64,000 nt of DNA from Pararhizobium sp. YC-54 (lineage in GTDB: Bacteria > Pseudomonadota > Alphaproteobacteria > Rhizobiales > Rhizobiaceae), in contig NZ_JAOYTH010000019.1 of NCBI RefSeq assembly GCF_025847205.1, positions 52,158 to 116,157 on the forward strand. Direction: 5' to 3'. A program made the position numbers and the translations under genes. Positions 1 to 64,000 of this stretch are shown here, piece by piece. The notes under the pieces were generated by a model, which did not search any database, had not been told where the DNA came from, and saw only the letters and a list, made by a program, of their open reading frames with translations. Within the stretch, counting starts at the first letter, position 1. Each line of letters starts with the position of its first letter.

Positions 1-198
1 TGGGCCGTAAGCTCTCCCGGTTGGCGACACGGAGAGGCTCAATCACCAACGAAAGCGAAAGAAGTGGGAAACCTTCGCCAATAACAATCGTCACCGTTTT
101 CATGTCCGAGTCCGTACAGAAAATGTATTTTGCCGTCAAGGGACTTGGGATGTGTAGATCTAAGCTGAGGAATGGTTAAATCAATCTAAGAGCCTGAT

Positions 199-2292
199 AT
201 GCCGCATAAATTGGAACCGCTTTTTCATCCTCAAGCCGTGGTATTCATCGGGGGCAGTAATCTTAATCCCGCACTGAAATATCACCGCGACCTGGGGTTC
301 GCTGGAGATACCTGGATCGTCAATCCAAAGTATTCCGACCTGGAAGGATATCCATGTTTCCCTTCAGTAGAGAGCCTACCCTACGCACCTGACCTTGCCT
401 TTGTTGCAATTCGCCGCGAGGCGGCAATCGACGTCATTGCAGAGTTGCGCCGGAAAGGGTGCAGGGCAGTAGTCTGCAACGCGGCCGGGTTTGCGGAAAC
501 GGGGTCTGAGGGATCCGATCTTCAGGCAAAGCTGCTTGCTGCGAGCGGCGACATGGCGTTGCTTGGGCCGAACTCGGTCGGTTTGGTCAATTTCATCAAT
601 CCGATGGCCGCGATGATGGATCATTTTGGTGTTCATACGGTCGACAAAGGAGTCGCAATCGTCAGTCAGGGCGGCGGCCTGCTATGTGACGCTGTGTTCT
701 CAGATCGCGGTCTCGCCATTACTCATATGGTCGGGGCTGGAAATCAGGCCGTCACGGGGCTCGAAAGCTGTGTCGATTACCTGCTTGATTGTGATCGTGT
801 TACAGCCGTCGGCCTCTCATTCGAGGCAATTCACAATGTCCCCGGACTGCGTAAGGCTGCCGCCAAGGCACTGCGTCTGGGAAAACCCATCGTGGCTATC
901 AAATTCGGAAAGACAGAAGCGGGAGCCCAAGCGGCCGCATCCCACACTGCGTCCATGACCGGCGCCGGTGCAGCATGGGAAGCACTATTCGATCGCCTCG
1001 GCATTATCTCAACAAACTCAGAGTCGGAGTTTTTCGAGACGCTGAAGCTGATCGACGCTGGCGCGATTCCCAAGGGCCGCCGCGCGCTTGTTACGGCTGT
1101 TTCCGGTGTGATGGGAGTCATGCTTGCTGACCATCTGAGCGCAGCTGGCTTTGAACTGCCGCAGCCGACCGGGGAGCGCGTGATAAAGCTCCGGGAAGTT
1201 CTTCCTGTCATGGCCACCCCCGGAAATCCTCAGGATGTTACGATGGGAGCCTGGAACGACCTCGCGCGTCAGACCGCGATTTATTCAGCGTTGCTGGAGG
1301 AAGGATATGACGTCGCGCTGATGGTTCAAAACTATCCACGCGAAGGTATGTGGGACATCACGGAATATGAGGCTCAGGTGGAAGCATTGGGAGCCGCCTG
1401 TGATGGTCGGGACGTCGCGCGACTGCAACTCGCGCCCATGGTCGACTGTTTTCCTGCGCACGCCCGTCAGCACACGCAGAGCCTGGGTCTTGCCGCCATG
1501 CAAGGACTCGAGGAGTGCATGAAGGCTTTGTCTCACGGGGTATGGTGGCGAGAACGCCGGGACGCGTTGATTTCAGATGGATTGGACCGGTTAGCGGATG
1601 TTACGCCTATTGCCCCTGCCAATAGGGTGCATCTCGATGAAGCAACGGCCAAATCCCTATTGGCGTCCGCCGGGGTGGCTGTGCCAACATCGATCGTGAC
1701 AAGTCCGGAAAAGGCGCATGAGGCGGCAGAGAACATCGGCTTTCCTGTCGTTGTGAAGGCACTCGATGCACGGCTTCTGCACAAGACCGAAGTGGGCGCA
1801 GTCCGGCTTGGCCTCACCTCTCTCGAAGCGGTGTCAGACGCCATTAAGCAAATGCGCGACGATATGCATCGCCTCGCGCCAGATATTCCGTTGCGATCTG
1901 TGCTTGTGGAATCGATGACGCGCGACGTTGTTGCGGAAGTCATGGTTTCCATCAGCGTTGATCCATCGGTCGGTCCCGTGATGATGCTCGCCGGAGGAGG
2001 AATTGAAGCGGAACTGTGGAATGACAGCACTCTTATCGCAGCGCCGTTTACCCGACCGGAAATCGAGCGCGCGCTTGAGCGCCTAAAGGTAACAGCTCGA
2101 ATTAAGGGCTGGCGCGGTCGCCCGGCCGGCGATCGGGTCGCATTGCTCGATTCGTTGGAGGCCTTGGCGCAGTTCGCTCTGGCCAATGAGGTTGAAGAGA
2201 TTGAAATCAACCCCATCCTGGTAGGACGCAGCGGAGCGGTCGCCGTGGACGCAGTCCTCAAAATTTCAGAACAGCAAAGAAGCGTCGCTTGA
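199..2292 (+). CDS. ADP-forming acyl-CoA synthetase (acetate-CoA ligase family)
   Basis: Single-chain NDP-forming acyl-CoA synthetase of 697 residues. An N-terminal CoA-binding Rossmann domain (about 1-130) is followed by succinyl-CoA-ligase-like domains (about 145-450). The motif ASHTASMTG contains H249, the expected phospho-histidine. A C-terminal ATP-grasp domain (about 475-690) includes VVVKALDARLLHKTEVGAV. It should make a carboxylate-CoA thioester at the expense of ATP, giving ADP and phosphate. It is the first gene of a seven-gene plus-strand operon of CoA enzymes, so it probably activates the pathway substrate. The substrate cannot be read from the sequence. ATG start; the 198 bases upstream hold no other gene I can support and probably contain the promoter. 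Confidence 0.88.
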   Translation: MPHKLEPLFHPQAVVFIGGSNLNPALKYHRDLGFAGDTWIVNPKYSDLEGYPCFPSVESLPYAPDLAFVAIRREAAIDVIAELRRKGCRAVVCNAAGFAETGSEGSDLQAKLLAASGDMALLGPNSVGLVNFINPMAAMMDHFGVHTVDKGVAIVSQGGGLLCDAVFSDRGLAITHMVGAGNQAVTGLESCVDYLLDCDRVTAVGLSFEAIHNVPGLRKAAAKALRLGKPIVAIKFGKTEAGAQAAASHTASMTGAGAAWEALFDRLGIISTNSESEFFETLKLIDAGAIPKGRRALVTAVSGVMGVMLADHLSAAGFELPQPTGERVIKLREVLPVMATPGNPQDVTMGAWNDLARQTAIYSALLEEGYDVALMVQNYPREGMWDITEYEAQVEALGAACDGRDVARLQLAPMVDCFPAHARQHTQSLGLAAMQGLEECMKALSHGVWWRERRDALISDGLDRLADVTPIAPANRVHLDEATAKSLLASAGVAVPTSIVTSPEKAHEAAENIGFPVVVKALDARLLHKTEVGAVRLGLTSLEAVSDAIKQMRDDMHRLAPDIPLRSVLVESMTRDVVAEVMVSISVDPSVGPVMMLAGGGIEAELWNDSTLIAAPFTRPEIERALERLKVTARIKGWRGRPAGDRVALLDSLEALAQFALANEVEEIEINPILVGRSGAVAVDAVLKISEQQRSVA

Positions 2293-2309
2293 CGCGGTGG
2301 GAGGTAGAA

Positions 2310-3152
2310 ATGCAAGGCATTGGTCCAGAAACGACTGAGTACAAACACCTCATCTACGAGGTCGATGCGGAGCACGTTTGTTGGTTAACCCTCAATCGGC
2401 CGGAGAAGCTCAACGCGATGAATCTTCGCCTCATCGCTGAATTGCAGGCGGGTCTTCTGAGGGCGGACAAGGACGACAACGTTAACGTCATCGTCATTCG
2501 CGGAAACGGCAAGGGATTTTGCGCCGGGCATGATCTCGATGAAGACGCCGCTGAAGATCGCACGTCGATCTACGAGTATCGCGCCCATTACATCCACCAG
2601 TTCGACGAGTTCACCACGCCCTGGCGCGTGACCAAGCCCGTCATCGCCTCCGTGCACAAATACGCGATCGGCAAGGGCTTCGAGCTGTCGCTGTTCTGCG
2701 ACGTCACGATCGTCACCGAGGATACCAAGCTCGGGTACAACGAAGTACGCTACGGCGTTTCGGGCCACTGCATGTTCCTCCCATGGCTCGTCAACATGAA
2801 GACCGCGAAAGACCTTCTGTTAACGGGCCGTGAACTCACGGCCGCCGAGGCCAAGGAAATGGGCCTTGTCACGCAGGTGGTGCCGACAGACGGGCTCGAA
2901 GAAGCGACCCGCAAGAAGGCTACGCTGATGGCGCGCCTGCCGCGCGAGATGCAGCGGATGCACAAGATGTATCTCAACCGCGTCTACGAGATGCAGGGCC
3001 TGCGCACGGCCACCGACTATTACCTCGAACAGGTCGCCATCATGGGCGCTCAGCCCGTGCCCGAGTATGCCGAATTCTCGAAGATGACCGTCGAGAAAGG
3101 CCTTCGCGGTGCGCTTGACCATGCGAATGCCCGATACAAGGGGCTCGACTGA
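2310..3152 (+). CDS. Enoyl-CoA hydratase/isomerase (crotonase) family protein
   Basis: Crotonase-fold protein of 280 residues. The first oxyanion-hole segment is seen in GNGKGFCAGHDL and the second in ASVHKYAIGKGFELSLFCD. The start is the ATG at 2310, preceded by a good GGGAGG ribosome site; an upstream in-frame TTG is less likely. Its stop overlaps the next start by one base (TGATG), indicating translational coupling. It probably hydrates or isomerises an enoyl-CoA in the same pathway as the neighbouring dehydrogenase. It is more distant from CaiD than the second crotonase at 4318, so the two probably act on different intermediates. Confidence 0.85.
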   Translation: MQGIGPETTEYKHLIYEVDAEHVCWLTLNRPEKLNAMNLRLIAELQAGLLRADKDDNVNVIVIRGNGKGFCAGHDLDEDAAEDRTSIYEYRAHYIHQFDEFTTPWRVTKPVIASVHKYAIGKGFELSLFCDVTIVTEDTKLGYNEVRYGVSGHCMFLPWLVNMKTAKDLLLTGRELTAAEAKEMGLVTQVVPTDGLEEATRKKATLMARLPREMQRMHKMYLNRVYEMQGLRTATDYYLEQVAIMGAQPVPEYAEFSKMTVEKGLRGALDHANARYKGLD

Positions 3153-4315
3153 TGGACTTCGCACTGACCGACGAACAGGCGCTGCTGTTCAAGACCGCGC
3201 GGGATTTCTGTGAGAAAGAATTGATTCCGCACGAGCATATCCTCGAGAGGACGAACGAGCTCCCAAGGGAGCTCGAGATGGACATCCGGCGCAGGGCAAT
3301 CGAGATTGGCCTTCACGCCTGTAACATGCCCGAAAGCGTTGGTGGTGCGGGGCTTGATTGCGTGTCGTTCACGCTCGTCGAGAAGGGGCTTTCCCGTGCT
3401 TCACTTGCCCTTGCCGAATGTGTGCGACGACCCAACAGCATTCTAGGGGCCTGCATCGGCGACCAGATCTCGCACTACCTCGAACCCGTTATGCGGGGCG
3501 AGAAGCGGGAATGCATCGCGATGACCGAACCCGACGCCGGGTCGGACCTCAAAAGCATGAAGTGCCGAGCGGTGAAGGACGGCGGCGACTGGGTGATTAA
3601 CGGCACCAAGCACTTCATCTCGAATGCGCAGATCGCCGACTTCGTGATCCTTTTTGCCGCGACCGGTGAAGACGAAACCCCCATGGGGCCGCGCAAGCGC
3701 ATCTCGTGCTTCTTCGTCGACCTCAACGCTCCCGGCGTCGAAGTGGCTCCCGGCTACGATCACATGGGTCATCGCGGCTATTATAACAATATCCTCCGCT
3801 TCGACAACGCCCGGGTCGGCGACTGGCAAATGGTTGGCGGCGAGGGAGAAGGCTTCAAGGTCGTCAGTGAATGGCTCGGGCCAGGCCGCCTGACTGTCGC
3901 GGCGGTTTGCCAGGCGCGCGCCGAACGCGCCTTCGAGGTCGCTCTCGACTACGCCGCTCAGCGAAAGCAATTCGGACAGGTCATTGGCAAGTTCCAGGGC
4001 ATTAGCTTTCCCCTTGCGGACATGGCCACCGACATCCGCATCGGTGATCTCCTCCTGATGAATACCGCGTGGAAGGTCGATCAGAACAACTCCGACACGG
4101 CGGCCGACTGCGCGATGGCGAAGGTCTGGTGTTCGGAAATGCTGGGACGTGTAGCCGACCAGGCGATTCAGACTTGCGGCGGCATGGGCGTGATGGCGGA
4201 TCTTCCGCTCGAGCGAATTTACCGCGACGCCCGAGTAGAGCGCATCTGGGAAGGCACCAGCGAGATCCAGCGCCACATCATTTCCCGGCAGCTTCTAAGG
4301 CCTCTTGGAGCATAA
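3152..4315 (+). CDS. Acyl-CoA dehydrogenase
   Basis: FAD-dependent acyl-CoA dehydrogenase of 387 residues, normal length. Family signatures include [16 protein letters not shown] in the middle domain and [13 protein letters not shown] near the C terminus, where the Glu of EGTSEIQ is the catalytic base in medium-chain-type enzymes. It should oxidise a saturated acyl-CoA to the 2,3-enoyl-CoA, passing electrons to an electron-transfer flavoprotein encoded elsewhere. It sits between two crotonases and is coupled to the preceding one. A role like CaiA in carnitine-type metabolism is possible, but overall similarity looks closer to general acyl-CoA dehydrogenases. Confidence 0.9.
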
Positions 4316-4317
4316 GC

Positions 4318-5100
4318 ATGAGCGACGTCAAAATCGAACGCAATGGAAGAGTCCTCGAGATCACGCTTGATCGCCCGAAGGCGAACGCGATTAACGCCGC
4401 CACGAGTAAAGCCATGGGAGAGGCGTTCCGCCAGCTTCAGGAAGATGACGACCTTTCAGTAGGCGTTATCACAGGTGGTGGCGAGCGGTTCTTTTCGGCG
4501 GGCTGGGACCTCAAGGCGGCCGCCGACGGCGAAGCTCCGGACGCCGATCAAGGTGTAGGGGGTTTTGCCGGCATCACCGAATATTGGGACCTGAAGAAGC
4601 CCGTTATCGCTGCCGTCAATGGCATGGCGCTCGGCGGCGGTTTCGAATTAGCGCTGGCGGCAGACATGATTGTCGCCGCCGAGCACGCCGAGTTCGCCCT
4701 GACGGAAGCCGCCATCGGCCTGATCGCCGATGCCGGAGGCGTGATCCGACTTCCGCGTCGCCTTCCTCGAGCGATCGCGATGGAGATGATGATGACGGGT
4801 CGCCGCGTTACAGCTACCGAGCTCGCCAATTGGGGTCTCATAAACCAGGTCGTTTCCGGCGACAAGCTGATGACCGCCGCACGGGAGCTTGCCGGGCGGA
4901 TCGCGGCCTGTGCACCGCTTTCACTGCAGGCGATCAAGGAGATTGACCGCGCCACCGAGGGCAACAGCGAGCGTGAGGCGTACCGTCTCATGCGCGAGAC
5001 TGACCTCCCGGTCTATCGACGAGTCTACGCGAGTGAGGACGCCGCCGAAGGCATGGCTTCGCTGTCGGAGAAGCGCTCCCCGAACTGGAAAGGACGTTAA
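4318..5100 (+). CDS. CaiD-like enoyl-CoA hydratase (carnitinyl-CoA dehydratase-like)
   Basis: Crotonase of 260 residues resembling carnitinyl-CoA dehydratase CaiD from end to end. Shared stretches include [51 protein letters not shown] and the C-terminal EKR-P-WKGR. CaiD interconverts crotonobetainyl-CoA and carnitinyl-CoA. The likeness suggests a trimethylammonium or similar branched 3-hydroxyacyl-CoA substrate, but many crotonases are named CaiD without proof. It starts two bases after the acyl-CoA dehydrogenase stop and is followed one base later by the thioesterase. Confidence 0.85.
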
Positions 5101-5101
5101 G

Positions 5102-5620
5102 ATGGTCATCACCGAAACATTTCTACACGAATGGACTGGCGAAGTCGCCGAGCCACTGCGCCTCGTAGAGAACCACGTCAAACCGGAATGGGTGGACGAA
5201 TATCAGCATCTCAACATGGCCCAATACCTGACAATCTGCGATCAGGCTAATTGGGCCTTCTGGAACTGGCTGAACCATCCCGCCCAGACGATCGAGTCCC
5301 GCAAGGGCCATGAATATGTCATCGTCGAGAACCACGTGATCTATATCGGCGAACTGGCCGAGGGTGCGAATTTCGTCATCGACACAATTCTCACCGACAT
5401 CGACGACAAGCGCTTCATACTCTTCCACCACATCTACGATGCCGACGGGAATTTGGCAGCCACCAATGAGGTCAAGTGCCTCGGCTTCAATCTCGAGAGC
5501 CGTCGTATTGAGGCTTGGCAACCTGTGGTCGCCGAACGGATGAAACTGGTGCTCGAGAGGCAAATCCACCTTGCACGACCCGAGCAATCCGGCCAAGGCA
5601 TTGTCCTCAAGAAGAGATAG
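5102..5620 (+). CDS. Acyl-CoA thioesterase (hot-dog fold, 4HBT-like)
   Basis: Protein of 172 residues with the hot-dog thioesterase signature VKPEWVDEYQHLNMAQYL near residue 25, where the Asp/Glu-containing loop is catalytic in 4-hydroxybenzoyl-CoA thioesterase relatives. The stretch also resembles the thioesterase domain of betainyl-CoA thioesterases from carnitine catabolism; this comparison is from memory and is suggestive only. It would release a free acid from a pathway CoA thioester. It starts one base after the CaiD-like gene. Confidence 0.78.
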   Translation: MVITETFLHEWTGEVAEPLRLVENHVKPEWVDEYQHLNMAQYLTICDQANWAFWNWLNHPAQTIESRKGHEYVIVENHVIYIGELAEGANFVIDTILTDIDDKRFILFHHIYDADGNLAATNEVKCLGFNLESRRIEAWQPVVAERMKLVLERQIHLARPEQSGQGIVLKKR

Positions 5621-5624
5621 AACC

Positions 5625-6740
5625 ATGAAGATCAAAAGAATCTCGCTGTTCTCCATTCCGATCGACGTCGGCATGGAACTGACCCGCTATGTCTCCTCGC
5701 AAGAGATCAACCCCGCGCTCGACGTCCTCGTCGTGAAAATCGAATCCGATAGCGGCCTTGTTGGCTGGGGCGAAGTCTGCTCTGCACCGCCATACTATCT
5801 GCCGGAGTTGTCCGCCGGCGCGCGTGAGGGCATCCGCCACGTTGCCTCCATCGTGCTGGGGCGCGACCCTCGCCAGATCGCACCGATCCTCAAGAATATC
5901 TCAGCGGCTCTTCGTGGTCACGGCAATGCCAAGACCGCGCTCGAGATGGCGCTCTGGGATTTGGCCGCAAAATGTCACGGTATACCCTTGGTGGACCTTT
6001 GGGGCGGTCGCGTGGCCGAAAGCCTTCCCGTGCTCAACGTTGTCCGGATCGGCACGCGCGAGGAGACGCTCGCCCAGTTCGAGGCACAGCGCGCGTTGGG
6101 GTATTCCCGCTTCCAGATTAAAGTCGGCGCGGGTGAGGCGCACGATGACATTACCACCATCCGCATGGTCGAGGAGATTGCCCAGCCACATGAGCGTCTC
6201 TGGTATGATCCAAACCGCGCCTGGCTCGTTGACGACGCCATCCGGATAATCACGTCACTACGCGATCTGAACCCCCTGATCGAGAACCCCTGCGACACCT
6301 ACGAGGAATGTCGCACCGTTGCGCAGCGGACGGGCGCCCGCATCATGCTCGATGAGGTCTTGGACAGCCCGCAGCGCTTTGTGCAGGCGGTTCATGATCA
6401 GGTTCTCGACGTCGCATCCCTTAAAACCTCGGCAATTGGCGGTATTGAGGCGGCGCGCAATGCTATGAGGCTGGCGGAAATTCTTGGCGTGCCTGTGCGG
6501 ATCGAGGACTATTACGGCACGGGCATTCTCCTGGCCTGCGTCACCCACATGGGACATACTCTTCCAAAGAGCCTCGTTTACGGCCTGTACGATTACGTTT
6601 CCGACGACCTCCCGCTCGTCAACAATCCATTGAAGGTGATCAACGGAGAAATACGGCTGCCTGATAAATGCTGCCCCGGTCTCGGCGTCGATGTCAACGA
6701 GAGCATCTTAGGCAACCCAGTCGCTGTGCTGGAGCTCTGA
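5625..6740 (+). CDS. Enolase-superfamily (mandelate racemase/muconate lactonizing) enzyme
   Basis: Enolase-superfamily protein of 371 residues: N-terminal capping domain (about 1-125) and C-terminal TIM barrel. Visible active-site residues are K166 in FQIKVG, metal ligands D195 (WYDPNRAW), E220 (LIENPC) and D243 (MLDEVL), and K267 (ASLKTSAIGG). Lysines on opposite faces fit a 1,1-proton-transfer epimerase/racemase or a cycloisomerase. The first lysine of the usual KxK motif is Q164. The substrate is unknown; dipeptide, betaine and muconate families are all possible. It shares the operon with CoA enzymes, so it may prepare or epimerise the substrate before activation. ATG at 5625. Confidence 0.82.
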   Translation: MKIKRISLFSIPIDVGMELTRYVSSQEINPALDVLVVKIESDSGLVGWGEVCSAPPYYLPELSAGAREGIRHVASIVLGRDPRQIAPILKNISAALRGHGNAKTALEMALWDLAAKCHGIPLVDLWGGRVAESLPVLNVVRIGTREETLAQFEAQRALGYSRFQIKVGAGEAHDDITTIRMVEEIAQPHERLWYDPNRAWLVDDAIRIITSLRDLNPLIENPCDTYEECRTVAQRTGARIMLDEVLDSPQRFVQAVHDQVLDVASLKTSAIGGIEAARNAMRLAEILGVPVRIEDYYGTGILLACVTHMGHTLPKSLVYGLYDYVSDDLPLVNNPLKVINGEIRLPDKCCPGLGVDVNESILGNPVAVLEL

Positions 6741-6743
6741 GCG

Positions 6744-7763
6744 ATGCGCGAGGCACTCCAAGGCATCACGGTTGTCGATCTTTCAGTAAACGCGCCCGGG
6801 CCTTTCGCGTCGAAGATGCTTCTCGACCTTGGCGCGACTGTCATCTCGATCGTGAACCCGGCGGGCGCTCCAGAATATTCTGGAGCAAATGACGATCCGA
6901 TGCTCTCAGCTCGCGGTGGACCGCACGACGCTCTCAGCAAGGGAAAGTCAACTCTTCGTCTCGATCTAAAGACCGAGAGCGGGCGTACCGAGCTTTTTGG
7001 GCTGCTCGAAACGGCTGATGTGCTCGTTAGCGAGATGCGTCCGGGAAAACTGGAAGCCCTCGGGTTCGGCTGGACGGGGCTTGCGGTCAGGAACGCCCGC
7101 CTCATACTCTGCGAAATTTGCGGCTATGGAAGCAAAGGTCCGCGCTCGACGCGGGCCGGGCACGACATAAATTATCTTTCCCTCTCAGGCGCACTTTCGC
7201 TTATACGCGATGCTGACGGCAAACCGATCCCTCCCCAAAATATACTTGGGGACTATGCAGCTGGCGGATGCCTCGCCGTCACGGGAATTCTTGCCGCTCT
7301 TGTAGAGCGTGAGACGACTGGCAAGGGCCGGCATCTCGAAGTCTCCATGACAGATGGCGTCCGTTATCTTATGTCGGACATCACCGCAGCAACACTGCTA
7401 GCCGGTCATCCCGAAGAAAGTTGGCGGAATACGCTGTCAGGCGGAATGCCAACCTATGACACATATGAAACCGCCGATGGTGGTTGGATCGCTGTTGGAG
7501 CGCTCGAACCGAAGTTCATCAGGGTTCTCGGAAATACTCTGGAATGGCCGGAATTGCTGGATTTAATGGCACAGAAATCCACGTGGCCCTTAGCAAGGAA
7601 AGGACTTGCAGAGCGTTTTCGCCGGAAGAGTCAAAATACATGGGACCAACTCTTTGCCGACTGTGACGCATGCGTCACCCCTGTCTTATCACTCGATCGT
7701 CTGGACCCTGATAAAGCCCCAGATCTTTGCGCAGTGCTCGGCTCGACATCACCAGGTCAATAA
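6744..7763 (+). CDS. Alpha-methylacyl-CoA racemase-like CaiB/BaiF family protein
   Basis: CaiB/BaiF superfamily protein of 339 residues. Motifs match the alpha-methylacyl-CoA racemase branch: AGHDINYLSLSGAL (His and Asp of the active site), LGDYAAGG and YDTYETADGGWIAVGALEPKF. It would epimerise a 2-methylacyl-CoA or transfer CoA between acids. The end is unusual: after DACVTPVLSLD the sequence departs from the family pattern and stops early, roughly 30-40 residues short. The C terminus may have been lost, because degenerate DNA begins directly downstream. It is the last gene of the operon. Confidence 0.8.
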   Translation: MREALQGITVVDLSVNAPGPFASKMLLDLGATVISIVNPAGAPEYSGANDDPMLSARGGPHDALSKGKSTLRLDLKTESGRTELFGLLETADVLVSEMRPGKLEALGFGWTGLAVRNARLILCEICGYGSKGPRSTRAGHDINYLSLSGALSLIRDADGKPIPPQNILGDYAAGGCLAVTGILAALVERETTGKGRHLEVSMTDGVRYLMSDITAATLLAGHPEESWRNTLSGGMPTYDTYETADGGWIAVGALEPKFIRVLGNTLEWPELLDLMAQKSTWPLARKGLAERFRRKSQNTWDQLFADCDACVTPVLSLDRLDPDKAPDLCAVLGSTSPGQ

Positions 7764-8439
7764 CGAATGCTCCGCAGTCAAAGTGACGAACAGCGGCTGA
7801 CACTCTGCTCTGCTGCACTTTGCTTGATGGCGTGCACTCGGAACGCAATTGAAAAACTGCTTGAAGAGTATGCCACAAAGCACGTCGAGCGTCCTATATC
7901 GACCGAGTGGCATATTCTGAGCACCTTGGGTGGCCCCTTGCTGTGTAAATCTCGCAAGACCGCCTTTCAGCAGAAAGCCCCGCCGTCTATCATTCCCGGT
8001 GAGGCAAGATGGTGTGTTGTGGAGTAAGTTGACCGGAGTGTCGACCTTGAAGACAGAGCCCCGTTAGGCTGTAAGCCATCGGCAGTCTAAGGTGGCGGTC
8101 ACGGGGCAAGGTGCCCAGGCAATTTAGGACCGTACCTCACTACGGTTTCCGACGAACCGTAAGCCGGGAAGCGCCGCTCTTCTTATTCGCAAACACGGCA
8201 TTGATCATCAATCCGATCGCCACCTCCCTTCTTGAGGTGGGCCACCTTAATTCAAGTGGCAATCAACAAGCTCGCCACGTGTCACCGGCTGCAGGTAGGC
8301 GATCGCGGCCAGCACCGCGGCCTCATGCTCTGAGAGAGACGCGGAGGACGACCGGGTCGGTACCTGCGAGGCGCGGATTGCGCGCGCATAAGCCGAACGG
8401 CTTCGATGCTGCCAACCGCCGTCGACCGCGACGATATCA
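7764..8439. other. Intergenic, no supported gene
   Basis: About 680 bases downstream of the catabolic operon. Short open frames exist, but none has a recognisable domain, a good ribosome site and consistent codon use together. The DNA leads into a decayed recombinase, so it is probably remnant sequence at the edge of an old insertion. Confidence 0.5.
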
Positions 8440-8979
8440 TAGGGGCGGGACTGCAGTTCGCGGCGCTCCGAAATCGTTGGCCTCTACATCATCCGCGACG
8501 ACAACAGCGACGGCCATGGCTGGATCGAGATTTTTCCGGACCAGGGCGTCCTCGTAACGCTACGCGGCAAGACCGGGTGGTGTCAGGTCAACGTCGGATG
8601 CGGTGCCTCCGACCAGACCTGCCCGGTTGTCGCTCTCGAAAGCTGGATCCGCTTCGGCCGGATCGCCAGAAGGCCGCTGTTCCGCCGCATTTTCAAGGAC
8701 AACAAGACGGTCGACGTCGAGCGGCTCTCCGACAAGCATTTCGCCCGCTTGGTCAAGCAGACAGCACTTGCCGCCAGCGTGCGATCCGATCTTCCCGAGG
8801 GCGATCGTGCGCTGTTGTTTTCCGGGCATTCTCTGCGTGCCGGTCTTGCCTCCTCGGCCGGCATCGAAGAACCTTATGTCCAGAAACAGTTCGGACATGC
8901 CTCGGCCAAGATGACGCGGAAATAGCAGCGGCGGCGCGACCGTTTCCGCACCAACCTGACAAAGGCATCAGGGCTTTAG
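8440..8979 (+). pseudogene. Decayed tyrosine recombinase (C-terminal catalytic part)
   Basis: Reading from base 8461 in frame gives RRSEIVGLYII, then SGHSLRAGLASSAG and KQFGHASAKMTRK, the box I arginine and box II H-x-L-R patches of tyrosine recombinases. There is no start or N-terminal domain upstream. The codon that should encode the catalytic tyrosine (after MTRK) is TAG at 8923-8925. Reading resumes in frame for 17 more codons to a TAG at 8977. It is a dead relic related in general type to the intact recombinase at 11864. Confidence 0.8.
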
Positions 8980-9010
8980 TAGACCCCTCCCCTTCTCCGA
9001 ATTGAAACGC

Positions 9011-9044
9011 TTAGCTAAAAAATCGTGTCCGGATTTTTAGCTAA
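9011..9044. terminator. Hairpin with A/T arms between recombinase relic and IS
   Basis: Arms TTAGCTAAAAA (9011-9021) and TTTTTAGCTAA (9034-9044) form an 11-bp stem with a 12-base loop containing TCCGGA. It is symmetric, so it could terminate transcription on either strand or be an old element end. No function is proven. Confidence 0.35.
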
Positions 9045-9090
9045 CGGTTTCAACTGAATCCTTAAGTAAAAGCCACAACCTGATTTGCCG

Positions 9091-10988
9091 TGTCAGGTAC
9101 GTGGGGCAAAATCGGTGGCAGCGTTTCGGTGAGTGAGCATAGAAGTGTGCATAACCCGGCGTTTTGAGAATTGATTGATAGCCTGAGGATTCTCCCGCCG
9201 GGGCAAATCATGATTCGATTCTGTCATGACGAAACGGCTCCCCTCCCCCGAGCATGCCGACACGCTGTCGCTGAATGCGTTGCGCAGTCTTGTGTCCGGT
9301 CTGTTGGAGCGGTCGCAGCAGGCGGAAGCCCGACTTGGGAAGCTTGAGGCCGACAACATCCAGCTGCGCGAGGAAAACGCCGCCCTTCGGCTCGAGAACA
9401 CGCGGCTGAAACTCGACAACCAGCTGCTGCGCGACGAGATCGCCCGGTTGAAGAACCTGCCGCCGCGCCCGCCGTTTCGCTCCTCCGGTATGGACAAGGC
9501 GACGGATGCCAAATCCGATGACAAAGTCCAGACAAAGAAGAAGCCGCGCGGAACGAAGTTGGATGTGAAACGGGTGAGCCGGCAGGAGATCCTGCGCATC
9601 AATGCTCCGGCCGGCTCACGATTCAAGGGGTACAAAAGCGTCTATGTTCGCGACCTGGTGCTCAAGGCGGAGCTCGTGCATTACCGTCGCGAATGCTGGG
9701 TGACGTCGCAGGGAAAGACGGTGCTGGCACCCTTGCCGGCGGGGACCATCGGTGGCTATGGCACCAACCTCAGGCGACTGTGCCTGATGTTGCATGCACA
9801 AGGCCAGGTAACGACCGCGCGTCTGACGACATTGCTCAACGACATTGGTCTCGACATCTCAAAACGCCAGATCGTACGGCTTTTGACCCGGCAGCTAGAT
9901 GGCTTTGTTGCCGAGGACGCGGCGGTGTTGCATGCCGGTCTGGTGTCGTCGTCTTATGTCACCGTCGACGACACCGGCGCCCGACATTCCCATAATCCTT
10001 GTTACGCCACACACACATCGGCGGCCCCAAATTTACTGTCTTTCGCACCACAAAATCGAAGTCTCGCCTGAATTTCCCGTCACTACTGCGCGGCGGCTAC
10101 CAGGATTATGTCCTCAACGATGCCGCGTTCGATTACCTGAAAGAACGCCGTGCGGATGCGGCCATTACTGCCGGACTTCGCGCTCTTGAACCGCAGCACT
10201 TCTGCAACCAGGTGCCATTCATGACGCATCTGGCCGACAATGGCGTCGACATCTTCGACCGGCAGGAGATCGGCACGCATGCCGAGGCCGGCCTGTGGGG
10301 TTCTATCCGTCACCACGGCCTGATGGGCAACACGGTGATCGTGTCCGACGACGCCGGCCAGTTCCGCGTCGGCAATCACGCGCTGTGTTGGGTCCACGCA
10401 GAACGCCTTCTGCAAAAGCTCATGCCGGCCACCGCCAAGGAGGAGCGATCTATCGTGCTTATTCGCGATCTCGTCTGGCGTTTCTACAAGGCGCTGAAAG
10501 CTTATAAGCAGAACCCTTCCCCGCGGGCCGCTCCGGCCTTCCGACGACGGTTCGACCGAATCTTCAGCCTACGCACCGGTTATGGGGCCCTCGACAAGTT
10601 GCTCGAACGGCTGCATCGACGAAAAAATGAGCTGCTGAAGGTCCTCGAGCATCCCGATATTCCGCTGCACACCAACGCATCGGAGAATGACCTACGATCC
10701 TTCGTGACGAAGCGGAAGATCTCCGGCGGTACGATGAGCCGCGACGGCCGGGTCGCGCGAGACATCATGCTTGGTCTCATGAAGACCTGCCAGAAGCTTG
10801 GGCTGTCCTTTTACCACTACCTCGGTGACCGGCTCGGTATCGGCAACGTCGACCAACCGGTTCCGCCCCTGTCAGCGATCATTCTCGCTCGGGCCTGAAC
10901 ACCAGAGGTCGCTTCGGCTCGGCTGCGCCACCACCGTTGCCCAATGAACCGGCACTGCCACCAAATCTGCCCCGCGTACCCGTGTCAG
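9091..10988 (+). mobile_element. IS66-like insertion sequence, single-ORF type, about 1.9 kb
   Basis: The element is bounded by imperfect terminal inverted repeats. The left end (9091-9122) contains GGTACGTGGGGCAAAATCGG; the complement of the right end (10953-10988) contains GGTACGCGGGGCAGATTTGG. Both continue into TGGCAG. Between them is one IS66-type transposase gene and no tnpA/tnpB accessory genes, like the ISBst12-type subgroup. Exact ends and a target duplication could not be fixed by eye. Confidence 0.7.
9226..10898 (+). pseudogene. IS66-like transposase, frameshifted
   Basis: The N-terminal part (9226 to about 10005) carries a leucine-zipper-like coiled coil (residues about 15-80), the LPPRPPFRSSGM linker and the first DDE segment VTVDDTGARH. 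The remainder (about 10005-10898) continues in another frame with GGPKFTVFRTTKSKSRLN, the HALCWVHAERLL region and the C-terminal HTNASENDLRSFVTKRKISGG signature of IS66 transposases. The switch falls at about 10000-10015, next to a short CA repeat, so slippage is a likely cause. The first frame runs on to a stop at 10071. As read, no full-length transposase is made. Confidence 0.82.
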
Positions 10989-11105
10989 GGCGTCGGGCGG
11001 CAAGTTGGACAAATCGTAACGCATTGAAAACATGGGATATGATTCGCTAAACGGACGCTATCTCATAGTTAGCATCTGTCACCGAATAGGCTCTTGGCCT
11101 ATCTC

Positions 11106-11134
11106 ACTTCCGATAAGTAGCGCTTATCGGAAGT
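11106..11134. repeat. Perfect 12-5-12 inverted repeat upstream of vapBC-recombinase operon
   Basis: ACTTCCGATAAG (11106-11117) and CTTATCGGAAGT (11123-11134) are exact inverse complements separated by TAGCG. A smaller inverted repeat, ATAGGC/GCCTAT (11086-11102), also with a 5-base loop, lies just upstream. The larger one sits 78 bases before the vapB start. It could be the VapBC operator or a core site for the recombinase encoded in the same operon. Confidence 0.6.
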
Positions 11135-11211
11135 TAGCCATCTTAAGTGATTTTCTTGCCATCTTCGTCCGAAATCGCTATATTCGGGCTCGATTTCGAT
11201 GAGGAAAACCG

Positions 11212-11469
11212 ATGACCGAACCACAACTCTCCGTGCGCAGCGCCAAAGCCAGGGATCTGGCGCACGCGCTTGCCAAACGCACCGGCCAGCCGATCAACAA
11301 GCTGGTCGAGCAGGCGTTGGAGCATTTTGACCTGGAATTGCGGCAGTCGACGGCGCGCAGGCCAGAGGATGTGCTGTGGGATCTCATGGCCGAAGGTCGC
11401 CGCGCGGTGCCGGCCGGAGCGACATCGGCGCACGACGATTTTTATGACGAGAACGGCTTGCCGAAATGA
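11212..11469 (+). CDS. vapB: VapB-family antitoxin
   Basis: Small protein of 85 residues starting with a beta-strand/helix segment (LSVRSAKARDLAHALAKRTGQPINKLVEQALEHF) typical of the ribbon-helix-helix VapB antitoxins of rhizobia, and an acidic C terminus (DDFYDENGLPK) that would wrap the toxin. A GAGGAAAA ribosome site precedes the ATG. It overlaps the toxin gene by four bases (ATGA). It should neutralise VapC and repress its own promoter. Confidence 0.85.
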   Translation: MTEPQLSVRSAKARDLAHALAKRTGQPINKLVEQALEHFDLELRQSTARRPEDVLWDLMAEGRRAVPAGATSAHDDFYDENGLPK

Positions 11470-11867
11470 TCGCACTGGATACCTCGGTCATTCTGGCGAT
11501 CGCCCTGGCAGAGCCGGAGGCTGAAACATTCAAGGCAATCGTCGTTCGCGAACCGGTCAGCATCGGCTGGCCGACGCTGCTCGAGGCCCGGATGGTGCTG
11601 ACCGGCAGAGGATTTCCCAATGCCGCGGCCATCATCGCCCAGCTCGTCGAGCTGTCCAATGTCAGCGCGGTCACTTTTGGCGAAAGGCACTATCACGCCG
11701 CCGAGCAAGCCTTTGACCGGTTCGGCAAGGGGCGCCATCCGGCGGCATTGAACATGGGCGACTGCTTGTCCTATGCGGTCGCCGCGGTCGCCAGGGCGCC
11801 GCTGCTGTTCAAGGGGCTTGATTTCGGTCAGACAGACCTGAAAATCCACCCGGCGTCATCGCTATGA
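11466..11867 (+). CDS. vapC: VapC-family PIN-domain toxin ribonuclease
   Basis: PIN-domain protein of 133 residues with conserved acids D5 (MIALDTSV), E40 (TLLEARMV), D99 (NMGDCLSYA) and D119/D124 (LDFGQTDLK). VapC toxins are Mg-dependent RNases that cut tRNA or rRNA. It is translationally coupled to VapB upstream and overlaps the recombinase gene downstream by four bases, so the TA pair and recombinase form one operon. Likely role: stabilising the plasmid or the integrated segment. Confidence 0.88.
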   Translation: MIALDTSVILAIALAEPEAETFKAIVVREPVSIGWPTLLEARMVLTGRGFPNAAAIIAQLVELSNVSAVTFGERHYHAAEQAFDRFGKGRHPAALNMGDCLSYAVAAVARAPLLFKGLDFGQTDLKIHPASSL

Positions 11868-13006
11868 CCGAAGTTCGTGCCGATGTTGCTCTGAAGCGGG
11901 CCGAACAACTCGACACGATCGCCGCCATGCTGCCGATCGACCGCCGCGACAAGCTGGCCGAGCTGTTGACCGACCAGGATGTCGCGACACTTAAACATCT
12001 GGTCGAGACCGGCATGGGCGAAAACACGCTGCGCGCGCTCACCTCCGACCTCGCCTATCTGGAAGCCTGGTCGCTCGCCGCGACCGGATCGCCCCTGCCC
12101 TGGCCGGCGTCCGAGGCGCTGCTGCTGAAATTCGTCGCCCATCACCTGTGGGACCCGGCGAAGCGCGAGGGTGACGCCGATCATGGCATGCCGGCCGACG
12201 TCGAGCAGCTCTTGCGCGATGGCGGCTTCCTGCGGTCTCTCGGTCCGCATGCGCCGGACACCGTGCGCCGGCGGCTGGCCAATTGGTCGACGCTGAGCAA
12301 ATGGCGCGGCGCTCAAGGTGCCTTCGCCTCCCCTGCCCTGAAGTCGGCGATCCGGCTCGCCGTCCGTGCGGTGCCGCGGCAACGCCGCCGCAAGAGCGCC
12401 AAGGCGGTCACCAGCGATGTGCTGGCCAAACTGCTCGCGACCTGCGGCGATCACAATCTCCGCGATCTGCGCGACCGGGCGATCCTGATGGTCGCCTTCG
12501 CCTCCGGCGGCCGTCGCCGCAGCGAGGTCGCCGGCCTGCGCAAGGAGCAGCTGACGATCGAGGCGCCGGTAAAGGGGGAGGACGGGGCCCCCCTCCCCTC
12601 GCTGTCCATTCATCTGGGCCGCACCAAGAACAGCGGCGCCAATCAGGACGAGGTCGTCTATCTGACCGGCCGCCCCGTCGACGCCTTGAACGCCTGGCTG
12701 GCAGCCGCGAAGATCGACAGCGGCAGTGTGTTTCGGGCGATCGACCGCTGGGGCAACGTCAGGAGCCGCGCCCTCGATCCGAAGGCGGTGAACGATATCG
12801 TCAAGAGCCGAGTGGCCCAGGCAGGGTTGGAGCCGGGGGAATTTTCGGCGCATGGATTGCGATCGGGCTATCTGACCGAGGCCGCCAACCGTGGCATCCC
12901 CCTCCCCGAGGCGATGGAACAGTCGCGGCATCGTTCCGTGCAGCAGGCGACCAGCTACTACAACGATGCGACCCGGCGCAGCGGCCGAGCTGCACGTCTC
13001 TTGTGA
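11864..13006 (+). CDS. Tyrosine recombinase/site-specific integrase
   Basis: Protein of 380 residues. The N-terminal half resembles a SAM-like core-binding domain; the C-terminal catalytic domain shows the arginine patch FASGGRRRSEVAGL, HGLRSGYLTEAANRG (HxLRxGY) and the nucleophile in SVQQATSYYNDA. It overlaps vapC by four bases. Such recombinases on rhizobial plasmids mediate integration or cointegrate resolution; this one could act on the 12-5-12 palindrome in front of its operon. All catalytic residues appear intact, unlike the relic at 8440. Confidence 0.87.
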   Translation: MTEVRADVALKRAEQLDTIAAMLPIDRRDKLAELLTDQDVATLKHLVETGMGENTLRALTSDLAYLEAWSLAATGSPLPWPASEALLLKFVAHHLWDPAKREGDADHGMPADVEQLLRDGGFLRSLGPHAPDTVRRRLANWSTLSKWRGAQGAFASPALKSAIRLAVRAVPRQRRRKSAKAVTSDVLAKLLATCGDHNLRDLRDRAILMVAFASGGRRRSEVAGLRKEQLTIEAPVKGEDGAPLPSLSIHLGRTKNSGANQDEVVYLTGRPVDALNAWLAAAKIDSGSVFRAIDRWGNVRSRALDPKAVNDIVKSRVAQAGLEPGEFSAHGLRSGYLTEAANRGIPLPEAMEQSRHRSVQQATSYYNDATRRSGRAARLL

Positions 13007-13013
13007 GCAAACG

Positions 13014-14078
13014 CTACCACTTGCTCGCTCTCAATGGGAGATTGTAGAAGTCGAGGACATCTTCATCTGTGAGGCAATTCATTTCGACGAGAGCAATCGC
13101 AGTGCTAACGATAGCAAAGCACTCATCCGCATCGGACTGGCCTATCACTGTCTTCGACAGATTGTGTGCGATAGCATTCCGCAGCTTTGTTATCTCGGTG
13201 AATTTCGAGAGTAAGGGGCCCCAGAATTTCAATTCATTGAGCGCAATGCCTTTCGCTTCTAACTGATTTTTGACCAGAAGCTTGAACTTGTCAGCGAGGA
13301 GTTGGCGAGCCTCGATAGGATGGTTGGGATTTGCCGCATTGTGTCGGCTAACGTGCATCTCGATGAAGCTGTCGAGTGCAGTAAAATACTGGAAAAGCTC
13401 TTGCTTGTGTCGGCCCTCAAAGCTGAATGCGTATCCTTCTGAGAGTGCTTCCCCAACATACCCCAGCCACTCGGGGACGACAGAGCCCCTGATACGGAAC
13501 TTGAGCCGGACATCAGTATTCATTTCGGCGGACGTTCCGTGAAGATGGCCGCGCAGCGTCAAGCTACATCCAAATCGATCGACATGTTGCAACTCGAGCT
13601 TAAGTCGGCCGGGCGCAGATTCCCCAGGTCCGCCAGTGGATTTTGGAAAATCGTCCTCTGGAGTTTCATCTTCGATATAGTAGCCGAAGTCGATGAGTTT
13701 CGCGTCGTGAATGACGATAAACCGATCACTCAGGTCGAGGGTTTGCCAAATTGGATATTGGGCGTCAGAGAGACCAGCATAGGACACAAAGTTGAAGTCC
13801 GGGCGCACTTCCTCATAAAAGAAGTGATCTCGCTCGAATGTGGCGCCCAACCGGTCAGAACTGCGAATTTGGCTTTCGGAAGGATTTCCCACAAATTGAT
13901 CGATGTTCTGCTTTTTAACATGACCCGTTACCTGCTGCGTCAACGTGAAACTGCAGGAGTAAACGCAGCGGGTTAAGCCGACCTTACAGACGAGGCGACG
14001 GTTCCATGCAGATGTCAGCCGCGTATATCGCGGAAGGCCAGAGAACCATGCGGAAGCGGGTGTCTCGAGTACGATCAA
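13014..14078 (-). CDS. HEPN-motif protein (possible ApeA-like defence RNase)
   Basis: Up to 354 residues from a TTG at 14078; a GTG at 13892 is another possible start, and neither has a clear ribosome site, so the 5' end may be truncated. The N-terminal two thirds look beta-rich without a recognised motif. The C-terminal helical part contains LRNAIAHN, which fits the R-x4-6-H catalytic motif of HEPN ribonucleases (R300, H305 counted from 14078). The overall pattern recalls anti-phage HEPN proteins of the ApeA type. It is convergent with, and seven bases from, the recombinase gene. Function is inferred from the motif only. Confidence 0.6.
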   Translation of the reverse strand: MIVLETPASAWFSGLPRYTRLTSAWNRRLVCKVGLTRCVYSCSFTLTQQVTGHVKKQNIDQFVGNPSESQIRSSDRLGATFERDHFFYEEVRPDFNFVSYAGLSDAQYPIWQTLDLSDRFIVIHDAKLIDFGYYIEDETPEDDFPKSTGGPGESAPGRLKLELQHVDRFGCSLTLRGHLHGTSAEMNTDVRLKFRIRGSVVPEWLGYVGEALSEGYAFSFEGRHKQELFQYFTALDSFIEMHVSRHNAANPNHPIEARQLLADKFKLLVKNQLEAKGIALNELKFWGPLLSKFTEITKLRNAIAHNLSKTVIGQSDADECFAIVSTAIALVEMNCLTDEDVLDFYNLPLRASKW

Positions 14079-14595
14079 CTGCCGGCCCGTACCACCCTTT
14101 CTGATGTTGCCTATAAGTCGAAAAGCTGGCCCGTAGCAGTTCTGATCGCAAACCTCACGGTTGCTGGCTCCGTAGGAGCTTCAAATTTCTTTTGCAGATC
14201 GTTGTGCCTAGGACTGACAATGGCCTCGTGCTCTTTCACATAGCGGCGGGGCGGCATCCGTTTGCCGTTACCGCACCCGCCGCTCCTCTTGCGATGGGAG
14301 CGCTTCGGGTTGCGCGCTGGTCCTGCTTCCTGCCGTCGAGAAGTCGCTTGATCGAGTGTACGAAACGCTGGGGCTCAACGTTTTTGGTATCATCGACATA
14401 CCACCAGCTCGCCTAGCCGCTTCACCTTGGCCCTTACTCGATAGCCTCGATTTCATCCTTCCCATAGCGTCTCAGCCGACTCGGCATCTCACTGCTTCCA
14501 AAAACAGTTGCTTTTCAAGATGTTAGGTTCGTGGTCAGCTGACCACAAGAGAACCGGCCGTCAGAGTAGCGCGGTTCAGTCGCAATACTAAAACC
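14079..14595. other. Intergenic downstream of repC, no gene seen
   Basis: Between the 5' end of the HEPN-type gene and the 3' end of repC. No convincing coding frame on either strand. The only clear structure is the 16-bp palindrome at 14531-14546. Confidence 0.5.
14531..14546. promoter_or_regulatory. parS: Candidate parS centromere (16-bp palindrome)
   Basis: GTGGTCAGCTGACCAC is a perfect 16-bp palindrome with central GC, 50 bases past the repC stop. The commonly cited repABC parS pattern is GTT-N4-GC-N4-AAC; this site has the same length and centre, with one symmetric change per arm. Several repABC plasmids keep parS just after repC. It would be the RepB binding site. Confidence 0.5.
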
Positions 14596-15810
14596 CTATC
14601 CAGCCTTCAAACTCCCCTGTTCGTTGGCCTTCAACAACGCCATTATCATTGGGCCAAGTGAAAATTCTCCACGCGCGCTCCGCCGCGTCAGATCTCGCAA
14701 ATAGCCGCCCGCTGAGTTGATGAAATTCGCACGCTCCAAGATGCAGGCTACCGCCGCCGCCGCATTTTCCGCTCCCATGGCCTCGCAGGCCTCCTGATAG
14801 GCGGACGGGCTCACTCCGAGCATCGATCGAACGACAATCGCGGCCGACATCAAATCGCGCCAGTTCCCGACCACGCCGCCTGGTCCGTAGTCTGAAATCG
14901 TCGGGCACGCCTTCAACACCACACCCAGCGGAAGCGCCCTTATCGGCTCACTCTTTGTCCGGCGTACTTCGCTCAACTTTGCCCCCAGCTCCCTTCGAGA
15001 GCTAGGTTCAAATTCATAAATGGATTCGGGTTTTGAATTCTGTATGTGGCGCTCGCTATGAGCATCATTGGTGCTACTATTTTCGGAATCTTCGTGCTTT
15101 TCCAATCGACTGACTATCTCCTCGCGGAGCATCACCATTTCCTCCAGGACCGACGTTACGTCGGCTAGCGTCGGAACACGCGCAGTCCTGCGCACAAGCG
15201 CCACATAGATGTCCTCTATTGCTTGCCAGTCGCCTTCGGCGCCCTCCTCCATAGCCGCCGTAATTAGCTTTCGGACGTCGCGTCGGCAAATGGTGAGACT
15301 CTCTTTGGCTTTCTTCAACGCTGCTCGTTTGGCCATCACTTGCTGTGCCAGTATCGCCAACTCGTCGGAACGTGCGAGGAGTGGCGACAAGTCGAACCCA
15401 AAAGCACTCTCTATCTGGCCTGCGCTATCCTTGCGAGCGAAGCGCTTTCCGTTGGCACTATCCTTCCGAACAATCAGGCCTGAATCTACAAGGATGGCGA
15501 TATGTCTGCGCAGCGTCGCGCCAGCCATTCCATGGGCTCGAAGCGAAAGCTGAGCATTCGATGGGAAGACAATCAGTTGTGCGTCTTGGCGCAGCTCATT
15601 GTCTGGATAAAAGCTCAACAGCGCATCAAGGACCGCGAGGCTGTTGGATTGGATCCCGAGCAGTTCCATGGCAGCGGAAGCATCCCTGAACACCTTCCAC
15701 TTGTCCGCAGTCTTGCCTTGTTTAATGCTGCACAGCGCTGTTTGGCGCCGCACGAGCGCAAGCGTCATTGGGCGCCGCCCGAATGGCGTCGTCACACTTC
15801 CCGTCTGCAT
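14596..15810 (-). CDS. repC: Replication initiator RepC
   Basis: RepC-family initiator of 404 residues, typical length. The N-terminal winged-helix domain (about 60-150) contains NAQLSLRAHGMAGATLRRHIAILVDSG, and the C-terminal domain contains GPGGVVGNWRDLMSAA and the closing RRSARGEFSLGPMIMALLK. In this family oriV lies inside the repC gene; an A+T-rich stretch at about 15005-15110 in the central variable region fits. It is the last gene of repABC, separated from repB by the ctRNA region that limits its expression. Confidence 0.95.
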   Translation of the reverse strand: MQTGSVTTPFGRRPMTLALVRRQTALCSIKQGKTADKWKVFRDASAAMELLGIQSNSLAVLDALLSFYPDNELRQDAQLIVFPSNAQLSLRAHGMAGATLRRHIAILVDSGLIVRKDSANGKRFARKDSAGQIESAFGFDLSPLLARSDELAILAQQVMAKRAALKKAKESLTICRRDVRKLITAAMEEGAEGDWQAIEDIYVALVRRTARVPTLADVTSVLEEMVMLREEIVSRLEKHEDSENSSTNDAHSERHIQNSKPESIYEFEPSSRRELGAKLSEVRRTKSEPIRALPLGVVLKACPTISDYGPGGVVGNWRDLMSAAIVVRSMLGVSPSAYQEACEAMGAENAAAAVACILERANFINSAGGYLRDLTRRSARGEFSLGPMIMALLKANEQGSLKAG

Positions 15811-15899
15811 TGTCTTTCACCTTTCAGCAGGCAAAAGAAATCAGCTCACCAAAACGGCGCCAAAGACTCTTGACGTGTATTCGAGGAAATGCGATTCTG

Positions 15900-15960
15900 T
15901 TCGTGCTAAAGAGACAGAAGGGCTTCCACGACGGCAACGTTGAGGGGGCTCTTTTCTTTT
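15900..15960 (+). ncRNA. Candidate antisense ctRNA (incA) of repABC
   Basis: The 155-base repB-repC gap holds a plus-strand promoter-like pair, TTGACG (15870-15875) and GATTCT (15893-15898) with 17-base spacing. About 15 bases on is a stem of about 12 bp (AGAAGGGCTTCC with GGGGGCTCTTTTCT, some G-U pairs) enclosing a CAACGTTG loop and ending in TTTTCTTTT. A short RNA of about 55-60 nt would be antisense to the repC leader, as in other repABC plasmids, and would reduce RepC synthesis and set incompatibility. Exact ends are inferred. Confidence 0.65.
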
Positions 15961-15965
15961 GCGGG

Positions 15966-16988
15966 TTAGTCTCCCTGTTTCCGTTGATGCTTTGCGCGGT
16001 GCGCGTCATAAAGCGCTGGCAAATGCTCGAGTACGAATGCCGCAAAGTCCGGCGTAGCTTTCCTATCGATCGTGATTTCCACCTTGGACTTGCTCTGTTT
16101 CACTTGGGCTAGTCTGTCTCCATCCGAGGTCGACATGACGCCCGGGAGCCCACGCGCAATTCGACTTGGCTTCAGGTGGCTGACCACTACCTTGAACCGG
16201 TCTGCCGATGGCAGCACTTGTACGTCTTCCGAGGCAGCGAACCTGGTCGCATCCGACGGAGAAGCTGCTTTTTCGATCAACTCCGCCAGTTGCTGCCAAC
16301 TCGGCCGCCCGACACCGGGAGCGGCACCAATCGCGTCGATCAGTTCGGAGGGTAGGGCGTCCACGAGCAAAAGCATCTTCGACAGATTGCTCTTGTCGAT
16401 AGACATTGCGGCGATAACTATCTCGCGAGGAAATTGCTTGTTCAGGTGATATGCGAAACGTGCCTTCTCGATGAAGGTAAGGTCTTCACGCTCGTTGTTT
16501 TCCTGACCCTGTGCTACGACCAGTTGCTCGTCCGTCAGGTCGCGAACCACTGCCTTGACCGGAAGACCCAACTCTGAAACAGCGCGCAGCCGGCGGTGGC
16601 CGAAGGCGACCTGATATCGAGCAGATTGATCTGGATGAGGACGCACGAGGATCGGAACTTGCTGCCCTTGCTCCCGGATTGAAGCAAGAAGCCCGTCGAT
16701 ATCCCCTGGCATTCGATCCTGCACGAAAGACGGCTCAATCGTTGAGGGGTCTAGCTCTATTACTGCCTGACCTTCGGCAAGACGACGCTCAATCTCTTCA
16801 GCACGGCCAAGACGATCATTCTGTTCGCGCAGTGCGTTGCCAATGTTGGCTGTGAGTTTCGTTGCCGGATCGCGGTCCTTCCTTGCCACGCCGAGGAGCG
16901 GCATGGATCGATTCCTAGTCTGACGGTTGTCATCGCTTGACGTGACAGGCGCGTCCGTTGAGATGCCAAGGATTTGCTTCCGGCTCAT
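15966..16988 (-). CDS. repB: Plasmid partition protein RepB (ParB-like)
   Basis: ParB-family protein of 340 residues. The nuclease-like N-terminal domain contains PILVRPHPDQSARYQVAFGHRRLRA (box with GHRR, about 110-135), then an HTH DNA-binding region (about 165-210) with REIVIAAMSIDKSNLSKMLLL, and a RepB-type C-terminal dimerisation part. It should bind parS and work with RepA in segregation. It overlaps repA by four bases (ATGA). Confidence 0.94.
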   Translation of the reverse strand: MSRKQILGISTDAPVTSSDDNRQTRNRSMPLLGVARKDRDPATKLTANIGNALREQNDRLGRAEEIERRLAEGQAVIELDPSTIEPSFVQDRMPGDIDGLLASIREQGQQVPILVRPHPDQSARYQVAFGHRRLRAVSELGLPVKAVVRDLTDEQLVVAQGQENNEREDLTFIEKARFAYHLNKQFPREIVIAAMSIDKSNLSKMLLLVDALPSELIDAIGAAPGVGRPSWQQLAELIEKAASPSDATRFAASEDVQVLPSADRFKVVVSHLKPSRIARGLPGVMSTSDGDRLAQVKQSKSKVEITIDRKATPDFAAFVLEHLPALYDAHRAKHQRKQGD

Positions 16989-18199
16989 GTGGTTCTACCC
17001 CATGCTTTTTTGATCAAGGTTTCGATCTCGTCATTGACGGCGTTCATCGCCTCCAGGGCTCGATCATATGTCGACCGTGTAAACTGGCCGCGCTCGACTT
17101 CGAAAAGCGTTTGGTTCGTCAGGCCAGCGTCCGACACTGCGGTAGTCTTAAGCATCGGAAAATTAAGGACATTTTCACCGAAGATGGATCGCAGATAACC
17201 GACCATTTGGTTCTGTGGTCCGTCGCTTGGCTCGAAGCGGGTGATCAGATAGCGCATCCAATTGAATTTAAACTCGGCACCTGCATTTTCGATTTCCCGT
17301 AGGAGGTTTGATGTCATCGCTAGAAACTGGTTCATCGACATCACATCCAGCATCTGCGGGTGGACTGTGACCAGGATAGAGGTTGCCGCGGTCAATGCTG
17401 ATAGCGTGAGATATCCAAGTTGGGGAGGGCAGTCGATGACGACGACGTCATAGTTATCTGCGATATCTTCAATCACTTGGCTAATGCGACCATAAAAAAG
17501 CGTGTCGCCCTCCTTGCGCTTCATCAATGCGCGAGGCGTATCGTGCTCAAACTCCATCAACTCGAGGTTGCCAGGGATCAGGTGAAGGTCAGGAATGTAA
17601 GTCCCCCGAACAACTCGTTCGATTGGCACCTGCTCATCATCGTACCTAATGGCTCCATAGAGGGTTTCGTTCGGACCAACATCAGTCTCAGGTTGACTTC
17701 CAAAGAGTGCGGAGAGACTCGCCTGAGGATCCAGATCGATGGCCAATATCCGATAGCCGCGCATAGCGAGATACTGCGCAAGATGCGCGGCGGTGGTGGT
17801 CTTGCCAGACCCACCCTTGAAATTCATAACAGAGATAACCTGGAGCGGTTCACCATCTCGACGATGCGGCAGGTAGCGCCGGTTCCCGCGGCCGACTTGG
17901 TCCATATGCTTACGAATCGCATGGATGTCTTCAATTGAGAACATTCGCCGGCCACCCGGGCTCATGCTGACATTCAATTCCGGCATTTCAGACGCGGTTT
18001 GCCGTAAATATGACTCGCCAATACCGAGAAGTTTAGACGCCTCCGACGGCGCGAATGTTCGAATTCCCTTTTCGGCAGTTGGGGGAAAGACCTTGAGATG
18101 ATGTGCCTGAAGTTGGCTGGAAAGAGCGTCAGCATGACGCTCCATCAAGGCGGTCAACCCTTCGATCACAGGCGCTGCGTTTGCGGCGTTCTTCGCCAT
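16985..18199 (-). CDS. repA: Plasmid partition ATPase RepA (ParA-like)
   Basis: ParA-type ATPase of 404 residues with an N-terminal regulatory HTH region and deviant Walker A MNFKGGSGKTTTAAHL (about 125-140), followed by LAIDLDPQASLSALFG and VVIDCPPQLGYLTLSAL. It drives partition with RepB and usually represses the repABC promoter. First gene of the operon. The start faces traI across a 376-base divergent control region, the arrangement in which TraR can raise copy number in Ti-type plasmids. Confidence 0.95.
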   Translation of the reverse strand: MAKNAANAAPVIEGLTALMERHADALSSQLQAHHLKVFPPTAEKGIRTFAPSEASKLLGIGESYLRQTASEMPELNVSMSPGGRRMFSIEDIHAIRKHMDQVGRGNRRYLPHRRDGEPLQVISVMNFKGGSGKTTTAAHLAQYLAMRGYRILAIDLDPQASLSALFGSQPETDVGPNETLYGAIRYDDEQVPIERVVRGTYIPDLHLIPGNLELMEFEHDTPRALMKRKEGDTLFYGRISQVIEDIADNYDVVVIDCPPQLGYLTLSALTAATSILVTVHPQMLDVMSMNQFLAMTSNLLREIENAGAEFKFNWMRYLITRFEPSDGPQNQMVGYLRSIFGENVLNFPMLKTTAVSDAGLTNQTLFEVERGQFTRSTYDRALEAMNAVNDEIETLIKKAWGRTT

Positions 18200-18575
18200 T
18201 TAAAAACCCATCTCTTGTCACTGGCGATATTTTTCGCGAAACCGCTTAAGTTCCGCCACTGACAATAATCGCCGATTCTGATTTTGGAGCAAGGGCTTTT
18301 TGGTTAACGAAAGGTTAACGCAAGGCGGCCGAAAACTCGACATCAATCATGTTGTTCTTTCAATATCAGTCGGTTAGGTAGCCTCCTATCCTTGCCTGTT
18401 CAGCTTCTGTTCTAGGGCGAATCCTACAAATCAAAGTTGTTCGAAACCTCGATTTGGCCCGTCGTGAGCCTCCACTTCGCGCGACTCACCGCGCAGACAT
18501 TGTAAGATCCTACAACTACCGCCCGATTCCGATCCGTGCTGATCTCCCCGCCGACCAACGACGACGGAGAAATTC
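18200..18575. promoter_or_regulatory. Divergent repA/traI control region
   Basis: Non-coding region between divergent repA and traI. It holds a direct repeat GGTTAACG (twice, about 18302-18320), a tra-box-like dyad at 18500-18515 and a half-site AATCCTACAA at 18420-18429. Promoters for both operons must lie here; exact -10/-35 boxes could not be assigned confidently. Confidence 0.6.
18500..18515. promoter_or_regulatory. Candidate tra box (TraR operator) upstream of traI
   Basis: TTGTAAGATCCTACAA is a 16-bp near-perfect dyad centred on GATC, with one mismatched pair. It lies about 60 bases before the traI ATG, a position suited to LuxR-type activation. It differs in sequence from the Ti-plasmid tra box but has the same architecture. 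The half-site ATCCTACAA also occurs at 18421 and, inverted, upstream of traC. Confidence 0.55.
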
Positions 18576-19199
18576 ATGCAAGTTCTCGCGATCACCAAAC
18601 CGCGAAATGTTCAAGAAGCTCGGCTTCTCAAGCAACATTATCAGCTACGCGCACACATCTTCGGCAAGCGCCTGGGGTGGGAGGTCGATGTTGTGGACGG
18701 CCACGAGTCGGATGCCTTTGACGCTCTCGATCCAACCTACGTTCTCGCGATATCAAACAGCGGCAACGTAACCGGGTGCGCGAGGCTGCTGCCGGCGCGT
18801 GGCGCGACGATGGTGAGGGACGTCTTTCCCTCACTTCTTCCGGATGGCGGACTGAAAGCGCACCCCGCGATGGTCGAAAGTTCGCGCTTCTGCGTCGACA
18901 CCCGACTTGAGGAGGGCAGGGGAACCGGCTCGGTGCATGAGGCTACCCTGGCCATGTTCGCGGGCATTGTCGAATGGTGCATCGCGAACGGCATCACCGA
19001 GATCGTCACGGCCACCGACCTGCGCTTCGAACGGATTCTTGCGCGGGTTGGCTGGCCGCTGCAGCGGCTAGCCGAACCCAAGAAGATTGGCGTGACCATG
19101 GCCGTAGCCGGGATCCTGCCAGCCAATGCCAGAATCTTCCAGGAGCTACGCCCTTCCAACTACCGCTCCGAATTCACCCCCCTCAGCCAGGCAGCCTAA
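18576..19199 (+). CDS. traI: Acyl-homoserine-lactone synthase TraI
   Basis: LuxI-family autoinducer synthase of 207 residues. All six invariant LuxI residues are at their usual positions: R25, F29, W35, D46, D49 and R70. It makes an acyl-homoserine lactone from S-adenosylmethionine and an acyl-ACP; by analogy with Ti plasmids a 3-oxo-C8 signal is likely, but the chain length is not readable. First gene of the traI-trb operon, giving positive feedback with TraR. Confidence 0.94.
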   Translation: MQVLAITKPRNVQEARLLKQHYQLRAHIFGKRLGWEVDVVDGHESDAFDALDPTYVLAISNSGNVTGCARLLPARGATMVRDVFPSLLPDGGLKAHPAMVESSRFCVDTRLEEGRGTGSVHEATLAMFAGIVEWCIANGITEIVTATDLRFERILARVGWPLQRLAEPKKIGVTMAVAGILPANARIFQELRPSNYRSEFTPLSQAA

Positions 19200-19209
19200 G
19201 GAGAAATCT

Positions 19210-20187
19210 GTGAACCAGCTTCGTTCTCACCCCCGCCTTGTTCGCAAGCTTCAGGAGGCGCTCGGCGATCAGCTCTGTGTCGCTCTGGATGATGCCACCG
19301 TGGTCGAGATCATGCTCAATCCGGACGGAAAGCTGTTCATCGAACGGCTCGGCCACGGCGTCGCTCCGGCGGGTGAGATGTCGCCCGCAAGTGCGGAGAT
19401 GGTCATTGGAACCGTGGCGCACGCCCTTCAATCCGAGGTCGATACCGAGCAGCCAATCATTTCCGGTGAACTGCCCATTGGTGGCCACCGCTTCGAAGGG
19501 CTCTTGCCGCCCGTCGTCTCCAAGCCGGCTTTTACCATCCGCCGTCGCGCCTCGCGCCTGATCCCGCTCGAGGACTATGTGCGCTCGGGCGTGATGACCG
19601 AACAGCAGGCTTCGACCATCCGCAGCGCGATTTCGGCCCGCCTCAACATCATCATCTCCGGGGGCACTGGTTCCGGCAAGACGACGCTCGCCAATGCGGT
19701 CATCAATGAAATCGTCAAGTCGGCACCCGAAGACCGCCTCGTCATCCTTGAGGACACCGCGGAAATTCAGTGTGCGGCCGAGAATGCCGTGCTCCTCCAC
19801 ACCAGCGATACGGTCGACATGGCGCGACTGCTGAAGAGCACCATGCGCCTGCGTCCCGACCGGATTGTGGTCGGCGAAGTTCGCGACGGCGCTGCCTTGA
19901 CGCTCCTCAAGGCATGGAACACGGGCCATCCGGGCGGTGTGGCCACCATCCACTCCAATACGGCCATGTCGGCGCTACGCCGTCTTGAGCAACTGACGGC
20001 CGAGGCCAGCCAGCAGCCGATGCAGGAGGTGATCGGCGAAGCAGTCGATCTCGTCATTTCGATCGAGCGCACGGCACGGGGAAGGCGGGTTCGCGACGTC
20101 ATCCAGGTCGAGCGCTACGCACACGGCCAGTACGAAATCGAATCCGATCAACTCACGGAAGAACAGGAGGCGCGCTATGTCGCGTAG
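19210..20187 (+). CDS. trbB: Conjugative ATPase TrbB
   Basis: VirB11-like secretion ATPase of 325 residues from a GTG preceded by AAGGAGAA. Walker A is [14 protein letters not shown]; the Walker B/Asp box region is [29 protein letters not shown] with the following His box. It forms a cytoplasmic hexamer powering the Trb mating channel. An earlier in-frame ATG at 19126 lies inside traI and is unlikely. Confidence 0.93.
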
Positions 20188-20560
20188 AAATGCTCTCATC
20201 GCCGCAGCGCTCCTTGCGATGCCGATCGCCCTTGCCTCGGTTGCACCTGCGCTCGCGAGTTCGGGCGGCAGTCTTCCCTGGGAAGGGCCGCTACAGCAAA
20301 TCCAGGAATCGATCACCGGTCCGGTCGCGGGCGCCATTGCGCTTGCAGCGGTCGCGATTGCCGGCGGCATGCTGATATTCGGGGGCGAACTCAACGATTT
20401 CGCGCGGCGGCTTGTCTATATCGTGCTTGTCGCCGGTATCCTGCTCGGTGCGACCAACATCATCGGCCTGTTCGGCGCCACCGGCGCATCGATTGGACTG
20501 CCCGGCGAGCAGACGAGCTCACTTGGTGCAAGCGGAGAAGGGGAGGGGTCTGATGGCTGA
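20177..20560 (+). CDS. trbC: Conjugal pilin TrbC
   Basis: Protein of 127 residues with a signal sequence ([22 protein letters not shown]) and two hydrophobic segments (about 50-75 and 80-105), the VirB2/TrbC pilin layout. Known TrbC pilins are processed and cyclised by the TraF peptidase, present at 38940 in this window. It overlaps trbB by 11 bases and trbD by 8. Confidence 0.9.
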
Positions 20561-20852
20561 GTCCCTGTCCGGGCTGCAACGCAACCGCATTCATCGGGCG
20601 CTGTCACGTCCGAACCTGCTCATGGGCGCGGACCGGGAATTGGTGCTGCTCACGGGGCTGGCAGCCGTCATCCTCATCTTTGTGGTGCTGACGGTCTACT
20701 CCGCTCTCTTCGGCGTTGCCGTCTGGATCGTCATCATCGGGTTTCTGAGAATGATGGCAAAGGCGGACCCGCTGATGCGACAGGTCTATGTCCGCCATAT
20801 TTCCTTCCAGCATTACTACAGGGCGACCTCGTCGCCGTGGCGTCGGTATTAA
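20553..20852 (+). CDS. trbD: Conjugal transfer protein TrbD
   Basis: VirB3-like inner-membrane protein of 99 residues with two adjacent transmembrane segments (about 30-75, [33 protein letters not shown] region). Its start overlaps trbC and has a GGGAGGGG ribosome site. It probably partners TrbE at the base of the transfer channel. Confidence 0.88.
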
Positions 20853-20861
20853 GGGGCAGGC

Positions 20862-23318
20862 ATGGTCGCTCTCAAACGCTTCCGGGCCACCGGCCCGTCC
20901 TTTGCCGATCTTGTTCCCTATGCTGGCCTCGTCGACAATGGGGTGCTCTTGTTGAAGGACGGGAGCCTGATGGCCGGCTGGTATTTTGCCGGACCAGACT
21001 CCGAAAGCGCGACCGACATGGAGCGCAACGAACTGTCCCGCCAGATCAATACAATCCTGTCGCGGCTCGGGAGCGGCTGGATGATCCAGGTCGAGGCCGT
21101 TCGCATTCCGACATTCGACTACCCGTCGGATGATCGCTGCCATTTCTCCGATCCTGTCACGCGCGCGATCGACGCCGAGCGGCGGGCGCATTTTGGGCGT
21201 GAGCAGGGGCACTTCGAAAGCAAGCACGCGCTTGTCCTCACCTATCGGCCGCTCGAGTCCAAAAAGACAGCGCTCAGCAAATACATCTATTCGGACGAGG
21301 AGAGCCGGAAGAAAACCTATGCCGACACGGTGCTGTTCATCTTCAAGAACGCCGTGCGCGAAATCGAGCAGTATTTTTCCAACACCCTTTCGATCCGGCG
21401 GATGGAGACGCGCGAGGTCGCGGAAAGGGGAGGGGAGCGGCTCGCCCGCTATGACGAACTGCTGCAGTTCGTCCGCTTCTGCATCACCGGCGAAAACCAT
21501 CCGATCCGATTGCCGGATGCGCCGATGTATCTTGACTGGGTCGCCACGGCCGAGCTCGAACATAGCCTGACGCCAAAGGTCGAGAATCGCTTCCTCGGCG
21601 TCGTGGCGATCGACGGACTGCCGGCCGAGAGTTGGCCGGGGATCCTCAACAGCCTTGACCTGATGCCGCTTACCTATCGCTGGTCATCGCGCTTCATCTT
21701 CCTGGATGCGGAGGAGGCGCGGCAGAAACTCGAACGCACTCGCAAGAAATGGCAACAGAAGGTGCGGCCGTTCTTCGATCAGCTTTTCCAGACGCAGAGC
21801 CGGTCGGTTGATCAGGATGCCATGACCATGGTCGTGGAGACGGAAGATGCCATAGCACAGGCCTCGTCGCAGCTTGTCGCCTATGGCTACTATACGCCAG
21901 TCATCATTCTCTTCGATCATGATCGTGAAGCCCTGCAGGAGAAAGCCGAAGCGATCCGCCGATTGATCCAGGCTGAGGGGTTCGGAGCGCGGATCGAAAC
22001 GCTAAACGCGACCGACGCCTATCTCGGAAGCCTGCCAGGCAATTGGTACAGCAACATCCGAGAGCCGCTGATCAACACAAGCAATCTCGCCGATTTGATC
22101 CCCTTGAACTCGGTCTGGTCGGGCAATCCGGTGGCGCCGTGCCCCTTCTACCCGCCAAACTCACCACCGCTGATGCAAGTCGCGAGCGGCTCGACGCCTT
22201 TCCGGCTCAATCTCCATGTCGATGACGTGGGCCATACACTGATCTTCGGACCGACCGGATCGGGCAAGTCGACACTTCTGGCGCTGATCGCAGCGCAGTT
22301 CCGGCGCTACGAACACGCCCAGATCTTTGCCTTCGACAAAGGCAATTCGCTCCTGCCGCTGACACTCGCCGCCGGCGGCGATCATTACGAGATCGGCGGC
22401 GACGCTCACGAAGAGGGGAGGGCGCTGGCCTTCTGCCCGCTATCGGACCTGACGAGCGACGCCGATCGGGCATGGGCCGCGGAATGGATCGAAATGCTGG
22501 TGGCGCTGCAGGGCGTCGCCATTACACCCGATCATCGCAACGCTATCTCGCGGCAGGTTGGGCTGATGGCCAACGCGCCCGGCCGATCGCTCTCGGATTT
22601 CGTCAGCGGCGTGCAGATGCGCGAGATCAAGGATGCTTTGCGTCACTACACCGTCGACGGTCCGATGGGCCAGCTTCTCGATGCGGAACAGGACGGTCTG
22701 TCGCTCGGTGCCTTCCAGACTTTCGAGATCGAGCAGCTCATGAACATGGGCGAGCGCAATCTCGTGCCGGTCCTCACCTATCTGTTCCGGCGGATCGAGA
22801 AGCGCCTCGACGGCTCGCCAAGCCTGATCGTGCTTGACGAGGCCTGGCTGATGCTTGGCCATCCGGTGTTTCGAAGCAAGATTCGCGAGTGGCTCAAGGT
22901 GCTGCGCAAGGCCAACTGCGCCGTCGTGCTCGCCACACAGTCGATCTCGGACGCCGAACGCTCCGGCATCATCGATGTCCTGAAGGAATCCTGCCCGACA
23001 AAGATTTGCCTTCCGAATGGTGCCGCGCGGGAGCCAGGGACCCGTGAGTTCTACGAGCGGATCGGTTTCAACGAGCGGCAGATCGAGATCGTCTCGAACG
23101 CAATGCCGAAGCGTGAATATTACGTCGTGACGCCGGAAGGCCGACGGCTGTTCGATATGGCACTCGGCCCGGTGGCGCTCAGCTTTGTCGGCGCCTCCGG
23201 CAAGGAAGACTTGAAGCGCATTCGCGCGCTCAATTCCGAACACGGCCGCGACTGGCCGATCCATTGGCTTCAGACAAGAGGAGTTCACGATGCCGCATTG
23301 CTGCTCAACTTCGAATAG
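20862..23318 (+). CDS. trbE: Conjugative ATPase TrbE
   Basis: VirB4-family ATPase of 818 residues, normal length. CagE/TrbE N-terminal domain followed by Walker A FGPTGSGKSTLLALIAAQF (about 463-481) and Walker B SLIVLDEAWLMLGHP (about 650). It energises pilus assembly and substrate transfer at the inner membrane. Its last 29 bases overlap trbJ. Confidence 0.93.
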   Translation: MVALKRFRATGPSFADLVPYAGLVDNGVLLLKDGSLMAGWYFAGPDSESATDMERNELSRQINTILSRLGSGWMIQVEAVRIPTFDYPSDDRCHFSDPVTRAIDAERRAHFGREQGHFESKHALVLTYRPLESKKTALSKYIYSDEESRKKTYADTVLFIFKNAVREIEQYFSNTLSIRRMETREVAERGGERLARYDELLQFVRFCITGENHPIRLPDAPMYLDWVATAELEHSLTPKVENRFLGVVAIDGLPAESWPGILNSLDLMPLTYRWSSRFIFLDAEEARQKLERTRKKWQQKVRPFFDQLFQTQSRSVDQDAMTMVVETEDAIAQASSQLVAYGYYTPVIILFDHDREALQEKAEAIRRLIQAEGFGARIETLNATDAYLGSLPGNWYSNIREPLINTSNLADLIPLNSVWSGNPVAPCPFYPPNSPPLMQVASGSTPFRLNLHVDDVGHTLIFGPTGSGKSTLLALIAAQFRRYEHAQIFAFDKGNSLLPLTLAAGGDHYEIGGDAHEEGRALAFCPLSDLTSDADRAWAAEWIEMLVALQGVAITPDHRNAISRQVGLMANAPGRSLSDFVSGVQMREIKDALRHYTVDGPMGQLLDAEQDGLSLGAFQTFEIEQLMNMGERNLVPVLTYLFRRIEKRLDGSPSLIVLDEAWLMLGHPVFRSKIREWLKVLRKANCAVVLATQSISDAERSGIIDVLKESCPTKICLPNGAAREPGTREFYERIGFNERQIEIVSNAMPKREYYVVTPEGRRLFDMALGPVALSFVGASGKEDLKRIRALNSEHGRDWPIHWLQTRGVHDAALLLNFE

Positions 23319-24093
23319 ATTGCTCGCCGGTTTGGCGGCGATCGCGTTGACGATGGGAACTATGAGTCCCGCAGATGCCGGCACCGCCACTGGTGCGGCC
23401 ACAGAGTGGACGCAGGTGCTCAACAATGGCGAGCTGGTTGCGCTGGTCGGGAAGTCTGGGGAGCAAATCCAGAACCAGCTCACCCAGATCAGCCAGCTCG
23501 CGCAACAAATCGAAACGCAGCTCAACATCTATCAAAACCTGCTTCAGAACACCGCCACTCTTCCGTCGCACATGTGGGGGCAGGTCGAGAGCGATCTCAA
23601 TCAGCTGCGCAGCATCGTCGACCAGGGCCAGAGCATTTCGTTTTCGATGGGCAATGCCGACGAGGTGCTCCAGCAGCGCTTTCAGAGCTATTCGAGCCTC
23701 AGGACCAACCTGCCGAACGCGACAAGTTTTTCCTCAAGTTATCAGACCTGGTCCGACACCAACCGGGACACGATCGCCAGTACGCTGAAGGCCGCGAGCC
23801 TGACTGCCGACCAGTTTGATAGCGAGGAAGGCACAATGTCTTCGCTACGATCGATGTCCGAGACCGCCGACGGCCAGATGAAGGCACTGCAGGTTGGGCA
23901 CGAGATTGCCGCACAACAGGTCGCGCAGATGCAGAAGCTGCGCGGGCTCGTCTCGCAGCAAATGACGATGATGGGAACCTGGCTTCAAACCGAGCAGACC
24001 GACAAGGACCTCGCACAGGCGCGGCGGGAAAAGTTCTTCAACGCGGAGGTTCGAAGCATTCCGGAAGGTCAGAAGATGGAGCCACGCTGGTGA
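23290..24093 (+). CDS. trbJ: Conjugal transfer protein TrbJ
   Basis: VirB5-like protein of 267 residues with an N-terminal signal peptide (cleavage likely after SPADAG, about residue 31) and long Gln-rich helices (QIQNQLTQISQLAQQIETQL) forming coiled coils. It is expected in the periplasm or at the pilus tip. The C-terminal tail REKFFNAEVRSIPEGQKM-PRW resembles the TrbK tail encoded next to it. It overlaps trbE by 29 and trbK by 4 bases. Confidence 0.9.
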   Translation: MPHCCSTSNRLLAGLAAIALTMGTMSPADAGTATGAATEWTQVLNNGELVALVGKSGEQIQNQLTQISQLAQQIETQLNIYQNLLQNTATLPSHMWGQVESDLNQLRSIVDQGQSISFSMGNADEVLQQRFQSYSSLRTNLPNATSFSSSYQTWSDTNRDTIASTLKAASLTADQFDSEEGTMSSLRSMSETADGQMKALQVGHEIAAQQVAQMQKLRGLVSQQMTMMGTWLQTEQTDKDLAQARREKFFNAEVRSIPEGQKMEPRW

Positions 24094-24290
24094 ACCGTGC
24101 CGTTGTCATTGCCTTGCTCGTGCTTGTTGCCGGTCTCTCGTCTGCGGCGACAGTGCTGATCGTCAACTTCAGAGACGCCAAGAATTCGACGCTCACCGAG
24201 GAGCAGCGTGCCGTCCGCGAAAAGTTTTTCGGCTCTGACAAAGAGTTGCCGCCGATCAAGGATGGCCAGGAGATGCGTCCGAGATGGTGA
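24090..24290 (+). CDS. trbK: Entry-exclusion-type protein TrbK
   Basis: Protein of 66 residues from a GTG overlapping the trbJ stop. One N-terminal hydrophobic segment (about 4-26) then a short periplasmic tail. TrbK proteins block redundant mating into cells that already carry the plasmid and are often lipoproteins; no lipobox cysteine is present here, so it is probably membrane-anchored. The tail (REKFF...DGQEMRPRW) mirrors that of TrbJ. Confidence 0.82.
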   Translation: MNRAVVIALLVLVAGLSSAATVLIVNFRDAKNSTLTEEQRAVREKFFGSDKELPPIKDGQEMRPRW

Positions 24291-25462
24291 GGTCTTCTTT
24301 TGGACGTTCAGCACTGATAGCCGGCCTCCTTTGCTTTGTCTTTGCGGTCCCCGCTTTCGCGCAACAGGGACAAGTCCTGACGGAGCTCGAAAATCAGGTC
24401 TCCACTGCCGCCAAAGGTTGGGAGACCACAATTATGGATGCGGCGAGATCTCTTTTCTGGATCCTCGCGACCATCGAAATCGGGATTGCTGCCATTTGGC
24501 TGGCGCTCCAGGCAGCATCGCTCGACAGCTGGTTCGCGGAGCTTGTTCGGCGCATAATGTTTATTGGCTTTTTCGCTTTCGTCCTCACTCAGGGTCCGAG
24601 CTTTGCCCGGGCGGTGGTCGACAGCCTTTTCCAAATTGGCGCCGGTGGTGGATCCGCGTCCCCCGCCGAGGTATTCGATGCGGGAATTCGCGTTGCTTCG
24701 CAAATGTCGCAACAAGCCCAGTTCGGTGTGTTCGAGGATAATGCGCTGGCGATTGCGGCGGTGCTGGCGATGGGCGTCGTCGTCATTTGCTTCTCACTGG
24801 TTGCAGCGATTTTCGTGTCGGTCATGGTCGAGATGTATGTCGGCCTGCTTGCCGGCATGATCATGCTCGGGCTCGGTGGATCCTCCTTCACGAAAGACTT
24901 CGCCATCCGTTACCTTGTGTACGCCTTCGGCGTCGGCATGAAGCTCATGGCATTGGTCATGATCGCAAAGATCGGGTCCGAGGTACTGATGGGTCTGGCG
25001 AATGCGCCCACTGCATCCTCCGACCAATTTGTCACAACGCTCGCCATCGCCGGGATCTCGGTGGTGGTCTTCATCATCGCCATGTACGTGCCAAACATCA
25101 TTCAGGGTGTCGTTCAGGGCGCCTCTGTTTCTGGTGGGATGGAGGCGATCCGCCATGGTGGTCAGGCGGCATCCTTCGCCACAGGCGCCGGCTTCCTTGC
25201 CGCGGGTGCGGCAGGAGCAGGCTTTGCAGCCGGCCAAGCCGCCCGGGCCGCAGGTTCATCAGTGGCCGGTAGCGCTCTTAGAGGCTTCGGCGCCGGGATC
25301 GGGTCTGCCGGCAAGGCCGCAGGTTCCGCGGCCAAGGAAAAGGCCATCGGCTCTCCCGGCGCCTATGCCGGATCGATCCTCGGGCTCGCCAACGCAAAAC
25401 TTGACGAGAGCCGCAGCGGTCATAGGGGACCAAAGCCACCCCCAGAGCACAAAGACCAATAG
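24284..25462 (+). CDS. trbL: Conjugal transfer protein TrbL
   Basis: VirB6-like polytopic inner-membrane protein of 392 residues: signal-like N terminus ending FAVPAFAQQ, about six transmembrane segments between residues 50 and 280, then a Gly/Ala-rich C-terminal region (GAGFLAAGAAGAGFAAGQAA). It forms part of the translocation pore. Overlaps trbK by 7 bases. Confidence 0.9.
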   Translation: MVRSSFGRSALIAGLLCFVFAVPAFAQQGQVLTELENQVSTAAKGWETTIMDAARSLFWILATIEIGIAAIWLALQAASLDSWFAELVRRIMFIGFFAFVLTQGPSFARAVVDSLFQIGAGGGSASPAEVFDAGIRVASQMSQQAQFGVFEDNALAIAAVLAMGVVVICFSLVAAIFVSVMVEMYVGLLAGMIMLGLGGSSFTKDFAIRYLVYAFGVGMKLMALVMIAKIGSEVLMGLANAPTASSDQFVTTLAIAGISVVVFIIAMYVPNIIQGVVQGASVSGGMEAIRHGGQAASFATGAGFLAAGAAGAGFAAGQAARAAGSSVAGSALRGFGAGIGSAGKAAGSAAKEKAIGSPGAYAGSILGLANAKLDESRSGHRGPKPPPEHKDQ

Positions 25463-25483
25463 CAGTCAGAAAGTGATCCATCG

Positions 25484-26146
25484 ATGGCAGCAAATCGCGC
25501 CCCCGAAAACCCCTATCTCGCCGCGCGCCAGGAATGGAGCGAGCGATACGGTTCCTATGTAAAGGCCGCCGCCGCATGGCGGATCGTCGGCATTCTCGGT
25601 CTCACCATGGCCGTCATCGGCTTCGGGTACGCAATGTACCTGAGCACCCAGGTGAAGTTGGTGCCCTATATCGTCCAGGTCGACAAGCTTGGAACCTCGG
25701 TGATGTCAGGTTTCCCCGAGCAGATCGAATATGCTGATGTCCGGGTGGTTCGCGCCTCGCTCGGCAACTTCGTGACCAGCTTTCGCAGTATCACGCCGGA
25801 TGCCGTCGTGCAGAAGCAGTATATCGATCGGACCTACGCGCTTCTTCGAACCTCCGATCCATCGACGCAAAAAATCAATGACTGGTTTCGAAGCAACTCG
25901 CCGTTCGAAAAAGCCAAGTCATCGACGATTGCCATCGAGGTCAACAACATCGTGGCGCTCTCGAACCAGACCTATCAGATCGACTGGACCGAATATGAAC
26001 GGGACCGCAAGGGCAAGGAGATCGGCACGCGCCGGTTTCGCGGGATTGCGACGGTGACGCTGACCGCACCGCAGGACGAGGCGACCATCCGCCTCAATCC
26101 GATCGGTCTTTATGTCCGGGATTTCGACTGGACAGCACAGCTTTAA
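25484..26146 (+). CDS. trbF: Conjugal transfer protein TrbF
   Basis: VirB8-like assembly protein of 220 residues: short cytoplasmic N terminus ([21 protein letters not shown]), one membrane span (about 32-55), then a periplasmic NTF2-like domain. It scaffolds the core complex with TrbG and TrbI. Confidence 0.91.
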
Positions 26147-26163
26147 GGGCAGGGGATTTCTCA

Positions 26164-26976
26164 ATGCACAGAACAGGATTGATCGCAGCCATCGGCTGCC
26201 TGGCCACACTCGTCTTTGTGAGCGGCGCTGAGGCGCAGAGCATGACAAACAATGAGGTGAAGGGGACGAATATTTCCAGAAAATGGCGCGGCACAGCCGG
26301 GCTGGTGACGACCGGTCCAGACGGCAAGGTCATCTTCCTCTTCGGCGAGACACAACCATCCGTCGTCTGCTCGCCGCTTCAGGTCTGCGACATCGAATTG
26401 CAGGGCGGCGAAATCGTCCGTGACGTTCTCGTCGGCGATACTGTGCGCTGGAAGGTCGAACCCGCGACGTCGGGCGCGACGGGCGGGCAGGCGATCCACC
26501 TGATCGTCAAGCCATCGGAACCGGGACTTGTTACCTCGATGGTGGTCACGACGTCGCGCCGCACCTATCACATCCAGCTCAAGTCCCATCCGAGCCAGTA
26601 CATGGCGCGGGTCGGTTTCGAGTATCCGGAGGACGTTTCGACGAAGCTTGCCGATATCAATTCCCGGCTGGAGACCGGTGGAATTCCTGGAACGGCACCC
26701 GACAAGCTGAACTTTTCCTACTCGGTGAGCGGAAGCGCGCCCTGGAAGCCGAAACGGGTCTATTCGGACGGCGCCAAAACCTACATCCAGTTTTCGAAAT
26801 CGATATCGGGACAGGACGCGCCGGTTCTGTTTGTCGTCAGCGGCGGCCAGAACCGCATCGTCAACTACCGCATGAAGAACGACATGATGATCGTCGACTA
26901 CGCGGTCGACAAGGCGATCCTTGTCTCCGGCGTCGGCTGGCGTCAGCAGAAGATCACTATCCGGCGGGGAGGCTAA
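26164..26976 (+). CDS. trbG: Conjugal transfer protein TrbG
   Basis: VirB9-like outer core-complex protein of 270 residues with an N-terminal signal peptide (cleavage near SGAEAQS, about residue 23) and the family segment [22 protein letters not shown], ending with the [17 protein letters not shown]-terminal domain that reaches the outer membrane. Confidence 0.92.
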
Positions 26977-26979
26977 ACC

Positions 26980-27417
26980 ATGGGCAAATTTCTGATCTCG
27001 CTTATAGCGGCGGCCCTTCTTTCCGGCTGCCAAACGACCGAGGATGGGTTGACCACAAGTTCCACTCCCGTCGCAGTCACCGGTCCCGCCGCAAGTGCGA
27101 TTGCCGGCGATATGGCAAGCCGGCTCGCAGAGCAGATTGGTCCCGCTGGCACGACGACGATCAGAATCGAAAAAGACTCGTCGGATTTTACGACCGCGCT
27201 CGAGGCAGCGCTGAAGGGCTGGGGCTACACGGTCATCACCGACGGCAAGAGCGGCAAGGACGTGAAGCCGGTCGAGCTCGCTTATTCGATCGATGGCTTT
27301 GATGGCCAAGTGCTCGCGCGGCTTTCAACGCCGACCATCGCCCTGGGCCGAGTCTACACGGCAACGGCATCCGGTGCCGTGCCGGCAAGCCCGCTTTCCA
27401 TCATGCAGCGCAACTGA
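26980..27417 (+). CDS. trbH: Conjugal transfer lipoprotein TrbH
   Basis: Lipoprotein of 145 residues with lipobox LLSGC (Cys at about residue 16), matching TrbH of Ti-type trb operons, which plays the part of VirB7 near TrbG. Three bases separate it from trbG. Confidence 0.88.
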   Translation: MGKFLISLIAAALLSGCQTTEDGLTTSSTPVAVTGPAASAIAGDMASRLAEQIGPAGTTTIRIEKDSSDFTTALEAALKGWGYTVITDGKSGKDVKPVELAYSIDGFDGQVLARLSTPTIALGRVYTATASGAVPASPLSIMQRN

Positions 27418-27428
27418 CGGAGGCAGAT

Positions 27429-28727
27429 ATGGTCCAGTCTCTGCAGCTTGGCGCCTCCAGCCAATCCGACGATCAGAAAGGCATGCGCCGTCTCAATCAA
27501 CTGCCGATCATCATCGCCATCGTCATCGTCGCGCTGTTCATTGGCGTCGTCGTGATCGGTCTGTCGTGGCGCGGACTGCCGTTCAACCGCAACAACGATA
27601 TCGACAGCGCTTCGAATGCGCCGGCGACAAACTTCGGCGACCAGCTCAAGCGCGGCGTCACGGACGGCATTATCGGCGAGCCGGTAGAACGCGAGGCGTT
27701 TCAGCCGACGCCCGTCGTCGAACAGAAGGTCGAGAAGGAAACTCCTCTGGTCGACCGCCGACCGGCGGATCGGGAAGAAAAACGCCCGCGACTCGAATCG
27801 GAGGAGGAATGGAAAGCCCGCCTGAAGCGCGAACAGGACGAGCAATATATCCGCGAAGCCCAGCGGCAGCGGATGGCCCGGCTACAGGCGCGTGCAACCG
27901 CTTTAGACTCGCCGTTAAAAGTGGATATTTCCGATGTCGAGAAAGCCGCCAAGAACTCCATAGACACAGGTCGAAATACCACGGCAGCAGCCAACAATGC
28001 CTCGGACCTCTACGCCGCCGCCATGAAATCCGGGTTGATGGACGAGAACCTCGATCCGAACGCTCAAACGTCGAAGGAGGATTTCTTCAACCAGGATATC
28101 AAGGATCTCGGATATCTCCCGAACCAGGTCGTGCCGCAGATGTCGGCCTACGAACTAAAGCGCGGCTCCGTCATTCCTGCCACCTTGGTCACCGGCCTCA
28201 ACTCCGACCTTCCGGGACGGATTAGCGCGCAAGTCAGCCAGGATGTCTATGACAGCGCCACGGGCTACCGGCTCCTTATCCCCCAGGGAGCGAAACTGTT
28301 CGGCCGCTATGATTCCAAGGTTTCGTTTGGCCAGGAGCGTGTTCTGGTCGTCTGGACCGATCTCATTTTTCCGAATGGATCGACCTTACAGATCGGCGGC
28401 ATGGCGGGCACGGACGCCGAAGGCTATGGCGGCTTCAAGGACAAGGTCGACCGGCATCTGTGGCGCACCTGGAGTTCGGCAGCCCTCATTGCGCTGATCG
28501 GAACCGGCATTGATATGTCGATGCCGCAGAGCTCGACACTCGCGACACAGGAAACTGCATCGGATGCGGCGCGCCGCAACTTCGCGGAATCCTTCGGGCG
28601 CGTGGCCGAGCAGACCATCTCGAAGAACCTGAATGTCCAGCCGACAATCCAGATCCGGCCAGGCTACAAGTTCAATGTGCTCGTTGACCAGGACATCATC
28701 TTTCCGTCGGCCTATCGAAAGAACTAG
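27429..28727 (+). CDS. trbI: Conjugal transfer protein TrbI
   Basis: VirB10-like protein of 432 residues: one inner-membrane span (about 24-48), a charged Glu/Arg-rich periplasmic linker (about 85-155) and the C-terminal beta-barrel domain (about 230-430) with ELKRGSVIPATLVTGLNSDLPG and RPGYKFNVLVDQDIIF. It bridges both membranes. Last gene of the trb operon. Confidence 0.93.
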   Translation: MVQSLQLGASSQSDDQKGMRRLNQLPIIIAIVIVALFIGVVVIGLSWRGLPFNRNNDIDSASNAPATNFGDQLKRGVTDGIIGEPVEREAFQPTPVVEQKVEKETPLVDRRPADREEKRPRLESEEEWKARLKREQDEQYIREAQRQRMARLQARATALDSPLKVDISDVEKAAKNSIDTGRNTTAAANNASDLYAAAMKSGLMDENLDPNAQTSKEDFFNQDIKDLGYLPNQVVPQMSAYELKRGSVIPATLVTGLNSDLPGRISAQVSQDVYDSATGYRLLIPQGAKLFGRYDSKVSFGQERVLVVWTDLIFPNGSTLQIGGMAGTDAEGYGGFKDKVDRHLWRTWSSAALIALIGTGIDMSMPQSSTLATQETASDAARRNFAESFGRVAEQTISKNLNVQPTIQIRPGYKFNVLVDQDIIFPSAYRKN

Positions 28728-28776
28728 CGGATATCCCTGCCGTGTTTTATTGCAAAACGCCCCACGACGAAGTCAT

Positions 28777-28803
28777 AATTATCCGACCAGCGGTCGGATA
28801 ATT
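28777..28803. terminator. Bidirectional terminator between trbI and the MocR gene
   Basis: Exact 12-bp arms AATTATCCGACC and GGTCGGATAATT with a 3-base loop. It lies between two convergent genes and overlaps the stop codon of the minus-strand regulator. There is no long T run, so strength is uncertain. Confidence 0.55.
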
Positions 28804-30242
28804 CCCGCCAATCTGGACACTCCCTCGGCAATCGATTTTACGTCCATCGACGCATATCCAAAGATGAAGCCCGCGCGTGGGTCCGTCGGAGTGCCAAACA
28901 GGCGAGAAATTGGATAAATGCCTATGTCGTTGGAGCCTGCAAGTCCCGCAATGCGCTCTTCGTCCTCGGCGCGCAACCGGTTGAACCACACCACCACGTG
29001 AAGACCTGCAGACGTGCCTACGATCTCGATCTCTTTTTCGAATGCATCTGTCATTGTCCTTAGGAAGATCGATCGTCTTGCGGCGCTCGATCTTCTCATC
29101 TTACGCACATGCCGCTCATAGGCACCGGCCTCGATCAGGGAGGCGAGAGCTTCCTGCTCGTAGGTGGAACTGTGGCGATCGGCGAGTTGTTTGCAATGAA
29201 TGAACGGATCGATCAGAGGTGCCGGGAGAACCATGTAGCCGAGCCGGAGGGTTGGAGACAGCGTTTTGGACACCGTGCCGACGTAGATTACCTGGTCCTG
29301 ACCCGAAAGGTAGAGTGGCGGAATGGGGCTGACGTCATACCGATATTCCCCGTCATAGTCGTCCTCGATCACGTAGATGTTGCCTGCCTTCGCCCACTCG
29401 ATCAAGCGGTGACGCCGGCCAACGGACAGCACCCCTCCCAACGGGAACTGATGGCTGGGCGTGACATATGCGAGCGCGACCTGACCAAGGTCCGGAAGCC
29501 CCGCCGTGTCCATGCCATCATGGTCGCACGCGACCGGAACAGGCGATGCGCCAACAGCAAGCATCACGTTTCGCGCCATGGCATAGCATGGTTCTTCGAT
29601 GACGACGCTATCACCGGGATTAACGAGGGTTCGCGCACACAAGTCCAAGGCCTGTTGAGAGCCGTTCACAATGACGATCTGGGACGGGTTGCAACGAATG
29701 CCTCTGGCTCGCCAGAGATAGCCCTGCAAAGCCTGCCGAAGGATCGGACTGCCGGCGGGGTTGTCGTAACCTAGTCGATCGCGATGGATCATGAACGCGC
29801 TTGTCAGAGCATGCTTCCAAACCTGCTTGGGGAAGTCAGCCGCCGCGATATCGCCATAGCGGAAATCGAACTTCAGTGGCTTTCGCCCCGCCGTGGAATG
29901 CGAAGGCAGCCTCATCGCCCGCATTGCGTAGTTTGACAATCTGCGGGCACCATTGGCGGTTGAAGCGCTCGGGTGCAAGCGGGAGGGCGATGCGGTCGTT
30001 GCGACAATCGGCTTGGCCCCTTGGCGAACCTCGACATAGCCCTCCGATATCAACTGATCAAATGCAGCGGTGACGGTCGTCCTGGACACCCCATGTTCTT
30101 CCGCCAACGAACGGCTGGATGGCAGTTTGTCGCCCGTCCCGTAGACGCCGGATTCAATCTGCTCACGCAGCGACATATATATGCGCCGCGTCGCTCCCGT
30201 TCTGCGCGGCCCCTTTTTTGACTGGTCCAATGAAATACTCAC
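28779..30242 (-). CDS. MocR-type GntR/aminotransferase-like regulator
   Basis: About 487 residues from a GTG at 30242. An N-terminal GntR winged helix (RIYMSLREQIESGVYGTGDKLPSSRSLAEEHGVSRTTV) is joined to a fold-type I aminotransferase domain with the PLP-binding lysine in GTVSKTLSPTLRLGYM. MocR regulators sense PLP or amino compounds and usually control a divergent neighbour, here the PaiB-like gene. A 7-bp inverted repeat lies just upstream of the GTG. It sits inside the conjugation block between trbI and traR, as cargo. Confidence 0.88.
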   Translation of the reverse strand: MSISLDQSKKGPRRTGATRRIYMSLREQIESGVYGTGDKLPSSRSLAEEHGVSRTTVTAAFDQLISEGYVEVRQGAKPIVATTASPSRLHPSASTANGARRLSNYAMRAMRLPSHSTAGRKPLKFDFRYGDIAAADFPKQVWKHALTSAFMIHRDRLGYDNPAGSPILRQALQGYLWRARGIRCNPSQIVIVNGSQQALDLCARTLVNPGDSVVIEEPCYAMARNVMLAVGASPVPVACDHDGMDTAGLPDLGQVALAYVTPSHQFPLGGVLSVGRRHRLIEWAKAGNIYVIEDDYDGEYRYDVSPIPPLYLSGQDQVIYVGTVSKTLSPTLRLGYMVLPAPLIDPFIHCKQLADRHSSTYEQEALASLIEAGAYERHVRKMRRSSAARRSIFLRTMTDAFEKEIEIVGTSAGLHVVVWFNRLRAEDEERIAGLAGSNDIGIYPISRLFGTPTDPRAGFIFGYASMDVKSIAEGVSRLAGIIRPLVG

Positions 30243-30244
30243 AA

Positions 30245-30267
30245 ACTGGCTATGTATTTGAGCCAGT
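30245..30267. promoter_or_regulatory. Candidate MocR operator in divergent promoter
   Basis: ACTGGCT (30245-30251) and AGCCAGT (30261-30267) form an exact inverted repeat with a 9-base spacer, within the short region between the divergent MocR and PaiB-like genes. A GntR/MocR dimer would be expected to bind such a site. Confidence 0.45.
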
Positions 30268-30303
30268 CGATAGCAATAAAGTGGGCAAGTCAAGGAGGCG
30301 CAG

Positions 30304-30927
30304 ATGTACACCCCAACAGCCTTTATCGTCGATGACACGGCCGAGATTTACGAGATGATGCGGCAAAGTCGTCTTGCCAACTTCATCACCGCGACGCCAA
30401 CTGGACCGATGGCAACGCCTTTGCCCTTGTTTCTCGACGAAAGCGAAGGCGAGAGGGGTGTTCTTTATGGGCATCTCGCGCGACCAAACCCGCAATGGCG
30501 GGCGGAAGTAGTGGGCCATGGACTTGCCGTGTTCATGGGGCCGGACGCTTACGTGACACCCTCGTGGTACGCGTCCAAATCCGAGCATGGGAAAGTCGTC
30601 CCAACCTGGAACTACACTGCTGTCCATGCCTTCGGGCCTGTCGAGTTCTTCGAGGACGCCGACCGACTGCTGAATGTCGTCAAACGCCTGACGGAGATTC
30701 ATGAAGGCACACGACAAACGCCTTGGGCGGTTACCGACGCACCGGAAAGCTATATTGAAGCGCAGCTACGTGGCATCGTTGGCATACGCATGCCGATCGC
30801 CTCTCTCAAGGGAAAACGTAAGATGAGCCAGAACCGGCCCGAACCGGATCGCATTGGTGTGAAGCGTGGTCTTGGGGAAAGCAGTCGGGAGACGGACCGT
30901 ATCGCCTCCGCGATGATCCCGACGTGA
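30304..30927 (+). CDS. PaiB-like FMN-binding split-barrel protein
   Basis: Protein of 207 residues with PaiB-family features: MYTPTAFIVDDTAEIYEMM at the N terminus and SWYASKSEHGKVVPTWNYTAVHAFG in the middle, a flavin-binding split barrel. PaiB proteins are described as FMN-binding negative regulators; their biochemical role is poorly defined. AAGGAGG ribosome site. Divergent from the MocR gene and probably its target. Confidence 0.85.
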   Translation: MYTPTAFIVDDTAEIYEMMRQSRLANFITATPTGPMATPLPLFLDESEGERGVLYGHLARPNPQWRAEVVGHGLAVFMGPDAYVTPSWYASKSEHGKVVPTWNYTAVHAFGPVEFFEDADRLLNVVKRLTEIHEGTRQTPWAVTDAPESYIEAQLRGIVGIRMPIASLKGKRKMSQNRPEPDRIGVKRGLGESSRETDRIASAMIPT

Positions 30928-30961
30928 TGCCACCAAACGCAGAATGAGAGAGCGACTGAGA

Positions 30962-31648
30962 ATGTTTGAAACGCCCGTCATCGATGAACGAATTTGGGCT
31001 ATCGCACCAGGTTTCCAGGCAATCAGCATTCATGTCGACGCGACATCGGCCAGACAGGGAACCATAGACACGAACCTCCTGCCAGACGCCTGCGAGTTCG
31101 TTGCCGCGGGAGGTCCGACCTGGGCGGAGGTCCATTTGGCAAGCTGGTCCGACGCATATCTCCGGTTTGGCGCCAAACCGAACCGAACACCGTGCTCTGC
31201 CCAAGCTCTCAGAAAGCGTGTGTTAAAGGACGGCAGAATTTCAGCAATCAATCCCATAGTCGATCTCTACAATGCCGTAAGCCTTCGGTACGCCATTCCC
31301 GTGGGCGGAGAAAACTACGACGCGTATGTCGGTCTTCCATGCCTTACCGTTGCTGAAGGAGACGAAATTTTCGAAACGGTGATGAATGGGGAAGCGGTGA
31401 ATGACCCTCCGACGCCTGGCGAGGTGATCTGGCGGGACAATGCCGGTGTCACCTGCAGGCGTTGGAATTGGCGGCAAGGAACCCGCACGCGCCTTGATAC
31501 AGCAACAGGTCGGATGTGGTTCGTGCTGGAAGCGTTGGAGACCATGCCTGCAGATGCTTTGGCGGAGGCAACCAATGCGATGAGCGAAGGCTTGGAGCAA
31601 CTAATGCCGGGGTGCCGCGTGCTAACGCGGAGAATTCCTAAGGTATAA
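30962..31648 (+). CDS. B3/4-domain protein (PheRS beta-subunit-like)
   Basis: About 228 residues, related to stand-alone B3/B4 domains of phenylalanyl-tRNA synthetase beta subunit (ALRKRVLKDGRISAINPIVDLYNAVSLRYAIPVGGEN). Such free-standing proteins may edit mischarged tRNA or bind amino acids; this is family inference. The ATG at 30962 has a nearby GAGAG; an in-frame ATG at 30944 is also possible. Probably co-transcribed with the PaiB-like gene. Confidence 0.75.
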   Translation: MFETPVIDERIWAIAPGFQAISIHVDATSARQGTIDTNLLPDACEFVAAGGPTWAEVHLASWSDAYLRFGAKPNRTPCSAQALRKRVLKDGRISAINPIVDLYNAVSLRYAIPVGGENYDAYVGLPCLTVAEGDEIFETVMNGEAVNDPPTPGEVIWRDNAGVTCRRWNWRQGTRTRLDTATGRMWFVLEALETMPADALAEATNAMSEGLEQLMPGCRVLTRRIPKV

Positions 31649-33272
<1,624 letters not shown>

Positions 33273-33420
33273 TTCTTTTCCTTCCCAAATCCATGCGACG
33301 AACGACATGGCTCAATCTTAATGTTTGACGCGCCTTCAGGCGTCCTATGTCAGACGATCATCTTAGAAGAGTAAACAACCGATCAGCTCGCAATAGCACA
33401 AGCGAAGCTGAATCGGAACT

Positions 33421-33437
33421 ATCGTTCCTGGAACGAT
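33421..33437. promoter_or_regulatory. Palindromic operator before XRE gene
   Basis: ATCGTTCC-T-GGAACGAT is a perfect palindrome with 8-bp arms around a central T, ending 27 bases before the XRE start. It is probably the autoregulatory site of the small XRE protein. Confidence 0.55.
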
Positions 33438-33464
33438 CTTTCCTATTCGGGTTCGGCTGACGTC

Positions 33465-33677
33465 ATGGATCTCAAGGAGGTCATGGCGATTAACCTGCGT
33501 CGGATTCGTCATGCCAAGCAAATGACGCAGGAAGAACTGGCGCACCGCGCGGGGCTTAGCGCGCGCTATATCGGCAAGATTGAACGCGCCAATGTTTCCG
33601 CCAGCGTGACCGTCCTTGGGCAAGTCTGCGACGCTCTTGGCGTCGAACCGGCCGAACTGCTGGCGAAATCACACTAG
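33465..33677 (+). CDS. Small XRE-family transcriptional regulator
   Basis: Single HTH_3 domain of 70 residues (NLRRIRHAKQMTQEELAHRAGLSARYIGKIERANVSASVTVLGQVCDALGVEPAELL). Lambda-repressor-type DNA binding. A perfect palindrome just upstream suggests autoregulation. A fragment of a closely similar gene lies at 35180-35334, on the far side of the AbiE-like pair. Confidence 0.85.
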   Translation: MDLKEVMAINLRRIRHAKQMTQEELAHRAGLSARYIGKIERANVSASVTVLGQVCDALGVEPAELLAKSH

Positions 33678-33729
33678 CTGACAACAGGCCGCAACCGGTT
33701 GTCGTTACGAACCAACACCTGTTGGAAAC

Positions 33730-34641
33730 CTACGCGCCGCGGATTCGTTCGGCGAAGCGCTGCACCGCTTCGAACGCTGCTGCGAATTCCGGTCTTTCGC
33801 CATAAACCATGTCACCGAGCAGCTTACCGTAGCCTTCGGCGAACTTTCCATCTTTGGACATGATCTCGAACGTGCGGAGCGTTTCAGCCCTGGGGTCTGA
33901 CTTGTAGGCGGGATAGTCGTCAGCACGGCTTTCCGCTTCGGCCTTCATCGTTTCCAATGCAATCGCGGCGGCCTCGTCCGGATCATAATGTCCGTCCATG
34001 CGTGACAAGTCATAGACGTGACGGACAAGCGTATGGTCGAGGTCCCCATGGCCCGCAAAAGCAAATCCAGCCCGGCGCCCCAGGCCCACGAATTTGTCCG
34101 CCGCGGTTTCGGCCAGTCTCACACATGAGACGTCGTTGGCTTCGGCGTCAGCACCACTGGCCTCGGCAACAAAGGATGAGACCGAGAGCTTTTCCGGCGC
34201 CGTGCAAATAGGAAATGCGGCGATCTCGATCTTGATCTCCGGGCGCAAGACACCTTCACCTTTTGCGATGGGCTCGTAGGGCAAATCGTACCGGACATAG
34301 GTATCTTTATGCAGCACACGGTAGTGGCCCTCGACTGCAAAGCCCGCCGCTTCCAGTCGCTTGTTCACCTCTGCCCGCAAGCGCTTTAGCTCGCCACGTG
34401 AAGGCGTCTCTTTGCCAACGATGCGAAGGTCGATGTCCTCGGACATCCTTTCAAGCAGGCGATAGGCACGGCCAAGCGCCGTTCCGCCGCCGAACGCCAG
34501 CGTCAGTCCATCGACCTCAACATCGTGTATGGCAGCCAATGCTCGAACGACAAACCAGTCCTTCTCGACCAGGGCAGGCGAAGGAAGACCAAAATAGTCC
34601 TGTACCTCCAGGAGTGTTTTCTGGTCTGGCTTACCGTTCAA
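33730..34641 (-). CDS. AbiEii/AbiGii-family nucleotidyltransferase toxin
   Basis: Protein of 303 residues with the DUF1814 nucleotidyltransferase signature FGGGTALGRAYRLLERMSEDIDLRIV (GG...SEDIDL, metal-binding acids) and the K/D-containing ETAADKFVGLGRR region. AbiEii-type toxins act in abortive infection and modify RNA. It overlaps the upstream antitoxin-like gene by 11 bases, the usual order for this system. Confidence 0.87.
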   Translation of the reverse strand: MNGKPDQKTLLEVQDYFGLPSPALVEKDWFVVRALAAIHDVEVDGLTLAFGGGTALGRAYRLLERMSEDIDLRIVGKETPSRGELKRLRAEVNKRLEAAGFAVEGHYRVLHKDTYVRYDLPYEPIAKGEGVLRPEIKIEIAAFPICTAPEKLSVSSFVAEASGADAEANDVSCVRLAETAADKFVGLGRRAGFAFAGHGDLDHTLVRHVYDLSRMDGHYDPDEAAAIALETMKAEAESRADDYPAYKSDPRAETLRTFEIMSKDGKFAEGYGKLLGDMVYGERPEFAAAFEAVQRFAERIRGA

Positions 34642-35047
34642 CGCGAAGCTCCGTGCGGCCGTCAGATAGCCGCCGGTTGAAGCGCGCCTTCACCTTGACT
34701 ATCGGGTTCACCGGGATCTGGGTGGAGCGGCCTTCATTATAGGCTTTTGTGCTCTCACTCTGCTCCCACGGCACACCAAGCTTATTGAGCGCCTGAAGTG
34801 CCGCGCTGTGGAAACCGTTTGCGCTCGACACCATAAGCCGGCCGGTTATGCGGGAGCGCATCGCGCGCGCGTAGACACCATAACCCAGCCGCAAAAGGGC
34901 GCCATCGTGAACAAGGGATCTGAGCGCACGCAGTACCTGGTCCTCGCCACTGAGGTCAGCAAAATCCCGTGGAAGAAAGACATCGGTCTTCTTCGTTCTC
35001 TCGACACGGGTTTTTATCTTCTGCTTCAGTGTCTTCACTTGCTGCAT
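34631..35047 (-). CDS. AbiEi-like antitoxin (DUF6088-type winged helix)
   Basis: Protein of 138 residues with an N-terminal winged-helix region (TDVFLPRDFADLSGEDQVLRALRSLVHDGALLRLGYGVYARA) typical of antitoxins paired with DUF1814 toxins, and a basic C-terminal half (IPVNPIVKVKARFNRRL). It should repress the operon and counteract the toxin. Confidence 0.8.
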   Translation of the reverse strand: MQQVKTLKQKIKTRVERTKKTDVFLPRDFADLSGEDQVLRALRSLVHDGALLRLGYGVYARAMRSRITGRLMVSSANGFHSAALQALNKLGVPWEQSESTKAYNEGRSTQIPVNPIVKVKARFNRRLSDGRTELRVER

Positions 35048-35179
35048 CGCTGATGCGCCTCTCTACAAACACCCGACACGCAATATATGCAAAAACCCGA
35101 CACAAGACAAGAGCAAGCGGCCTATGCGAATGTGCCTTCAACATGAGCTGAACGCTTCATACTGACGGCTTTTCGTTAG

Positions 35180-35334
35180 AGGCTATCGGTCGTTTTCCCA
35201 GCGCGACCGTCCTCGGACAGATTTCCGAAGCAGTGGGCGTTGAACCATGGGAACTTTTGGCAAGAACCAGTTCAACCTGGCTTGCCCCGCGCGACGCGCT
35301 AGGACCGGGAGCGCCAACCGGTCGTGAAGTTTAG
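35180..35334 (+). pseudogene. Remnant of an XRE-family gene
   Basis: Plus-strand frame reading SATVLGQISEAVGVEPWELLART aligns with VSASVTVLGQVCDALGVEPAELLAKS at the end of the intact XRE gene at 33465. The N-terminal HTH half is missing and the frame runs on to a TAG at 35332. Its 3' end overlaps the DUF4411 gene on the other strand. Confidence 0.65.
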
Positions 35335-35796
35335 CGCTGTCATCATTTCGAAGCTGTTGCACCACCGAACATCGACATCCTTACAGACGTCTGGGATCCG
35401 GCGGTTTGCGCGCTTCGCGGTGGGCTTTGAAGCCTCGACCGTTACGACGACACGATCGGCAGGACGTGCCATGGCATAGGCAATCAGGAACGGATCACGC
35501 CCGATCTCAATGACTTCCGCGTCGTTAAGATCGGGCGCGTATTTCTCGATGACGGCCTGCACCAAGACCGGGTCGACATCTTCATCGAGCCGGAGGCTGT
35601 CGTAGTTGTCAGCCTCGCCGAGCCAGCGACCGATCTCGGAGCCTTCGGTGATTTCCTCGAGGATCTCGACGGGAGTTTTGACCTGGCCAGCATTGCCCAT
35701 ATGGACCAGCCAATCCCAAAATTCCGGAAATCGACTGATCGGATAGTATAAATTGTGCGCGGTAATCAGCACGTTTGCGTCGAGAAGATGCACCAA
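35299..35796 (-). CDS. DUF4411 family PIN-like protein
   Basis: Protein of 165 residues beginning MVHLLDANVLI with the PIN-type first Asp (D6), later acids in DAEVIEIGRDPFLIAYAMA and VVVTVEASK, and a terminal WCNSFEMM segment; this matches DUF4411. It follows the ImmA/XRE gene by six bases. Such pairs behave like toxin-antitoxin modules in which the PIN protein is a putative RNase. Confidence 0.83.
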   Translation of the reverse strand: MVHLLDANVLITAHNLYYPISRFPEFWDWLVHMGNAGQVKTPVEILEEITEGSEIGRWLGEADNYDSLRLDEDVDPVLVQAVIEKYAPDLNDAEVIEIGRDPFLIAYAMARPADRVVVTVEASKPTAKRANRRIPDVCKDVDVRWCNSFEMMTALNFTTGWRSRS

Positions 35797-35802
35797 CTCT
35801 CC

Positions 35803-36996
35803 CTACGCCGCGCTGTTTGTCAGCGAATAAACGTTGCTGGCCTTGACGCCAAGTATGGCCGCCGCCTTGGAAGGGGACAACGCACCCTCTGCCAGCATTC
35901 GCTTGGAAAGCTCGATGAGGCGATTGCCGAGCTTGTGGCGTCTGACAGTGTAGTAGCTTGGTCCGCCTTCGTTTTCCCGGGCGCGATCACGCTGGGCTGC
36001 ACGGTTTCTCAGCCATTGTTGGCGGAAGAGCGCGGTGACAGTGGACCACATCTCCTGGCCGATGATGCCCCCGCGATAGAGCTTGTACGCAACCATGGAG
36101 TGGCTGACCTGCCGAGCATCCGCGATTGCAGAAATTCGCGCAATAACTTGCTCCTGAGACGCATCCAAAAGCGGACGCTCTCGCGCTATCTCTGCTGCAG
36201 GCAGCAAGATGCGTCCGGCAACGTCGTTGCAAAACGTTTCGATCTCGCTGGCGGGCCGGCCGGCGCTGACGCCCGTCTGACCCAGCCAGATATGAGCCAA
36301 TTCGTGCAGGAGGGTGAACGACCACGCCTGCTCGCTGTCCTGATCGTTGATCACAACGAAAGGCGCGACGGAATCTGCGAATGCGAAGCCCCGGAAGAGT
36401 TCGACATTCAACGTGCTATGATGACTGCCAAGGTTGCCGATAAGAAGTACGAAGACGCCGGCCGCTTCGGCTCGCTCACGAAGATAGGCAAAACCTTTGA
36501 GCGTTCCTCGGCCGCTGCCATGTCGGAACGTCTGCAAATCAAATGCCAGGCGCGTCTGGATCGAGGTACCCAAGGCGTCGGGGCCCTGCCTTTTGTCGAA
36601 CGAGCCCACGAAATCAAGCTCAGTGGCCTCATCCTCGAGTTCGAGCACGGCTCTGACCATTTCCTGGCGCGCGCGGACCTCACGCAACAGCGTGTCGACC
36701 AGGGCGGCATCCCGCTGCGCAAACTCCACCGGCAAGGTCCGAAAATCCTCGCCGCGCGCAGCCACGGCTGGTGGTTCAGCCAGATAGAAGGTCAGGAGCG
36801 GCCTGCGATACTGGGCGGCCATCTTTACGAGCATTGGGCGCGTCGGCTCACCATCGCCGGCTTCAAGCATGGCCAATCGATCGCTGCCCGCCACGCCGCG
36901 AGCCTCGCCAAGACCTATCTTTTCAGCGGCATCCTCAAGATTGAACCCAGCCGTTTCGCGAGCCCAACGAAGGATCGATGGATTGACCTTTGGCAC
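35803..36996 (-). CDS. XRE/ImmA-IrrE metallopeptidase-domain protein
   Basis: About 397 residues from a GTG at 36996 with an AGAGGAAAAAG site; the start VPKVNPSILRWARETAG matches the family opening. An N-terminal HTH (about 1-60), then an ImmA/IrrE zinc peptidase domain with HELAH in FTLLHELAHIWLG (about 240). The C-terminal tail carries a second HTH-like segment (SPSKAAAILGVKASNVYSL). Presumed antitoxin/regulator for the DUF4411 protein. Confidence 0.85.
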   Translation of the reverse strand: MPKVNPSILRWARETAGFNLEDAAEKIGLGEARGVAGSDRLAMLEAGDGEPTRPMLVKMAAQYRRPLLTFYLAEPPAVAARGEDFRTLPVEFAQRDAALVDTLLREVRARQEMVRAVLELEDEATELDFVGSFDKRQGPDALGTSIQTRLAFDLQTFRHGSGRGTLKGFAYLRERAEAAGVFVLLIGNLGSHHSTLNVELFRGFAFADSVAPFVVINDQDSEQAWSFTLLHELAHIWLGQTGVSAGRPASEIETFCNDVAGRILLPAAEIARERPLLDASQEQVIARISAIADARQVSHSMVAYKLYRGGIIGQEMWSTVTALFRQQWLRNRAAQRDRARENEGGPSYYTVRRHKLGNRLIELSKRMLAEGALSPSKAAAILGVKASNVYSLTNSAA

Positions 36997-37157
36997 CTTT
37001 TTCCTCTGTTTCGATGCAGGCGATACTCGCTTTGATATGACCACGCAATGATTACGAAAGATATAGGGATGCTGGCCATCCGGCGAAAGCAAAACTTTCC
37101 TGACGACCGACGGCTAAGCAGTAATATCTATCCGGCCCGTAGAGTTAGTGCTTGGTG

Positions 37158-37775
37158 CTACTTTTGCCCGCCGATCCGCGAAAGATCGACCCGCATTCCC
37201 GCTGCACCGATTTCCTTCTCCTCGGCGGGTTCCACGCCGGTCGGCGAGGAAGCCTGCTCGTCTGCGGCATCCGTCTCCTCACTGTCGGTCGGTTCGCGAC
37301 GATTTTCGATCGGACCACCCGGATCTTCGGCCTGAAACACACTCACGCCCTCGAACTCTCCAGTCTTCCAGGCATAGACCGCATCCTCGAAAACCTGCGT
37401 CACGCCGTCATCGCTCATGGGATTGCCGTACCACTTGGCAACGATCCGCAGGACCTTGGCGAACATCGCCGTCCCCTTGCGGAGGTTTTCGCATGGGTCG
37501 ACCAGGTCGGGCTTCAGATCGGCCGCATCCTTCACGCCGACACCCGCCGGGAACTGCGTCAGGCCGACGCGAACCACCGCCTGGCCAACATATTGCCGGA
37601 CGATCGCCATTGCCTCGTCTGACGATGTCGCCTTTGGAACGAGAATGAGCCTGCCACCCGACTTAACGGTTATCTCGAGAGGATTGGCTGATCCGGCCGC
37701 CGCCACAAACCGTTCGACGATCGCGGGCTTCAACGAGGGATCGGCACATTGTTGGATCAGGACTGCGTCGAGCAT
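37158..37775 (-). CDS. traH: Conjugal transfer protein TraH
   Basis: Protein of 205 residues from the ATG at 37775 with AAGGAGACGTC upstream. It matches TraH of Ti-type plasmids (MLDAVLIQQCADPSLKPAIVERFVAAAG...). The C-terminal third is acidic and low complexity. Its role in transfer is not defined; it is the last gene of traAFBH. Confidence 0.85.
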   Translation of the reverse strand: MLDAVLIQQCADPSLKPAIVERFVAAAGSANPLEITVKSGGRLILVPKATSSDEAMAIVRQYVGQAVVRVGLTQFPAGVGVKDAADLKPDLVDPCENLRKGTAMFAKVLRIVAKWYGNPMSDDGVTQVFEDAVYAWKTGEFEGVSVFQAEDPGGPIENRREPTDSEETDAADEQASSPTGVEPAEEKEIGAAGMRVDLSRIGGQK

Positions 37776-37786
37776 GACGTCTCCTT

Positions 37787-38950
37787 TCAGGTGTTGAAGG
37801 AAAAAATGAGGGGCTTTGCAAAAAGCCGCGCCCATGCGGCGGTGCTGGCGCGCTGGATGGCGACGATGGATGTCCCCTTGGTCCACCAGCCATTGCCGAC
37901 CGCAACAATGATGTCCGGATCATGGAGCATGGACTGGAGAACGGGCCAGACGATCAGTTGCTCGTAGCAGATCAGCGGCGCTATCCGGCTGCCGGCGACG
38001 GTCGCGAGCGGGTTTTCGAAGAGGTGCGCCCGCGCGCCGCCGCTTGCCCCAAGCAAGGGCCGCCATGGCTGCCACATCGAGCCCGGAACCGGCATGCGCT
38101 CGCGATAAAGGATCTTGGCGCCGCCACTGGTGAGGGCAACCAGAACATTGTCGTATCCGCCCGCATCGACGATCGCCGCGCCGGCGATAACGGTGACGTC
38201 CGTTCCCTGCAGCGCTCGCACCCAAAGCCGTTCGACGGTGGGCGTCCAGAAGCCAAAAGCGCTTTCGGGAAGCACGATGGTGCGCGCGTCGCCGGAAGCT
38301 TGAGCCATCACCGTGGCAATCAGATCACGGTGCCTGATCATGCTGGTGTCGCGACCGAGCGAAGCGCCCAATTCGAGATCGACGCCACGCCACGTTTCCG
38401 GTAGCCTCAGATCGGTCCAGAATGCGGCGGACCACAGCCAAAAGCCGGAAAGAACGATTGCGACAGCTGGCCACATGCGGGTTACGAGGCCCATGAGGCC
38501 GGCTGTCGTGGCAAGGAGCCCCCACCATCCCGATCCGGGAAACAGCACGCCAGCGGCAGTGATCGGATGCGCCCAGCCGATGATGCCGAATGGCGGAATG
38601 GCCATGAGCAAGGCTGCCGCGAGATACCAAAACGGTCGGGCACGTTCGTTTCTGGTCCACAGCGTCGCGTGGACGCCGACAAAGCCAAGCGAGGCACAGA
38701 GCCAGAGCAGCAGGCCTGGCCCGAGATCGGACGCGTAGAAGGTCGCGACGCCCTGCGGCAGTCCCCGGGACGCTGCCAGGAAATAGCCGGCCGAGACCGA
38801 CGCCGCTGTCAGTCGCGTTCGCGCCAGCGTCCAGAGGACCGGAAACGTCAGCGCGACCGGAAGAAGCAGGACGTGGCCGCTCCAGGCAACCGTTCCAGCA
38901 ACGACGGAAGCGGCAATCAACAGGACTGACTGAGCGTACTCACGGTGCAT
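37787..38950 (-). CDS. traB: Conjugal transfer protein TraB (nitrilase/Lnt-like)
   Basis: Protein of 387 residues. The N-terminal half has about five membrane segments; the C-terminal half is a carbon-nitrogen-hydrolase-like domain with [13 protein letters not shown] (catalytic Glu), [12 protein letters not shown] (Lys is replaced by Arg-Met in the usual K position) and [12 protein letters not shown] (Cys). It resembles apolipoprotein N-acyltransferase. In Ti plasmids TraB raises conjugation efficiency. It overlaps traF by 11 bases. Confidence 0.87.
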
Positions 38951-39506
38951 AGGTGAGTACCTGTTGCGCCAGGCCAAGGATGCCCGACGCGGGCAGGGGA
39001 CCGAAGTAGCGCGAGTCATAGGAGCCCCTGAAGGGTGAATGGAGAAAGACGCTTTCCTGCGGCACGACGCCGCCGGGCCATGGCGTCATCGGCCGACCAT
39101 TGCCGTCGCGCTGAGCCAAATCGGAAAGTGCGATCCTGCGCCCGTCGATGGACACGCTGGTGCCGATTTCGACATGCTGCCCGGAAACGGCGACGACCGT
39201 CTTGATAAGGGGCGCGACTCCGCCCGGGCAAGTTCCAAAGCGGAGATAGCCACGCTCTCTCGCCAGTTCCGTCGTCGGTGTTTGCGGCGGGCAAATGAAC
39301 ACGAGATCGCCTGCCGCCGGCGGGCGATCGAGTGCGACGATGCGCCAGAGACCAAGGGGTTCGCTCGGTGTCAGGTTGATGCGGTATCCGCCTGTTATCG
39401 CGGCAGCAGCACTGCCAGCAACGACGAATGCCGCGACCAACAGGAGCACGACTACTTTCCCTCGGTGAGCACTTCCCAGCCGACGTGCAAACATTGGCGC
39501 CGTCAT
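38940..39506 (-). CDS. traF: Conjugal pilin-processing peptidase TraF
   Basis: S26 signal-peptidase-like protein of about 188 residues: one N-terminal membrane span ([19 protein letters not shown]), catalytic Ser in [10 protein letters not shown] and Lys in [11 protein letters not shown]. TraF matures and cyclises TrbC pilin in related systems. The start ATG at 39506 overlaps the traA stop by four bases; an ATG four codons later is also possible. Confidence 0.88.
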
Positions 39507-42500
39507 TTGAGAGAGAGCCCCTGGCTCTTTGTCTGGCGCAGAGTTTCCGCCTGTTTCAGCGCCACTGTCGTGCGCTCGTGCGCGGCCAGCTGCTGCACCG
39601 TTCGCATCGAACTCCACGCCGATTGCACTTGCGTCTTTTGCCCGGCAGTCATTCCTGCAGTAACGGCATTGAACGTCTGGCCGTTGGCTTCTTTTGCGGC
39701 GAGAGGGAGGAAAGTTCGCTCGCCAAATCGCTCCGATACGGCTCTGGCAAATCCCTCCAGTTCCGCCTTGACCATCTTGTCGGCAAGCGCGAATTCAAGG
39801 CCGGCAGGCAGGTCATTGCGGTCGATCGCATCACGAACCCGTTCGAGTGTCTGTTTGGCACTCGCCGACAGCGCCGGAATGTCGATCGACACCTTCAAAC
39901 GAACGGCGCGCTCCTCGACCTCGAACTTGCGCTCGGCTTCCGCCCGCTGGCGCAGATAGCGCTCAAGGTTACGCGCAAGAGCCGGCGCATTGGTCAGAGC
40001 CTTCTCGCGCTCCTGTTTGTCGGCGCGGCTGGCAAAAATCCCAGGCTTGCCCTTGAGCGCGCCGAACTGTTCGGGCTCCGATCCGATCGTCGCCAAGGTC
40101 GCTTTCGCAACGCTCCCATCCTTCAGCATCGCGTCGACATTGACGGCCTTGAACGCGCGCTCCGGCTCAGCGTAGACAAGATGGAAGCGCATCGACACTT
40201 CCTCCCACTGCTTCTGCAATCCGGGATCTGCGGTGACCTTGTCCTCGATCGCCTGGTCGATCGATTTGGGGAAGGTGGTGATGCCTGCGACCATCGGTCT
40301 TGCCTCCTTGGTTTCCTGGTGTGGAGATTGCACGGCGCTGCGAATGAGGCCGAGCTTGCCGGCAACGGCGGCAAGCCGGGCCCCGAGTTCCGCAAGCTTG
40401 TTCTTCTGCCTGACGGTCCATTCCAGCCGGTCGCGAACGAGCGTTCGGGCGACGGTGACGAGATGCAGGCCGCGCGCTTCAGCAAAGCGAAGAGCCTGGC
40501 GGTAAAACGTGCCCTTGTCGTAATCGAGCGTCGTTTCCTTGGCTTGTCTCCGCGACAGGATCTGGATCAGGCCGCCGGCCTTCGCGAAGGATCGCCGTCC
40601 GTAGTAGACGCCCAGATCCTCCCGGTGACGGGTCATAGCCACGTAAGCGAGATGCCGGTCGAGTGAGAGCGATGCGAGCACCTTCACACGGTCGACGGTG
40701 GCACCCTGGCTCTTGTGGATGGTGGTGGCATAGCCATGATCGAGGTTGTTGTAGAAGCGCTGTTCGACCAGCACCTGGCGGCGGTGCTCACCTTCGCCGA
40801 TCTCTGCGACGATGCGGTTTTGAGCAGCTTCGACGACCTTGCCGAGCATGCCGTTCTTGACGCCGAGCGAACCCTCGTTCTTCAAGAAGACAATCTGGTC
40901 TCCCGCTGAGAAGTTGCGATCTCCCTCTTCGGTCCTGAAGGCAAATCCCTCGGCGACAATCCCGCGCTCGACGAGTTTCGAACGGGCCATCTCGTTGAGC
41001 ATGCGGACGTCGCGGCGGAGGTGCGCGAGGATCAGGGACGACCTGGCTGGATCATAGTCGCGGTCCCAGTCCGCGATGAGGTTTGAGACCGCGTCGGCCT
41101 TGAGCTCGGCGCCGATCATCTTGCCGTTCGCCCGATAGGCGTCAACCGCCATGGCGACATTGCCACGCGCAAGATCAAGCGAGGCATCGCGCATCCATTG
41201 CTCACGCTGGCGGTAGATGGTCTCGAGTTCGGCATAACCGATGCGATCGGCAATCGCCCGGAAGGCCGCACCTGCTTCGATCGGCTGCAGCTGCTCGGGA
41301 TCGCCGACGAGGACGAGCTTGGCGCCGGCCTTCGTCACCGCCTCGACGAACAGCGCCATCTGCCGCGACGACACCATGCCGGCCTCGTCGAGAACGAAGA
41401 CGGTTCTCGCGTCGAGCTGGTTGCGTCCTTCATTCCAGCGAAGCTCCCACGACGACAGCGTGCGTGAGACGATGCCGGCTTCCTTCTCGAGACCCTCGGC
41501 CGCCTTGCCTGCGAGTGCGCCGCCGACAACGCGGTAGCCGGCGGCTTCCCAGGCTTCGCGTGCCGCCTTCATCATTGTCGTCTTGCCGGCGCCGGCGCGG
41601 CCGATCACGGCGGCAATCCGCTCGGCTCCCGCCACGTGTTCAATCGCTGTTTTCTGCTCATCCGACAGACGGGAATGGCGCTTGAATGTCGCCTCCAGCA
41701 CTGATTCACGAACACCATGCGACGAACGCTGTGATAGCCAGATGGCGCGATGGGCCATCTCGGCTTCGAGGCGGATCATGTCCCGCGTGGTGTATTTGGC
41801 AGGCACCCGGGCGCCGGTGGCAAAGTCGATCCGTTCGCGCTCCAAACGGAGCGTTTCGGGGCTCTGCAGGATCCGCGCCATAAGGCTCTGGAACAGGCCC
41901 GCATCGTCGATATAGCGGTGCAGTATCTTCGCGACGTCCCGTTCATCAAAGACGCTCTTCTCGCGCATGATGAGGTCGAGGACGAGGTCCGGATTGCGGC
42001 TCAAGCGCCGGGCGTTTTCGGCCCTGCGCGCTTCCTGGAGTTCGAGACGTTCCAGTTCCACGGGCCTCGCAAAACCATCGGCTTTCCGTTCGATCGCCTT
42101 TGTCCCGACGCCGAGGTGGATCGTCGGTGCGAGATCGATCCCTTGCTTCTCGAACGAGCGCCCATCGATGCGGATGTCGAGACCGGCCAGCGCCAGATGC
42201 CGGTTCTGGCAGGCAAACCACCCATCGCGAAACGCGTTGAAATCGTCGATGCCGCCAGCCCAGAGCTCATAGACGATCTTGCCGGCGTCGTTGCGGATCG
42301 GATTGCCGTCCGGTCCTGCTACCGCGACCTTCTTGGCGCCGAAACCTTCCTCTGTCAGCGGGCGCAAGGTCGTCATCAGGTGAACATGCGGATTGCCGGG
42401 AGCGTCGTGATAGACCCAGTCCGCCACCATGCCCTTCGAGGTGATGTGCCGTTCGACGAAATCCCTCACCAGCGCGATGTTCTGCTCGGCCGTCAGTTCG

Positions 42501-42811
42501 AGCGGCAAGGCAATCGTGACGTCCTTGGCGAGCTGCGCATCGGCACGCTTCTCGAAGGTTTCGACCTTGTTCCAGAACGCTTCGGAGGCGCCGGCGACCG
42601 AGCGATCAGCGATCATCGCGCGCAGCCAGTCCGGCGCATCGGCGGGGATAACGAACTCTTCGTGCAGCAGGCCCTGCTTGCGCGTGTAGTCGATGACCCT
42701 TGCTTCCCGCTCGTAATCCATCCTGGCGCAGTGCCGGTAGGCCGCCGACAGCACCGCACTGCGGCCGGAGCCGCGGGCGACGACGCTGACGGAGAAATGA
42801 GGGACGGCCAC
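39503..42811 (-). CDS. traA: Conjugative relaxase-helicase TraA
   Basis: MobA/MobL (MOBQ)-type relaxase of 1102 residues. The N-terminal relaxase domain begins [25 protein letters not shown] (candidate nucleophile Y25) and has the HxH metal motif in [14 protein letters not shown] (about 150). The central helicase domain has Walker [16 protein letters not shown] and [12 protein letters not shown]. It nicks oriT just upstream of its own gene and leads DNA transfer. First gene of traAFBH. Confidence 0.94.
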
Positions 42812-42890
42812 GGCGGAGTTCTCTCCCGATTGCGAACAAAATCAACAGGTTCGTTTGGAGCGGCGGGCCCCGCCCGGGCCAAAAGCAGAG

Positions 42891-42923
42891 CGTCGCATCA
42901 GCGACGTATAATTGCGCCCTTGG
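42891..42923. other. oriT: Origin of transfer, oriT (hairpin and nic region)
   Basis: Between divergent traA and traC. CGTCGC-ATCA-GCGACG (42891-42906) is a perfect 6-bp hairpin, followed at once by TATAATTGCGCCCTTGG (42907-42923). This is the nic-region pattern of Ti-type/RSF1010-like oriTs, with the cut expected near GCGCCC/TTGG. A GC-rich run (GGGCCCCGCCCGGGCC) lies just before. Confidence 0.8.
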
Positions 42924-43065
42924 AAGCCGTCCTTGCGAACGGCCGGGATGATCCACCAAAGCATCGCCCTTGGCGATTGTAGGATTCACCCTAGTGCGTT
43001 CCGCACTCCGATCGGAAAAACTGGGCTCGAAAGACAAGCTTTCTCACCCAAAGGAGACTACCGAC

Positions 43066-43362
43066 ATGAAGAAGCCATCCTCAAAAATCCGCGACGAAAT
43101 CGCCAAGCTCCAGGAGCAGCTCAAGGTCGCCGAGACCCGCGAGGCCGAGCGCATCGGCAGGATTGCCCTCAAGGCCGGGCTTGGCGAGATTGAGATTGAG
43201 GAAGCCGAGCTTCAGGCGGCGTTCGAGGACCTGGCCAAGCGGTTTCGCGGAGGAAAGGGCGGTTCGACCGGGAAGGAGAGGGCAGGCGGAAGTGGTGCCG
43301 GGAGCAGCCAAACCGCGGCGGTCCCGGCTGGCGCGGCTCAGGGCAGCGCTGGCGAGGCTTGA
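43066..43362 (+). CDS. traC: Relaxosome accessory protein TraC
   Basis: Protein of 98 residues ([23 protein letters not shown]) with a coiled-coil N terminus and a Gly/Ser/Ala-rich tail, matching TraC of Ti-type plasmids. AAGGAG ribosome site. It probably binds oriT next to TraA. Confidence 0.86.
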
Positions 43363-43366
43363 GCGA

Positions 43367-43582
43367 ATGGCGCGCACGACCACGTCCGAGGCCCGTAAGA
43401 AGGACACGCGGGAGAAGATCGAGCTTGGTGGCCTCATCGTCAAAGCCGGTCTTCGCTACGAGAAACGCGCGCTGCTCTTGGGCGCGCTGATCGAGCTGAG
43501 CCAACGGATCAAGGGCGACGAGAGCGAACGATCCCGGCTCCTCGCGATCGGCGCGGAGGCCTTCGGGAAGTTAGATGACTAG
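43367..43582 (+). CDS. traD: Conjugal transfer protein TraD
   Basis: Small basic protein of 71 residues ([37 protein letters not shown]), typical TraD. It starts four bases after traC and overlaps traG by eight. Likely relaxosome component. Confidence 0.87.
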
Positions 43583-45551
43583 GATCATGCTCTTCATCAC
43601 GCCCGCGGTGCTGATGGTTCTGGTTGCCATCGGCCTGACCGGGATCGAGCACTGGCTGTCCGGCTTTGGAAAGACGCAAGCCTCACGCGAGATGCTCGGC
43701 CGCGCAGGAATCGCGTCGCCTTATCTCACGGCGGCGCTCATCGGCACTATCTTCCTGTTCGCGAGTGCCGGTTCGATCAGGATCAAGTCAGCAGGGTGGG
43801 GCGTCGTCGCCGGCGGTGTCAGTGTGATCGTGATCGCCGCGCTTCGCGAAACATTGAGGCTGTCGGCATTCGTGGATCAGGTGCCACAGGGGAAGTCCGC
43901 TCTCTCTTATGTCGATCCCGCGACGCTGATCGGAGCGGGGGCGGTTGTGATGGCGACCTGCTTTGCATGCCGCGTCGCGCTGGTTGGCAACGCGGCCTTC
44001 GCCAGTCCCGAGCCAAGGCGGATCCGCGGCAAGCGGGCGATGCACGGCGAGGCCGATTGGATGAAACTTGCAGAGGCGGACAAGCTGTTTGCAGAGACCG
44101 GCGGTATCGTCATAGGCGAACGCTATCGCGTCGACAAGGACAATGTCGGCGGCCAAGCGTTTCGCGCCGACAGCCCCGAGACATGGGGTGCCGGCGGCAA
44201 GTCTAAGCTACTTTGCTTCGACGGCTCGTTCGGCTCAACGCACGGCATCGTGTTTGCCGGCTCCGGCGGCTTCAAGACGACATCGGTGACGATCCCGACA
44301 GCGCTCAAATGGGGCGGCTCGCTGATCGTTCTCGATCCGTCAAACGAGGTGGCGCCGATGGTCTCGGCCCATCGCACCGGCGCCGACCGCGACGTGTTCG
44401 TTCTCGATCCCAAGAAGCCGGAGACTGGCTTCAATGCACTCGACTGGATCGGTCAATTCGGTGGGACGAAAGAGGAGGATATCGCCTCCGTCGCCTCCTG
44501 GATCATGAGCGATAGCGGCGGCGCGCGCGGTGTGCGCGACGACTTCTTCCGAGCATCGGCTCTGCAGTTGCTCACCGCGTTGATTGCCGATGTATGCCTC
44601 TCCGGTCATACCGCAGAGAGCGCACAGACGCTTCGGCAAGTACGCAAGAATCTCTCCGAGCCCGAGCCGCAGTTGCGTCAGCGCTTGCAGGAAATCTACG
44701 ACAATTCCAACTCGGACTTCGTCAAGGAGAATGTCGCGGCCTTCGTCAACATGACGCCCGAAACCTTCTCCGGCGTCTATGCCAACGCGGTGAAGGAGAC
44801 CCACTGGCTTTCCTACCCGAACTACGCCGGGTTGGTGTCGGGAACGACGTTTTCGACGAGCGATCTCGCCGCAGGAAACACGGACGTCTTCATCAATGTC
44901 GACCTCAGGACGCTTGAGACGCATGCGGGCCTCGCACGCGTCATCATCGGCGCCTTCCTCAACGCGATCTACAATCGCGATGGCGCGATGAAGGGCAGGG
45001 CGCTCTTCCTCCTCGATGAGGTGGCGCGGCTCGGCTATATGCGCATCCTGGAGACGGCACGCGACGCCGGCCGCAAATACGGCATCACGCTGACAATGAT
45101 CTATCAGTCGATCGGCCAGATGCGCGAAACCTATGGCGGTCGCGACGCCGCCAGCAAGTGGTTCGAGAGCGCGAGCTGGATCAGTTTCGCGGCAATCAAC
45201 GATCCCGAAACCGCGGACTACATCTCGCGCCGCTGCGGCATGACGACGGTCGAGATCGACCAGGTCAGTCGCAGTTCCCAGGCAAAGGGATCGTCGCGCA
45301 CGCGATCGAAACAGCTGGCCGCCCGGCCGCTGATCCAGCCGCACGAAGTGCTTCGCATGCGCTCCGACGAGCAGATCGTCTTCACCGCAGGAAACGCGCC
45401 GCTCAGGTGCGGTCGCGCGATCTGGTTCCGGCGCAACGACATGAAGGCGTGCGTCGGAACGAACAGGTTTCACGAAGCCGGAAGCTGGGCGGATGCCAGC
45501 CTGATCGAGCCGGCGCGCAGTGCAACAAGCAAGGCCGATCCAGAAAAATGA
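43575..45551 (+). CDS. traG: Type IV coupling protein TraG
   Basis: VirD4/TraG-family coupling ATPase of 658 residues with N-terminal membrane spans (about 5-25, 50-90, 115-140), Walker [16 protein letters not shown] and Walker [15 protein letters not shown]. It connects the TraA-bound DNA to the Trb channel at the inner membrane. Confidence 0.94.
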
Positions 45552-45803
45552 AGAGTATCGGAGAAATCAGCGTGAGCGACGCCCAGCGGGCGGGATTTCG
45601 GGAGTTCTCGTCGTGCGAGGAGCGGGAGAAAGCGCAGCCGCAGGAGGCTCGACTGAGTGGCTCGAAGAGGAGGCGGGACCGACTGCGCCCCGCTCCTCGC
45701 ACACCGTTTTGCTGGCCGACTGCGGTGCGAGGTCGAGCGCGTTTGTAACGCAGATGAAACCGACTCCGGCATAGGCTGAGGCATCAGAAGAGAGGATGGG
45801 ATC

Positions 45804-46381
45804 GTGGAGAAATCGAATGTGGTTCCGTTCCGGAAGACGAGGAAATCGGGACAGGACGAGCGACCGCGCATACCGGGTAAATCATTACGACCGGGAAAGA
45901 CTAGCCGGCGTAAATCGCTGGCGGCAATCGTCTCGGGCATCATCATTGCTGTCGGAGGCTGGCTTGCCTATGGCGGCGCCGACAATCTTTCCGGTCTCGT
46001 CGCAATGGCAAAGATACCGACGACGGATTCATTGTCGGCGGCATTTTCGTTTTGCGGCAGCGAGCGCGTTCTAATTGCGTGGTCGACGGCGATACGTTCT
46101 GGTTTCAGGGCGAGAAGATCCGCATCGCGGATATCGACACGCCGGAGCTCAGCCCGCCGCGTTGCGAGGCGGAAAGGATCAAGGGCGAAGCCGCGAAGCG
46201 GCGTTTGCTGGCGCTCCTCAACGCCGGCCGGTTTTCACTGCTGAGCGTCGAACAAGACGAGGATCGCAACGGCCGAAAACTACGAATTGCCACCCGCGGC
46301 GGATACTCAATTGGCGCAATGTTGGTGAATGAGGATCTTGCTCGTCCATGGGGCGGAGGACGTCGCCCATGGTGCCAATGA
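45804..46381 (+). pseudogene. Thermonuclease (SNase-like) gene split by a frameshift
   Basis: The 5' frame from a GTG at 45804 encodes a basic N terminus and one membrane span (AAIVSGIIIAVGGWLAYGG), then FSFCGS. The nuclease domain continues in the frame one base back: NCVVDGDTFWF, KIRIADIDTPEL and NGRKLR carry the SNase Asp, Arg, Glu and Arg. The frames meet at about 46050. A one-base loss or a -1 frameshift would explain it. Translation from an ATG at 46052 could give an unanchored nuclease. The 250 bases before it, after traG, hold no supported gene. Confidence 0.72.
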
Positions 46382-46469
46382 TTAGAGCACTTGTAGCGCT
46401 GGTCATGCCAATACGGCCACGCGGCGCATGCTACCACGCAAAGCAATAGGGCCAGTCCGTAATCCGCCC

Positions 46470-47354
46470 TCAGCTGCTAAATACTTCTCGCAGAAAATCA
46501 ACGAACACGCGGACCTTTTGCGGCATATGGCGCCGCTGTGCGTAGAAGGCATAGATTGGCTGCTCGACAGGTTCAAGGTCAGATAGCAGGCGTACCAAGC
46601 GGCCCTCGCAGACGTCGTTCGCGACCATGAAGTCTGGAAGCAAGGAATAGCCATACCCGGTCAGACAGGCGTTCCTGACTGCGCGCGCCGAGTTCATTGT
46701 GAGATGTTGGGGGACGTCAAAGTGGATAGTCACACCGCGGTGACTAAACTGGTGCGTACGCCCCCATTCTCCACTGACCTGCGTAACCGAAGGGCAAGCC
46801 TTGATCTCGTCGATTGATCGCGGCGTCCCGAACTTCTGACAGAAGCCCGGCGAAGCGACGAACACGATTCTCTGCGTCGATATTTTTTGGGCTATCAGGG
46901 ATGAATCGCTGAGCGGCCCCACGCGAAGCGCCACATCATAGTGCTCTCCAATAAGGTCGACCAAACGGTTTCCGATATCAACCGAGACACTTAGTTGAGG
47001 GTATCTCCGCATGAACTCAGGGATTGCCGGCGCCAGGCATTCGTTGCCGAACGCGGTAACGCACGACACGCGCAACTGACCGCGAGGGGTGTCTTGGCGC
47101 TCACGCACCATGTTCCGCATATGGTCGAGTTCCTCCAAGAAGCCGGCGCTTTTTTGCACGAACTCCAACCCGGCATCGGTCAGATTGAGTTGACGGGTCG
47201 TGCGGTTAAAGAGCCGCGCACCCAAGTCCGCCTCAAGTTCAGCAACGATCCGGCTCACTGACGGTGCGGAAATTCTGAGCTCGCGAGCTGCCAAGGTAAA
47301 GCTTTCGTGTCGCGCTACCTGGACAGCCACGCGCATTGCCTCAATCATGTCCAT
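46470..47354 (-). CDS. LysR-family transcriptional regulator
   Basis: LysR-type regulator of about 294 residues from the ATG at 47354 (MDMIEAMRVAVQVARHESFTLAARELRISAPSVSRIVAELE), with the N-terminal winged HTH and a C-terminal effector domain. Divergent from the oxidoreductase gene, 109 bases apart, which it probably controls. Upstream ATGs in frame are unlikely starts. Confidence 0.9.
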   Translation of the reverse strand: MDMIEAMRVAVQVARHESFTLAARELRISAPSVSRIVAELEADLGARLFNRTTRQLNLTDAGLEFVQKSAGFLEELDHMRNMVRERQDTPRGQLRVSCVTAFGNECLAPAIPEFMRRYPQLSVSVDIGNRLVDLIGEHYDVALRVGPLSDSSLIAQKISTQRIVFVASPGFCQKFGTPRSIDEIKACPSVTQVSGEWGRTHQFSHRGVTIHFDVPQHLTMNSARAVRNACLTGYGYSLLPDFMVANDVCEGRLVRLLSDLEPVEQPIYAFYAQRRHMPQKVRVFVDFLREVFSS

Positions 47355-47463
47355 CCGCATTCTTTCGAAAAGCAAAACAATCTTTCTTGTCTGGTTCCCA
47401 TTAACACGGAGCACAAATTTATGCATCACGATGGAGACGGCACCTATTCCAGGAGAACTCGAC

Positions 47464-48468
47464 ATGGCAAGAAATCCCAGCTGGATCCTTCGAAGCTATC
47501 CCTCGGCGATGCCCACGGCTGCGAACTGGACACTTGAAGATCGCCCGATACCGGAAGCGTCAGATGGAGAGCTACTGGTCAAAACCTTGTGGCTCTCGGT
47601 GGACCCCTACATGCGAGGCCGCATCAGTCCGGCGAAGAATTACGCCGCGGGATTTAAGCTGGGCGATCTGATGCTGGGAGGCGGCATCGGTGAAGTGATT
47701 TCGTCCGGATCGTCTGATTTTAGCCCCGGTCAGATCGTGATGAGCGACTATTTCGGATGGCAGCCCTTCACCGTCGTTCCGGCGTCATCGGCCAAGCTCG
47801 TGACCACCACTGACACTCCCATACAGGCCGCCCTTAGCTATCTCGGGATGCCTGGGCTCACGGCTTATTTCGCACTGCTCAAGACCGCCCGACCCAAGCC
47901 AGGTGAAACGGTGCTGATCTCTGCGGCGTCCGGTGCGGTAGGACAGATCGCGGGACAGATCGCACGCATCAAGGGACTTGATCCGGTTGCCGTGGCCGGT
48001 ACGGATAAGAAGCTCGAGTGGTGTAAGGAGCTTGGCTATCGGGCAGGCATCAACCACCGCACTTCGGCTGATTTGATTGCCGATGTCGCTTCGGCATGCC
48101 CGGACGGGGTGGACGTGTTCATCGACAATACCGCTGGCCCCATTCACGACGCAGCCATGCTGAACCTCAACACGTTTGGCAGGGTGGTCGTGGTCGGGAC
48201 CATAGCTTTGGCTGATCGGTTCGACCGGCCAGATATCGGTCTGCGCCATCTTCGCAGGACGTTGATCACGCGTGCCCGTATCGAGGGCTTCCTATTGGAC
48301 GACCATGAAAGCGAATATCAGACCGCCATTGCCGATCTTCTCTCATGGTACAAACAGGGGCTTCTTCAGACGAGAGAGGATGTTGCGGAGGGTATCGAAT
48401 CGGTCCCTCATGCATTCGTGCGAATGTTGAGAGGGGAGAACTTCGGCAAGCAACTCGTCAAGCTGTGA
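47464..48468 (+). CDS. NADP-dependent medium-chain oxidoreductase (leukotriene B4 DH/alkenal reductase-like)
   Basis: Zinc-free MDR-family enzyme of 334 residues: LSVDPYMRGRIS near the N terminus, the nucleotide-binding motif VLISAASGAVGQIAGQIAR (about 150) and KKLEWCKELGYRAGINHR. This family reduces alpha,beta-unsaturated ketones or aldehydes. AGGAGAA ribosome site. It probably belongs with the divergent LysR as a small cargo unit, perhaps detoxifying a plant or oxidative product. Confidence 0.88.
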   Translation: MARNPSWILRSYPSAMPTAANWTLEDRPIPEASDGELLVKTLWLSVDPYMRGRISPAKNYAAGFKLGDLMLGGGIGEVISSGSSDFSPGQIVMSDYFGWQPFTVVPASSAKLVTTTDTPIQAALSYLGMPGLTAYFALLKTARPKPGETVLISAASGAVGQIAGQIARIKGLDPVAVAGTDKKLEWCKELGYRAGINHRTSADLIADVASACPDGVDVFIDNTAGPIHDAAMLNLNTFGRVVVVGTIALADRFDRPDIGLRHLRRTLITRARIEGFLLDDHESEYQTAIADLLSWYKQGLLQTREDVAEGIESVPHAFVRMLRGENFGKQLVKL

Positions 48469-48601
48469 GAGAGCATAGACGGTCAGCGCCGTGAGCCGGA
48501 GGAACATCGCGCGGAATCACATCACCGATATGAATCGATACGGATAGATCGATTCATAATTGTCGTTGGACGCAATTGCAGGCGTCAGCGATTCTGGTCT
48601 T

Positions 48602-48859
48602 ATGATCTCGCAACCCTATCACCTCTATGTCGAACGCTCGGATGCCGCGAGTAACATGGCCCGCTACTATGCCATGTCGATCGAACCGAACCTGTTCGGA
48701 GACGTCTGTCTGCTCAGAAAGTGGGGCCGCATTGGAAGCAAGGGACAGATGAAGGTCCATCATTTCGGGCGGGAAGAAGAAGCAGTGCAGCTTTTTCTCG
48801 ACCTGCTCCGTCAGAAACGAAAGCGCGGCTATCGTCCACGCGCGTCCATGCCGAGATGA
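48602..48859 (+). CDS. WGR-domain protein
   Basis: Protein of 85 residues consisting of one WGR domain (YHLYVERSDAASNMARYYAMS... LLRKWGRIGSKGQ), a nucleic-acid-binding module also found in poly(ADP-ribose) polymerases and on many rhizobial plasmids. The ATG at 48602 is preferred over a TTG at 48560. A strong terminator follows at once. Confidence 0.82.
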   Translation: MISQPYHLYVERSDAASNMARYYAMSIEPNLFGDVCLLRKWGRIGSKGQMKVHHFGREEEAVQLFLDLLRQKRKRGYRPRASMPR

Positions 48860-48885
48860 GAAAGGCCCGCCGAGGCGGGCCTTTC
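48860..48885. terminator. Strong bidirectional terminator after the WGR gene
   Basis: GAAAGGCCCGCC-GA-GGCGGGCCTTTC, perfect 12-bp arms (48860-48871, 48874-48885), between the convergent WGR gene and the small minus-strand gene ending at 48894. Confidence 0.8.
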
Positions 48886-48893
48886 ATAGCGCC

Positions 48894-49067
48894 TCATCGG
48901 CGCCAGTTCCGGTCGGTCTCGAAGGATACTTCGATTTCGACGAAGAACGGGATTTTGATCGCGAGCTTCAGGCCGAGCTTTCCCTTGCGGAAGAAATGGC
49001 TGATCACCTTGCCGAGACTGCGGAGCCGGCGGCCTGTGTTGGCGAGGAATTGAGCGAGCTGTTGCAC
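48894..49067 (-). CDS. Small conserved-looking protein, unknown function
   Basis: 57 residues from a GTG at 49067 with an excellent AAAGGAG site. Sequence QQLAQFLANTGRRLRSLGKVISHFF then LGLKLAIKIPFFVEIEVSFETDRNWRR: a basic helix followed by a hydrophobic beta-rich half. Not recognised. Ends eight bases from the WGR terminator. Confidence 0.6.
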   Translation of the reverse strand: MQQLAQFLANTGRRLRSLGKVISHFFRKGKLGLKLAIKIPFFVEIEVSFETDRNWRR

Positions 49068-49470
49068 GGTAATTCTCCTTTCGATTGCGGATATCGCGGG
49101 GTGAGACCGCAGACCGGAAAGGAGGGACGCACTCGAAGAGCCGAAACGACGTGGAGGACATGGCCGGCGCCTGAATTTTGGTCCGCGAGGAGCCGCGAAA
49201 GCGGTGGGGAAAATTCTGGCGCTGGCAAGTTGCGTCGTGACGAACGGGCTGCAACATCCCCGATGAGAGATGACAGCAGTGTCGAAAGGAGAGAGGCGAC
49301 CGGTCGCACTGGATCGCCAGCCCCGTAGGCATCGCGATAGAGTGGCCGCTCTTGCAGGCTGGGGCTGCGACCGCAGACCTCCGACCTGAAGGTGAGGGAT
49401 GAAATCCCCCACAGCCGGGACAACGGTCGATCCGTCGGACCGGCTCGGATAACATCAGTGAGAAACCGCC
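49068..49470. other. Intergenic, no supported gene
   Basis: G+C-rich DNA between two small minus-strand genes. Several open frames exist because of base composition, but none has a ribosome site plus recognisable protein. Confidence 0.45.
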
Positions 49471-49635
49471 TCAGAAAGGCGGCTCAGCTTCGATGGTCCC
49501 GTCCTGTTCGGCGAGCATCAGGGCGAGATCAGCCTGGGCGAGTTGCAGCTCCGCCTCAATCTGCCGGCGCTCGACGGCATCACACGTGCTGTTCAGTTCG
49601 GCGCGCAATTCGGCAATTTGCTGTTCGATGGTCAT
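49471..49635 (-). CDS. Small helical protein, unknown function
   Basis: 54 residues from an ATG with AAGGAGATGAG upstream. Heptad-like helix IEQQIAELRAELNSTCDAVERRQIEAELQLAQADLALMLAEQ, predicted coiled coil, with an acidic tail. Not recognised. Confidence 0.6.
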   Translation of the reverse strand: MTIEQQIAELRAELNSTCDAVERRQIEAELQLAQADLALMLAEQDGTIEAEPPF

Positions 49636-49946
49636 CGTCTCATCTCCTTGAGTTCGTGAAAGACGACGACGCGGGGCGTGACGGAGTGGCGGGGTCAGGG
49701 ATCGCGGAACGCGACCGCCAGCGGCGGCGAGGGGGAGCCGATTTTGTTGGAGCGGAGGGAACCGGAGCGGAGACAAAATTGGGGGGACCTCGTCCTTGAG
49801 GCCGCCGATCCGGCACGGCACAATGGAATGATCTGAGCAGACCCCTACGGTCCGTATGGCACCAGAAAAGCCGGAAACGGGCTCGACGCCTGTTTCCGGC
49901 TTCTGAAGATTGGGGGTGGCCCCGCCTTCTGGCGGGGCCGGCCTGG
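49636..49946. other. Intergenic with terminator hairpin downstream of DUF736
   Basis: No gene supported. It contains a long hairpin at about 49863-49905 (AGAAAAGCCGGAAAC paired with GTTTCCGGCTTCT), with T-rich ends on the minus strand, and GGCCCCGCC-TTCT-GGCGGGGCC at 49918-49939. Both lie just past the DUF736 stop and probably terminate that transcript. Confidence 0.55.
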
Positions 49947-50258
49947 TCAATCCCGGTTCGGGCGGGACCAGATAAGCTGGTAGCCGTCCTCGCCTTCGAC
50001 TTCCGCCAGCGTCGCGTAGATAGGAGCCGGGAAGCTCGGGTCGTCGAGCTTGACCGAGAGGTAGTCGCGGTCGGTCTCGGTGGAGCGCTTCTGCCACGCG
50101 GCTCCGAGATCAACATTGCCCGCGTAGATGCGGAAGTGCGGGCCCTTCTCGGAGGGATTTTCGACGCGGGCGATGCGAGCCTTGACGTTGAGGGCCAGAG
50201 TGCGGATCGAGCCGCTGAAGCCGGTTTCGTTGGAGATGAAGGTGCCGATCGTTGCCAT
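49947..50258 (-). CDS. DUF736 family protein (copy 1)
   Basis: 103 residues, [27 protein letters not shown] at the N terminus and a C-terminal [13 protein letters not shown], the DUF736 pattern seen on many alphaproteobacterial plasmids. Function unknown; it often lies near ArdC-like genes. It differs from copy 2 at eight positions by my alignment. A GGCCGCG/CGCGGCC hairpin lies 26 bases upstream. Confidence 0.87.
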
Positions 50259-50283
50259 TGCCGTATTCCTTTTTGCTGTTTCG

Positions 50284-50302
50284 GGCCGCGCCTATCGCGG
50301 CC
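50284..50302 (-). promoter_or_regulatory. Leader hairpin upstream of DUF736 copy 1
   Basis: GGCCGCG-CCTAT-CGCGGCC, exact 7-bp arms, 26 bases before the start codon. Near-identical hairpins precede DUF736 copy 2 and the ArdC-like gene. Confidence 0.5.
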
Positions 50303-50614
50303 TCGATGGCAGTCGCAAAGGACCGGGGACGATCGGACCGCACCTGACAAGGCCGCAATGCAATGGAGGGTGGCCGGGAACAGCTTTGTTGCCTCGCGAG
50401 GAATGAGCGCATCGCGCTCAGGGGAAGAAAGTTGCGAAGGCCGTTGCGGGAGAACGATCGAGGCGTAGCCGGTCTCCGGTCAGACATGCCTCATCGAGCC
50501 CGCGAAGGGAGCGCCGGTGACAGGGACTAAAGGAGTTGGCCAGGGCGAACCGCACATCGTCTCGATGATATCCGAGATATCGGCTCACATGCGCACTGCC
50601 AGTCGCCTTGCTGT

Positions 50615-51670
50615 TCAGCTGAGGCCGTACCAGGTACCGCGTCCCGCTCCGTGAAGGGTGAGGTGTCCCTGCTCGGTCAATGCGCGTAGATGATCCTTGA
50701 CCGTGTTCCGGCTGGCGCCCGTGGCATTGGCCGCGTCCATAACGGTCACTCTTCCACGTTCACGCGCCAGTTCGAGGATCGCAACGGAAAGCTCCGGCAG
50801 GTCGCCTAGCAGAATGCGCTCGCGCTCGATTCTGCGTTCCAGCCGTTGCTTCTGTCGCTGCAGGCTTCTCAGGAAGAACTCGACCCACGGATTCCAATCC
50901 TGCTGATCGGTGCGGATCGTGCCCTGTGTGCGTCGCAGCGCCAGATAGTAGGCTTCCTTATTCTGCTCGATGACGCTCTCGAGAGAGCTATAGGGCACAT
51001 AGGCGTAGCCGGCGCGGAGGAGAAGCAATGTGGTCAGGGCGCGTGACAAGCGCCCATTGCCGTCCTGGAAGGGATGTATCTCTAGAAAAACGACCACGAA
51101 AACGGCAATTATGAGCAGAGGATGAAACGTCTTATCCGTTTCCTGCTTCTGCAGCCAGGACACGAGGTCGGCCATCCGACTCGGCGTATCGAAAGGAGAC
51201 GCGGTTTCGAAGACAATTCCCAGGCTTCGGCCCTCTTCATCGAAGGCCTCTACATTGTTGGACAGCGTCTTCCAGTTTCCCCGATGTCGCTCGTCTTTGG
51301 TTGAGTGGGCGAGGAGGTCTCGATGGAGTTGGCGGATATGATTCTCATTGGGCGGAATCGTGTCGAAAGCTGAAAAGATAGTCTCCATCACATCCGCGTA
51401 GCCTGCGACTTCCTGCTCGTCGCGGCTGGTGAACGAGCCGATGCGCAGGTTCGAGAGCAGCCTCTCGACTTCGCGGTCGGTCAGCTTTGCGCCTTCGATG
51501 CGAGTTGAGGACCCGATGCTCTCGATCGTTGCCACTCGCCGCAGACTGGAAAGCCGGTCGGGCGCTATACGTCCCAGCGCCCGCCACGCACCCTTGAACT
51601 CATCAATATCGGCGATCAGCGAGAGGATCTCAGGCGTGATCACGAGTTTCAGGAGGTCTAGCGCCAGCAT
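50615..51670 (-). CDS. Fic family protein with winged-helix C terminus
   Basis: 351 residues. An N-terminal helical part carries the inhibitory motif STRIEG (55-60, S/T-x3-E-G). The Fic core has HPFQDGNGRLSR (199-210), a complete catalytic motif, so AMP transfer to a target hydroxyl is expected when inhibition is relieved. The C-terminal wHTH (about 300-351, RGRVTVMDAANATGASRNTVKDHLRALTE) suggests DNA binding and autoregulation. It lies between two DUF736 repeat units. Confidence 0.9.
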   Translation of the reverse strand: MLALDLLKLVITPEILSLIADIDEFKGAWRALGRIAPDRLSSLRRVATIESIGSSTRIEGAKLTDREVERLLSNLRIGSFTSRDEQEVAGYADVMETIFSAFDTIPPNENHIRQLHRDLLAHSTKDERHRGNWKTLSNNVEAFDEEGRSLGIVFETASPFDTPSRMADLVSWLQKQETDKTFHPLLIIAVFVVVFLEIHPFQDGNGRLSRALTTLLLLRAGYAYVPYSSLESVIEQNKEAYYLALRRTQGTIRTDQQDWNPWVEFFLRSLQRQKQRLERRIERERILLGDLPELSVAILELARERGRVTVMDAANATGASRNTVKDHLRALTEQGHLTLHGAGRGTWYGLS

Positions 51671-51672
51671 CC

Positions 51673-51748
51673 ATTAATTCATCCGTTTCCATCCAAAACG
51701 GGTATGGCACAACGGCATCCAATAATCCATCCATTTCCATCCGAAAAC
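51673..51748 (-). promoter_or_regulatory. Tandem operator-like repeats before fic
   Basis: Two direct copies of a 27-28 base sequence sharing TTTCCATCC and flanks (51673-51699 and 51721-51748), 48 bases apart, immediately upstream of the fic start. They could be binding sites for the Fic protein's own winged helix. Confidence 0.4.
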
Positions 51749-51889
51749 TTGGAAAGGTCAGTCCTGCATAGCCGCCTCTCTCCAACTATCATCGCAAAGA
51801 TCTTCTCTGTAGCCAGCAGCTGGCGCCTCAACCTCAGGAAACGACGCGGCAGACGAACTCAAGGACGCCCTGTTTTCTATTTGACGGAC

Positions 51890-52523
51890 GGCCCCGCCTT
51901 CTGGCGGGGCCGGCCTGATCAATCCCGGTTCGGGCGGGACCAGATCAGCTGATAGCCGTCCTCGCCTTCGACTTCCGTCAGCGTCGCGTAGATCGGGGCC
52001 GGGAAGCTCGGGTCGTCGAGCTTGACCGAGAGGTAGTCGCGGTCGGTCTCCGTGGAGCGCTTCTGCCAGGCAGCACCCAGCTCGACATTGCCCGCGTAGA
52101 TGCGGAAGTGCGGGCCTTTGTCGGAGGGGTTTTCGACGCGGGCGATGCGCGCCTTGACGTTGAGTGCGAGGGTGCGGATGGAGCCGGTGAAGCCGTTTTC
52201 GGTAGCGGTGAAGGTGCCGATGGTAGCCATTGTCATGTTCCTTTTGCTGTTTCGGGCCGCGCCCATCGCGGTCTCGATGGCTGTCGCAAGGACCGGTGAC
52301 GAACGGACCGCACCCCCGGGGTCCCCGTTGCGCCTGCGCAATGGGGTGGCTTGTTGGGCCGGAACAAAGTGGAGGGCGGCCGGGAGCAGCTTTGTTGATC
52401 CGCGAGGAATGAGCGCTTCGCGCTCAGGGGAAAAAAGTTGCGGAGGGCCGTTGCGGGAGAACGATCGAGGTGTAGCCGTTCTCCGGTCAGACATGCCCCA
52501 TCGAGCCCGCGACGGGAGCGCCG
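51890..52523. repeat. Direct repeat copy 2 (DUF736 unit)
   Basis: Same unit as 49918-50516: GGCCCCGCC hairpin, DUF736 gene, leader with hairpin, and the shared ending GGGAGCGCCG. It carries a small insertion of about 35 bases in the leader relative to copy 1. Confidence 0.8.
51919..52230 (-). CDS. DUF736 family protein (copy 2)
   Basis: 103 residues, start ATG at 52230 ([22 protein letters not shown]), about 92 percent identical to copy 1. Function unknown. Longer upstream frames are only the repeat leader read through. Confidence 0.87.
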
Positions 52524-52717
52524 ATATTGAGTTGCAAAGGAACGTGGCAATGGCAGCTCTCGCGCTGTCCGATCGCGACGTTCAACGGCTCACGGATGGA
52601 AGCACGGGGTGCCAGACTGTTGGCCCACTGATCCCTGTCCACCAGTTTCCGGTTGGGGCCCGTTGCGTGCACTGAAACGCGGGATATCGTTGCACCGCGC
52701 TCTGCCCAAGAGGATAC
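52231..52717. other. Leader of DUF736 copy 2 and intergenic DNA
   Basis: Contains the repeat leader (to 52523) with the hairpin GGCCGCG-CCCAT-CGCGGTC at 52255-52273 (one arm imperfect), 25 bases before the DUF736 start. The rest holds no gene I can support up to the small gene at 52718. Confidence 0.5.
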
Positions 52718-52897
52718 ATGCGCAAGCAGACAAAGCCGTTCATCGTTGAGGTCAAGCCGTCACGCAAGCCGAAGTCGGGCCTCAAGAAGACGTCGATCTG
52801 GGGGAGGGTAGACCTGAGGACAGACGGAAATGCAGCGGTAGCGGCGACGCCGGAACAGGAGCCAGCCGCCGTCGAGAGAGCGGCCGGCCCGGATTGA
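52718..52897 (+). CDS. Small basic protein, unknown function
   Basis: 59 residues from an ATG with AAGAGG upstream: MRKQTKPFIVEVKPSRKPKS then a short SIWGRVDLR segment and an acidic Ala-rich tail. Strongly basic N terminus suggests nucleic-acid or protein binding. It resembles small proteins I have seen on rhizobial plasmids, but I cannot name it. Convergent with the ArdC-like gene. Confidence 0.55.
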   Translation: MRKQTKPFIVEVKPSRKPKSGLKKTSIWGRVDLRTDGNAAVAATPEQEPAAVERAAGPD

Positions 52898-52909
52898 TAG
52901 GAGCGACCG

Positions 52910-53836
52910 TCAAGCCGCCTCTCGGCCCAGACCGTCTGCCGGCTGAAGTTCGTGGAGATAGCTGACGGCACGCTGTGCATGCGCGGCGGCGGCGAAGATG
53001 AACCGCTTCTCTTGTCTGAGAATTTCGAGCCAGCTTGCAAGGTAACTTGCGTGATCGGGTCTCGGTTCGAGCTCCGGGACGATGCCGAGATCGGCCGCCA
53101 AAAAACAACCGCCAAGATCTGCGATCAGCTCTTCGTGGGCGCGGGACGCCCGATCCTTGTGATAGCGGGAAAGATCACGATCAATCCGCTTTTTCGAGCC
53201 CGTCCAATGGGTTAGCTCGTGCCCGAGGGTGGCATAATAACTCGGAGCGTCGCGAAAACTTTCGAACGGCGGCATTTGTACGATATCCAGAGCCGGATTG
53301 AAATAGGCCTGGTTACCGCCATGCCTGACCACGGCGCCGGTATTGGCAAAGAAGGTATCTGCATGACCGATCCGCTCCACCGGATCGGTCGCCGGCGCCG
53401 GACTGAGGTAATACTGCTCGGGAAGGCCCTCGATCTGGTCCGCGCAGAACACCGTATAGGCCTTGAGGAACGGAATTCCGCGTTCCACTTCCTCACCACG
53501 CGCGTCGGTCTCGGTGCGCGTGAAGCGGCTGGCATAGACAACGGTTGCGCCGGTCTCGCCCTTGCGTACATGTCCGCCTAGCTCGATGCTCTGCTTGAAA
53601 GTCATCCAGGTCGGCGAGACGAAGCCTCTCGAAACGGCTTCCGACCAGAGAAGCAGGGTATTGATGCCTTGATAGGGAAGGCCATTGTGGCGCAACGGTC
53701 GCGTAATGCGACCTGTCGTGTTCGCCGCACTCCAGGGCTTGACCCAGGGGCGCACGCCCTGTTCCAGCTCCGCGACGATACGGTCGGTGATTTTTGCGTA
53801 GATATCCACGCGGGTCCTGTTCTCTTTGCTGCTCAT
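52910..53836 (-). CDS. ArdC-like antirestriction protein (zincin-like)
   Basis: 308 residues from the ATG at 53836 (GGAGGTCAGGAAA upstream). The N-terminal ssDNA-binding domain (MSSKENRTRVDIYAKITDRIVAELEQG; RPLRHNGLPYQGINTLLLW) is followed by a metallopeptidase-like domain with HELTHWTG (H206, E207, H210) and a further acid in AHEELIADLGG. ArdC proteins protect incoming single-stranded plasmid DNA from restriction. Upstream it carries the same leader hairpin as the DUF736 genes. Confidence 0.9.
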   Translation of the reverse strand: MSSKENRTRVDIYAKITDRIVAELEQGVRPWVKPWSAANTTGRITRPLRHNGLPYQGINTLLLWSEAVSRGFVSPTWMTFKQSIELGGHVRKGETGATVVYASRFTRTETDARGEEVERGIPFLKAYTVFCADQIEGLPEQYYLSPAPATDPVERIGHADTFFANTGAVVRHGGNQAYFNPALDIVQMPPFESFRDAPSYYATLGHELTHWTGSKKRIDRDLSRYHKDRASRAHEELIADLGGCFLAADLGIVPELEPRPDHASYLASWLEILRQEKRFIFAAAAHAQRAVSYLHELQPADGLGREAA

Positions 53837-54148
53837 TTTCCTGACCTCCATTTGAGGCCGCGCCCATCGCGGCCCGTTACGCGGGGTCCGAAGCCGGGGC
53901 CACGGCCAAGCGAGCGCACCGAAGGCCGCAACGCCAGAGGAGGACGGCAAAGCCGTTGCGGCTCGATTGCCGCCCCGGCAGGACCGACAACCGCGGCGGC
54001 CGAGATGGGCGCCGTCCCTTCTCCTTCTCTCCGCTTACTTTCCAGGCGCCGGATGAGTTCGGAGTCGACATGGAAAGAGGCCGCCTTCGGAAAGGCGACC
54101 TGGGTCGTGGTGAGAAACTGGCGAGGCCGAAGCCCCGCCAGACTGTGC
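53837..54148. other. Intergenic with ArdC leader hairpin
   Basis: Non-coding leader of the ArdC-like gene. The hairpin GGCCGCG-CCCAT-CGCGGCC occupies 53856-53874, 20 bases before the start. No gene seen in the rest. Confidence 0.55.
53856..53874 (-). promoter_or_regulatory. Leader hairpin upstream of ArdC-like gene
   Basis: Exact 7-bp arms GGCCGCG/CGCGGCC with loop CCCAT. Same motif and similar distance to the start as at 50284 and 52255, so it is a shared 5' leader element. Confidence 0.5.
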
Positions 54149-54733
54149 TCAGTCGAAGGCCGACATCTGCGCCTCGGCCGCCTTGCGGTCGACGGACTGG
54201 CCGGGATTGTCGACCGGGCGGTCGAAAGGCTTCCAGGTTTCGCCGACGATGCGGCTGTAGGCAGCCACGGCGCCTTCGGCTGCCATCCTGAGCGCGTGCG
54301 CCTGCACGCCCATGTCGGCGGCGAATTCGCGCTTGCGCTGGGCGGCACTGCTGTAGCCGACAGGACCGTCGAGGTCTTCGTCGCGGGCATCGTTGGCAGC
54401 CTTGGCGGTGGCGTCGCGCGCCTCGGTGACGGCCTTGCTGTAGAACTGCCCGGCGCCGTGCGCAGAGCCGACGAAGGCGCCGACGATCCGCTGCAGGTGG
54501 ATCTGCATGGCCCGTTCGCCAAGGCCTTCGCTCAGCGCATCTGATGTCTCTGAGATCAGGCGCTCATGGAGATCGCGGATGCCGTCGCTGTCGACGATCG
54601 CAGTACCGAAGCTCTCGGCAATCTTCAGCGCCTGGGCGCTGTCCGGGCATGTCAGCCGGACCATTTCGAGGGTGGCGCCCTTGCGGAGCTGGACGACGCG
54701 GGCGGATTGGCGAGTGGTTGCGGGCTTGGCCAT
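54149..54733 (-). CDS. Uncharacterised plasmid backbone protein
   Basis: 194 residues from an ATG at 54733 behind AAAGGAAG; an in-frame TTG at 54748 is unlikely. Mostly helical: SARVVQLRKGATLEMVRLTCPDSAQ, then DLHERLISETSDALSEGLGERAMQIHLQRIVGAFVGSAHGAGQFYS. No domain recognised. It precedes the ArdC-like gene on the same strand with a 312-base gap. Confidence 0.7.
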   Translation of the reverse strand: MAKPATTRQSARVVQLRKGATLEMVRLTCPDSAQALKIAESFGTAIVDSDGIRDLHERLISETSDALSEGLGERAMQIHLQRIVGAFVGSAHGAGQFYSKAVTEARDATAKAANDARDEDLDGPVGYSSAAQRKREFAADMGVQAHALRMAAEGAVAAYSRIVGETWKPFDRPVDNPGQSVDRKAAEAQMSAFD

Positions 54734-55057
54734 TTTTCTTCCTTTCAACGTCCGAAGCGGTTCCGGCCCGTGCCGGTTTGCCCTTCGGTGCGGTCGACCC
54801 GAACCGGCGGAAGACGGGCGCTTCAGGGTCCGGGCCGGGCCAAGACAAGCGGAGCCGATCTGCGGGCAAGCAGGGCATCGCCCTCGCGAAGACCGCGGAG
54901 CTGCTTTGCGAAGGACGGCGGGATCCGGCCGCCCCGCGGCGCGATGGCGGCCTTGAAGCGAACGGCCGCCGGTTCAGACCGCGGCACAACCGAAGGACAA
55001 ACCGGCTCGGCTACGGTCATCCAGGCCGTTGACAGGAAAAAGGGCCGCGAGGAAGCG
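54734..55057. other. Intergenic, no supported gene
   Basis: G+C-rich gap between two minus-strand genes. Only compositional open frames; no hairpin stands out beyond short GC repeats. Confidence 0.45.
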
Positions 55058-55516
55058 CTAGATCTCGCCATCCCCGATTTCGGACCCACGGTCTGTTCGC
55101 GCAACTGCATCTCCGTCCGGCAATCTCGTCTTAGGCAGCCGATAGGATTGCAGCCAGGAGGGGCCATGCGAATTGCACAGGCGACGCAGCGTGCCGGCAT
55201 CGTCATGAGGCGCCTCGCCCATCCAGACGCGGTTGAGGATGCTTTTCCAGCGCCGGCCGTGCTTTGCCGCATGGGCCTGCAGCGCCTGCTGCTCCTCGGG
55301 GTCGAGCGGCCGCAGTTTTGCCGGTTTGGGTCGCGACCCGTTGCTCGCCGTCACCGGCATCGCCTCCCGTTCTGCAACCAGCCTGTTGAGCTCCGCCACG
55401 CCGGCCTTCAGGCATTCGGACCCGTCGAGGTGACGGAACCTGATCCAGAATGCCATCCGCTCCTCGGGCGAGCTGCCGATCCCGGCTCTCCGTTCGAGTT
55501 CACCGATCGTGCTCAT
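55058..55516 (-). CDS. Uncharacterised plasmid backbone protein
   Basis: 152 residues: MSTIGELERRAGIGSSPEERMAFWIRFRHLDGSECL, a basic central part (PKPAKLRPLDPEEQQALQAHAAKHGRRWKSILNRVWMGEAP), and a charged tail. Not recognised. It starts five bases after the preceding gene, so it belongs to the same operon (57223 to 55058). Confidence 0.68.
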   Translation of the reverse strand: MSTIGELERRAGIGSSPEERMAFWIRFRHLDGSECLKAGVAELNRLVAEREAMPVTASNGSRPKPAKLRPLDPEEQQALQAHAAKHGRRWKSILNRVWMGEAPHDDAGTLRRLCNSHGPSWLQSYRLPKTRLPDGDAVARTDRGSEIGDGEI

Positions 55517-55521
55517 GACCG

Positions 55522-55872
55522 TTAACCGCCTGGCCCGGCGCCAACGCTCGCCGGCCCCAAGGAGGGTCCCTGCCGCGTCGGGAGCCCCGCGATAGCGGCG
55601 TCCTGTCGGGCAAGTTTTCGGGTGAGGGCATCGACCTCGGGCTGACGCTCGGCCGTGAGCACCTCGAGATTCGCGCGATAGCGCTCAAGGAAAGCGTCTA
55701 GTGGCTGCGCCTTCCCACGGCGATATCCCTGATGACGCCGGCCGATCAGCGGAATGAGCGCGGTCATTTTCCGGGTGATCTGCCGGTCGATCACATCGAG
55801 CTGATGCTGCGTCTGCCGCCGTGCTGCTTGCATGCGCAAGAGTTTCGCGGCCTGTTTGGCGGAAGTCGACAT
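55522..55872 (-). CDS. Uncharacterised coiled-coil protein
   Basis: 116 residues from an ATG overlapping the upstream stop by one base. Highly basic helix KQAAKLLRMQAARRQTQHQLDVIDRQITRKM followed by RYRANLEVLTAERQPEVDALTRKLA; coiled coil likely. Function unknown; the size and charge suggest a DNA-binding accessory factor. Confidence 0.68.
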   Translation of the reverse strand: MSTSAKQAAKLLRMQAARRQTQHQLDVIDRQITRKMTALIPLIGRRHQGYRRGKAQPLDAFLERYRANLEVLTAERQPEVDALTRKLARQDAAIAGLPTRQGPSLGPASVGAGPGG

Positions 55873-56750
55873 CACACCGTCCTCCCAAGCCAACTGACGA
55901 AGCTTGAGGGGCCGTGGTAGGCGGCATGTTTGGTTGCATCGATGACAAAGCCGAAGCGGCCGGCGGCATAGTCGGCGCTCGGCACCAGAAAGCGCCGCTC
56001 TGTTGCCCTGTTGTCGCGCGTGCCGCCGAGGGTCGCGATCACCTCCGTCATACCGGCATGATGCTCGGACCGGATTGCCGAGATCACCACCCAGTCGCCG
56101 GCATGTGCCCGCGCAAATGCGCGGGCGTCCTTCTCGTGGGATTGGCCGGGAGCCAGGGAACGGCCGAAGATCGTTTCCCACGCGTCCGGCCAGCTGTCAC
56201 GGACTGTTTTGTCGGCGACTTTTCGTTCGTAACGTGTGAAGAGGTCTGGAAAGGTGAGCGCAACGATAGCCCAGGCGGCGTCTTCTTCATAAAACCCATC
56301 GTCTGCCCGGAGCAGCGGATGGACCGCGGCGTTGCGGTCGGAGGAAAGCTTGAAGCCGCCATGGCCTGCCGTGGTGTGCGAGACAACGCCCTCTGCATAG
56401 ATGGTGGCGCCCTGCGATGGTCCCCATGGGGTATTGCAGTTCATGCGCACTGTCTGGCGCGCAAGCGCCTGGAGGTCGCGGCAATGTTCGGCCTGTTCGA
56501 TCATGCGCGCGCGGAAAGCCGCTTCGTCCTCGATCGAACCATGGTACGAGTAGAAATCGTCGCGCCTGAACTCGGCAAGCGGCCGCGACCTCCAGGCGCT
56601 GGCAAGCAAGTGCCCGTCACGAGATGGCAGCATGGCGAAGACGAGATCGCCGACGCGGGCGACTGCCATGCCGTCGGCGCCTCGGCCGAATTCCACCCCA
56701 AAAACGTCAGCGGTGGAGGCTTCGCAAGAGTGTGCATGGGACGTGTTCAT
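55872..56750 (-). CDS. DUF7007-like uncharacterised protein
   Basis: 292 residues. The central segment TPWGPSQGATIYAEGVVSHTTAGHGGFKLS is a pattern I associate with DUF7007, followed by FYEEDAAWAIVALTFPDLFTRYERKVADKTVRDSWPDAWE. No catalytic motif is evident. It overlaps its upstream neighbour by four bases and its downstream one by one, so expression is coupled. Confidence 0.68.
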   Translation of the reverse strand: MNTSHAHSCEASTADVFGVEFGRGADGMAVARVGDLVFAMLPSRDGHLLASAWRSRPLAEFRRDDFYSYHGSIEDEAAFRARMIEQAEHCRDLQALARQTVRMNCNTPWGPSQGATIYAEGVVSHTTAGHGGFKLSSDRNAAVHPLLRADDGFYEEDAAWAIVALTFPDLFTRYERKVADKTVRDSWPDAWETIFGRSLAPGQSHEKDARAFARAHAGDWVVISAIRSEHHAGMTEVIATLGGTRDNRATERRFLVPSADYAAGRFGFVIDATKHAAYHGPSSFVSWLGRTV

Positions 56751-57223
56751 GGCGTCGTCCTCCCTTCATCAGCCTCGGCGGCCGCTTCGTCGGCCCCAAT
56801 CTCTTCAAGCACCGCGCCGGGGTAGCGGTGAGCCTTGAGCCAGGTCTCGGCGGCTTGCCTGTCCTTAGTGAGATGGAGGAGCTCCCGCGTCTCGCCGCCG
56901 CGGTCGAAGATGCGAACGGAACCGAGCGGTGGTCGCGCGATAACCCTGAAGGTGAGATCTGAATCGAGCCCGAAGGTCCGCCGAATGGTGACGAGGATGG
57001 TGGTTCTGCTACCGATGTCGCCCTCATGAAGGGTGAAGGAGCCGGGCGCGGTGTAGCTGCCGAGCTTGCGCGGCCCCTCCTTGCGGATCAGCCGGCCCTG
57101 GCTGTTGCGGGTTTCCCAGGCGGCGAGTTTGTTGCGGAAGCATTCGGGCGGGCGGGGCGTGCCGTCGGACCAGGACACGAGTGAGCCGATCGGGGCGAGA
57201 TCGAAGATGAGTGACGCAGACAT
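56747..57223 (-). CDS. Uncharacterised plasmid backbone protein
   Basis: 158 residues: MSASLIFDLAPIGSLVSWSDGTPRPPECFRNKLAAWE, then a beta-rich middle (TAPGSFTLHEGDIGSRTTILVTIRRTF) and an acidic tail. Not recognised. First gene of the four-gene coupled operon running to 55058. Confidence 0.68.
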   Translation of the reverse strand: MSASLIFDLAPIGSLVSWSDGTPRPPECFRNKLAAWETRNSQGRLIRKEGPRKLGSYTAPGSFTLHEGDIGSRTTILVTIRRTFGLDSDLTFRVIARPPLGSVRIFDRGGETRELLHLTKDRQAAETWLKAHRYPGAVLEEIGADEAAAEADEGRTTP

Positions 57224-57262
57224 GGGATCTCCTCTGGGTTCTGCGGTTCGCGAAAACGAAAG

Positions 57263-57285
57263 CGCCGCCGGAGGTGCCGGCGGCG
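57263..57285 (-). terminator. Terminator after the ParB-like gene
   Basis: CGCCGCCGG/CCGGCGGCG 9-bp arms; on the minus strand the stem is followed by CTTTCGTTTTCG. It lies between the ParB-like stop (57315) and the next operon. Confidence 0.6.
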
Positions 57286-57314
57286 GTGTTCATTCGGAAA
57301 GGAGAGGGTGGCGG

Positions 57315-59096
57315 CTATTCCGCTGCGATGCCGTAGGCAGACTGCTCTTGGCCAAGTTCGTCGGAGGTGTCTTCCTGGATGCCAGTGTCGACCAAATCCT
57401 GCTCCGTAGCGCCGTGTTCATCGGAGACAGCGGTGTCTTCGCCTTCCGCTGCACCCGTCAGCGCATCGTCGACACTGTCGTCGTCTTGATCGGCGGCGGC
57501 ATCATCCGCATCATCCGCCTGCCGCATCAGATCGGCGATATCCTGCGGGTCGGGCGCGAAGAGCGCCGCCGGATGGACGAAACTCGCATCGGCCTTGAAG
57601 TGCTCGACGAGGGCCGAGCGCGTCTCGCGCACCCGCGGCCGCGGCTGGATATCGACCTCCTTGGCCGCCGCCTCGAGCGGCTGGCGCGACAGGCAGGTGA
57701 GGAAGTCTTCGGTGCCCATGTTCGGCAGGAAGCCATCCGCGCCGATTGCCTCGCCGGCAATGCGCGAAACGACGCCACTGTTCGACATGCCGCGCCGGCA
57801 TGACAGCACATCGATCAGCATGGAGCGGGCTGCAACCCGCACCGTCTCCATATCGAAGGAAAACCGTCCGTCCTCGGTGAACAGCCGCGCCGCGTGTCGC
57901 TTGAAGCGCTTCGGCCCGAATACGTGATCTTTGGCGCCGGAATCGACCCGGACGTTCTGTCCGGCAAAGGCGATGACCAGCAGCGCCATCAGCATGTCAT
58001 CCTCGATCGGTGCACGCGCCAGCGCCTCATGCAGCGCATCTGTGCGGAAGTCGCCGATCATGTCCTGGCCCTTCTGGGTGACCTCCGGCCGCGACCGCGA
58101 GCCGCTCACATCGTCCTCGGACTCGGTCGATCCTTCGGCGGCAGAGCCCGTTTTTCCAGCAGCAGGCTTCGGGTCCGGCATGCGATAGTGCACGGTCTGC
58201 ACCTTGCCCTCACGGTCGAGATACAGGCCGGTGTGATCGCCCTTGCCGGGCTTGCCATAAACACGTTCGGCCTTTTTCGGCAGATCCGGCTGGCCCCAGT
58301 TGTTGACCTCGACGATCGCGCCCTTCTTCGGCAGATTGTTCGTCATCCATTCCTGCTGGGCGCCGAGGAAGGCCTCGACATTGGTGGTGTAGCGATTGTC
58401 CTGATCGGCCGGTCCGAACAGGTCCTCTGCCCATTCGATGCCATAGGCTTGCCGCAGGTCGTCGCCGAAGCTTGCATCGCGGGCATACATGCGGGTTTTC
58501 GAAAGGCCGTTGGCGATCTGCCACCAGGGAGCCGTGTCGCCCTTCTTCGGTTTGTGGGCTTTCCAGACTTCCTTCTGCTCGTCGAGCGATGCCGCTGCGA
58601 TCGTCCTCAGCTGCTGCTCGTTCGGCATATCGCCCTTGGCCATCTGGTCGAGCATGGCGGGAAGAACATTGGCCAGCAGGCGAAGTTTCCTGATCTGGCG
58701 GACGGGCAGCGCAAGTGCGACAGCAATCGCCTCTTCGGTCCAGCTGAGCGCCACCAGGCGTTCGATACCGCGCCACTGGTCGACGGGATTGAGCGGTTCG
58801 AAAGCGATATTGGCGATCATCGAGCGCATTGCACCATTGTCATTGGCGGCATCGGTGACGAGAACCTCGATTTCTTCAAGGCCTGCGGCGATCGCCTGGC
58901 GCACACGTCGGTGGCCGGCCTGGATGACGAAGCTGTTGCCGCCGTCGCTCTCCGGCGACACGACCGGCGGCTGGATGATGCCGACGGATTTGATTGTCGC
59001 CAGCAACAGCGCGTCGGCTTGCGGGGACGATTTCGAGCGGCGGGCGCCATCGGGATTGTCCTTCAATGCGCGGGGATCGAGTCTCAGGATATGCAT
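57315..59096 (-). CDS. ParB/RepB/Spo0J-family protein (plasmid accessory)
   Basis: 593 residues. The N-terminal ParB-like nuclease domain (1-110) has IIQPPVVSPESDGGNSFVIQAGHRRVRQAIAAG with the GHRR box, then an HTH region (WTEEAIAVALALPVRQIRKLRLLANVLP). The long C-terminal part is rich in Asp/Glu near the end. It is larger than, and separate from, RepB, so it is not the main partition protein; relatives occur next to ArdC/DUF736 clusters on rhizobial plasmids. Possible roles: gene regulation or DNA processing after transfer. Confidence 0.82.
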   Translation of the reverse strand: MHILRLDPRALKDNPDGARRSKSSPQADALLLATIKSVGIIQPPVVSPESDGGNSFVIQAGHRRVRQAIAAGLEEIEVLVTDAANDNGAMRSMIANIAFEPLNPVDQWRGIERLVALSWTEEAIAVALALPVRQIRKLRLLANVLPAMLDQMAKGDMPNEQQLRTIAAASLDEQKEVWKAHKPKKGDTAPWWQIANGLSKTRMYARDASFGDDLRQAYGIEWAEDLFGPADQDNRYTTNVEAFLGAQQEWMTNNLPKKGAIVEVNNWGQPDLPKKAERVYGKPGKGDHTGLYLDREGKVQTVHYRMPDPKPAAGKTGSAAEGSTESEDDVSGSRSRPEVTQKGQDMIGDFRTDALHEALARAPIEDDMLMALLVIAFAGQNVRVDSGAKDHVFGPKRFKRHAARLFTEDGRFSFDMETVRVAARSMLIDVLSCRRGMSNSGVVSRIAGEAIGADGFLPNMGTEDFLTCLSRQPLEAAAKEVDIQPRPRVRETRSALVEHFKADASFVHPAALFAPDPQDIADLMRQADDADDAAADQDDDSVDDALTGAAEGEDTAVSDEHGATEQDLVDTGIQEDTSDELGQEQSAYGIAAE

Positions 59097-59554
59097 GGGA
59101 AGCTCCTCTGTCCGGGTTTTCGGGAGACGGCCGGCTGCCGCTCCTGTCCGTCTTCATTCTTTCGAAGACACCCCCAGGACCCGCGGAGCGGGCGGGCCGG
59201 CGCAACTGCGTGTGAGCAGCCCTGCCGCGAAGCGCAAGCGGGGCAATTGCCCTGCGCGTGCGAGTGGCCGGGATGCGGAGCGCGCGGTTGAGCGTCAGCG
59301 TCGGCGGGCTGCCCGCTCTGCGACCGGTTTTTCCTTTCTCCTTTCCCCCTGTTCTCTTCATTCGCCTTGCCCGACGCGGCCGATCGCTTTCGCGCTGGCG
59401 GCGAAACAGCGGGCAAAATTTCGCGAAGCGGAGTTGAACGTTTCATCCTATCAATGGCAAACAAGCGCGGGTTGATTGAAACGACGCTTGGCCCGGCAGG
59501 CGCCTGAGTTGTGCGGCGACGCCATCGGTGGCCCTGGAGACGGAGGAAGCGAGA
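59097..59554. other. Divergent intergenic region
   Basis: Between the ParB-like gene and the plus-strand HTH gene. No supported gene; promoters for both directions are expected. No clear operator was seen. Confidence 0.45.
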
Positions 59555-59977
59555 TTGTCCAAGCAAGGCGATCATAACGGGCGGCAAGCCAAGAGCCATC
59601 ATTCCGATGCGGATTCACCGCGGACCATGGGGTTTGAGCAGGCATACATGGCCATGTCCATGAACCAGATCCTGGCCAATCCCCTCGAAGGGGAGACGCC
59701 ATCAGCCCACCTCAAGCAAATTGCCTTGATGACAGTGATCGGCAGCCTGAAGAGCGACGATCCGATGATCACGCTGACCCGTCTGACCGAAACCACCGGC
59801 CTCACCCGAAGCGCCTTGGCCGAGATGATTGGCCCGCTCGTTGAGCGCGGTCTTCTCGTTGAAAAAATGGGGAAAAATGCGATGGGGCGCGGCATGGCGC
59901 GGCAATTCGAAATCTCCCCGGCCTTCCTCCAGACGCTCGGGCTCATCATGGGGGATCCGATCCGACATGCAAAATGA
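59555..59977 (+). CDS. MarR-like winged-helix protein
   Basis: About 140 residues from a TTG at 59555, chosen because GGAGGAAG ends five bases before it; a GTG at 59528 and an ATG at 59627 are in frame. The core IALMTVIGSLKSDDPMITLTRLTETTGLTRSALAEMIGPLVERGLLVEKMGKNAMGRG reads as a winged HTH like MarR proteins. It overlaps the next gene by 11 bases. Confidence 0.7.
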   Translation: MSKQGDHNGRQAKSHHSDADSPRTMGFEQAYMAMSMNQILANPLEGETPSAHLKQIALMTVIGSLKSDDPMITLTRLTETTGLTRSALAEMIGPLVERGLLVEKMGKNAMGRGMARQFEISPAFLQTLGLIMGDPIRHAK

Positions 59978-60314
59978 AAGCGAACAGCTATCGAAGACGC
60001 TTGCCTGGACCTGCGGCATGATCCTGCAAAGCGGTCCTGACGACCTGAGGCGCATCGTACTGGCTTACGGCCAAGCCCAAGACCTGGTCGCCAACATAGC
60101 GAAGGACGACGGCGACGCGCGGCCGCGGATCGTCGCCTGCTTCGAGCGCTCCGACAGCTATCGAGCCAAAAACGACATCGCCTGCGTCGGCTGGATATTG
60201 ATGGCCATCCAGGAGCGGGTGAACGAACACAAGCTCCCGGACTGGCGCAAGCTCCGCAAAGTGCTGGACAAGACCATGAAGCTGTTACCCTTGCCCAAGA
60301 CCTCGGTGCACTGA
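59967..60314 (+). CDS. Uncharacterised protein coupled to the HTH gene
   Basis: 115 residues from an ATG inside the end of the previous gene. Helical: MQNESEQLSKTLAWTCGMILQSGPDDLRRIVLAYGQ, then SDSYRAKNDIACVGWILMAIQERVNEHKLPDWRKLRKVLD. Not recognised. Confidence 0.62.
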   Translation: MQNESEQLSKTLAWTCGMILQSGPDDLRRIVLAYGQAQDLVANIAKDDGDARPRIVACFERSDSYRAKNDIACVGWILMAIQERVNEHKLPDWRKLRKVLDKTMKLLPLPKTSVH

Positions 60315-60678
60315 GGGCAAGAGAAGCATCCTCTCCTGTGCGGTTCGTGGATCGCCGTTTTCATCGCCCCGTCCGGGGTGAGCAAGTGACCTGCCTTCGT
60401 CCCGATGGGCTGCCGGGCCACGGGCTCCAGCCCGACATCAACCCGTCCGACGCGTGAGCAAAAAAAAGGGCCAGCGGAGACCGCGGCCCATGAAGTGTGA
60501 AGGTCATAAAACCTCCAGAGGGGAACAGCTGGTGCGGCGGCACTGGGAGGAGAAGCCGCCATGTGCATCAGCTGTGTGCAGAATGCCTGCTTTTTGATCA
60601 AAGGCAAATCACTAATTGTGCAATGCAGCTATGTGCGTGCTGCACTGCATCTAAAAACAGCACCCAAGCAGTGCTGTC
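60315..60678. other. Intergenic, no supported gene
   Basis: Between the coupled plus-strand pair and the 3' end of the disrupted helicase gene. No coding frame or strong hairpin stands out. Confidence 0.45.
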
Positions 60679-61524
60679 TTAAGCCGCCTGTTCGGTTGCA
60701 GCAGTCTGATCGCCGCTGTCGGAAGCAAGGGCCGCGTCGATTGCCCTGAGGTTCCGGCGCTTTTCCGCGAGTTCGCCCTCGAGCGGGAAATCCCCGCAGT
60801 CGCCGCGCGACCCGCCGTCACCGCGTGACCCGCAGTCACCGCGTGACCGGTAGGAGGCCAGCCGGCGCCCGGCATCGACGAGCCGCTGGCGATACCGTTC
60901 ACGCTCTTCTTCGAACCCGCCGAGTGCGTGCTCGAGGCGGGAAATCGCGCCGAGCGGCGTCACGGTCACCGGTAGTTCGATCTCCTGGAAACCACCAGTG
61001 CGCTGGAGCATCGTGGAGTACCGATAACCGCCCTTGCCGACGCGCTGGCCCTCATAGGCAAGATCGAAGGCACCGATCGAGGCGATGACAGTCTCGTGTT
61101 CATGCTGCAGCTGGACGAGGGTCAGGATTTCTTTCATCAGCGCCCGGCCCGCCTGCTTGCGATCGTCAAAAGACTGAGCACCGATGGTCATGACGAAGGC
61201 ATCGCCTGCTGTCGCGATCCTTCGCTTGAGGTCCTCACCGATTTCGCTGATGCGGCGGGTTGCATGTTCGATATCGCGCTTCGCGTCGCGGATTTGCCGG
61301 CGCACCGCGTGCTGGTCGTCGATATGGGCGGCGCGCAGCCGTTCGAGCCGCGCGATGTCGGCTTCCAGTCCCGCCTTTTGCATCAGGCGCTGGTCGCCGG
61401 ATGCGATCGCTTTGGCCATGGCGAACTGGTTCGCCTGGCCCTCGCCGAGATCTTCCAGTCGGCGGATCGAAGTGTCGCCGGAAAGCGCTGCCGCGATGAA
61501 GCGGGCCTTGCGCTCGTTGTTCTG
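60679..61524 (-). pseudogene. 3' fragment of a giant helicase gene, separated by IS insertion
   Basis: In-frame continuation of the fragment at 62885-63857 after removal of the IS: TMW joins QNNERKARFIAAALSGDTSIRRLEDLGEGQANQF. About 281 residues of helical C-terminal tail, with SRGDxG repeats and a TAA stop at 60679. Large helicase genes of this strawberry-notch-like type are common near plasmid leading regions; the loss of continuity implies inactivation. Confidence 0.82.
60794..60847. repeat. Three 18-bp tandem repeats inside the helicase tail
   Basis: Units CCGCAGTCGCCGCGCGAC, CCGCCGTCACCGCGTGAC and CCGCAGTCACCGCGTGAC, each encoding a SRGDxG hexapeptide on the minus strand. In-frame length variation would be tolerated. 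Confidence 0.85.
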
Positions 61525-61602
61525 ATGGGGTGGACGCCCCCTCGACGGCATCGAAGTGCCAAAGTGGTAGAGTGTTTCATCCACAACAGAAGGAGCGTCC
61601 GC

Positions 61603-62625
61603 ATGAACATTAGCACGATCGGATTGGATTTGGCGAAAAACGTGTTTCAGGTACATGGAGCGGATGTGTCCGGGACGCCTGTCCTTCGTATGAAATTGCG
61701 CCGCGACCATGTTCTGAAGTTCTTTGCGAAACAGCCTCCCTGCCTCGTCGCAATGGAAGCATGTGGGGGAGCTCACTACTGGGGACGTGAGATCGGAAAG
61801 CTTGGGCATCAAGTCCGCCTCATTCCACCAGCCTACGTTAAGCCGTTCGTCAAACGCCAGAAAAACGATGCCTCCGACGCAGAAGCCATTTGCGAGGCGG
61901 TGCAGCGTCCGACGATGCGTTTCGTCAACGTCAAAAGCGAGGAGAGACAGGCCAGCATCGCAGCCTTCCGAGTTCGTGACCTGCTGGTCCGCCAACGGAC
62001 GCAGGCAATCAATGCCTTGCGAGGTCACGTTACAGAATACGGTATTGTTGTTCCGCAAGGTCCCACGCACATTCCACGGCTTCTGGAATGGATCGAAAGT
62101 GCAGAGAATGGATTGCCTGATGCAGCCCGGCTCGCGCTGGGTATCCTCATCGAGACCCTGAGGCGGCTAGAGGATCAGATAAAACACCTCGGGACCGAAA
62201 TTGTCCGGCGCGCTCGTGAAGATGCGGAGGCCCGTCGTTTGGCAACGGTACCTGGAGTGGGCGCTATTACCGCCACCGCCCTGATTGCTCTTGCACCGGA
62301 AGCCTCGACCTTCAAAAAGGGAAGAGATTTTGCGGCCTGGGTCGGGCTCACGCCACTACAACATTCAACCGGAGGAAAACAGAAGCTGGGGGCAACGTCG
62401 AAAATGGGCGATCGAACGTTGCGACGTTTGCTCATCATCGGGGCTAGTTCAGTGGTAAAGCAGGCACTCCGAAAGGGTTGCCAAGACCAATCGTGGCTGG
62501 GGCGTATGCTCGCTCGAAAGCCGCCTATGCTTGTGATCTTCGCTCTTGCCAACAAGATGGCCCGTACCATTTGGGCATTAATGGCGCGAGGCGGGATCTA
62601 TCAGGCTCCGACCGCGGCCGTGTAG
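61603..62625 (+). CDS. IS110-family (DEDD) transposase
   Basis: 340 residues from an ATG with AAGGAG upstream. The N-terminal RuvC-like DEDD domain has IGLDLAKNVFQVHGAD, CLVAMEACGGAHYWG and KNDASDAEAICEA; the C-terminal Tnp domain has ATVPGVGAITATALIA and FAAWVGLTPLQHSTGGKQKLG with the conserved Ser region near SKMGDRTLRRLLIIGAS. Length is normal and the frame is intact, so the element may be active. Confidence 0.93.
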   Translation: MNISTIGLDLAKNVFQVHGADVSGTPVLRMKLRRDHVLKFFAKQPPCLVAMEACGGAHYWGREIGKLGHQVRLIPPAYVKPFVKRQKNDASDAEAICEAVQRPTMRFVNVKSEERQASIAAFRVRDLLVRQRTQAINALRGHVTEYGIVVPQGPTHIPRLLEWIESAENGLPDAARLALGILIETLRRLEDQIKHLGTEIVRRAREDAEARRLATVPGVGAITATALIALAPEASTFKKGRDFAAWVGLTPLQHSTGGKQKLGATSKMGDRTLRRLLIIGASSVVKQALRKGCQDQSWLGRMLARKPPMLVIFALANKMARTIWALMARGGIYQAPTAAV

Positions 62626-62884
62626 CCGTCGGTCCGAGGTCGTCGAGAATGTGAGAGGTCAACGGAGAGTATGGCGCAATAGTCAATGAGACGGAGCCGG
62701 TAAGCCAGTATGTGGCAGAGCGACCAGAGCGCGCTGTTTTGATTTGGAACCGGTTCGCGAACTCCCATACGGGCCGGCGGCGTCTTGAAAGCCGCGACAG
62801 AGGCCGGACAGATGTCAGCACCCGATTATTGCCCGCCTGCCAACCGAAAGATTCTTCTTGCATTCCCCGGGGCGTCCACAGATG
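62626..62884 (+). ncRNA. Candidate bridge/seek RNA locus of the IS1111-type element
   Basis: Non-coding 3' end of the element, where IS1111-type members are reported to encode their guide RNA. ATGTGGCAGA at 62710-62719 is identical to the reconstructed empty target across the insertion point (ATGTGG joined to CAGA, minus strand). ACAGATG at 62808-62814 repeats the right terminus (62878-62884), as a donor-recognition segment might. RNA ends and folding are not determined. Confidence 0.6.
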
Positions 62885-63857
62885 CCACATGGTCGCGTCG
62901 AGTGAGCCTTCGGTGGCGTAGGCGAAGATATCGATCTCGTCATGCTGGTTGCCCTGACGCACGATCCGGCCCTCGCGCTGCTCGATCTGCGACGGCAGCC
63001 ACGGGACATCGAGATGGTGCAGCGCCTTCAGCCGCAATTGCGCATTAACGCCGGTGCCCATGGTCTCGGACGAGCCAATCAGAAACCGGACCTTGCCGGC
63101 GCGGACATCGCCGAAAAGCCGCTGCTTCGCCGAGGACTTCTTGTAATCCTGCATGAAGGCGATTTCCGATGCTGGCACGCCCATGCGGACGAGCTCGTTC
63201 CGGATCCAGCGATAGGCCGAGAAGCCCCGGGTCTTCTCGACCGAGATTGTGCCGAGGTCGGAAAAGATCATCTGCGCCGCACCCGGCAGGTCGTAGGATT
63301 TGCCGTCCGCACGGAGGTAGGTGGTCTCCGCAGTTTCGTTCCAGATGCGGAAGGCTTTCGCAACCAGATTGTTGAGCTTGTTGTCCGGCTCATTGTCATT
63401 GTCCGGATCGACCAGCCGCAGATCGATCGCCGCATGCCTGCCATCGGTGATGACCGAAAGCAGGATATCGTCGCCCGGCTCCGGCGGCCGGTCGCGTTCC
63501 TCGATCGCCTTGATGCGGGCGTCGAGCACCGTCTGGTAACGTTTGAAGGCCTCAGTTGGCTTCGAGGTGATGATCTGCCGCTTGCCGGTCGAGATATCAG
63601 GCACCTTCACGTACTGGCGCAAATCCTCGGACATCACGACATCCGCAAACGAACGGAACATCGCGATCAGCTCGGGCACGTTGACGAAGCTCGCGAAGCG
63701 GCTGACCGGCTTGTACTTGCCGGACGGCTGGAGTTCGAGCTCGGTCGTCGTGTCGCCGAAGGTCGAGGCCCAGGCGTCGAACTCATGCAGCCCGCGCTCC
63801 ATCAGGGCCGAATGACCCATCAGCCGCTGGACGGTGAACATCTCGCCGAGCGTGTTT
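62885..63857 (-). pseudogene. Middle fragment of the giant helicase gene (C-terminal helicase domain)
   Basis: Reads NTLGEMFTVQRLM at its upstream edge, then LHEFDAWASTFGDTTTELELQPSGKYKPVSRF, and helicase motif VI in QIEQREGRIVRQGNQHDEIDIF, ending SLDATMW at the IS110 junction. This is the second RecA-like domain of a strawberry-notch/SNF2-type helicase. The upstream codons (expected TPxT) are lost to another insertion at about 63857. Confidence 0.82.
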
Positions 63858-64000
63858 GTTTTCTCCCGAGCTCGGGAGAATACCAATTATTTGTAGGAGA
63901 TATTTATGTCGAGTACGCCGAGCAAAGGCGTGGCTTTTCAAGGATAAGACATGGATTTTACTCCGGATAATTAGGGGCATCCCGCCGCCTGATGAACTGG
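63858..64000. mobile_element. End of a second inserted element, continuing past the window
   Basis: The helicase homology stops abruptly at about 63857. The remaining sequence starts with TGTTTTCTCC and contains a perfect 20-bp palindrome (63861-63880), then A+T-richer DNA with no long frame. It is probably the end of an IS or other element, family unknown. Confidence 0.55.
63861..63880. repeat. Perfect 20-bp palindrome at the insertion edge
   Basis: TTCTCCCGAGCTCGGGAGAA is its own reverse complement with no spacer. It lies within three bases of the point where helicase homology ends, so it is probably the terminus of the inserted element. Confidence 0.8.

Follow-up and report, generated by a model that had tools for sequence, protein, structure and literature searches.

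Covariation among relatives points to a guide RNA, with target guides and probably donor guides, in the 3' end of an IS1111-type insertion sequence

The window analysed here, a stretch of 64,000 nucleotides from Pararhizobium sp. YC-54, contains at 61525-62884 a 1360-bp IS1111-type insertion sequence on a bacterial plasmid, and an earlier note on the same DNA had pointed out that ten bases in the non-coding 3' end of this element match the element's own target across the insertion junction. The locus raises two questions: does this end encode a guide RNA (seekRNA or bridge RNA) that reads the target, and would such an RNA also read the ends of the element itself? The element is made up as follows:

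61525..62884, + strand: IS1111-type insertion sequence (empty sites in five plasmids, three of them read; ends of relatives alike)
61530..61540, + strand: left subterminal inverted repeat GTGGACGCCCC, 11 bp
61603..62625, + strand: IS110-family (IS1111-type) transposase, 340 aa (PF01548 and PF02371; NF033542)
62626..62884, + strand: 3' non-coding end, encoding the predicted seekRNA/bridge RNA
62869..62879, + strand: right subterminal inverted repeat GGGGCGTCCAC, 11 bp

The transposase reached 332 bits against the NCBIfam model NF033542 ("IS110 family RNA-guided transposase"; cut-off 140), and its PF02371 domain and its 340 aa agree with what characterizes a DEDD transposase (a PF02371 domain in about 330-350 aa). 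Its C-terminal domain includes GLTPLQHSTG, an instance of the motif GL-P----S(t)G that is described for this domain in the IS1111 group (PMC11187229), and the only sequences of solved structure similar to it at E ≤ 0.01 were those of ISCro4 (9t56) and IS621 (8wt6). The 11-bp repeat falls inside the 7-17 bp given for subterminal inverted repeats of the IS1111 group (PMC11208160), many relatives carry such repeats too, and the non-coding DNA amounts to 259 bp downstream of the transposase gene versus 78 bp upstream. Since an 11-bp subterminal inverted repeat is combined with a 259-bp non-coding 3' end, the element is IS1111-type and, as judged from its sequence, a member of the IS1111 group of the IS110 family. 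The guide-RNA region gave no Rfam match at the gathering score. Family, motif, repeats and the covariation described below all agree with the earlier reading of an IS1111-type element with a guide RNA in its 3' non-coding end.

The element lies in opposite orientation inside a helicase-like minus-strand gene (PF00271 in the part 62525-63886), whose homologs on other plasmids have varied annotations, several of them DEAD/DEAH-box helicase. Plasmids were searched with each flank separately, which gave 506 and 568 matching records, and the best 15 of each were compared. Five plasmids (NZ_CP071609, NZ_KY000066, NZ_CP122441, NZ_CP104146 and NZ_KY000069) were common to both sets of 15, and in all five the left-flank match abuts the right-flank match exactly, showing that the insertion in the window has no target duplication. 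The empty site reads TTGTTCTG|CCACAT in each of the three plasmids that were read, the insertion target of the window element being TTGTTCTGCCACAT. The proposal that removing 61525-62884 restores the target was thus borne out by a real uninterrupted site. The exact boundary of the element is ambiguous by two bases and, because TG stands at both ends, removing 61523-62882, 61524-62883 or 61525-62884 restores the same site:

61523..61524, + strand: core dinucleotide TG, left copy
62883..62884, + strand: core dinucleotide TG, right copy

The genome itself holds two more exact copies of the 14-base target, both unoccupied (C7:314964-314977, L114; C20:109111-109124, L115) and both surrounded by sequence that shares about 80-82% identity with the flanks. 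The replicon is presumably a repABC-type conjugative plasmid, which we take from its open reading frames and Rfam matches. The Rfam matches comprise the ar15 sRNA (60462-60573, minus strand), an S-element (15808-15875, minus strand), the Atu_Ti1 sRNA (38415-38506, plus strand) and the antisense RNA ctRNA_p42d (15916-15962, plus strand). By eye, a short tandem repeat lies at about 60800-60850, within the 3' portion of the interrupted gene, and encodes SRGDCG-like repeats on the minus strand.

Since no further copies of the window element were found, the covariation of the match with targets was checked on relatives only: the host genome holds a single copy, 26 genomes of the genus gave only this same copy at E ≤ 1e-60, a word-28 search of plasmids returned no record with one place covering 80% of the element, and full-length relatives reach about 71% identity at best. 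Relatives were gathered by scanning genomes with the transposase, which supplied the best 80 loci (56-76% identity), and 394 genomes of the family supplied 29 further loci, some repeating the same contigs. From 115 transposase matches we retained 82 elements with both ends and flanks, the window element included. The other 33 were excluded because no end lay in range, the ends had too many mismatches, a flank was short or the element was a duplicate. After alignment of the non-coding ends of the 82, clustering at 90% identity reduced them to 57. Covariation of each alignment column with the flanks was scored on these 57 by how often the column agreed with the flank of the same element, compared with 500 permutations of flanks among elements; relatives share descent, so that the z-scores below overstate independence. 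An identical dinucleotide was found at both ends in 73 of the 82 elements (50 TG, 19 CG, 3 AG and 1 CA), as would be expected from a core shared by target and donor.

The segment noted earlier, ATGTGGCAGA at 62710-62719, does match the target across the insertion junction, and two target guides emerged from the covariation analysis:

62710..62718, + strand: target guide T (right target guide), complementary to the top strand: right flank +6 to +1, core TG and left flank -3
62735..62741, + strand: bottom-strand target guide B, defined by covariation with the left flank

The first guide, ATGTGGCAG, is the complement of the top strand CTG|CCACAT, and the second, TGTTTTG, corresponds to the left flank TGTTCTG (61518-61524) with one G.U pair. 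Among the 57 elements, columns 62710 and 62712-62715 are complementary to right-flank positions +6 and +4 to +1 (z 5.6-7.2), and columns 62735-62740 are identical to left-flank positions -7 to -2 (z 7.6-10.2). In the 36 elements with a TG core, where the core itself is invariant, 62710-62715 covary with target positions +6 to +1 (z 3.6-6.6), 62718 covaries with -3 (z 4.1) and the second guide covaries at -7 to -3. In the same 36 elements, 62719 does not covary with target position -4 (z 0.8). Of the ten bases taken for a target match, nine (62710-62718) thus form the guide, and the match at the tenth is probably a coincidence. Some off-diagonal pairs also exceeded z 5 among the 57 elements (62715/+2, 62712/-6, 62782/-2 and 62815/+1), which may reflect one extra loop base in some elements and clade structure.

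The guides also favour the targets of their own elements. When the guides of the window element were scored on all 57 targets, its own target came first, alone, for T, for B and for T+B. Over the 57 elements, the score averaged 13.8 on the own target versus 8.2 on other targets, the own-target sum was reached by 0 of 20,000 permutations, and the own target ranked first (ties allowed) in 40 elements and in the top five in 53. Seven elements fit their own flanks poorly: L089, L018, L031, L083, L053, L098 and L103. In L018, L083, L098 and L103 the left end is interrupted by another element, and in L089, L031 and L053 the flanks have perhaps been rearranged. The reservation had been that the left and right guides of such RNAs are usually separated, so that one contiguous match might be a variation or partly coincidental. 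It falls, because a separate bottom-strand segment exists at 62735-62741, missed at first, and because the target segments of studied IS1111 elements are separate in the RNA and overlap in the target, as described for ISEc11 (PMC11187229). In IS1111 3' seekRNAs the top-strand segment precedes the bottom-strand segment (PMC11187229), and this is the arrangement of the predicted window RNA, with its top-strand segment 5' of the bottom-strand segment and the two overlapping in the target. With covariation clearly in favour across the relatives (82 elements, 57 after clustering), the noted segment is almost certainly the top-strand target guide of an IS1111-type seekRNA/bridge RNA, as far as comparison of sequences can tell.

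Several flanks and ends deserve mention in their own right. One flank alone fits the guides in L089 and L031 (left) and in L085 (right), as if rearranged after insertion. The right terminus of L018 is seemingly doubled (GGGGCGTCCACACACG, then TCCACACATG), with the predicted right target after the second copy, and the boundary assigned to this end is probably wrong. L018, L083, L084, L098 and L103 carry a common foreign sequence in their left end, ending CGCGATTAC|CCCATG, and the adjoining opposite-strand frame in L098 is another IS110-family transposase (PF02371, PF01548); an IS110-type element seems to target the ends of these five IS1111 elements.

Closely related elements indicate that guides and targets change jointly while the remaining RNA end stays constant. 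Among the 205 pairs from all 82 elements that are at least 80% identical outside the guides, guide identity correlated with target identity (r 0.69) and identity in the rest of the non-coding end did not (r 0.08). With the five interrupted elements removed (184 pairs), r was 0.76 for the guides versus 0.02 for the rest, and with 74 elements (181 pairs) it was 0.79 versus 0.05. The set of 74 omits the five elements with an interrupted left end, L010_1482, L089 and L031; since one flank of L089 and L031 misfits the guides, their omission favours the guide reading, and the comparison was repeated on all 82 for this reason. No weight is given to p-values here, because element pairs are not independent. 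L096 and L099, 84% alike outside the guides, share only 18% of guide positions and 18% of target positions. Conversely, the pairs L035/L036 and L076/L077, each pair within a genome of its own, combine identical guides with similar targets and occupy two sites each. Exceptions are L086/L087 and L007/L085, which have the same guides and quite different targets. Natural reprogramming is already known for ISEc11/ISXne4 (PMC11187229), and the present set constitutes a clean natural experiment on RNA-programmed transposition within a mainly alphaproteobacterial IS1111 clade.

Consensus folding by RNAalifold of 47 of the 57 non-coding ends (omitted from the structure counts were two reverse-strand ends, six below 58% identity, L031 and L061) placed the target guides on the opposing sides of an internal loop, and two donor guides, described below, next to a second hairpin, one before and one after it:

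62694..62756, + strand: target-binding stem-loop, with outer helix 62694-62700/62749-62756, CCA/UGG helix 62705-62707/62745-62747 and inner hairpin 62720-62723/62729-62732
62772..62805, + strand: hairpin between the donor guides, with helices 62772-62775/62802-62805 and 62777-62781/62791-62795

In the 47 ends, 97.2% of the cells of these helices are paired, versus 25-42% in slid versions of the same helices, and two-sided changes occur in 14 of 24 helix pairs versus 5.9 in shuffles. None of 500 shuffles reached any of the five helix measures, a control that leans favourable since the structure was derived from the alignment on which it was counted and the sequences are related. The helices of the target loop covary, and the donor-side hairpin is conserved and covaries partly. 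Of the two internal loops that the two noted matches were expected to occupy, the first was recovered with the target match inside it; the donor match lies beside a hairpin for which no outer closing helix of a donor loop was established.

In the window itself, the end pair A62723-G62729 of the inner 4-bp hairpin is non-standard, and the target stem-loop is more stable than shuffled versions (z -2.84; 3 of 200 as good). Stability was not unusual for the two-loop stretch 62690-62830 (z -0.94) or for the whole 259-base end (free energy, z -1.08). In a single-sequence fold the target guides partly pair with each other, as expected since they overlap in the target.

The second question concerns the ends of the element, and two segments bear on it:

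62808..62814, + strand: left donor guide ACAGATG, identical to the right terminus 62878-62884
62763..62768, + strand: candidate right donor guide UCCCAU, complementary to the left terminus ATGGGG (61525-61530) with one G.U; moderate confidence

ACAGATG had been noted as a copy of the last seven bases of the element, and these letters were confirmed. Moreover, the 7-mer covaries with the right end of its own element: it is identical to the own right terminus in 75 of the 82 elements, its variants including ACACATG, ACACACG, ATACATG, ACATATG and ACAAAAG, and Fitch counts on the transposase tree put the number of co-located changes at five or more for each of the positions -6, -4 and -2 (82 elements). 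By its sequence, ACAGATG resembles a donor guide, one that would pair with the bottom strand of the right end. For the candidate partner of the left end, none of 20,000 permutations reached the observed fit in 53 of the 57 elements, and at least four co-located changes were counted, at +5 only. Of 77 elements, 18 leave this partner unpaired at +4 and 9 leave it unpaired at +1 (interrupted elements were omitted from this test, leaving 77 of 82 and 53 of 57, and tree counts were made on all 82). We regard covariation with a donor guide as shown for the right end and as likely for the left end.

These observations have to be weighed against a seekRNA that reads only the target, the ends being recognized by the transposase through the inverted repeats that many relatives carry; ACAGATG at 62808-62814 would then be a protein-binding repeat or part of a precursor, or would track the terminus in some other way. 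A protein-bound repeat could co-evolve with the terminus as well. An argument for this alternative comes from ISEc11, where an 82-nt seekRNA, for which only target segments are named, gave 42% transposition in a reporter assay and outdid a 154-nt form (about 15%; PMC11187229). According to the same source, it is not known what the long form does or which domain binds the IS ends. In the window, the outer target helix, the donor guide and everything between them take up 121 nt, which fits the 154-nt form and not the 82-nt form, so that the donor guide would not be strictly needed in ISEc11 if the layouts are alike; that the 82-nt RNA suffices, being probably too short for a donor loop, counts against a donor loop that is needed. 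Against the alternative stand the 7-mer that follows the right terminus (identity in 75 of 82, at least five co-located changes at three positions) and the second segment, beside the same hairpin, that fits the left end. We consider a target-only RNA unlikely on balance, and the donor part of the guide-RNA explanation reasonably probable, with clearly less confidence than its target part.

Matches at the DNA level, left by captured flanking DNA or kept as recombination homology with no RNA involved, would leave similar letters, and transcription cannot be read from DNA sequence alone; this explanation is very improbable, given that the two target segments match opposite strands from opposite sides of a loop, that the surrounding helices covary as RNA pairs do and that studied IS1111 elements make such RNAs (PMC11187229). 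Chance is hardly credible: a junction-spanning match of at least 10 bases to the 18-base target, on either strand, did arise in 7 of 4,000 dinucleotide shuffles of the 259-base end (about 0.2%, in line with the earlier estimate of well under 1 percent), and position, strand and covariation in relatives all speak against it.

Altogether, the 3' end very likely encodes an IS1111-type guide RNA with target and donor guides. In such a model, the RNA would hold the target guides on the two sides of one loop, and a second loop would, most likely, hold the two donor guides around the second hairpin, 62763-62768 pairing with the left end and 62808-62814 with the right end as these abut in an excised circle. 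By analogy with studied elements, the RNA bound by the transposase would pair with both target strands and, probably, with the joined ends too; recombination of the circle would take place at the core TG. Transposase and RNA would then insert the circle at TTGTTCTG|CCACAT in a single orientation, with the core TG in common and no duplication left behind. The same analogy leads us to infer that the RNA is produced, that the transposase binds and needs it, that the circle forms and that the chemistry is of this kind. The junction of the circle would also place a TTGCAT box 17 bp from a junction-spanning GATGAT, a possible promoter for both transposase and RNA:

62858..62863, + strand: -35-like TTGCAT, putative promoter element

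A TTG[CA]NN box begins 27 bases from the end in 50 of the 82 elements and 24 bases from the end in 18 of them.

IS1111 seekRNAs and bridge RNAs are a kind of RNA already known. The predicted window RNA resembles the seekRNAs of ISEc11, ISPa11, ISKpn4 and ISPst6 (Siddiquee et al. 2024, PMC11187229) in its location at the 3' end, the order of its segments, their overlap in the target (stated for ISEc11) and the lack of a target duplication, and the elements are alike in their subterminal inverted repeats, a transposase of about 340 aa and relatives that are naturally reprogrammed. It differs from them in its target and in the donor-guide match, which is not named in the available excerpts of that paper. 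What is new here is the covariation test of target and donor guides across an IS1111 clade. A search of titles and abstract openings, with most subscription papers and bioRxiv outside its scope, returned no report of donor-guide covariation in IS1111. Covariation at the donor ends bears on how IS1111 ends are recognized, a point left open in PMC11187229, and is in tension with the short RNA sufficing for ISEc11 in that work. The boundaries of the guides (target -7 to +6, core TG) would also be of use if such elements were turned into insertion tools.

The comparison extends to the bridge RNA of IS621/IS110 (Durrant et al. 2024, PMC11208160; Hiraizumi et al. 2024, PMC11208158), which likewise has a target loop and a donor loop, each guiding both strands, and a shared core dinucleotide. 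However, the predicted window RNA lies 3' of the transposase gene whereas the IS621 bridge RNA lies 5' of it; the top-strand guide comes first in the target loop, the reverse of IS621, and the donor loop would be reversed as well if the left-end guide is right; the core is TG instead of CT; and the window element has long inverted repeats, unlike IS621. Comparable, too, are the bridge RNAs predicted for IS1111 elements by Durrant et al. 2024: 93.0% of IS1111s were predicted to have one, for the most part at the right end, and three of the six named examples belong to the IS1111 group (PMC11208160). These too are right-end RNAs, and their donor nucleotides lie in a second loop of greater complexity. 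The donor match rests there on inspection and here on covariation across 82 elements; in the passages of PMC11208160 consulted, covariation was analysed on IS621-like RNAs in left ends. We lean, somewhat more cautiously than for the donor guides themselves, towards IS1111 RNAs as true bispecific bridge RNAs, with both loops mirror-ordered relative to IS621 and termini that evolve with the donor guides; if so, IS1111 ends would be read by RNA and not solely through their long inverted repeats.
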